Virus record (IMG/VR): IMGVR_UViG_3300027759_000347
Coordinates: 1-28,068 of that record
Strand: one strand, 5' to 3'
Length of the DNA: 28,068 nucleotides
From: a virus
Every line of letters begins with the position of its first letter. The first letter of the stretch is position 1. Made by a program: the position numbers and the translations under genes. Shown one piece after another: positions 1 through 28,068 of the stretch. The notes under the pieces are model-generated. The model was not told where the DNA came from and did not search any database. It saw only the letters and a program-made list of their open reading frames with translations.

Positions 1-150
1 GGCGATCTCTTGACGCTCTTGTTCTATACGGTCGTCTTCGGCAATGGCTCGAAGTGCCGCCATAGCCAAATACAGGTCCCCCGAATATTCACGGAGCCTC
101 TTCACCGCCAAACTGGCAGCAGGGTCGGGGGCACTCTTTGCGGCGGTCAC
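1..150 (-). CDS. Hypothetical small phage protein, C-terminus beyond window edge
   Basis: Fifty codons are visible, open to the window edge. I do not recognise the product. The start is a GTG that overlaps the TGA stop of the upstream gene in a GTGA junction, which points to translational coupling. The visible part begins V-T-A-A-K-S-A-P-D-P and becomes charged and probably helical (V-K-R-L-R-E-Y, then A-I-A-E-D-D-R-I-E-Q-E-R-Q-E). No ATG start is available near the junction. It is the last visible gene of a leftward operon of small unknown genes, so an accessory early phage function is likely, but nothing specific can be said. Confidence 0.6.
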   Translation of the reverse strand, partial: MTAAKSAPDPAASLAVKRLREYSGDLYLAMAALRAIAEDDRIEQERQEIA

Positions 151-437
151 TTTTTGCCACCCTTGACGTCGTTAATCTGCGTTACCCATGGGTCGTTGAG
201 GTGCCCTTCGAGGACTTGGAGGTACATCCGGACGTTTTGGGCGGTATCTATAGCCTCGCGCTTGCCGTATGGCTTCTCCAGCGTCAGGACAACCAGCTCC
301 ATCAGGTCCCGGCAGGACTTCATGCACCCAAGGAGCGCTGTGTAGTGCTTGATGTGCACGGAATCCGTGAATACGAGGCGGTGCAACTCGCCAAAGATGC
401 GGGATCGTTCGTCGTCGATGTTCATGTGGGGCCTCAC
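147..437 (-). CDS. Hypothetical early phage protein (96 aa)
   Basis: Product not recognised. The reading frame starts at GTG 437, which overlaps the TGA of the preceding gene in a GTGA junction. An ATG four codons later (base 425) would give 92 residues and is also possible. The same GTGA arrangement at both ends of this gene favours the GTG start. The protein is mixed, helical-looking and soluble, with no membrane segment. Two cysteines lie close together in the middle (C-M-K-S-C). It is part of the leftward operon that starts at the promoter near 1394-1422. Confidence 0.7.
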   Translation of the reverse strand: MRPHMNIDDERSRIFGELHRLVFTDSVHIKHYTALLGCMKSCRDLMELVVLTLEKPYGKREAIDTAQNVRMYLQVLEGHLNDPWVTQINDVKGGKK

Positions 438-622
438 AATTCGGTGATTTCGTTATCTTCATCTATGCCGTCTTCGGGGAAGTGCAGCTCGTTTGCCTCC
501 AGCATGTCGCGGATCTCGTTTTCGCTCATATATTTGAGGCAGCACAAAAGGATCTGGTCCTTGTCGAACCACTCGACCTCGACCGCTTCGAGGACCTTGT
601 CGCGAATTCCGTTGTTAGTCAT
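434..622 (-). CDS. Hypothetical acidic early phage protein (62 aa)
   Basis: Product not recognised. The frame is open further upstream, but the start at 622 (M-T-N-N-G-I-R-D-K) is chosen because GGAGG lies 7 bases before it and the ATG comes just after the TGA of the preceding gene. The protein is acidic, especially at its C-terminus (F-P-E-D-G-I-D-E-D-N-E-I-T-E-L), and has a C-C pair in the middle. Its stop overlaps the GTG start of the next gene, so it is probably translated together with its neighbours. Size and charge would suit a small phage protein that acts on a host protein, but this is only an inference. Confidence 0.72.
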   Translation of the reverse strand: MTNNGIRDKVLEAVEVEWFDKDQILLCCLKYMSENEIRDMLEANELHFPEDGIDEDNEITEL

Positions 623-624
623 GG

Positions 625-921
625 TCAGTCCTCCAGAATCATGGGAAGGGCGCACTCCATGGTGTTCACCCATATCTGCACATCGTCGATCGCTTGGCTG
701 TATTCGCCCCGCTTGTACTTCTTGCCGGTGAACTTCGTCGCCATCGCCAGCATCCGGGTGGGCGTGGCGACGCGGGTGAGACGGAAATTCTTCTGTAGCA
801 TCTTCAGGGACATGACCAGCATGCGCGCACTAAACAGGTGCGTGGCATCGGGGCCAATGTACGAGGAGATCTCGTAGTTCTTCTTGCCTCGTCGCGCAAG
901 GGTAAGGTAACTGTCTTCCAT
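625..921 (-). CDS. Hypothetical early phage protein (98 aa)
   Basis: Product not recognised. It starts at ATG 921 with GGAG 6 bases upstream. The N-terminus (M-E-D-S-Y-L-T-L-A-R-R-G-K-K-N-Y) is basic. The middle is hydrophobic but too short for a clear membrane span. The C-terminal third (K-Y-K-R-G-E-Y-S-Q-A-I-D-D-V-Q-I-W) looks helical and resembles the tail region of small phage proteins of unknown function. It lies between two equally small genes with very short gaps, which indicates one transcript. No catalytic motif is visible. Confidence 0.75.
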   Translation of the reverse strand: MEDSYLTLARRGKKNYEISSYIGPDATHLFSARMLVMSLKMLQKNFRLTRVATPTRMLAMATKFTGKKYKRGEYSQAIDDVQIWVNTMECALPMILED

Positions 922-930
922 GAGAATCTC

Positions 931-1191
931 CTATACGTCTGCGGTGATGACAGCGACGGTGTAGGGGTTACCCACACTGATTATGGTGTAAGTGTGCACA
1001 CCGACCTTGGAAACGCGGTACCGGTCGGGATGGGCGCGATAGCACTTGAGGTCATGCGCGATCCTACCACGACGCTCGACGACGAAGAACTGCTCGTCTC
1101 CTTTGAAGTAGAAGACGAAATTCGGCTTCGACGACTCGATAGCGTCCTGCTTGGCGCTGCTGACGGTGGTCTTGATCATCTTGGTGCTCAT
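931..1191 (-). CDS. Hypothetical early phage protein (86 aa)
   Basis: Product not recognised. It starts at ATG 1191 behind a purine-rich GGGGGGCGAGAG stretch, 13 bases after the stop of the preceding gene. The protein is basic and rich in beta-branched and aromatic residues (N-F-V-F-Y-F-K-G-D-E-Q-F-F-V-V-E-R-R-G-R), which suggests a small beta-rich fold. It ends in a run of hydrophobic strands (Y-T-I-I-S-V-G-N-P-Y-T-V-A-V-I-T-A). No promoter is visible directly upstream, so it is probably co-transcribed with the 48-residue gene before it. Confidence 0.75.
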   Translation of the reverse strand: MSTKMIKTTVSSAKQDAIESSKPNFVFYFKGDEQFFVVERRGRIAHDLKCYRAHPDRYRVSKVGVHTYTIISVGNPYTVAVITADV

Positions 1192-1204
1192 GCTCTCGCC
1201 CCCC

Positions 1205-1351
1205 TCATATGAATTCGTGAGTGCGAAGGAAGATCAGCTCTTCCTGTGTCGCGAAGCACGTGGCCATGGAGTGGCGGCGGATGTAAACAGCCAGCTTGTT
1301 GCGATTAACGGCGGTGGGGACGGCGCGGAAGGCGTTGATCAGCTTGGTCAT
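1205..1351 (-). CDS. Hypothetical small protein, first gene of the leftward small-gene operon (48 aa)
   Basis: Product not recognised. The chosen start (M-T-K-L-I-N-A-F-R-A-V-P-T-A-V) has GGAG 6 bases upstream, in a GGAGATAAAG leader that is identical to that of the DUF6011-like gene at 2044. A longer open frame upstream is rejected because it would begin at about the transcription start. The protein is small and basic (N-R-N-K-L-A-V-Y-I-R-R-H). It is the first gene behind the promoter at 1394-1422 and is followed by five or more closely spaced genes. Confidence 0.72.
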   Translation of the reverse strand: MTKLINAFRAVPTAVNRNKLAVYIRRHSMATCFATQEELIFLRTHEFI

Positions 1352-1393
1352 CTTTATCTCCATCTGGTATCTGGTGGTTAAGACCACGGGGCC

Positions 1394-1422
1394 AATAAAC
1401 CATGCCCCGTGATCCCTGTCAA
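1394..1422 (-). promoter_or_regulatory. Leftward promoter, TTGACA-N17-TTTATT, for the small-gene operon
   Basis: On the minus strand the -35 is TTGACA (1417-1422) and the -10 is TTTATT (1394-1399), with a 17-base spacer and TGG directly before the -10. An 8-base inverted repeat, CACGGGGC (1385-1392) and GCCCCGTG (1404-1411), places the -10 in its loop. It lies between the DUF6011-like gene and the 48-residue gene. The pattern matches eight other promoters in the window. Confidence 0.75.
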
Positions 1423-1441
1423 TATATGACGGAAACGATCG

Positions 1442-2044
1442 TCAGAACCCGTACCTGCCAGCGCATATCGGGCCGATGCCACGAGCGATCGAGACCTCGT
1501 TGGTAAGGTCCGCCGCGCATATCGAGCACTTGCCCATTTTCTTGCCGTAAGCGATGGCTTCGGCTGCGGGGTCCGCCATCACCCGCACTATTGCGGTCTG
1601 GGTGTCCGGCTGGCATTCGCGCGATGCGTGAAACCTGCCCCCGGCGATCTTGCCCAAGTACTCCTCGCCGTTCTTCACGTACAACGCACCAGCGTTCTTG
1701 CCGGTGGTCGGGGCGGGAGAGATCGCGAATCCTTCGAATCGCATCTTCAGTCGCGACAGACCCTTCGCCTTGGCGTGGTCGAACGCGGCCATCAACTTGT
1801 CCGTGTCCACGATCGGCGCAGCTGCTGCACGATTCGCATTGTCTTCGTTCCGGCGCTTGGCCGACTCCACGCAGCGGCGCACTGCCGCCATCTGGTTCGG
1901 CGTGAGCGAGCCGTAGCGCGACACTGCATTGCGCACGGAGTTGGCGAATTCGAATGTCGTGTTGGTCGCCATCCACTGCCATTCGGCGGGGTACTGGTCG
2001 GCGAAGATGCGGGTGAAGTCGAAGGTCTTATTGAGCGCAGTCAT
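1442..2044 (-). CDS. DUF6011-like protein with C-terminal zinc-finger-type motif (200 aa)
   Basis: Exact function unknown. The last 30 residues have the pattern C173-x2-C176, then S-I-A-R-G-I-G-P-x-C194, which is the signature of the DUF6011 domain, a small probably metal-binding module common in phage and actinobacterial proteins. The middle (around residues 118-145, G-A-L-Y-V-K-N-G-E-E-Y-L-G-K-I) is beta-rich, and the N-terminal half is helical and basic. The start at 2044 is chosen over a much longer frame because GGAG lies 6 bases upstream and a promoter ends only 44 bases before it. Its neighbourhood with the primase-helicase suggests nucleic-acid binding, which is inferred and not shown. 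Confidence 0.82.
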   Translation of the reverse strand: MTALNKTFDFTRIFADQYPAEWQWMATNTTFEFANSVRNAVSRYGSLTPNQMAAVRRCVESAKRRNEDNANRAAAAPIVDTDKLMAAFDHAKAKGLSRLKMRFEGFAISPAPTTGKNAGALYVKNGEEYLGKIAGGRFHASRECQPDTQTAIVRVMADPAAEAIAYGKKMGKCSICAADLTNEVSIARGIGPICAGRYGF

Positions 2045-2087
2045 CTTTATCTCCCTTGATCTGGGTGGCGAACGCCGCCATGTGCAA

Positions 2088-2116
2088 AAGTAACACGGCG
2101 GCGCTAATGGTGTCAA
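2088..2116 (-). promoter_or_regulatory. Leftward promoter, TTGACA-N17-TTACTT, for the DUF6011-like gene
   Basis: On the minus strand the -35 is TTGACA (2111-2116) and the -10 is TTACTT (2088-2093) with GTG directly before it; the spacer is 17 bases. The -35 overlaps the stop region of the upstream gene (stop at 2113). An inverted repeat CGCCGCC/GGCGGCG brackets the -10. Confidence 0.75.
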
Positions 2117-2757
2117 GTATTGACGTTGACGATTTGCGCGATGCGGTCTTTCATTCCGTAGAGCTGCTTCCGCAAGTCGGCATTCTCTGCATTGATCTTC
2201 CACAGCTGCCGTGCTTGTGCAACGCATTTGGCGCGGAGCTGGGCGATATTGAGGTCCTCGTATACGTTGACCTCGAACACTCCCTGTGGCACCACTTCGC
2301 TCGTTTCCGGCGGTGTCACCGTAACCTTGTACTTCTGCGACAGCTTGGCCGCAATGTCCGTTACGATGTGCGGTAGTTCGGCTGGCGCTGGAGTTTCAGC
2401 TGGTGTGGCGGTTTCGCGCATTTCGGCCAGCCAGTTGGGTAGTGCCGGGGTCGGTTCCACTACCCTTCTGGTGTAGCGGCGCTTGGCGACTACCACGGTT
2501 TCTTTCGCGACCGCATTGATTGCTTCCGCAAGGTGCTTCTGGCTTGCATGGCCCATGTCGGCATAGTGGGCGAGCCAGTACCTGTATCCCTCGTCGGCCA
2601 GCTCTCCCAAGGTCTTCTCCTTTGGCATGCGCCGCAGGATGTTGTTAATACGGGTGGCGATGGCTTTCGGGATCTTCACCCCGCAAGAGCCGACATTGAA
2701 CATGTTGCAGCGCTTTTCGCGCCAAGCGCCGTTGCCAAGCTTTGAATAAAGACGCAT
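2113..2757 (-). CDS. Hypothetical protein with C-terminal coiled coil (214 aa)
   Basis: Product not recognised. The start at 2757 (M-R-L-Y-S-K-L-G-N-G-A-W) has GGAG 7 bases upstream; a longer frame would run into the promoter. The N-terminal 90 residues are basic and mostly helical (I-P-K-A-I-A-T-R-I-N-N-I-L-R-R-M-P). A proline- and alanine-rich linker follows, about residues 100-130. The last 50 residues (I-A-Q-L-R-A-K-C-V-A-Q-A-R-Q-L, then N-A-E-N-A-D-L-R-K-Q-L) form a likely coiled coil, so the protein may oligomerise. It lies between the primase-helicase and the DUF6011-like gene and has its own promoter. Confidence 0.8.
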   Translation of the reverse strand: MRLYSKLGNGAWREKRCNMFNVGSCGVKIPKAIATRINNILRRMPKEKTLGELADEGYRYWLAHYADMGHASQKHLAEAINAVAKETVVVAKRRYTRRVVEPTPALPNWLAEMRETATPAETPAPAELPHIVTDIAAKLSQKYKVTVTPPETSEVVPQGVFEVNVYEDLNIAQLRAKCVAQARQLWKINAENADLRKQLYGMKDRIAQIVNVNT

Positions 2758-2800
2758 CGATTCTCTCCATCTTGATCTGCGGGCATTGTCGCCCACTACC

Positions 2801-2829
2801 ACCTAACCACGCCGTGGTGGGCGTGTCAA
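2801..2829 (-). promoter_or_regulatory. Leftward promoter, TTGACA-N17-TTAGGT, for the coiled-coil gene
   Basis: On the minus strand the -35 is TTGACA (2824-2829) and the -10 is TTAGGT (2801-2806) preceded by TGG, with a 17-base spacer. It sits in the gap between the stop of the primase-helicase gene and the next start. An inverted repeat CGCCCAC/GTGGGCG spans the -10. Confidence 0.7.
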
Positions 2830-2840
2830 GTTATGACGAC

Positions 2841-4946
2841 TCAATACTCCACTGGGTGTTGCACCATGTCGTACAGGTCCGTCGGTCGGGCCTTTTCGAA
2901 CTCTTCCATTCGGTCCTCCACGACGAGCACTGTCACGAATCTAACCTTTCCGTTTACCTTCTTCGATGCTCTGGTCTTCATCGTGGCGTATCCCAGCATC
3001 TTGAGCGCTTTGCGGATGGGATACCTCGGCGATGAGCGCGGGATCTTCAATACCTCCCTCGCCACATCGGGTGCGATCTCTCGCAGCTGGTCGTACAGCC
3101 CATTCTCCGATACGACCTCCTTCAGTCCCATGTCGGCAAAGATATCCCGCACGACCACCACGAGGTTCTCGCTGCGGGTCATCGTCGCGTCGACCATGTC
3201 GAGCTTGGCTGTGGTCTTGGGTGGTGCCGCCTTGATGTTGAACTTCGAGATGTCGCGCTTGAGCAGATATTCGTACACGTGGCTCTGGTTCTCGCTGTCT
3301 GTCACCCACAGCGCGAACTCCTTGTAGTAATCGGAACTATGGGGCCGGGATTCCGACCACATGACAAAGTACCGCCGGTCTTCCGCCGCCATGGACACTG
3401 CGTCCTTGTGGTTCGTTAGCATAATGGCTGCGCATATGTTCGGAATGGGGTACCGCGACACGTTCTTCTCGTTTACCATGATCTCGTCGGGTGGCGACGA
3501 TAGCAATGGCTTTAGCTGGTTCGACAGCTCGCGTCTCGCCCCGGTCCAGATTTCTTGAATGATGATGAGGTGCTTGTGCGCCAGCCATTCGTTGAATGAC
3601 GATGACAGGGAGTCCGCCCCGATTTCCGACACGTTTTGCTTGCCAAAGCATGCGCGAATCGGCAAGAGCCAAAGGTCCTTTCCGACGCCCTCGTACTGGG
3701 ACCCCATGAGGACCGCATGACCGGGCTTAACAGTGGGCTTCTGTACACAATACGCCAGCCAGTTGAGCAGATGCTCGACCTCCTCCTTGGCGTAAAACGC
3801 TTCGATGTGCTCCAGCCAGTAAGTGACGTCGCCAGCCTTGGGGTTCAACTCCGTCGGTCGCCACATGTTGATCATGTCGTCCACGATCGGCGGGTATCCT
3901 GGAAAGTACGTAAGGCTCTTTTTGATCGACGCGTTCGGCCATGCCGTGTACACGTTCATCGCACGGCGCATATTGCGACCCATGACCGCATCGAAACGCT
4001 CCTTGTCGAACACGTCCCTCGTCATCACATTGACCATGCGGTTGATGTTGGTCACATAGTGCCAGTCGATGAACATGTCGTTTAATTCGTCGTCGGTCAG
4101 CTCTTCCGCATCGGTCGGCTTTGACTGCTTCTTGTCGAATCCCTTCCGGAAAGCCGATTCCACCATTTCGGGGATCTGCCGCAAAGTGTCGCCTTGATAA
4201 TCCGGCGGGAACAGCAGGGTCATGGCCCGCACAATGCGTTCGGCGTCCATTCCAAGGGCCACGAGAGCCCCCGCAAGGGAAAGGGTGGGGTAGTGCGTCC
4301 CCTCGCCAGCCAATAGGCTTTCCAATGTGCCCCCGTCCACGTCGAGCGCTACAATGGTCTGGATGATTCGCAGGTCTTTCGCGGTCAGCATAGGCAGCTG
4401 GTCGACGACGTTAAGCAGCGGACGCCCGACCCATTGGTACTCTTTGCCAGTCTTGCGGTGAGTGCTGGGCGGAATGAAGGTAAAGCGACCAGTCGACAAG
4501 AACTCGACCGCTGGCTGATTCCGTCCGTGTACCATGAAGTTTCGACTCTTCTTCATGTCTTTATCGTCGCGCGGCACTTTGTAGAACAGGCCGATCCCCT
4601 TCGATCCGAAACGACCGCAAGGGGACGGAAACAGGTACTGGATAGCTGCCACCAAGCTTGGGTGGTCGACATCCAAGCAGACTATCCGGTGATCGGGATC
4701 AAAGCTCTTGCCCATGGCGAGACCATAAGACGATGGTGCGCCCATTTGGCCGTCCGTGTTGCGCCATGTGGCCAGATCGACCTTCGATGGCACATTTGCG
4801 CCATACTTCTGGTGGCCCTGAGGCGGGATGATCGTCCCGCCATTGACCCGCACAGGGAACACGGAAAGATTCGCTTCGGCATAGCTCGAATATATATCAG
4901 AGGCGGTCTCGGCGGTCGGTTTAGGACTATCTAACCTTGTGGTCAT
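2841..4946 (-). CDS. Primase-polymerase / DUF5906-type helicase, phage replication protein (701 aa)
   Basis: Probable bifunctional replication protein that primes and unwinds phage DNA. The N-terminal part fits a Prim-Pol (archaeo-eukaryotic primase) domain: an acidic pair in C-L-D-V-D-H (D92, D94), then V-E-F-L-S-T-G-R-F-T-F-I-P-P-S-x-H (147-163) before G-K-E-Y-Q-W, as in this family. The C-terminal part fits the DUF5906/D5-like superfamily 3 helicases: Walker A G-S-Q-Y-E-G-V-G-K-D (414-423, K422), a hydrophobic strand ending in Q-E (459-464), T-N-H-K-D (510-514) as sensor and R523-R524 as possible arginine finger. Asp after the Walker lysine is, as I recall, usual for DUF5906. The ribosome site (GAGATGCACC-ATG) is weak. 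It is the first gene after the palindrome-rich block. Confidence 0.92.
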   Translation of the reverse strand: MTTRLDSPKPTAETASDIYSSYAEANLSVFPVRVNGGTIIPPQGHQKYGANVPSKVDLATWRNTDGQMGAPSSYGLAMGKSFDPDHRIVCLDVDHPSLVAAIQYLFPSPCGRFGSKGIGLFYKVPRDDKDMKKSRNFMVHGRNQPAVEFLSTGRFTFIPPSTHRKTGKEYQWVGRPLLNVVDQLPMLTAKDLRIIQTIVALDVDGGTLESLLAGEGTHYPTLSLAGALVALGMDAERIVRAMTLLFPPDYQGDTLRQIPEMVESAFRKGFDKKQSKPTDAEELTDDELNDMFIDWHYVTNINRMVNVMTRDVFDKERFDAVMGRNMRRAMNVYTAWPNASIKKSLTYFPGYPPIVDDMINMWRPTELNPKAGDVTYWLEHIEAFYAKEEVEHLLNWLAYCVQKPTVKPGHAVLMGSQYEGVGKDLWLLPIRACFGKQNVSEIGADSLSSSFNEWLAHKHLIIIQEIWTGARRELSNQLKPLLSSPPDEIMVNEKNVSRYPIPNICAAIMLTNHKDAVSMAAEDRRYFVMWSESRPHSSDYYKEFALWVTDSENQSHVYEYLLKRDISKFNIKAAPPKTTAKLDMVDATMTRSENLVVVVRDIFADMGLKEVVSENGLYDQLREIAPDVAREVLKIPRSSPRYPIRKALKMLGYATMKTRASKKVNGKVRFVTVLVVEDRMEEFEKARPTDLYDMVQHPVEY

Positions 4947-4990
4947 GGTGCATCTCGGGGTTAGGGGTTTAACGTCTTGGTGGGCCGCAA

Positions 4991-5019
4991 AGGTAGCACA
5001 AAGGGCGATCGGGCGTCAA
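4991..5019 (-). promoter_or_regulatory. Leftward promoter, TTGACG-N17-CTACCT, for the primase-helicase
   Basis: On the minus strand the -35 is TTGACG (5014-5019) and the -10 is CTACCT (4991-4996), preceded by GTG; the spacer is 17 bases. The GCTACCT form is close to alphaproteobacterial housekeeping -10 elements. A near-palindrome (5024-5037, GGTGGTATATCACC) sits 4 bases upstream of the -35 and could hold a regulator. Confidence 0.75.
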
Positions 5020-5067
5020 GTGGGGTGGTATATCACCATCGGGAGACAAGGGGTAAATACTAATGTC

Positions 5068-5082
5068 TAACACTATGTGTTA
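5068..5082. repeat. Perfect inverted repeat TAACAC-TAT-GTGTTA, operator-like
   Basis: Two 6-base arms surround a 3-base centre. It lies about 50 bases upstream of the -35 of the primase-helicase promoter, a position that suits an activator, a repressor at a distance, or a replication initiator. The binding protein is unknown. Confidence 0.5.
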
Positions 5083-5135
5083 ATGCAAGACGGAAAGGAA
5101 ATAAAAACCTAACTGGGGGCAGGTTACGGGGTTTG

Positions 5136-5210
5136 GTCCACTCTGGCAGTTCGTCCCGGCCAAAAAAAGAACTGTTGATAGGGGGAGGGGTCCCTCCTCC
5201 TATAGTGGAT
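5136..5210 (+). ncRNA. Predicted compact three-way-junction structure, possible small RNA
   Basis: Hand pairing on the plus strand gives three stems. P1 is 5136-5142 with 5204-5210, P2 is 5144-5152 with 5169-5177, and P3 is 5178-5188 with 5193-5203 (11 pairs, 4-base loop). Only one base (5143) is unpaired at the junction. The five non-Watson-Crick pairs are all G-U on the plus strand and would be C-A mismatches on the minus strand, so the fold favours a plus-strand transcript. No promoter of the phage type is visible upstream, and the short T run (5218-5221) is a weak terminator. It could also be a DNA-level structure. Confidence 0.4.
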
Positions 5211-5261
5211 ACTACTGTTTTAAAAACCTCCCCCAAAAAAAAAAAATATAAACCCTTAACC

Positions 5262-5289
5262 AGTTAAAAGAGACGCCCGTGGGACGGGC
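5262..5289 (-). terminator. Leftward intrinsic terminator
   Basis: On the minus strand the stem is GCCCGT, loop CCC, ACGGGC (5275-5289), followed by GTCTCTTTT. It lies downstream of the 245-residue gene and would separate that transcript from the primase unit. Confidence 0.6.
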
Positions 5290-5393
5290 ATTTGTGCGGT
5301 TTCACCCTATCGGTTTAGTGGTGTCTCTGGGCATATAGGCTGCTAACTGGCCCGGTGGCGGTGAGGGTGGACGCCGTACCCTTCAATAACGAT

Positions 5394-5421
5394 GGTGCCC
5401 GCGACGGTCATCGCGGGCACC
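5394..5421 (-). terminator. Perfect 11-bp hairpin downstream of the 245-residue gene
   Basis: GGTGCCCGCGA (5394-5404) pairs perfectly with TCGCGGGCACC (5411-5421) over a 6-base loop. It starts 32 bases after the leftward stop codon at 5454. The tail on the minus strand (ATCGTTATTG) is only moderately T-rich, so it may stabilise the mRNA 3' end rather than terminate alone. The second hairpin at 5275-5289 follows it. Confidence 0.5.
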
Positions 5422-5453
5422 AAGGAGAGGCTTCGTGGTATTGGCAGCTATAT

Positions 5454-6191
5454 TTATGCCGCCTTGGCGTCCGGCTGGGCTCCTTGGCCCTTGAAGACCA
5501 CCTTGTGGCCATACCGGATGTCTTGTCCAGCTGCGATCAGTGTGCGGACCTTCTTGGCGATGTTCATGCGCTTCATGCCGTTGTTGACATGCGCCCACTT
5601 CGACCAGTCGATGCCGTTCTCCGTGGCGAACTGCAGGAGAGCTTCGACGTGAAGGGAGGGGCGACCCTTGCCACCCAAGCGGGTCATGAACATTGCGGTC
5701 ATCCACTGGTCGACACCGTCGGCGCAGCCTTGGCCCGAACCACCAAGGGCCTTGCGCTCAGCGTAGATCTGCTTGTAGGTCTCGCGAACGACGGAGTTGG
5801 GGAGAGCCATCTCCTCTTCGTCTTCGAGGGCTTCGACGTCGTCGAACTCCTGCTCGTCCTCTTCGACGACCGGGGCATTGGCTTCGAAGTCGTCCTCGTC
5901 CTGCTCGTCCTGCTCGACTTCGTCCTGCTCGTCGAACAGGGAGTGTGCGGCTTCGGTGACGAACAGGCGGCGATTCTGGCCCGCTTCGTCGGTGATGGCG
6001 AAGTCTTCCACGAGTGCCGTGCCCTTGATGCCGCCACGGACTTCGAGGAAGCCCTTCTTGATCAGGGTGTTGATGTTACGGGAAAGGGCCGACGGGGCCT
6101 TGCTCTCAAGGCGGACCGTGTTCGGCACGATGTCGCTGTTGTTGATGGCCTTCGAGAGGATGACGAGCTGGGAGTCATTGAGCTTGATCAT
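5454..6191 (-). CDS. Winged-helix protein with acidic linker, candidate phage regulator (245 aa)
   Basis: Exact function unknown. Residues 1-55 (L-N-D-S-Q-L-V-I-L-S-K-A-I, then S-A-L-S-R-N-I-N-T-L-I-K-K-G-F-L-E) look like a winged helix-turn-helix with a recognition helix and a beta wing. Residues 87-128 are almost all Asp and Glu, a flexible acidic linker. Residues 132-245 form a separate basic domain (W-M-T-A-M-F, N-G-I-D-W-S-K-W, N-N-G-M-K-R-M-N) similar in pattern to the C-termini of uncharacterised alphaproteobacterial phage and plasmid proteins. The start at 6191 has GGAG 7 bases upstream. It adjoins the divergent repeat-bearing region, so it is the best local candidate for the protein that binds those repeats. 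That link is an inference. Confidence 0.8.
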   Translation of the reverse strand: MIKLNDSQLVILSKAINNSDIVPNTVRLESKAPSALSRNINTLIKKGFLEVRGGIKGTALVEDFAITDEAGQNRRLFVTEAAHSLFDEQDEVEQDEQDEDDFEANAPVVEEDEQEFDDVEALEDEEEMALPNSVVRETYKQIYAERKALGGSGQGCADGVDQWMTAMFMTRLGGKGRPSLHVEALLQFATENGIDWSKWAHVNNGMKRMNIAKKVRTLIAAGQDIRYGHKVVFKGQGAQPDAKAA

Positions 6192-6218
6192 TGGGAATCT
6201 CCGTTATCTGCTATCACG

Positions 6219-6236
6219 ACGGTCTGAAGCGACCGT
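6219..6236 (-). promoter_or_regulatory. Hairpin at the 5' end of the regulator mRNA
   Basis: ACGGTC and GACCGT (6 bp) enclose a 6-base loop. The expected transcription start, about 7 bases after the -10 at 6243-6248, is at its upstream edge, so the mRNA would begin with a stem-loop. Such a 5' hairpin can protect mRNA from decay. Confidence 0.35.
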
Positions 6237-6242
6237 AACTAC

Positions 6243-6271
6243 ACCTTACCACAGGCCGAATGGGGCGTCAA
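6243..6271 (-). promoter_or_regulatory. Leftward promoter, TTGACG-N17-TAAGGT, for the regulator gene
   Basis: On the minus strand the -35 is TTGACG (6266-6271) and the -10 is TAAGGT (6243-6248), preceded by TGG; the spacer is 17 bases. It is back to back with the rightward promoter at 6347-6375. Confidence 0.75.
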
Positions 6272-6283
6272 GCTATTACGTTT

Positions 6284-6314
6284 GATGTCGCATATGTGAC
6301 AAGATGTCGCATAT
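6284..6314. repeat. Diverged repeat pair between the divergent promoters, related to the 17-base array
   Basis: GATGTCGCATAT occurs at 6284-6295 and again at 6303-6314, 19 bases apart, with TGTGACAA between. The second copy with its flank (GTGACAAGATGTCGCAT) differs at two positions from the unit of the array at 6951-7093 (GTGACAAGGTGCCGCAT). It lies between two promoters, so a protein bound here could control both. Confidence 0.6.
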
Positions 6315-6346
6315 CCTCGTGCTACGAGAGGACATGGTGTGGTCGC

Positions 6347-6375
6347 TTGACACTCGCATTGACGACGTGTTACCT
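6347..6375 (+). promoter_or_regulatory. Rightward promoter, TTGACA-N17-TTACCT
   Basis: The -35 is TTGACA (6347-6352) and the -10 is TTACCT (6370-6375), with GTG just before and a 17-base spacer. An inverted repeat TTGACG (6359-6364) and CGTCAA (6382-6387) brackets the -10. It drives the two small rightward genes. Confidence 0.78.
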
Positions 6376-6407
6376 TGGTGGCGTCAACAGATGACGGAGA
6401 TGAAGAG

Positions 6408-6647
6408 ATGACCAGCGATATCAGCACCAAGCGCATCCTTAGGCTTATCGGCGACGATCGCCTTTCACTGCGCAAGGACCCATCGGGTCACTGGTGTTTC
6501 GTGTTCGACGCACCAAGTGCCGGTGTGCACGAAACGATGACCGTTAATGTTTACCGGCTTAACCAGATGCCCCTCGAAAACTGGGTCAATGAAGGGGTTT
6601 TCTTCTCCACGAAGTGCTCCTTTAAAGTAGGCTTCGAATTCGCATAA
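6408..6647 (+). CDS. Hypothetical small phage protein (79 aa)
   Basis: Product not recognised. The start at 6408 (M-T-S-D-I-S-T-K-R-I-L) has GGAG 8 bases upstream. A longer frame beginning at 6375 is rejected because it would start inside the -10 element. The protein is a mixed alpha/beta type with aromatic strands (H-W-C-F-V-F-D-A-P, then E-G-V-F-F-S-T-K-C-S-F-K-V-G-F-E-F) and shows no membrane segment or catalytic motif. It is the first gene of a two-gene unit between the divergent promoter region and the 17-base array. Confidence 0.72.
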   Translation: MTSDISTKRILRLIGDDRLSLRKDPSGHWCFVFDAPSAGVHETMTVNVYRLNQMPLENWVNEGVFFSTKCSFKVGFEFA

Positions 6648-6665
6648 ACCACACGACGGAGATGC

Positions 6666-6950
6666 ATGATGAACCATAACCTCTGGGCCAGCATGATCGG
6701 TGCTGAAGCTCGCTTTAAGCTCACTGGCTCGCATGACGACGCCATGAACCTGGAATATATCGAGGGTCGTTATTACGACGAGGAAGACAAGGCCAGAAAG
6801 CAGTGGGACGCGCTGCCGGAAGGCCATCTTAAGGACTTCGCTTGTGTTGTTGCGGACGACACTTGCCGCGACATCGGCATTCCGAGACAAAACATGCTGT
6901 CATGGTTCCTTTATGCTCTCGAGACGTTCGAGATGTTATTAGAACAGTAA
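6666..6950 (+). CDS. Hypothetical acidic phage protein (94 aa)
   Basis: Product not recognised. Two adjacent ATG codons (6666 and 6669) can serve as start; GGAG is 4 bases before the first and 7 bases before the second, so the second may be the real one. The protein is acidic and helical, with E-G-R-Y-Y-D-E-E-D-K-A-R-K-Q-W in the middle and F-L-Y-A-L-E-T-F-E-M-L-L-E-Q at the end. The stop codon at 6948-6950 is immediately followed by the first base of the 17-base repeat array. Confidence 0.72.
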   Translation: MMNHNLWASMIGAEARFKLTGSHDDAMNLEYIEGRYYDEEDKARKQWDALPEGHLKDFACVVADDTCRDIGIPRQNMLSWFLYALETFEMLLEQ

Positions 6951-7093
6951 CATGTGACAAGGTGCCGCATGTGACAAGGTGCCGCATGTGACAAGGTGCC
7001 GCATGTGACAATGTGCCGCATGTGACAAGGTGCCGCATGTGACAAGGTGCCGCATGTGACAATGTGCCGCATGTGACAAGGTGCCGCATGTGA
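6951..7093. repeat. Tandem array of eight 17-base repeats plus a partial ninth (iteron-like)
   Basis: The unit is CATGTGACAAGGTGCCG. Copies 1-8 run from 6951 to 7086 without gaps and are followed by CATGTGA. Copies 4 and 7 have T for G at position 11; all others are identical. There are no spacers, so it is not a CRISPR. Nothing here is credible coding sequence, because 17 is not a multiple of three and the minus-strand frames through it are artefacts. The array lies between a stop codon and the -35 of the packaging promoter (7113). It could be a replication iteron array, a partition or packaging site, or a multi-copy operator. Confidence 0.95.
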
Positions 7094-7112
7094 TATTCGG
7101 TCTGAACCATAT

Positions 7113-7141
7113 TTGCGCAATGCTGGCATGTCGTGCTATTC
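7113..7141 (+). promoter_or_regulatory. Rightward promoter, TTGCGC-N17-CTATTC, for the packaging genes
   Basis: The -35 is TTGCGC (7113-7118) and the -10 is CTATTC (7136-7141), preceded by GTG; the spacer is 17 bases. The -35 is weaker than in the other promoters, so it may need an activator. It starts 20 bases after the repeat array. A 9-base inverted repeat has one arm in the spacer (7121-7129) and the other at the small-terminase start codon (7165-7173). Confidence 0.62.
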
Positions 7142-7164
7142 TCTCCTAAGGGAGCCATAACGGA

Positions 7165-7782
7165 ATGCCAGCACTTAAAGACGTTCGCAAAGAAGCATTT
7201 GCGCTTGCCGTTGCGCGTGGTTCGCAGCAATCCGCTGCTTACGCCGAAGTTTGGCGCGGAAACCGCAAGAACACGACCCTCGCCGTTGCTGCTTCCGCAT
7301 TGGCTCATGAACCCGCCGTTGCGAATCGCATTGCGGAAATTCAAATGCAGATCGCCACGAGGACCGAAATCACCGCTCAACGCGTGTTGGAAGAGCTGGC
7401 GAAGATTGGCTTTGCCTCATACGGCGACTTTCTCAAGCTGGACGAGAACGGAAGGACGACCGTCGACGTGGCGTCGTTGACGAAGGACCAGCTTGCGGTC
7501 ATTTCCGAAATGGAAATCAACACGTCGGAAGACGGAAAGCAGCGAATCAAGGTCAAGCTTCACGACAAGCGCGCCGCGCTGATGGACATCGGGAAGCATC
7601 TCGGCATGTTCCGCGAAAAGATCGAGATTTCCGGACCGAATGGCGGCGCTATTCAGGTAAAGAAGCGCATCGACGTGAACCTGCTTGATCAGGAAGAGCG
7701 GAATCAATTGAAGGACATCCTTCTGTCAATGGCAGAACGACGCCGCGATGCGGAAATGAAGACGATCGAACACGAGGACTGA
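7165..7782 (+). CDS. terS: Terminase small subunit (205 aa)
   Basis: DNA-recognition subunit of the packaging motor, which binds the phage DNA and directs the large subunit to cut it. The N-terminal part (residues 9-60, A-F-A-L-A-V-A-R-G-S-Q-Q-S-A-A-Y) fits the helix-turn-helix of the Terminase_2 family. The middle pattern R-V-L-E-E-L-A-K-I-G-F-A-S-Y-G-D-F and the later K-L-H-D-K-R-A-A-L-M-D-I-G-K-H-L-G are typical of phage small terminases. Length is usual for the family. It starts at ATG 7165 behind an AACGGA/GGGAG purine stretch. The gene directly precedes the large subunit with only two short genes between. The start codon is part of an inverted repeat with the promoter spacer. Confidence 0.9.
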   Translation: MPALKDVRKEAFALAVARGSQQSAAYAEVWRGNRKNTTLAVAASALAHEPAVANRIAEIQMQIATRTEITAQRVLEELAKIGFASYGDFLKLDENGRTTVDVASLTKDQLAVISEMEINTSEDGKQRIKVKLHDKRAALMDIGKHLGMFREKIEISGPNGGAIQVKKRIDVNLLDQEERNQLKDILLSMAERRRDAEMKTIEHED

Positions 7783-7783
7783 A

Positions 7784-8050
7784 ATGGCCAGAAGCACCAA
7801 AGAAATCACCGATCGGAATGTTTACGGCGAAGATGTGACGTGGCGACCAATTTCCAGCGCCCCTGTTTCCGGTGTGTTTGCTTGCGCCAAGATGTGGCGT
7901 CGGAAACCCTTAATAATTCACGAAGCTACCAGTGTGGATGGCAAAGTGCGGCATTGCGTCGATGGGTTCGAAATTAGGCCGACGCACTGGACGGAAGCAC
8001 GGAAAGATGTTCCGCATGAGAAGCGCACCGAAATGGTTGTTTCGGTTTAG
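7784..8050 (+). CDS. Hypothetical small protein, DUF551-like pattern (88 aa)
   Basis: Function unknown. The protein has the pattern W-R-P-I-S-S-A-P near residues 20-27 and ends with P-T-H-W-T-E (66-71). This resembles the short DUF551 family of phage and prophage proteins (W-x-P-I-S-x-x-P to T-H-W), but the match is by eye only. It starts one base after the TGA of the small terminase, with GAGG 6 bases upstream, which suggests coupling. It may be a morphon-type passenger gene between the two terminase subunits. Confidence 0.7.
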   Translation: MARSTKEITDRNVYGEDVTWRPISSAPVSGVFACAKMWRRKPLIIHEATSVDGKVRHCVDGFEIRPTHWTEARKDVPHEKRTEMVVSV

Positions 8051-8069
8051 CAGAACAAAGGTGTTTTAC

Positions 8070-8264
8070 GTGAAACAATGCGAAACCATTCCGCTTCACT
8101 ATGTTGCAGCCGATATTTCGGACAGGCTGCGCAGCCTCGACCCCGTTTGCGACATTAATTGGAAACGCACCACTTCCGACGCTGCCAAGCTTCTGGTCGA
8201 CATGTCGCGAGAGCTGGAAATGCTGCGCATTCGGGTCGAGGGGGAACCGAAACATGGCGCTTGA
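8070..8264 (+). CDS. Hypothetical small helical protein (64 aa)
   Basis: Product not recognised. The frame is open further upstream, into the preceding gene. A GTG start at 8070 is preferred because AAAGG lies 8 bases before it and it begins 19 bases after the previous stop. The product is helical (A-A-D-I-S-D-R-L-R-S-L, then A-A-K-L-L-V-D-M-S-R-E-L-E-M-L-R-I). Its last codons overlap the large-terminase start by 11 bases, so its translation may feed into that of the large subunit. The start is uncertain. Confidence 0.55.
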   Translation: MKQCETIPLHYVAADISDRLRSLDPVCDINWKRTTSDAAKLLVDMSRELEMLRIRVEGEPKHGA

Positions 8265-9897
8265 CGAATCGATGCTCGACGAGCTTCTGGCCGACGCCGA
8301 TCCCGATCAGCTTCTGTACGAGCTGGACAAGGCGGAAGCGGAAGAGTCGCTGTCCGAATTCACCAAGCAAGCGTGGCATATCATCGAGCCGGGACAGCCT
8401 TATATTCACGGTTGGCACATAGACTTCATTGCGGAACACCTGGAAGCTATTTCCGACGGCGTCGAGATGGAAGACGGAACGCCCTATAACCGGCTGCTGA
8501 TCAACATTCCACCGGGCACGATGAAGAGCCTCCTGACCAACGTCTTCTGGCCCGCATGGGAGTGGGGACCGCGCAACATGCCGCACCTGCGCTATGTATG
8601 CGCCGCGCACAAAATCGAGAACCTTTCCGCTCGCGATTCCCGCAGAATGCGCCAGCTGATCACTTCCGACTGGTACATCAAGCGCTGGGGCGATCGGGTC
8701 AGCTTAGCACGTGACCAGAACGAGAAGCTAAATTTCGTGAACAATGCGCAGGGCTTCCGCATCGCAACAGCCATCACCAGCCTGACCGGTATCCGTGGCG
8801 ACAGGGTGATCATCGACGACCCGCATTCCGTTGATTCCGCTATGTCGGAAACCATGCGCGAATCGGAAGTAACCACGTTCCTCGAAGCAGTGCCGACCCG
8901 ACTGAATAACCCGATTTCCAGCGCCATCGTGGTGATCATGCAGCGCTTGCACGAGAACGACGTTTCGGGCGTCATCCTCGACAAAAAGCTGGGTTACGAC
9001 CACATCATGCTGCCCATGCGGTTCGATCCCGACCGGGCCATGCCGACCAAGCTTGGAATGGAAGACCCGCGCACAGTCGACGGCGAGCTGTTGTTCCCGG
9101 CGCGATTTCCGCTCGAAGTGGTGGACCGCGACGAATCATCGCTTGGCCCTTACGCTTCCGCTGGCCAATTCCAGCAGCTGCCCAAGCCAAGGGGCGGCGG
9201 CATACTGAAGGACGAATGGTGGAAGCTCTGGCAGGAAGAGGGGTTCCCGCCGCTCGACTACATCGTGGCATCGCTGGATACCGCTTACACTAAAAAGAAC
9301 GAAAACGACCCCTCCGCAATGACAGTCTGGGGCGTCTTCAGCCGGGACACCGTGGCGCAAGCCAACAGGCAGCTTGACCGGGACGGAACGGCGTACTACG
9401 TCGAGCGCACTTACCACCAGCAACACCCGAAAGTCATCTTGCTTTGGGCATGGGAGGAGAGGCTCGAACTGCACGAGTTGCTGCTGAAGATCGAGGAGAC
9501 CGCAAAGAAGTTTCAGCTGGACGATCTGATCATCGAGAACAAGGCGGCGGGTCACTCGATCGCACAGGAACTCCGGCGCTTGCATTTCAATGCCAGCTTC
9601 GGGGTGCGGCTTCTCGACACCGGGGCGCAAGACAAGGTGGCAAGGCTGTATTCCGTGCAGCACTTGTTCTCGGAAGGACTGGTCTACGCTCCGGACCGGC
9701 CATGGGCGGACAAGGTAATCCAGCAGTGTTCGGCATTCCCCAAGGCGAAGCACGACGATCTGGTCGACACGGTCAGTCAGGCGATGCGGTATTTGCGCAC
9801 CTCGGGTCTGCTGCAACGCCAGAAGGAAGTACAGGAAGACATTGACCAGCAGATGCGCCACACAGGTGCGGTCCCGCCGCCCCTTTACCTTGCGTGA
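8254..9897 (+). CDS. terL: Terminase large subunit (547 aa)
   Basis: ATP-driven DNA packaging motor and nuclease that fills the procapsid through the portal. The ATPase domain shows a Walker A of the form P-P-G-T-M-K-S (86-92) and a Walker B V-I-I-D-D-P (185-190). The nuclease domain (RNase H fold) shows S-L-D-T-A-Y with D342, I-I-E-N-K with E428 and K-H-D-D-L-V-D-T (D501/D502), the usual acidic triad. Length fits the Terminase_6 / T4-like group. The start at 8254 is chosen over a longer frame because GAGGGGG lies upstream and M-A-L-D-E-S-M begins the conserved acidic N-terminus. It overlaps the preceding small gene. Confidence 0.97.
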   Translation: MALDESMLDELLADADPDQLLYELDKAEAEESLSEFTKQAWHIIEPGQPYIHGWHIDFIAEHLEAISDGVEMEDGTPYNRLLINIPPGTMKSLLTNVFWPAWEWGPRNMPHLRYVCAAHKIENLSARDSRRMRQLITSDWYIKRWGDRVSLARDQNEKLNFVNNAQGFRIATAITSLTGIRGDRVIIDDPHSVDSAMSETMRESEVTTFLEAVPTRLNNPISSAIVVIMQRLHENDVSGVILDKKLGYDHIMLPMRFDPDRAMPTKLGMEDPRTVDGELLFPARFPLEVVDRDESSLGPYASAGQFQQLPKPRGGGILKDEWWKLWQEEGFPPLDYIVASLDTAYTKKNENDPSAMTVWGVFSRDTVAQANRQLDRDGTAYYVERTYHQQHPKVILLWAWEERLELHELLLKIEETAKKFQLDDLIIENKAAGHSIAQELRRLHFNASFGVRLLDTGAQDKVARLYSVQHLFSEGLVYAPDRPWADKVIQQCSAFPKAKHDDLVDTVSQAMRYLRTSGLLQRQKEVQEDIDQQMRHTGAVPPPLYLA

Positions 9898-9907
9898 CCG
9901 TTTCCTG

Positions 9908-9936
9908 TTGACGGTGGGGCGCTCTTAGCGTATAAT
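9908..9936 (+). promoter_or_regulatory. Rightward promoter, TTGACG-N17-TATAAT, for the portal unit
   Basis: The -35 is TTGACG (9908-9913) and the -10 is a perfect TATAAT (9931-9936), with a 17-base spacer. It is the closest to consensus of the nine and lies between the large terminase and the 67-residue gene before the portal, which suggests high expression of the head genes. Confidence 0.85.
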
Positions 9937-9962
9937 GGCACTCTGTAATTCGGAGAAGTGAC

Positions 9963-10166
9963 GTGGTTCTGGCCAGCGCAACTATTGATGTGATCCAGCC
10001 CGCCACCCCGCAAAGGCAGGGCGAATTCAGCGTCACCGTATGGGGCCAGCCGCCTTACGACCAGACCCGAACTTACGTGATCGCCGCTAAGAATAACAAC
10101 ATTGCGGCACAGCAGGGAATCGACCGCTTTGTGCGGGAGATGGAAGCGCTGCCAGAAGGACAATAG
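9963..10166 (+). CDS. Hypothetical small protein upstream of the portal (67 aa)
   Basis: Product not recognised. It starts with GTG at 9963, with GGAG 7 bases upstream. The N-terminal half is beta-like (F-S-V-T-V-W-G-Q-P-P-Y-D-Q-T-R-T-Y-V-I) and the C-terminal half helical (A-A-Q-Q-G-I-D-R-F-V-R-E-M-E-A-L). A small gene of this size in front of the portal is common in podoviruses of this type. The stop is 4 bases before the portal start, so the two are probably translated together from the TATAAT promoter. Confidence 0.8.
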   Translation: MVLASATIDVIQPATPQRQGEFSVTVWGQPPYDQTRTYVIAAKNNNIAAQQGIDRFVREMEALPEGQ

Positions 10167-10170
10167 ATCG

Positions 10171-12447
10171 ATGGCGATGACACCCGGCCTTTCCCCGAAC
10201 CTACGTCTGGTCGACGACGAACCGGCCCCCCAATCCAGCGAAGATGTCATCATCGAGATGGCGGAAGAGCCGTCGGAGCGCAAGGTCACGGACGACAAGG
10301 GGAATGTGCTCGAAATCGAGTATCCCGACGGCAGCATCGCCATCTCGTTGGATGGTAAGCCCATCGAGCGCAACGACGACACGAAGGACCGGAACGACTG
10401 GTTCCGAAATCTGGTCGACGATATCGACGACACCCTGCTTTATTCAGTGGCGAATGATCTGCTGAACGGCATCGACGACGATATCGAGAGCCGACGCGAA
10501 TGGACGGAAGACCGCGCTTCCGGCATGAAGCTGCTTGGCCTTAAAATCGAGCTTCCAGCCCTGCAGGGCGCTACCGACGGCGCACCAGTCGAGGGAATGT
10601 CGAAGGTTCGGCACCCGCTTCTGCTGGAGGCAGTCTTGCGGTTCCAAGCCAATGCGCGATCGGAGCTTCTTCCGACCGACGGACCGGTGAAAATCCGCAA
10701 CGACAACAATAATTCGACGCTGGAAGACGACCACCTCTCCCATGCACTCGAACAGGACATGAACCACTACCTGACCGCAGTGGCGAAGGAATATTACCCC
10801 GACACTGACCGAATGCTCCTCATGCTGGGGTTTGGCGGTACGTCATTTAAGAAGGTGTATTTCTGCCCATTGCGGAATCGCCCGGTAAGCGAGACGGTGG
10901 ACGCGGACGATCTGGTCGTTAACAATTCGGCCACGGATCTGAGCAACGCCAAGCGTATCACGCACCGCATCCAGATGCGCCCTTCCACTGTCAAGCGCAT
11001 GCAAATTCTGGGCGTTTACCGCGACATTGACCTCGGCACCCCTTCGCCCATGAGCCTCGATTCTATCAAGCGGGAAAAGGAATCCCAGCAGGGTGTCAAG
11101 CCAGAGACTATGAACCCGACCGACCGGGACCGCGAAATCTACGAGTGCTATTGCGAGCTGGACCTGCCGGGGTTCGAGCACAAACGCAAGGGCAAGGAGA
11201 CGGGCCTCGAAATCCCTTATCGGGTCACGATCGACGTGTCGTCGAAGGAAGTGCTGTCTATCGTTCGCAATTACAACGAGGACACTAAAGACCTGCCGGA
11301 ACCACGCCAAGTGTTCGTGAAGTACACGTTCATTCCGGGGTTCGGGTTCTACGACATCGGCCTTCTGCACGTTCTGGGTAACACCACCAACGCCATCACG
11401 GCGGCGTGGCGCGAATTGCTCGATGCCGGAATGTACGCTAACTTCCCGGGGTTCCTGTATAGCGAATCGGCTATGCGCCAGAATACCAATATCTTCCGCA
11501 TTCCTCCCGGCGGCGGAGCACCGATCAAGACTGGCGGTATGCCGATCAATCAGGCCATTATGCCGCTGCCGTACAAGGAGCCTTCCGCTGCACTGATGTC
11601 GCTGGTCGAGAATATGGCCCAGACTGGCATGCGGGTCGGTGGAACGGCGGAGATGGCGGTAGGGGAAGGTCGTGCGGACGCCCCGGTTGGAACGACGCTG
11701 GCCCTGATCGACCAAGCGACGAAGATCTTGAATTCCGTCCACAAGCGCATGCACACCTCGCAGGCGGAAGAATTCCAGCTTCTGCTCGAATGCTTTAAGG
11801 AAAATCCGGAAAGCTTCTGGCAGCGCAACCGCAAACCAGCGTACCCATGGGACGAGCAGACCTTTATGAAGGCGCTCGACAGTTGCGACCTTGTGCCACA
11901 GGCCGACCCCAACACTGCCAGCCAGACGCAGCGCGTGATGAAGGTCATGGCGCTGAAGCAGTTGGCGTCGAGCAATCCTGGATTATACGACCCTATTGCG
12001 GTCGATATTGCGGCCCTGCAAGCCATTGGGTGGAATAACCCCGAACAGTTCATGGCCCCCATGTCTGCTCAGGGCAAGATGCCACCCGAAATGCAGGAAA
12101 AGATCGCCAACACCCAGATCAAGAAGCAGGAAGCGGATTCTCGGTCGAAGTTGGCGGAAGCCAGAGTGGCCGAAATCATGGCGAAGATTCAGGCGGGCAA
12201 TGCTCAGCAGCAGTCGGGTAACCCCGACGAGTTGTCGACTGAGGACCGGCTTAAGTTTATGGACCTCGACGTTCGGGTGGCGGACATTAAGCTCGACGCT
12301 CAGAACCGGGCGGCGGACCGCGAATCTCGCGAAAGGCTCGCCCTGCTGAAGCTGATCGAGCAGTTGGTGGCGGACCCCTCGAAGATCGAAATCGCCCAGC
12401 AGTTGGTGTCGGGTGATCTGGTGGACAAGCTCGAAAACGAAGGCTGA
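10171..12447 (+). CDS. Portal protein (758 aa)
   Basis: Forms the dodecameric portal ring at one capsid vertex, through which terminase packs DNA and to which the tail attaches. The length and pattern fit the ~750-residue podovirus portals: an acidic N-terminus (about 1-100), the central core, then F-R-I-P-P-G-G-G-A-P-I around residue 444, M-R-V-G-G-T-A-E-M-A-V-G-E-G and an alpha-helical tail from about residue 640 (A-N-T-Q-I-K-K-Q-E-A-D-S-R-S-K-L-A-E-A-R), a likely barrel helix or coiled coil. The start at 10171 has AGAAGGA 10 bases upstream; a second ATG at 10177 is also possible. It follows the large terminase as usual and is followed 4 bases later by the giant protein gene. Confidence 0.93.
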   Translation: MAMTPGLSPNLRLVDDEPAPQSSEDVIIEMAEEPSERKVTDDKGNVLEIEYPDGSIAISLDGKPIERNDDTKDRNDWFRNLVDDIDDTLLYSVANDLLNGIDDDIESRREWTEDRASGMKLLGLKIELPALQGATDGAPVEGMSKVRHPLLLEAVLRFQANARSELLPTDGPVKIRNDNNNSTLEDDHLSHALEQDMNHYLTAVAKEYYPDTDRMLLMLGFGGTSFKKVYFCPLRNRPVSETVDADDLVVNNSATDLSNAKRITHRIQMRPSTVKRMQILGVYRDIDLGTPSPMSLDSIKREKESQQGVKPETMNPTDRDREIYECYCELDLPGFEHKRKGKETGLEIPYRVTIDVSSKEVLSIVRNYNEDTKDLPEPRQVFVKYTFIPGFGFYDIGLLHVLGNTTNAITAAWRELLDAGMYANFPGFLYSESAMRQNTNIFRIPPGGGAPIKTGGMPINQAIMPLPYKEPSAALMSLVENMAQTGMRVGGTAEMAVGEGRADAPVGTTLALIDQATKILNSVHKRMHTSQAEEFQLLLECFKENPESFWQRNRKPAYPWDEQTFMKALDSCDLVPQADPNTASQTQRVMKVMALKQLASSNPGLYDPIAVDIAALQAIGWNNPEQFMAPMSAQGKMPPEMQEKIANTQIKKQEADSRSKLAEARVAEIMAKIQAGNAQQQSGNPDELSTEDRLKFMDLDVRVADIKLDAQNRAADRESRERLALLKLIEQLVADPSKIEIAQQLVSGDLVDKLENEG

Positions 12448-12451
12448 TAAT

Positions 12452-15400
12452 ATGACCGACCACCGCAAGCGCGTTGCAAACGCTATTCGTATTGCGAAGG
12501 AGGTCCATGGTAAGAGGCTCCTGCAGGACCAGTACCCGACGCACTATATGCCGAATGTCGGAAGGCAAGTCATGGCAGGTGGTGGACCGGCGGAAGCCCC
12601 GTCGGACGATTCTATCGAAATTCCCGCCGTGTATGACGAGATGGGAAATGTGGCGGTTCCGGCCCAACGAAAGGTCGTCGACGAGGGATATCGCCAGCCG
12701 TTGGGCGAACGAATCAAAGAGGGAATTTCCAAAGGGTTTGGTGAACGCCGACTGGGTATGAGCGAGGAAGACCAGAGGCGCTACGACCCTACTGGAATCG
12801 TGCAAAACGTGTTTGCCGCACCCGTAGATTTTGCTCTTCGCGCCCCCGGGGCGGTCGTAGGTGGTCTATCTGCCGCAGGAGCTGGTGTTTACGGTAAGAT
12901 CCCGGGCGTTGATGAAACCCAGACCAACAAATTACAGCGCGATCTGAGGGTTCTTGGCGACGTCGGCATGATTGAAGCTGGGAATGTGCGCTCGAAAGCT
13001 CCGACGGACGTTTCGTCAATACCACGCTTCGGTGAATTGATCCCCCCGGAGGCATCAAACGCTCTTAGAATATCCAGAGAAGTTAAAGAGCGCCCATTCA
13101 TAGATATGGAAGGGTTATCGAGGACGCCCGAACAACTTCAGACACTCCCTGAACGTCAAGTGGTAAACTCCGACGCCACGCAAGGCGTTTCAGAACGTCA
13201 AAACCCGCTTGGTGTGGCGGTTGAACCACTGGGCAATCTTAACTTTCGCCCTTCCATAACAACGTCGGAACTTAAGGGACCGGACGTTCAGAAAGTTGAA
13301 GATTTTATTAACCAAATCAAGGGCCGACCGGGTGTTAATGAAGACGTTATTAACCGCATCCGAGAAATTAATGCCCCGGCTGGTAACGAAGTTTCTCGCT
13401 TGTCAAAAGAAGAGTTTATTCGGTCTTTCCCGCCGTCTGAATATAAAAAGGTAGACCTAAAAGGGGCCGCTGGTGTAGAAGGTGAAGAGCGTCATTTTAG
13501 AATTTTAGCTGAAAATGAAGCTGCTAATAGAGAACCTAGTGACGTTCTTCTTCAAGGTATGGTTGACAATTTGCATTTTCCGTATAACGAGACTACACGA
13601 AACCAAGCAGAACAGTTAGCCAAAGTTTTAATGATGGAACAGGATTTTAACCAACTACCCCCTGACTTTTTAAAAACGTTAGAAGCTAACGGCATCAAAA
13701 ATTTCGACGATATTGACACTTTTGCTGATTCAATCACTAAGTTGGATGAGGAACGAATTTATCGCGAAATAATGGAATCCGAACGTTCGCTTCAAAACGA
13801 TTATGGTTTTGACAACATTCAACGTCTTGTAAAAGAACCAAACAACGACCGTTATTTTGAAATAGGGTTAGTTCATCCAGAATTTAAAGGAAAATACCCT
13901 CATTTTCCACATTATGTTTCGGAAAAGGATGGACTCATTGGTCACTTCAGAGGACAATTTCTTGACCAAAACGACCACCTTCTGTCTAGCGATGTAAACA
14001 ATTCCGGCGTCACAGCAGTTCCTAATTCGGCGGTAATTGAAGAAATTCAATCGGACATTCAGAAAGGCGTGAAACAAACGGGTATCACCAAAAACGTACA
14101 CGCTACTACGTTTAAGGCTGCTGTACAACACGCCCTTGAAGGTGGTGCGCAAACGGTTTATTATCCAACTTCGAAGATGATTTGGACGCAACGTGGGGGC
14201 GATCCTAAAGCGTTTAATAGCATATATGATAAAGAAATAATTCAGCATGGATTAAACCCCCTGCTTAAAATCCCCGGGGTCGTTGCGTCTAAAGTCGGGG
14301 ACGATTATATTAAAATCGACTTCACCCGTGACGCTATCGACCATATCCTAAAAGGAGGGGGTCAACGTTACCCGGGTCTTAAGGACGGTGGACCGGTGAA
14401 CGCTTCTACAGATGTTCCCTCCGACGGTACCACTGAAGTTCCCGCCGTATACGACGAGATGGGGAATGTGCTCGTACCCGCCCAGAGGATCGTAATCGAC
14501 GAGGGTTACCGCCAGCCGTTGGGCGAGCGAATCAAAGAGGGCATATCCAAGGGATTCGGCGAACAGCGTCTCGGTATGCGCGAAGAGGACCAGAGGCGCT
14601 ACGACCCCACCGGACTGGTCCAGAATATGTTTGCCGCACCCGCAGACCTGTTCCTGAGAGCGCCCGGGGCGGTCATTGGGGGTCTTTCGGCCCTTGGTGC
14701 GGGTGCTTATGGCGCGCTACCGGGCGTCGACGAAACGCAGACCAACAAATTACAGCGGGATCTGAAAGTCCTTGGCGACGTTGGTATGATCGAGGCCGGA
14801 AACGTGCGCCCGAAAGCCCCGACGGACGTTTCGTCAATTCCGCGATTCGGCGAAGTACTGCCCCCGGAGGCTTCGAACGCTCTTAGAATATCCAGAGAGG
14901 TCAAAGAGCGCCCGATCATCGACATGGAGGGGTCGTCAAGGGCTCCAGACACGTTCCTGAATGCCCCTGAACAGCCAAGACCCCCCATTAGCGAGGGTTT
15001 TGCGGCCCCAGAGCGTCCGTCTCTGGCGCAAGAAACGTACAGAGAGCCCCAGTTACCCGCCGAACGGCCCCAAGCGCCCCCCGAGACCCCCGTCGCACCC
15101 GTAGAGGCACCGGGGGGAAATATCAACATGTCCCGCCGTAGCTTCTTGCGGGGCATGGGTGCTACCGCAGCATCTACGATTATGCCAGAAGGTGTCGTTT
15201 CGGCTCTGACGGAAACGGTGAAACCCACCGCTGTTGCCCCCGCCGTTTACGACGCGTCCAAAGTGTCTTCGCTGATGAGCGACATGCTTGGGCAAAGGGT
15301 TCCCGTATTAAATAACGAAAACATATCGAGGCACGTGAACCCTCAAGAGTTATCTAGATCCATTGAAGAGTATCCGTCTATATATGGTGCCAGCGAAACG

Positions 15401-18139
15401 GCTGAAGGAACTTTAAATCCGAATATTTCTAGATGGGAAATGATAAAGCCAGAAAACAGCTATATACTTGCGGAAAATTTCGCTAGCAACGATCCAGCAA
15501 TATTAGGGATGTCAAAAGACGCCGTTAGTATTCTTAAGACAGAAATGGAGGGCAAGCTTGGTTATCAAATACCTGATGAGGACTTTAACAAGATTCTTGG
15601 TGAACAGTTAAAGCCGCAAATTAGCCTTCACGACCTTAAACACGACGTGCATTTGGTGTCTGAAGAAGGTCTTGATCATGATATGATTTTCGACGGCATA
15701 AGAGCAAGGGCCGTAGCTGCTGCTCACTCTATTGAGAAAAAGCCGACGGCTTCAAAAATGATAGAAGCTCTGGGACAAGTTACACCAGAGGATATTCTTG
15801 AGAAAGTGTATGGTATTCCTAAGGACAGGGTTCAGTCAATATTGGACGAACCTATTGTGGAGTCTTATGATGATACTAGGACCACTACCCTTCGGGATCA
15901 CTTTAATGCCATTTATGAAGAATCTCTTGATTGGTGGGAAGATTTAGATCTGTCCGATAAGAGAGCCATTAGAAAAGCGTGGAACGACGAAGCAAAGAAG
16001 ATAAAATCCGGGTTAGAAGAAAAGCCCGAATTAACCAGCCAGACGCCCGCCCCAGTAGAAGACGTTAAGCCTTACATGCTGGACCAAAATCTGGCCGACC
16101 AAAAAGCGCTTGAAGCCCCCGCAGCTCCTGCCCCCAAGACCCTCGACGATCTGAGGCTTGCCCAAGCCCAAGCGAAGCAGGCGTTCGAGGACGCCAAGGT
16201 AGCTGTTCGGTCGGACAACAAGAATCCGGAAACTAGAGCGCTTGTCGCTCAGCGCCAAAAAGAGATGATGGCCGCGACGAAGGAGCTGGAGAAGGCGGAA
16301 TCTAACCGCGAACCCCGTTCTGAGGCCACTCCCAATGCCGCGCCCAAGGTCGTCGAGCCCGAATATGTGCGCCGGGTGTCCGACTTTGGCCTTTACAGCC
16401 ATGCGGCGGAGGTTGCGGCCAAGGCTAAACAGGCGGGCAAGCCCGAAGACCTTATCACTTGGCTGAAAGCACAGCCGGGTGTCAAAATGGAAGAGCTGGA
16501 GTCAGTGGGGGCCGTTACCCCGTCCGGCAAGTTTAATCCGGAATTCGCTGGCGGGGTCAAGACGATGACCCCGAAGGAATTGTCCGACATCTTCAACGAG
16601 AAGACCCCCGACCCCAAGCTTATGAGGCGCACTGAAACTAAAGTAATGTACCCGCGCAATACTCAAGAGCTGGCCGATCTAGCTATTGAAAACCCTAGAG
16701 TATGGGACAACTACTTCGGGTTTACTTTAGGCACTCATCGTGATTTTAATAAAATCGACCTTAATAACATTCTTCAAAGTGAAGAAGGCCAGCGCGCACT
16801 GAGCGAAGTGTTTAATTTCACGTATGGAAAAATCGAGGTTCCCGGCGGTGCCATATATGGTCCATCGTCTTGGGAAGATTATACTACTCGTGGCGGAAAA
16901 AATTACGAAGAGATCCCGATTTATCTTGAACCGACACCAGAGAACCCACCAACGAAATTTCAAACGGTTGGTGGTTTTGCAGACAACCAAAAGTTCAACA
17001 CTAGGGAAGAAGCCGAAAAGTACCTTGAAGACGAGAAAGCGCGATCCCTCGCGTATTATGCGGACGACCCCCAAATGCAACAGTTTGTTGAACAAGGGTA
17101 TAAAAATACATACATTGTAGAATTTGACGACCCTAGTTACCGCAGTCCAAACTTGACCGAATTTGGTCATATGAAGGATGTCCCGAATAACATCGCTTGG
17201 ATCCGCAAAACGGAGCATGATTCGCCTTACGGTGGCGTGGCATACCGGATGGAAGAATCCCAGTCGGATCTGGCCCAAAGGGGGCGCGATACGGGCTTCA
17301 ATATGAACCCGGAGGAAGTGGAAACCGCAAAGGCAAGAATAGAACAGATAGAGTCGCAGATAGATGAGTTAGATAAAAAGTGGGTGCAATATTATAGTGA
17401 TTCTGTAGAAAAAGGTACTTACAACACCCCCGAATATTTGAAAGACGAAAAGAAGTTTCTTAAAGAACAGGATGGTTTAAGTAAAAAACAGGACAGGATC
17501 CGCCGCCACATTATGAATTCGGAACAAGGGACTTCACTTCCAAACTTTCCATATGTTAAAGAAACACAGCAGTGGACGGACCTTACCGTTAAGCTCGCCC
17601 TGATCGACGCCGCCAATGGTGGCTTCGATTCTGTCCAGTTCATCAAGGGCGACACTAACCGCGAGCGATATCAAGAGGAAGGAAAAGACACCGGGTATCA
17701 CTACGACGTTAACATTCCGTCGTCGATAAGCCGAATTCTAAAGACCCTTGACCCGTCGGTCAAACTCGAAACTATTAAAGTGGAACCAACAATTGATTCT
17801 CGCACTTTTTCTCTAATTAACAGAATTAAAGATAGAAATGCAGACATTGAAGAAAGAATGAGGACACATAGAGCGTATTTAAACAGACTGGACCCTTCTA
17901 GTAGAGAGTATGGTGTTGCCGAATCCATAATGTCCGACTACGAACAGGGTTTGTATGACGGTAACGCCGCTCTAAAAAAGCTCACCACCCCGCTGGAATT
18001 GTGGTCAGTCAGAATGACGCCCAAGCTGCAAAGAGCTATTCAAAAGGGTCTGCCCAAGTTCAAGGACGGGGGTGCGGTCAACCCCGGGGCCATTCGTGGC
18101 ATGACGGTAGACGAGTTGCAGGAAGCGTTAATGGGGTAA
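12452..18139 (+). CDS. Giant polyvalent-type virion protein with internal duplication (1895 aa)
   Basis: Probable virion or ejected protein; function unknown. It starts 4 bases after the portal stop, with AAGG 8 bases upstream. Layout: a basic N-terminus (1-50); unit D1 (56-221); an AT-rich region with I-E-E-I-Q-S-D near 530, ending L-K-D-G-G-P-V (643-649); D1 again (662-827) with about 21 substitutions in 166 residues and no gaps; a proline-rich linker (about 835-890); a twin-arginine-like S-R-R-S-F-L-R-G (894-901); an unknown AT-rich region (about 930-1180); a coiled-coil stretch near 1230-1290; and a large region with M-E-E-S-Q-S-D near 1601, ending F-K-D-G-G-A-V (1870-1876). The E-E-x-Q-S-D signatures match large polyvalent-protein-associated domains of phages and conjugative elements. 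Its position between portal and scaffold fits an internal virion protein. Confidence 0.9.
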   Translation: MTDHRKRVANAIRIAKEVHGKRLLQDQYPTHYMPNVGRQVMAGGGPAEAPSDDSIEIPAVYDEMGNVAVPAQRKVVDEGYRQPLGERIKEGISKGFGERRLGMSEEDQRRYDPTGIVQNVFAAPVDFALRAPGAVVGGLSAAGAGVYGKIPGVDETQTNKLQRDLRVLGDVGMIEAGNVRSKAPTDVSSIPRFGELIPPEASNALRISREVKERPFIDMEGLSRTPEQLQTLPERQVVNSDATQGVSERQNPLGVAVEPLGNLNFRPSITTSELKGPDVQKVEDFINQIKGRPGVNEDVINRIREINAPAGNEVSRLSKEEFIRSFPPSEYKKVDLKGAAGVEGEERHFRILAENEAANREPSDVLLQGMVDNLHFPYNETTRNQAEQLAKVLMMEQDFNQLPPDFLKTLEANGIKNFDDIDTFADSITKLDEERIYREIMESERSLQNDYGFDNIQRLVKEPNNDRYFEIGLVHPEFKGKYPHFPHYVSEKDGLIGHFRGQFLDQNDHLLSSDVNNSGVTAVPNSAVIEEIQSDIQKGVKQTGITKNVHATTFKAAVQHALEGGAQTVYYPTSKMIWTQRGGDPKAFNSIYDKEIIQHGLNPLLKIPGVVASKVGDDYIKIDFTRDAIDHILKGGGQRYPGLKDGGPVNASTDVPSDGTTEVPAVYDEMGNVLVPAQRIVIDEGYRQPLGERIKEGISKGFGEQRLGMREEDQRRYDPTGLVQNMFAAPADLFLRAPGAVIGGLSALGAGAYGALPGVDETQTNKLQRDLKVLGDVGMIEAGNVRPKAPTDVSSIPRFGEVLPPEASNALRISREVKERPIIDMEGSSRAPDTFLNAPEQPRPPISEGFAAPERPSLAQETYREPQLPAERPQAPPETPVAPVEAPGGNINMSRRSFLRGMGATAASTIMPEGVVSALTETVKPTAVAPAVYDASKVSSLMSDMLGQRVPVLNNENISRHVNPQELSRSIEEYPSIYGASETAEGTLNPNISRWEMIKPENSYILAENFASNDPAILGMSKDAVSILKTEMEGKLGYQIPDEDFNKILGEQLKPQISLHDLKHDVHLVSEEGLDHDMIFDGIRARAVAAAHSIEKKPTASKMIEALGQVTPEDILEKVYGIPKDRVQSILDEPIVESYDDTRTTTLRDHFNAIYEESLDWWEDLDLSDKRAIRKAWNDEAKKIKSGLEEKPELTSQTPAPVEDVKPYMLDQNLADQKALEAPAAPAPKTLDDLRLAQAQAKQAFEDAKVAVRSDNKNPETRALVAQRQKEMMAATKELEKAESNREPRSEATPNAAPKVVEPEYVRRVSDFGLYSHAAEVAAKAKQAGKPEDLITWLKAQPGVKMEELESVGAVTPSGKFNPEFAGGVKTMTPKELSDIFNEKTPDPKLMRRTETKVMYPRNTQELADLAIENPRVWDNYFGFTLGTHRDFNKIDLNNILQSEEGQRALSEVFNFTYGKIEVPGGAIYGPSSWEDYTTRGGKNYEEIPIYLEPTPENPPTKFQTVGGFADNQKFNTREEAEKYLEDEKARSLAYYADDPQMQQFVEQGYKNTYIVEFDDPSYRSPNLTEFGHMKDVPNNIAWIRKTEHDSPYGGVAYRMEESQSDLAQRGRDTGFNMNPEEVETAKARIEQIESQIDELDKKWVQYYSDSVEKGTYNTPEYLKDEKKFLKEQDGLSKKQDRIRRHIMNSEQGTSLPNFPYVKETQQWTDLTVKLALIDAANGGFDSVQFIKGDTNRERYQEEGKDTGYHYDVNIPSSISRILKTLDPSVKLETIKVEPTIDSRTFSLINRIKDRNADIEERMRTHRAYLNRLDPSSREYGVAESIMSDYEQGLYDGNAALKKLTTPLELWSVRMTPKLQRAIQKGLPKFKDGGAVNPGAIRGMTVDELQEALMG
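12617..13114 (+). repeat. First copy of the 498-base in-frame duplication in the giant gene
   Basis: This encodes residues 56-221, from E-I-P-A-V-Y-D-E-M-G-N-V to R-P-F-I-D-M-E-G. It corresponds without gaps to 14435-14932. The nucleotide copies have diverged at many third positions, so the duplication is not recent, or the copies have been under selection for the protein. Confidence 0.9.
14435..14932 (+). repeat. Second copy of the 498-base in-frame duplication in the giant gene
   Basis: This encodes residues 662-827, from E-V-P-A-V-Y-D-E-M-G-N-V to R-P-I-I-D-M-E-G. Long identical protein stretches remain, for example E-G-Y-R-Q-P-L-G-E-R-I-K-E-G-I-S and D-E-T-Q-T-N-K-L-Q-R-D-L. Each copy is followed by a region with a different composition, as if the unit were an adaptor to which other domains are joined. 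Confidence 0.9.
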
Positions 18140-18228
18140 CTATTCGAACATCTCCATTCTGTGTTATCATGCAATGATCGGTAATATTCCGACCGGGGAC
18201 GCCCGGAACGCTCCTAGGAGAACCACTC

Positions 18229-19689
18229 ATGTACCAGCTTGCGAAGTCCACACGGGCGAAGCTTAAGAATAAGGCCCGCCAGATGGCGGCGTCCACGGAC
18301 CAGAAGGTCGACTCGTCCAATTGGTCCCCCTCCGAACCGCTTAACGCTGATGTTAAGACGGGTATGCGCCCGATTTCGCGCCGCGCATACAAGAAGGGTG
18401 GCAAGGTTATGGGCGAGTGCGACGCACCCCGTGCCGATCGCAAGCCCCGCAAGGCTGGTGGACGCAGCGAAGCCACCGCTATGGCCGACGCGAAGGTCAA
18501 CCGCAACGTTAAGGAAGCTAACGAAAAGCGCGATGGCATCAAGCACGTTGGCGGTATGAATAAGGGTGGCACTGCCAAGCGCAAGGGCCGCAAAGATGGT
18601 GGTCTTTCAGACTTCCATGACGAGGACGCCGTTCCGAACCCGAACAGGGGTCGTGACGAAGCCATGAAAATAATGCGTTCGCCCAAGCCTGAAGACGATG
18701 ATATCAGCCCCGCTATGGCGGCGCGCATGCGCGGTATTGTGGATTCTAATGCTACCTCCAGCCGCGCATACGAACAGAACAAGATCGACCGCAAGGCGTT
18801 CGACACCCGTGGTTACAAGAAGGGTGGCCCCGCAAAGAAGATGATGGGTGGACCCATGGTGGGGAGTGGCCCACAGGTTAGCCCCAAGCGCTTCAATTTT
18901 AGTGGCAACCCTGTTACCCCCGGTCAAAAGAGTGGTGGTAAAGTCCAGAAGCACGAAGATGAAGCCATGGACGAGGCTCTCATCAAGAAGATGGTCAGGC
19001 CTTCTGCCCGCACCGGCAAAGAGAGCGGTGGTCCCATCGACAATCTTATGATGTCGAAGGCGATCGAGGGGGACAGCCCCGCGTCCACGAGTAAGATGGT
19101 CAACGGTCTTACTGGCCAGAAAAAGGGTGGCCGCGTAAAGCGCAAGACCGGCGGTGGTGTCTTCACTGGCCCCGGTTACCCGGGCAAGGTTCCCGGTGTT
19201 GTTCCCGGCGGGCGCACTGCCCATGCGGGTGGCGGCAAAGCGGGCAAGGGCAAGACTAACATCAACATCGTAATTGCGGGCAACCCGCAGGACGGTGGTG
19301 CTGGCATGCCCCCCAAGGGTATGACCCCGCAGATGGGTCAGCGGATGCCCATCCCGGCCCCCGCACCGGCCCCCGTTGGTATGCCCCCTATGCCTATGGG
19401 CGGTCCGCCTCCCATGCCCCCTATGCCAATGCCCCCTCAGGGTCCCGCGCAGATGGGTCCGGCACCGCGCAAGTCGGGTGGTCGTCTTACTAAGGTTGCT
19501 CACTCATACAAGGACATGGAAGCCGGTGCTGGTGGTGGCGAAGGTCGCCTTCAGAAAACCGACATTGCCAAGTCCCGCATGGGTCGTAAAGTTGGTGGCC
19601 GCGCGTACCATTCCTATATGGACATGGATGCCGGTGCTGGCTCTGGGAGGGGACGCCTTGAAAAGGCGGAGATTCAGCGTACCAAATAG
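18229..19689 (+). CDS. Basic KKGG-motif, glycine/proline/methionine-rich virion-module protein (486 aa)
   Basis: Function unknown. It starts at ATG 18229 with AGGAG 8 bases upstream. The protein is strongly basic, low in hydrophobic core residues and probably disordered. It carries many glycine-pair motifs after lysine: Y-K-K-G-G-K-V, R-K-A-G-G-R, Y-K-K-G-G-P-A, K-S-G-G-K-V, K-K-G-G-R-V, R-K-S-G-G-R-L. A segment G-K-T-N-I-N-I-V-I-A-G-N-P precedes a run rich in Met, Pro and Gly (about residues 365-410). The C-terminus has a tandem repeat: H-S-Y-K-D-M-E-A-G-A-G-G-G then H-S-Y-M-D-M-D-A-G-A-G-S-G. The R-K-P-R-K-[A/S]-G-G motif recurs in the 77-residue protein at 24503. Charge and place suggest an internal, DNA-associated or ejected protein. 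A terminator follows. Confidence 0.85.
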   Translation: MYQLAKSTRAKLKNKARQMAASTDQKVDSSNWSPSEPLNADVKTGMRPISRRAYKKGGKVMGECDAPRADRKPRKAGGRSEATAMADAKVNRNVKEANEKRDGIKHVGGMNKGGTAKRKGRKDGGLSDFHDEDAVPNPNRGRDEAMKIMRSPKPEDDDISPAMAARMRGIVDSNATSSRAYEQNKIDRKAFDTRGYKKGGPAKKMMGGPMVGSGPQVSPKRFNFSGNPVTPGQKSGGKVQKHEDEAMDEALIKKMVRPSARTGKESGGPIDNLMMSKAIEGDSPASTSKMVNGLTGQKKGGRVKRKTGGGVFTGPGYPGKVPGVVPGGRTAHAGGGKAGKGKTNINIVIAGNPQDGGAGMPPKGMTPQMGQRMPIPAPAPAPVGMPPMPMGGPPPMPPMPMPPQGPAQMGPAPRKSGGRLTKVAHSYKDMEAGAGGGEGRLQKTDIAKSRMGRKVGGRAYHSYMDMDAGAGSGRGRLEKAEIQRTK

Positions 19690-19730
19690 GCACGTTGAAG
19701 CCCTGTCCTCCCCATAGGCTTTGACTGCAG

Positions 19731-19770
19731 AACAGGGTGCCTACCTCTCTTGGCACCCTGTTTTCCTTCT
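19731..19770 (+). terminator. Strong intrinsic terminator after the KKGG protein gene
   Basis: AACAGGGTGCC (19731-19741) pairs perfectly with GGCACCCTGTT (19752-19762) over a 10-base loop, followed by TTTTCCTTCT. It is the clearest terminator in the window and ends the unit that begins at the portal promoter. Confidence 0.88.
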
Positions 19771-19792
19771 ACAGAGAGAGCACGGAGGGTGA

Positions 19793-19996
19793 ATGCAAAC
19801 ATTCAACAGCTTGCTGGAGCAAGAGCTTAAAAAGCTAATATTCGAGGAGATTGAAGGTCTCCGAGATAATCTAGAAGTCAATTCGTACGATGAAGTTGGG
19901 CAGTTCAAGTACGCAATGGGCAAAATAGCGGGTCTAAAGCTCGCTGTAGAATTGGTCGGCCAAGCGACTAGCAAAGCTGATCAGTCGAACCGTTAA
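19793..19996 (+). CDS. Hypothetical small acidic helical protein (67 aa)
   Basis: Function unknown. It starts at ATG 19793 with GGAGG 4-5 bases upstream, directly after the terminator. The whole chain looks helical (L-L-E-Q-E-L-K-K-L-I-F-E-E-I-E-G-L-R-D-N-L), with a second helix Y-A-M-G-K-I-A-G-L-K-L-A-V-E-L-V-G. The pattern of Y, then G-x-I-x-G-L, then a short helix is common in tiny phage proteins near the head genes. No promoter of the phage type is obvious, so it may depend on read-through of the terminator. Confidence 0.8.
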   Translation: MQTFNSLLEQELKKLIFEEIEGLRDNLEVNSYDEVGQFKYAMGKIAGLKLAVELVGQATSKADQSNR

Positions 19997-20011
19997 AAGA
20001 GAGGACTGAAA

Positions 20012-20404
20012 ATGCCATCTATGACCATGGAGCATGATGTTGACCCGAAGCTAAAACTGCTTAGCGAAATGGGCGACATATCGAACATCGAGATTTTTAA
20101 TAACCAAATTCTCGTGGCGGTGTACCTCCGCCCCCAGAAGACCAAGAGCGGCATCTACCTGACGGACAAAACGACCGACGAGGATCGTTACCAGTCCAAG
20201 GTGGGCCTAGTGGTCAAAAAAGGTTCTACAGCCTTCATCGACGAAACCGGCGACTGGTTTAAGGGCGTCGAAATTAATGAACACGATTGGGTAGTGTTTC
20301 GCCCATCCGACGGATGGAACATCACTGTCAACCACGTGCTTTGCCGCATTCTGGATGATATTACCGTTCGTGGCCGTATTCAGCATCCAGACAGTGTGTG
20401 GTGA
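20012..20404 (+). CDS. GroES-like co-chaperonin protein (130 aa)
   Basis: Probable phage-encoded GroES (Cpn10) relative, which would cap the host GroEL to help fold capsid or other phage proteins. Residues 30-70 (N-Q-I-L-V-A-V-Y-L-R-P-Q-K-T-K-S-G-I-Y-L, T-D-K-T, then Y-Q-S-K-V-G-L-V-V-K-K-G) follow the GroES pattern of a first beta strand, mobile loop with S-G-I-x-L, and V-G-x-V-x-x-x-G. The C-terminal part (D-W-V-V-F-R-P-S-D-G, then C-R-I-L-D-D-I) replaces the usual end and is typical of phage members. The start at 20012 has GAGAGGA 6 bases upstream. It sits directly before the scaffold, where a capsid-folding helper makes sense. The assignment is by pattern only. Confidence 0.75.
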   Translation: MPSMTMEHDVDPKLKLLSEMGDISNIEIFNNQILVAVYLRPQKTKSGIYLTDKTTDEDRYQSKVGLVVKKGSTAFIDETGDWFKGVEINEHDWVVFRPSDGWNITVNHVLCRILDDITVRGRIQHPDSVW

Positions 20405-20412
20405 GGTGAAAC

Positions 20413-21345
20413 ATGACTAACGAAAACGACGAAAAAGATATCGAACTTGACGTCAAAGAGGCGGTCGTCGAAATTGGTGGCGACGACATCAAGGTTGAGA
20501 TCGTAGACGAACCCACCAAGGGTGGTCCATCGATCAAGCAGGGTATTGAAGAGCTTAAGGCGCAGCTGGAAGAAGAGCGGAGTGCTCGTGTTCAGGCTGA
20601 GAAAAGCTTTAAGAGCGAGAGGGAAAAGGCCCAGAAAGCCGAAGCTGAAATTAGTCAAGCCCGTGGAGAAGTCCACGACACTAATATTCAGCTCCTGAAC
20701 AGCGCGATTAACGACATCAAGCGTGAGCAGCTGTCGTACAAGAACGCCATCCGGACGGCATTCGAAAACGGCGATTTCGACAAGGCCACGGATTACCAAG
20801 AAGCTATGGCGACGAACGTTGCCAAGCTTATGAAGATCGAAGAGGGAAAGATCGCATACGAAGGCCAGATGAAGGAGCGACCTGCTCAGTCTAGCAATTC
20901 GGTCGAGAACTTTGCCTCCCGCCTTTCCCCACGCTCCGCCGACTGGGTTCGCAATAACCCCGAGTACGTTACGGACCCTCGTCTTAATCGGAAAATGCTG
21001 GCCGCTCACCAAATGGCTGTTGCCGACGGTATGGAAGCCGACACCGACGAGTACTTCGGGTACGTAGAAAGCATGCTTAGCGTTAAGAACAAGCGCGACA
21101 GGGACCCTCATTTGCATGCGGACGATGCAGAGGCAATGTCTTCCGCGTCCGCTGCAACTCAGCGTCGACAGGCTCCCCCTGCCGCTCCTGTATCCCGTCA
21201 GGCACCGTCTAACACGACCACTCGCCCCAACGTTGTTCGTCTGAACTCTGCGGAGCGCGAAATGGCCCAGATGATGGGTATGACGGATCAGGAATACGCT
21301 AAGAACAAGGTTCTTCTCATCAAAGAGGGCAAGTTGCCCAACTAA
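20413..21345 (+). CDS. Scaffolding-type head assembly protein (310 aa)
   Basis: Probable scaffold that guides capsid assembly and then leaves. The N-terminus is very acidic (N-E-N-D-E-K-D-I-E-L-D-V-K-E), followed by a long coiled coil, about residues 50-150 (I-E-E-L-K-A-Q-L-E-E-E-R-S-A-R-V-Q-A-E-K). Then comes a proline/alanine/glutamine-rich linker near 245-275 and a short conserved C-terminus (L-N-S-A-E-R-E-M-A-Q-M-M-G-M-T-D-Q-E-Y-A) that ends many phage scaffolds and is suited to bind capsid protein. Length is usual for such proteins. It starts 8 bases after the GroES-like gene and precedes the capsid genes. No protease is seen, so removal of the scaffold may not need cleavage. Confidence 0.82.
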   Translation: MTNENDEKDIELDVKEAVVEIGGDDIKVEIVDEPTKGGPSIKQGIEELKAQLEEERSARVQAEKSFKSEREKAQKAEAEISQARGEVHDTNIQLLNSAINDIKREQLSYKNAIRTAFENGDFDKATDYQEAMATNVAKLMKIEEGKIAYEGQMKERPAQSSNSVENFASRLSPRSADWVRNNPEYVTDPRLNRKMLAAHQMAVADGMEADTDEYFGYVESMLSVKNKRDRDPHLHADDAEAMSSASAATQRRQAPPAAPVSRQAPSNTTTRPNVVRLNSAEREMAQMMGMTDQEYAKNKVLLIKEGKLPN

Positions 21346-21357
21346 AGGAATTCAACC

Positions 21358-21873
21358 ATGGCTACAGTCAAGAACACCGACCAACGCCCCGAAGTTCGTG
21401 GCGCAATGTCGAACGAAGAAGATCCCCGTACCCGCGCTGCCCGTCGCACGGCTGAAATCCGTGACCACCTTGGTAGCATGGACGATGGCACTAACGAGTT
21501 CCCCATGCTGGCCGCTCCCGACGGCTGGACATACGAGTGGAAGCGCAAGTCAGTGATGGGACAAGAGGACCCCGCCCATATGACGGACCTTCTCCGCAAG
21601 GGGTGGGAACCCGTCCCGGCGTCTCGTCATCCGGAAATGATGCCCACCGATAGCACGAACGTTGCCGTCGAGCGCAAGGGTATGGTCCTCATGGAACGCC
21701 CGACCGAGTTGGTAGAAGAAGCGCGTCTCATTGAACGCCGCCGCGCGCTTGGTCAGGTTCGCGCCAAGGAGTCCCAGCTCGCCGGTACCCCGGACGGCAC
21801 ACTGTCACGCGACGACCCGCGTATCAGCCCTAGGATCAAGAAGGGCTACGAACCCATGTCAATCCCGGATTGA
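21358..21873 (+). CDS. Conserved hypothetical virion-module protein (171 aa)
   Basis: Function unknown. The core pattern D-G-W-T-Y-E-W-K-R-K-S-V-M-G-Q-E-D (about 55-71), G-W-E-P-V-P-A-S-R-H (82-91) and G-M-V-L-M-E-R-P-T-E-L (about 108-118) recurs in uncharacterised phage proteins next to scaffold or capsid genes, as I recall it. The ends are charged and probably flexible. It starts at ATG 21358 behind AAAGGAA, 12 bases after the scaffold stop, and is the last gene before the capsid promoter. It may be a minor structural or assembly protein. Confidence 0.8.
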   Translation: MATVKNTDQRPEVRGAMSNEEDPRTRAARRTAEIRDHLGSMDDGTNEFPMLAAPDGWTYEWKRKSVMGQEDPAHMTDLLRKGWEPVPASRHPEMMPTDSTNVAVERKGMVLMERPTELVEEARLIERRRALGQVRAKESQLAGTPDGTLSRDDPRISPRIKKGYEPMSIPD

Positions 21874-21883
21874 TTGGTAAAAA

Positions 21884-21915
21884 TGTCAAGGGAAGTGGAA
21901 ACATTTCCCTTGACA
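21884..21915. repeat. Perfect 11-base inverted repeat overlapping the capsid promoter -35
   Basis: TGTCAAGGGAA (21884-21894) and TTCCCTTGACA (21905-21915) are perfect complements around a 10-base loop. The right arm contains the -35 hexamer TTGACA. As RNA it would form a stable stem after the preceding gene but without a T tail, so it may be an operator, a mRNA 3' stabiliser, or both. Confidence 0.75.
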
Positions 21916-21938
21916 CGCATTTCGGATTCTGTTAGTAT
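21910..21938 (+). promoter_or_regulatory. Rightward promoter, TTGACA-N17-TAGTAT, for decoration and capsid genes
   Basis: The -35 is a perfect TTGACA (21910-21915) and the -10 is TAGTAT (21933-21938), with a 17-base spacer. It gives the most abundant virion proteins their own promoter. The leader to the next start is nearly 100 bases. Confidence 0.82.
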
Positions 21939-22014
21939 CTAATCAATCTCCCCCGTTGCGGAGGTTAGCCACTTAATCCGGTTCTTAGTCGCCCCGCTTG
22001 CGCGATGATAGGAC

Positions 22015-22029
22015 CTCCTGAAGAAGGAG
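22015..22029 (+). promoter_or_regulatory. Hairpin containing the ribosome binding site of the decoration gene
   Basis: CTCCT (22015-22019) pairs with AGGAG (22025-22029) over a 5-base loop. The AGGAG arm is the Shine-Dalgarno sequence, 8 bases before ATG 22038. The stem is short, so it may only tune translation. Confidence 0.35.
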
Positions 22030-22037
22030 ATTCCGTC

Positions 22038-23006
22038 ATGGCGAATACTTTCGCTCCAAACGGTTTTCAGCAGTACAGTGGGACTGGCTCCGTTCCGACC
22101 TATGAACAGGTCGTTTCGTCCATTTCCGCCAGCAACACTACGAATATCTTTTTTGGCGACCCCGTCATTCAGGCGGCTGGCACGACCGGCGTCGGCACCG
22201 GCTACATCACGCAGGGCTACGGCCCCGTCGTGCTGACTGTTGGCGCGACAGCGATCACCACGTCCGCTGCTGGCGTCCTCACGGTCACTTTCTCGGCCCC
22301 GGCTGCCACGTCCGGCAACCTGCCGACTTCGCCGAACACTTGGTCCCCTCCGATTGGTTCGACCCTGATCATTCAGGCAGCGACCATGACCTCGGGTAAC
22401 CTGAACGGCGCGTTTACGGTCACCTCGTCCACGACAACGACTGCGGTTGTTGCCAACTCCGGTGCGACCATCTCCGCCACCTCGACGGCGTCGGGTACTG
22501 TCACGGTCATCGTTCCCGTCGCTGGCGTGTTCCAGGGTTGCAAGTACACCTCGACCTCGCAGAAGCGCACCGTTTGGTCCAACTACTGGACCGGTTCGGA
22601 CGCTACCGGCGACGTCACGGCGTACATCACATCTGACCCGAACGCCCAGTTCATCGTTCAGACCGCTAACTCGAATACGACCGCCTCGGCAGTCGGCCTC
22701 GCGTCCGTCGGCCAGAACATTTCGTTCGCGTATCTCGATAGCGCCACCGCTGGAACTGAGACCAATGGTAACACTAATACCGGTCTCTCTACCATGTTCG
22801 CTGACCAGTATTCGCTAATCGCCAACTCCTCAGCTGGCGCGACGACGAATGCTTTCCTCCCCTTCCGCATCGTTTCTCTGGCGAACTACACCCCGGGCGC
22901 TACCAGCCCGCTCGCTTCGATTAACGGTAATGACAGCACCGCAGCTTATAACCGCATCGTCGTTGGGTTTAATAACTCAATGCCGCGCGGCTTCGCTGGC
23001 ATCTAA
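22038..23006 (+). CDS. Capsid decoration/head structural protein with inserted beta domain (322 aa)
   Basis: Probable capsid surface or stabilising protein. The N-terminus M-A-N-T-F-A-P-N-G-F, then Y-E-Q-V and I-F-F-G-D-P-V, and the part from about residue 161 (V-A-G-V-F-Q-G-C-K-Y, T-V-W-S-N-Y-W-T-G, V-T-A-Y-I-T-S-D-P-N-A) follow a family of phage proteins encoded just before the capsid gene. Between them, residues about 63-160 form a Thr/Ser/Val-rich beta domain with L-N-G-A-F-T-V-T, which resembles Ig-like modules on virion surfaces. The start at 22038 has AGGAG 8 bases upstream; the longer frame from 22005 lacks one. It is the first gene of the capsid unit. Confidence 0.82.
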   Translation: MANTFAPNGFQQYSGTGSVPTYEQVVSSISASNTTNIFFGDPVIQAAGTTGVGTGYITQGYGPVVLTVGATAITTSAAGVLTVTFSAPAATSGNLPTSPNTWSPPIGSTLIIQAATMTSGNLNGAFTVTSSTTTTAVVANSGATISATSTASGTVTVIVPVAGVFQGCKYTSTSQKRTVWSNYWTGSDATGDVTAYITSDPNAQFIVQTANSNTTASAVGLASVGQNISFAYLDSATAGTETNGNTNTGLSTMFADQYSLIANSSAGATTNAFLPFRIVSLANYTPGATSPLASINGNDSTAAYNRIVVGFNNSMPRGFAGI

Positions 23007-23019
23007 GGAGTAAGGACCA

Positions 23020-23925
23020 ATGGCTGTTAACCTTTCTGCCATCAAAGACCTTCTCCTCCCCGGCCTAAGGGGCATTGAAGGCAAGTACGAGATGATTCCG
23101 TCTCAGTACGACAAGATCTTCACGAAGCACGAATCGAAGATGGCGCTTGAGCGCACAGCTGAGATGCGCTTCTTGGGTCTTGCCCAGCTCAAGCAGGAGG
23201 GTGGTCAGACTTCGTTTGACAACGCTTCCGGCGAGCGCTTCGTCTACAACCAAGAGCACACCGAAATCGGTCTTGGTTATGCGATCACCCGCAAGGCGAT
23301 CGACGACAACCTCTACAAGACCCAGTTCGCTCCGTCGAACCTTGGCCTTATTGAGTCCTTCCAGCAGACGAAGGAAATTTACGCGGCGAGCATTCTCAAC
23401 ACCGCCACGACTTACAATTCGGCAATTGGTGGTGACGGCAAGGCACTTGTGTCCGCCACTCACCCCATTGATGGAAGCACGATCTCGAACTACAGCACAG
23501 TTGAACTCAACGAGTCCACCCTGCTGAACGCGATGATCGCCATCCGCACGAACTTTAAGGATCAGGCGGGCCTCAAGGTCTTCGCCCGTGGCCGTAAGTT
23601 GATCATCCCGGCTGCGTTGGAACCCGTTGCAATCCGTCTGACGAAGACGGAACTGCGTCCGGGTACTGCGGACAACGACGTCAATGCGATCATGATGACT
23701 GCTGGCGGTCTGCCAGAAGGTTACATGGTCAACGACTTCTTGACCGCAGCCAATGCTTGGTTCCTTCTCACGAACATTGACGGCCTTGCTTACATGCAGC
23801 GCATCAAGTTCGAAACGGACATGCAGGTTGACTTCGTCACGGATAACCTCCTTGTCAAGGCTTACGAGCGTTATTCGTTCGGTTACTACAACTGGCGTGC
23901 CATTTACGGCTCGCTCCCGTCGTAA
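23020..23925 (+). CDS. Major capsid protein, HK97-fold type (301 aa)
   Basis: Main shell protein. The pattern fits the ~300-residue capsid proteins often labelled Mu-like major head subunit: A-L-V-S-A-T-H-P (about 146-153), K-L-I-I-P-A-A-L-E-P-V-A (about 193-204), R-P-G-T-A-D-N-D-V-N (about 215-224), then A-W-F-L-L-T-N and a C-terminal A-Y-E-R-Y-S-F-G-Y-Y-N-W-R-A. The order and length agree with this family. The start is ATG 23020 behind AGGAGTAAGGA. It comes 13 bases after the decoration gene and is followed at once by a terminator, as expected for a highly expressed unit. No separate protease is seen. Confidence 0.92.
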   Translation: MAVNLSAIKDLLLPGLRGIEGKYEMIPSQYDKIFTKHESKMALERTAEMRFLGLAQLKQEGGQTSFDNASGERFVYNQEHTEIGLGYAITRKAIDDNLYKTQFAPSNLGLIESFQQTKEIYAASILNTATTYNSAIGGDGKALVSATHPIDGSTISNYSTVELNESTLLNAMIAIRTNFKDQAGLKVFARGRKLIIPAALEPVAIRLTKTELRPGTADNDVNAIMMTAGGLPEGYMVNDFLTAANAWFLLTNIDGLAYMQRIKFETDMQVDFVTDNLLVKAYERYSFGYYNWRAIYGSLPS

Positions 23926-23932
23926 TAAATGG

Positions 23933-23960
23933 GGGCGGGGCTTCGGCTCCGCCCTTTTTC
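23933..23960 (+). terminator. Intrinsic terminator after the major capsid gene
   Basis: GGGCGGGGC (23933-23941), loop TTCG, GCTCCGCCC (23946-23954), with one G-T pair, followed by TTTTTC. The loop is of the very stable UUCG type. Confidence 0.88.
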
Positions 23961-23998
23961 TCTAGGTATACCAGCCACATCGACCGACCTAGCGGACA

Positions 23999-24028
23999 CT
24001 GTGCAAGACGGTGTGGCAACTCGCACAG
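23999..24028 (+). promoter_or_regulatory. Inverted repeat overlapping the ribosome site of the 150-residue gene
   Basis: CTGTGC (23999-24004) and GCACAG (24023-24028) pair perfectly over an 18-base loop. The right arm ends inside CACAGGAGG, the ribosome binding site. It could tune translation. Confidence 0.3.
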
Positions 24029-24037
24029 GAGGCTCTC

Positions 24038-24490
24038 ATGAGCATCGTTACATTTACTGGCCCTATTAAGGCGGGTGACGTCCTGAACACGACCGGCACC
24101 ACTGCCGGGACGATCAAGAACGTCGGCTTCGTCGTGATGGCGCAGGCGGTTGCAATTACACAGGCGACGACCGCCACTGCCCTCGGCACAGCCATTGTCA
24201 TCCCCGCCAACAGCCACATTGTCAACATTCAGGTGCTGGCGACAACTGCTTGGACGGGTGCCGCCACGACGATCAGCATTGGCACTTCCGCGACATCGAC
24301 CGAGTTGGTGTCGGCTGGCTCGCTTTCGGCCATTGGCCTCGCCGCACTCACGCCCGGCACTGACGCCACCCGCACTGCGAAGTGGTCGAACGTCGGCACG
24401 TCTGACGTCATCATTTACGCACTCTCGGCAAACACTGGCTCGGGCGTCGGTGACTTGGTTGTTCGTTACATGCAGGCTGAAAACGCCTAA
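24038..24490 (+). CDS. Beta-rich virion structural protein (150 aa)
   Basis: Function unknown, probably a virion protein. It starts at ATG 24038 with AGGAGG 5 bases upstream; the longer frame from 24011 is rejected. The chain is rich in Thr, Ala, Val and Gly and alternates like beta strands: F-T-G-P-I-K-A-G-D-V, then I-P-A-N-S-H-I-V-N-I-Q-V, I-S-I-G-T-S-A-T and V-V-R-Y-M-Q at the end. This pattern occurs in small phage capsid or head-surface proteins. The left arm of a CTGTGC/GCACAG repeat lies 23 bases before its ribosome site. It stands between the capsid terminator and the KKGG gene. Confidence 0.8.
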   Translation: MSIVTFTGPIKAGDVLNTTGTTAGTIKNVGFVVMAQAVAITQATTATALGTAIVIPANSHIVNIQVLATTAWTGAATTISIGTSATSTELVSAGSLSAIGLAALTPGTDATRTAKWSNVGTSDVIIYALSANTGSGVGDLVVRYMQAENA

Positions 24491-24502
24491 TAGGAGGTTC
24501 CA

Positions 24503-24736
24503 ATGAAGGGTAAATCTGCAAAGACCGGTCCCATGCACCACACGGCTTATGCTGGTGGTAACAGCAAGGTCGCCGCTGAGTCCATGGCTGGCACGAACGG
24601 CTTTAAAAAGGGCGGCAAGATCGACGGCATGATGTCCAAGGCTCACGCTGGCCGCAAGCCGCGCAAGTCTGGTGGTGGCGTTATGTCGGCGGCTTCTGGT
24701 CCCGGTACGCCCCGTGGCAAGTCGTCTAGTTACTAG
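24503..24736 (+). CDS. Small basic KKGG-motif protein (77 aa)
   Basis: Function unknown. It starts at ATG 24503 with AGGAGG 7 bases upstream. The protein is basic, glycine-rich and probably disordered. It contains F-K-K-G-G-K-I-D-G-M-M-S-K-A and R-K-P-R-K-S-G-G-G-V. The same motifs occur in the 486-residue protein at 18229 (Y-K-K-G-G-K-V, R-K-P-R-K-A-G-G-R and I-D-N-L-M-M-S-K-A), so the two are related in at least these segments. A terminator follows. It may be an internal virion protein; this is inferred from charge and context. Confidence 0.82.
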   Translation: MKGKSAKTGPMHHTAYAGGNSKVAAESMAGTNGFKKGGKIDGMMSKAHAGRKPRKSGGGVMSAASGPGTPRGKSSSY

Positions 24737-24752
24737 CACCGTTTAACAACCG

Positions 24753-24784
24753 TGCGGGGGAGTTCATAACACCCCCGCATTTTT
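24753..24784 (+). terminator. Intrinsic terminator after the small KKGG gene
   Basis: TGCGGGGG (24753-24760) pairs with CCCCCGCA (24772-24779) over an 11-base loop, followed by TTTTT. Confidence 0.87.
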
Positions 24785-24796
24785 ACGGAGCTTAAG

Positions 24797-25036
24797 ATGG
24801 CTGGCGCTTGGACACGCAAAGAGGGTAAGAATCCCGACGGCGGGCTTAACGAAAAAGGCCGGGCGTCTCTCAGGGCGCAGGGCCAAGATATCAAGCGTCC
24901 CCAACCAGAGGGGGGATCGCGCCAAGACAGCTTTTGTGCTAGAATGACCGGGATGAAGCGAAAGCTAACGGGATCCGCAAAAGCCGCAGACCCCAACAGC
25001 CGAATAAACAAAGCACTTCGGAAGTGGGACTGCTGA
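24797..25036 (+). CDS. DUF6321-like protein (79 aa)
   Basis: Function unknown. The pattern W-T-R-K-E-G-K-N-P-D-G-G-L-N-E-K-G-R (5-22), G-S-R-Q-D-S-F-C-A-R-M-T-G-M (about 40-53) and the end N-K-A-L-R-K-W-D-C fit DUF6321, a short family of phage proteins of unknown role. Length is typical. It starts at ATG 24797 with CGGAG 6 bases upstream. The stop is one base before the next small gene. The basic F-C-A-R-M core and C-terminal cysteine could bind nucleic acid or metal, but this is not shown. Confidence 0.85.
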   Translation: MAGAWTRKEGKNPDGGLNEKGRASLRAQGQDIKRPQPEGGSRQDSFCARMTGMKRKLTGSAKAADPNSRINKALRKWDC

Positions 25037-25037
25037 C

Positions 25038-25199
25038 ATGGACAAGCCCTTTTGGGAAAAAGACGCTCCCAAGGACGCCAAGGAGAAGAGCTTAAGCCGC
25101 AAGCAGACCCATTCTGCTAAAGCCAAGGCCCGCGCCGCCGGTCGGCCCTACCCGAATTTGATTGACAACGTCGCCGCCGGTCGCGCGAAGGGAAAATAA
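25038..25199 (+). CDS. Small basic protein next to the DUF6321-like gene (53 aa)
   Basis: Function unknown; I translated this short frame by hand. It begins M-D-K-P-F-W-E-K-D-A-P-K and ends G-R-P-Y-P-N-L-I-D-N-V-A-A-G-R-A-K-G-K. It is very basic, with K-A-K-A-R-A-A-G-R-P-Y-P-N-L as the most distinctive segment, which I have seen in small genes near DUF6321 genes. It starts one base after the stop of that gene, and its own stop is one base before the next start. Such tight spacing supports it as a true gene. It may form a pair with its neighbour. Confidence 0.75.
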   Translation: MDKPFWEKDAPKDAKEKSLSRKQTHSAKAKARAAGRPYPNLIDNVAAGRAKGK

Positions 25200-25200
25200 G

Positions 25201-25857
25201 ATGCAGCCGATTACAATCACTGCCGGACCACTCGCCACCGCATCAGCCAACGCCATTTGCCTGTCGCAGACGCCCGCAGCCGCCGGGGCGATGACCCTGA
25301 ATGGCGCGCTCGTCGTGGCGGGCGTGGCCGTCATGGACAACCCCCGCCGTGTTTTGATCACACCGGCTGGCAGCGAGAGCGCGAAGACATTCACGATCAC
25401 CGGCATTGGCGCGAACGGCAATACGGTGTCCGAAGTCCTTGCTGGTGTAAATAACCCGGCGACGGCCCAGTCCGTCCTCGACTACAAGACGGTGACCTCG
25501 ATCACGATCAGCGCCGCCGCTGCGGGCGCGATCACGGTCGGCACGTCGGGCGTTGGCGGGTCCAAGTGGGTCGTATTTGACGCCTTCGCGCCCAGCCTGA
25601 TTTCCCTCCAGTGCAACGTCACCGGCACGATCAACTACACCGTGCAGACGACGCTGAACGATCCTTACGACCCGATCACGCCGGTCGCCCCGGCGAGTGT
25701 GGTGTGGGTCAGCTCGTCCGATACTGCGGTTGTCGGCGCGACGGCAAACCAGCAGAGCAACTTCATGTTTGCGCCCGTCTACGCCCGCATCCTAATCAAC
25801 AGCGGCGCGGGCAGCGTGGCGGCGACCTTCCTGCAAAGCTCGAACGGGCCGAAATAA
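25201..25857 (+). CDS. Beta-rich virion structural protein (218 aa)
   Basis: Function unknown, probably a virion protein. It starts at ATG 25201 with GAAGGGA 7 bases upstream; the frame from 25162 overlaps the preceding gene and is rejected. The chain is rich in Ala, Thr, Val and Gly. The pattern R-R-V-L-I-T-P-A-G-S-E, F-T-I-T-G-I-G-A-N-G, S-E-V-L-A-G, Y-K-T-V-T-S-I-T-I-S and I-T-V-G-T-S-G-V-G is found in phage structural proteins upstream of fibre-like genes. No cysteine-rich or catalytic region is visible. The stop is directly followed by the next ATG. Confidence 0.82.
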   Translation: MQPITITAGPLATASANAICLSQTPAAAGAMTLNGALVVAGVAVMDNPRRVLITPAGSESAKTFTITGIGANGNTVSEVLAGVNNPATAQSVLDYKTVTSITISAAAAGAITVGTSGVGGSKWVVFDAFAPSLISLQCNVTGTINYTVQTTLNDPYDPITPVAPASVVWVSSSDTAVVGATANQQSNFMFAPVYARILINSGAGSVAATFLQSSNGPK

Positions 25858-26055
25858 ATGAGTGGGATCTCCATCGGGAACGGTCTCAGCAAAGGCGGCG
25901 GCCTGTCCATTGGCTCGGGCCTCGGCCTTGGTGGCGGCTTTTACTTTGGTGGTTTTGGTGGTGGTCCCGGCCCCGGCCCCACCGGCAACGGCCTCGTCTG
26001 GGGCGCTGGCAACTACTTGATCTGGGACACCGGCAACTTCTTGACTTGGGGTTAA
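25858..26055 (+). CDS. Glycine-rich small protein (65 aa)
   Basis: Function unknown. It starts directly after the TAA of the preceding gene and ends 3 bases before the next ATG, so it is tightly packed in the operon. Nearly half of the residues are Gly (for example L-G-L-G-G-G-F-Y-F-G-G-F-G-G-G-P-G-P-G-P), then the end repeats a W-x-x-G-N-Y-L / W-x-x-G-N-F-L pattern. A clear ribosome site is lacking, so translation may depend on coupling. It may be a short tail-fibre-related or structural protein. Confidence 0.7.
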   Translation: MSGISIGNGLSKGGGLSIGSGLGLGGGFYFGGFGGGPGPGPTGNGLVWGAGNYLIWDTGNFLTWG

Positions 26056-26058
26056 CAC

Positions 26059-27465
26059 ATGACGGACATTGACCTTAAAACCCTTACGCCCGACACCTCG
26101 CTGCCGACGACGGGGTTCCTGTTTGGCGCAGACAGTCAGGCAACCGCCAGCCCGTCCGTCTACGGGGTCACAACGGCAATTACGACCATACTAGGCAACG
26201 CCGCATCTAGCGACGTTTTGGCTTTTAATTCTGACACTATCGTGCTCCGCGACGCCTCCAACACCCTAGCCCAGCGCAACGGCGTCAACGCGCAGACCTT
26301 CAACCTGTACGGAACATACACTGACGCCAGCACCTATGAGCGCCTTTCGCTGCTTTATGGCGCTTCCAATGATTACGTTATTGCGGCAGAAAAAGCTGGC
26401 ACTGGGTCGTTTCGTCAGATCACGTTTATTACCTCTGGAAACACGACAGCAACTTTTGACTCCGATACGGTAAGACTTGCTAACAATGGCCGGTTAGCGT
26501 GGACAAGCACTGGCACGTCGAGAGGATCAGCCGACCTCCTCCTCACCCGCAAAGCAGCCGCCAACCTTCGCTTTGGAGCCGCAGACGCAGCCGCGCCCGT
26601 AGCTCAGACGCTCTCCGTTCAGTCTGTTGTGTCGGGGACGGCGGGTAACGTCGCGGGCGCAAACTTCACGATCACCGGATCGCAGGGCACTGGCACGGGC
26701 GCTGGGGGGTCGCTGATCTTCCAAGTCGCACCAGCGGGATCGACCGCCACATTCACGGTCACGTTCACCAACGGCTCCGCAACGATCAGCGGCACTGGGC
26801 TGCCATCGACAACGGGAACTGCGGTTGCATTCACCACTACGGGCGCGCTGCCGACCAACTTTGCGATCAACACCACGTACTTTGTGCTGGCGGGTTCGAC
26901 ATCGACTGCCATCACCGTGGCCGCAACGGCTGGCGGAACGGCTATCGTCGCGGGCAGTGCGGGGTCTGGCACGCAGACGCTGACACAAGCGTTGGCGCAG
27001 AATGCGTTGGCGACGTCGTTTATTGTTAACAGCAATAGAACAGTCACCTTCAATGAAAAAATAATTATTTCCCAAATTGGAAATGCAAGCGGCACCTCTA
27101 CACTATTTGATGTGGATTATAACGGGGTGCAATTTGGGAGCCAAACGGGGCTTGGAATTTCTTGGGGTGCTTCAACCAACCCATCAAATTCTAAAGATAT
27201 TGGTTTGTATCGTGACACAGTGGGCGCGCTGGCGCAACGTCAAGGCACGCAGGCGCAAGAGTATCGCGTTTACGAAACCACCACGGGCAGCATCTACAAG
27301 GCCATCCTTGGCAACCGCCAGTTGATCAAGATTTCCGGTGCCGCATTTGATAACGGCGCAGGAGCATCAGCCGGAACGATGACAAACGCACCCACCGCTG
27401 GCAACCCGACAAAGTGGATACCCATCGACGACAACGGGACCACCCGTTACATCCCTGCTTGGTAA
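26059..27465 (+). CDS. Tail-fibre-like structural protein with inserted beta domain (468 aa)
   Basis: Probable tail appendage or fibre protein. It starts M-T-D-I-D-L-K-T-L-T-P, with ATG 26059 three bases after the preceding stop. A motif L-A-Q-R-N-G-V-N-A-Q-T-F-N-L-Y (70-84) recurs as L-A-Q-R-Q-G-T-Q-A-Q-E-Y-R-V-Y (391-405). The segment L-L-Y-G-A-S-N-D-Y-V-I-A-A and the end T-K-W-I-P-I-D-D-N-G-T-T-R-Y-I-P occur in similar phage proteins. Residues about 229-309 form a Thr/Gly-rich beta module (F-T-N-G-S-A-T-I-S-G-T-G) that looks inserted between Q-V-A-P-A-G-S and L-A-Q-N-A-L-A-T-S. Receptor binding is inferred. Confidence 0.8.
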   Translation: MTDIDLKTLTPDTSLPTTGFLFGADSQATASPSVYGVTTAITTILGNAASSDVLAFNSDTIVLRDASNTLAQRNGVNAQTFNLYGTYTDASTYERLSLLYGASNDYVIAAEKAGTGSFRQITFITSGNTTATFDSDTVRLANNGRLAWTSTGTSRGSADLLLTRKAAANLRFGAADAAAPVAQTLSVQSVVSGTAGNVAGANFTITGSQGTGTGAGGSLIFQVAPAGSTATFTVTFTNGSATISGTGLPSTTGTAVAFTTTGALPTNFAINTTYFVLAGSTSTAITVAATAGGTAIVAGSAGSGTQTLTQALAQNALATSFIVNSNRTVTFNEKIIISQIGNASGTSTLFDVDYNGVQFGSQTGLGISWGASTNPSNSKDIGLYRDTVGALAQRQGTQAQEYRVYETTTGSIYKAILGNRQLIKISGAAFDNGAGASAGTMTNAPTAGNPTKWIPIDDNGTTRYIPAW

Positions 27466-27476
27466 GAGAAACACAC

Positions 27477-27641
27477 ATGATCACGCTCAACCTCACCAAC
27501 GAAGAAGCCAACGCTCTTGGAGCCCTGCTGGACGCAGCCGTCAAGGCTACCGGCATCCAAGGTGCCAAGGCCGCAGTTATCCTTTTCGAGAAACTTGAAC
27601 AGGCCGCGAAAGCAGCCCAGACCGTGGAGCCGACAGAATGA
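27477..27641 (+). CDS. Hypothetical small helical protein (54 aa)
   Basis: Function unknown. The start at 27477 (M-I-T-L-N-L-T-N-E-E-A-N) has AAGAGA upstream and lies 11 bases after the fibre-like gene; the frame that begins earlier would overlap it. The chain has one strand (I-T-L-N-L) and then helices (E-A-N-A-L-G-A-L-L-D-A-A-V-K-A). Its stop overlaps the next start in an ATGA junction, so the two genes are probably coupled. This kind of small protein is common beside phage structural genes. Confidence 0.78.
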   Translation: MITLNLTNEEANALGALLDAAVKATGIQGAKAAVILFEKLEQAAKAAQTVEPTE

Positions 27642-28015
27642 CAATCTCCTATCAGTGGGCCGTGAACTCGATGACGGCGTACCCGGAAGCCGAGGGCGAA
27701 ACCAACGTCGTGTTCCAGATTGCGTGGGTCTGCTCCGCTACGGACGGCACGTACAACTCCGCCAGCTACGGCTCGGTTGACACGACTTACGTCGCTGGTT
27801 CGCTCTTCACGGCTTACAACGACCTCACTATTAATCAGGTCAACGGCTGGGTTGCCACCGCGCTCGGCCCGGACGGCATTGCCAAGGCACAGGCCGACTG
27901 CGACGCGGCCATCGCCGCCCAGCAAGACACCAACCTGCCCGTCACGCCGCCCCTGCCGTGGAACATCCCGACGCCCGCGCCGGAGCCTGTGCCGCCGGTC
28001 GAAGAGCCGGTTTAG
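27638..28015 (+). CDS. Conserved hypothetical tail-region protein, DUF7936-like pattern (125 aa)
   Basis: Function unknown. It starts at ATG 27638, overlapping the preceding TGA. The first 60 residues (Y-Q-W-A-V-N-S-M, then N-V-V-F-Q-I-A-W-V-C-S-A-T-D-G-T-Y) recall small phage proteins (DUF7936 type) encoded near fibre genes; the match is by memory and weak. The middle is helical (A-Q-A-D-C-D-A-A-I-A-A-Q-Q-D). The last 25 residues are rich in Pro (P-P-L-P-W-N-I-P-T-P-A-P), a flexible tail. Confidence 0.75.
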   Translation: MTISYQWAVNSMTAYPEAEGETNVVFQIAWVCSATDGTYNSASYGSVDTTYVAGSLFTAYNDLTINQVNGWVATALGPDGIAKAQADCDAAIAAQQDTNLPVTPPLPWNIPTPAPEPVPPVEEPV

Positions 28016-28042
28016 TCTCCAGAGGTTGATGACGAGGTTTGC

Positions 28043-28068
28043 ATGGCAACGAGCGGCACATATACCTT
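28043..28068 (+). CDS. Start of a probable tail-adaptor gene, cut by the window edge
   Basis: Only eight codons are visible: M-A-T-S-G-T-Y-T, then two bases. GAGG lies 5 bases upstream. The start M-A-T-x-G-T-x-T is typical of podovirus tail-adaptor or head-tail connector proteins, and the gene order fits, but the fragment is too short to be sure. Confidence 0.45.

Follow-up and report, generated by a model that had tools for sequence, protein, structure and literature searches.

In phage phi29, the sites of the regulator p4 lie between divergent early and late promoters and are few and bent, and p4 can act as a repressor at one promoter and as an activator at the other. The locus analyzed here, in the window (the whole 28,068-nucleotide stretch of DNA under study), is similar in that a regulator would act upstream of host-type promoters in a divergent control region beside late genes; however, its sequence is unrelated, it has eight contiguous dyads, and its protein is a candidate only. 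With sites of the CRP type (class I/II) it shares a dyad upstream of the -35 element at distances about one helical turn apart, but the sequence is another one, and the window dyads are tandem, have a 17-bp period, and are phage specific. In the OR/OL clusters of lambda-type phages, 17-bp dyads are also repeated at divergent phage promoters, whereas the window units are contiguous without spacers, are eight in number, and are located upstream of the promoter, which they do not overlap. The matS/MatP site of Escherichia coli, GTGACRNYGTCAC, likewise has GTGAC/GTCAC half-sites, yet its GTGAC-GTCAC spacer is 3 versus 5 in the dyad, and matS is dispersed and chromosomal; in this comparison, the exact dyad was not found in the sampled host-type genomes. 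A preliminary description of the sequence had stated that no standard feature of podovirus genomes is known to match the array, which is right as regards features that have a name.

That description offered four readings, namely, replication iterons, a partition-like centromere, a terminase recognition site, and a multi-copy operator. Our comparison favors the last, and the other three fit worse. Judging from sequence, we regard it as probable that the array is an operator array, likely of the activator kind, for a phage regulator, perhaps the protein L1.

The array and its surroundings

The leftward genes of the window include those for a primase-helicase and L1, and the rightward genes include terS, terL, and that for an SU10-like portal. 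The 28-kb IMG/VR record is classed as linear, and the window is therefore probably a fragment. The features are as follows.

2841 to 4946, minus strand: Prim-Pol/DUF5906 primase-helicase, leftward operon
5454 to 6191, minus strand: L1, 245 amino acids, with a predicted winged helix (about residues 1 to 91) and the C-terminal domain L1C; candidate regulator
6243 to 6271, minus strand: predicted sigma70-type L1 promoter, proposed from its match to the consensus (TTGACG at 6266 to 6271, 17 bp, TAAGGT at 6243 to 6248)
6285 to 6312, plus strand: putative second operator place, at the L1 promoter, with a half-site and the exact dyad ATGTGACA-AGA-TGTCGCAT (6294 to 6312)
6375 to 6647, plus strand: small open reading frame (ORF) between both putative operator places; no relatives found
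6666 to 6950, plus strand: small ORF whose TAA stop (6948 to 6950) abuts the array; no detectable relative
6951 to 7093, plus strand: array of eight 17-bp units and a partial copy (7087 to 7093), read from the window sequence
6952 to 6970, 6969 to 6987, 6986 to 7004, and 7003 to 7021, plus strand: array dyads 1 to 4
7020 to 7038, 7037 to 7055, 7054 to 7072, and 7071 to 7089, plus strand: array dyads 5 to 8
7113 to 7142, plus strand: promoter of the packaging operon, predicted from sequence (TTGCGC at 7113 to 7118, 18 bp, TATTCT at 7137 to 7142)
7165 to 7782, plus strand: terminase small subunit, terS (PF03592, Terminase_2; phrog_51)
8251 to 9897, plus strand: terminase large subunit, TerL (phrog_38, PF17289)

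Eight head-to-tail 17-bp units with zero gaps were found at 6951 to 7086 (unit starts, 6951, 6968, 6985, 7002, 7019, 7036, 7053, and 7070), closed by the 7-base partial copy CATGTGA; as the preliminary description had it, they are gapless and begin at the base after a stop codon. Six of the eight units are exact, and the single change that it had noticed in copies 4 and 7 is indeed common to both (G to T, unit position 11). Its distance of 20 bases from the array to the -35 was nearly right, with 19 bases counted to TTGCGC. Overlooked were a ninth match, at 6293 to 6309 in the divergent intergenic region before L1, and the imperfect palindrome of the unit. Written as a dyad, the array unit is ATGTGACA-N3-TGCCGCAT, 19 bp long with a 2-bp overlap with the next; because adjoining dyads have AT in common, sites of 19 bp recur every 17 bp. 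The sole substitution among the copies falls inside the N3 spacer, and the array units differ from the exact dyad by one right-arm change, TGCC for the usual TGTC.

Chance can be excluded for the array, since nine unit matches at up to three mismatches were observed in the window versus 0.09 expected from shuffles; for the exact 19-bp dyad at 6294 to 6312, 1.9e-5 exact matches are expected in the window. The two putative operator places are 660 bp apart, and the core of the exact dyad lies upstream of the -35 of the L1 promoter, with 23 bp between them. A generic promoter scan of the window did not flag the packaging promoter; TTGCGC is present at the corresponding place in the relatives L009 and L089 as well. 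No match was obtained with the array by BLAST against phages and plasmids or in Rfam, and none was found in a pattern search of viral contigs for the tandem unit of the window.

The plus strand of the array folded no better than shuffles, and the minus strand folded better (z, -2.9). An RNA reading of the array was rejected, as tandem imperfect palindromes should give such a minus-strand fold and there was no sign of minus-strand transcription. A general RNA hairpin was also rejected, with no extended pairing past about 9 bp across 136 sites and with A-C mismatches in the window units. None of the three minus-strand frames of the array contains a stop codon, and long spurious ORFs with CGTLSHAAPCHMRHLVT repeats consequently span it (6829 to 7380 and 6911 to 7129, minus strand). 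Elsewhere in the window, a segment some 170 residues long (DEMGNV..PAQR..GERIKEGISKGFGE..) is present twice in a 1,908-amino-acid ORF (12413 to 18139).

Distribution of the dyad in relatives and other phages

The closest relative of the window phage, L009 (TerS, 78%; TerL, 84%), lacks the array unit; each of the two corresponding places in it has a different repeat, GTCAAGTTATGACG...GCGTCATTCACAGATTCGTGAGT. In L101 (TerS, 57%), one dyad, exact or nearly so, was found at the L1 promoter and one at the terS promoter, and one dyad was found between L1 and terS in L089/L103 (TerS, 56%). L089 contains a further perfect dyad, ATGCGACA-N3-TGTCGCAT (4605 to 4623, plus strand of the locus), between the primase gene and a 180-amino-acid HTH-like ORF, the latter being a possible further member of the regulon. 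Other repeats occupy the L1/terS region of L091/L097/L100 and of L093/L105 to L108, and the primase relatives L091 and L093 lack the dyad. By comparison of these loci, the L1/terS place is conserved as a presumptive control region, and part of the clade has the sequence of the site in common. Among the available sequences, the eight-fold array is particular to the window phage. The preliminary description had counted loss of the array in close relatives against a function: the array itself is indeed absent from L009 and is single copy in L101 and L089, but the underlying site is conserved.

Repeats of other kinds were seen at the same place. In L009, a 78-bp direct repeat (2256 to 2333 and 2570 to 2647; 79% identical), found at the L1 promoter and ahead of terS, holds two overlapping 18-bp dyads, a parallel case with another sequence. 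The 1.2-kb L1-terS intergenic region of L093 (= L106; about 4735 to 6000 in L106) is packed with tandem repeats of several kinds (7, 15, 23, and 28 bp), and L105 and L107 have such a region too. Exact chromosomal-type parS sites, TGTTTCACGTGAAACA, lie in this region, two per locus in L093, L106, and L107 and one in L105, as if a host ParB were used. Sites like parS were also found in further dyad contigs (L203, 2759; L301, 2076; L103, 4904; L208, 6733; L215, 754), those of L203 and L301 less than 50 bp from a dyad and that of L301 adjoining a TATAAT box.

Viral contigs were surveyed with the pattern ATGYGACA-N3-TGTCRCAT, the control having one extra spacer base. The dyad was found in 113 contigs, versus 22 for the spacer-4 control. 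A homologue of the window-type TerL is encoded in 44 of the 112 dyad loci but in 1 of the 22 control loci examined, and with a second TerL family included, 55 of 112 dyad loci contain a terminase. All dyads tied to a window-type TerL lie upstream of that gene, a good number of these TerLs being just 26 to 30% identical; when the sites are oriented in the direction of TerL, TGTGACA..TGTCGCA, the asymmetric form, is commoner than its reverse (20 to 2). No families are shared more widely among the dyad loci than terminase and portal, different TerL and TerS families have the same dyad, and several dyads per genome are scattered over kilobases. Between neighboring dyads, 17 bp is the commonest spacing; many phages have tandems, and L246 has an array of four units. 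The eight-fold array represents an expansion of a site that elsewhere stands alone or in short tandems. The exact dyad was absent from 289 genomes of Alphaproteobacteria and occurred as singletons, near chance, in 4 of 200 genomes of Proteobacteria. Pelagiphage isolates were rejected as carriers, having no site despite a close TerL. Gene-orientation classes of the sites, derived with a simple ORF caller, were uninformative, and a literature search on the dyad motif found nothing.

A cultured carrier was found in Ochrobactrum phage vB_OspP_OH (NC_070933), a complete isolate genome with six dyads at no more than one mismatch. Each lies 57 to 90 bp before an early gene (gp01, gp02, gp04, gp10, gp14, and gp15), and no dyad is near the terminase at 37.5 to 39.3 kb. 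The right arm is TGCC in three of the six, as in the array, and the phage encodes three L1C-domain proteins. Its control regions thus resemble those of the window in the dyad before early genes and in the L1C-domain proteins, but its dyads are single only and none is at the terminase. The dyads are not annotated as operators in the record, and the paper on this phage nowhere mentions operators or promoters. We judge these early-gene dyads to be the strongest single argument for putative operators over a packaging site.

Promoter geometry and a candidate regulator

The best sigma70-like promoter downstream of each of 24 dyads was taken by an automatic search, so that these promoters are predicted. 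The gaps from dyad to -35 (n = 24) were 0 in ten cases, 10 to 11 in four, and 20 to 23 in five, the remainder being 31 and a few others. A 10.5-bp periodicity was found both when all zero gaps entered as a single count (R, 0.75; P, about 0.001) and when only the nonzero gaps were used (R, 0.52; P, about 0.02); because the test was post hoc and several promoters are interrelated, the phasing is support and not proof. At the terS promoter of the window, units 2, 5, and 7 lie within 1.5 bp of helical phase, and of all eight array units, only about half come close to being in phase with the -35. The geometry points to a protein that binds upstream, on the polymerase face of the DNA, and contacts RNA polymerase, in the manner of an activator more than of a classical blocking repressor. 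The idea of the preliminary description that a multi-copy operator would help the weak -35 is favored by these data, the dyad standing single or in 17-bp tandem upstream of many phage promoters.

For L1, an AlphaFold2 (AF2) model has a winged helix at residues 1 to 91 (pLDDT, about 75 to 91) and a separate C-terminal domain. The Foldseek matches were MarR, PadR, NolR, and TubR, with high probability and weak E values (for MarR and NolR, probability near 1 and E values of just 0.02 to 0.07), and the winged helix had no Pfam match. The N terminus is accordingly predicted by the model to be a MarR/PadR-like winged helix. An L1C profile found this domain in 21 of 111 dyad loci, in 0 of 22 controls, and elsewhere only in the clade of the window. 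In 17 of the 21, the dyad is about 60 to 140 bp before the L1C start, as we read the start codons. On contigs with terminase genes, L1C runs in the opposite direction, mostly with the dyad between, the arrangement being looser in L219 and L206. The winged helix was rejected as the part that confers specificity, since its occurrence and that of the dyad do not coincide: the L1 of L009 is similar, but the repeat there is another one. In dyad phages with marine-type terminases, no L1C gene was detectable by profile search, and L1 therefore cannot be the sole binder. Because of these phages, and because L1C and not the winged helix travels with the dyad, L1 is a candidate and not an identification; that L1 or an L1C-type protein binds the dyad has, in our estimate, slightly less than an even chance.

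We propose that a dimeric transcription regulator, most likely phage encoded and with L1 as the first candidate, binds the 17- to 19-bp dyad TGYGACA-N3-TGYCRCA, whose eight contiguous copies would serve as operators upstream of the terS-terL promoter and whose further copy would act at the divergent L1 promoter. Bound upstream of the -35, the protein most likely contacts host sigma70 RNA polymerase, and this contact would activate the weak packaging promoter (TTGCGC) and control L1. The array, the dyad and its conservation, its positions before promoters, and its 17-bp tandems can be read from sequence, whereas protein binding, activation over repression, and L1 as the binder are what we infer; as in operator arrays, the dyad is a conserved palindrome of protein-footprint size in several copies, and its sites are at predicted promoters with a fixed geometry, the last being a post hoc observation. 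Several findings count against this proposal, namely, the other repeat in L009, the marine-type phages without L1C, the partial phasing, the sites in gene-end gaps and terminator-like stems, and the TGCC right half-site, which nevertheless recurs in vB_OspP_OH.

We put forward tentatively, at somewhat less than even chances, that the switch between early and packaging genes in many phages of mainly alphaproteobacterial type is set by an undescribed and widespread module, made up of an L1C protein and a 17-bp dyad that is positioned upstream of sigma70 promoters in helical register, and that the operator has grown here to an eight-unit, enhancer-like array driving the packaging genes. The timing of packaging genes in phages without their own RNA polymerase is little understood for most uncultivated groups. 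One 17-bp operator across differing terminases, a candidate regulator family, and a cultured carrier would make this question testable, and the eight-unit array is a natural test of how a promoter is tuned by the number of sites upstream of it.

Alternative functions of the array

A pac or cos-like terminase recognition site, at which TerS would bind the repeated dyads to start packaging, would agree with the place of the array directly before terS, with the position and orientation of the dyads relative to the window-type TerL (TG, 20; CA, 2), and with the wide sharing of terminase and portal. We consider it improbable, as the same dyad accompanies different TerL and TerS families, several dyads extend over kilobases in a genome and occupy two places in the window, and vB_OspP_OH has its six at early genes with none near the terminase. 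Phages might instead exploit the site of a host regulator, for example, a redox regulator of the RegA/PrrA type, whose site has been reported as a degenerate GCG inverted repeat (PMC4263372). The half-site GYGAC-N5-GTCRC fits that degenerate repeat loosely, and the dyad is found across phages of differing gene content and at promoters, among them early promoters in a virulent phage; but it is far more specific than the reported site, pelagiphages with a close TerL lack it, and its near absence from the proteobacterial genomes leaves this alternative with little probability. Somewhat less remote, and still unlikely, is the amplification of one functional site through slippage or unequal crossing-over, in which case the additional copies would be without a role. 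The site is single in relatives, eight copies were found in no other genome, and the copies are nearly identical and therefore recent; against this, 17-bp tandems recur in many separate phages, and the sole substitution sits in the neutral spacer.

Direct repeats at two places 660 bp apart near the primase-helicase operon resemble the two blocks, ori and crr, of satellite phage P4 and could be origin iterons for the Prim-Pol/DUF5906 protein. This is very unlikely, given that the unit is a promoter-tied dyad, that the primase relatives L091 and L093 lack it, that dyad loci without this primase exist, and that there is no site-specific turn of the skew. Most improbable of all is a centromere-like partition site for a ParB- or TubR-like protein: the array is tandem, the winged helix of L1 resembles TubR among others, and the region homologous to this one in L093 and L106 contains host-type parS, but no ParA, ParB, or TubZ was recognized among the proteins searched, the window contains no exact parS, and in a virulent phage the same dyad stands at individual early promoters. 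An inside-out, parS-like reading of the array, TGTCGCATATGTGACA, was rejected because it is not conserved in L089 or L101.

Some dyads of the survey lie in gaps between gene ends or within longer terminator-like stems. At four sites in L231 (4124, 4247, 4759, and 5299) and one in L284 (698), the dyad is the tip of a longer perfect stem (GGGTGCGACA..TGTCGCACCC, CCCTGCGACA..TGTCGCAGGG, and AACCCAGCGACA..TGTCGCTGGGTT); those of L231 are mostly right after stop codons and look like terminators. Motifs similar to TTGGCACGA-N-TCTTGCAT, which we take to fit the sigma54 -24/-12 consensus, were seen in both directions beside the dyad in L271, L249, L220, and L303 and are repeated in L093.
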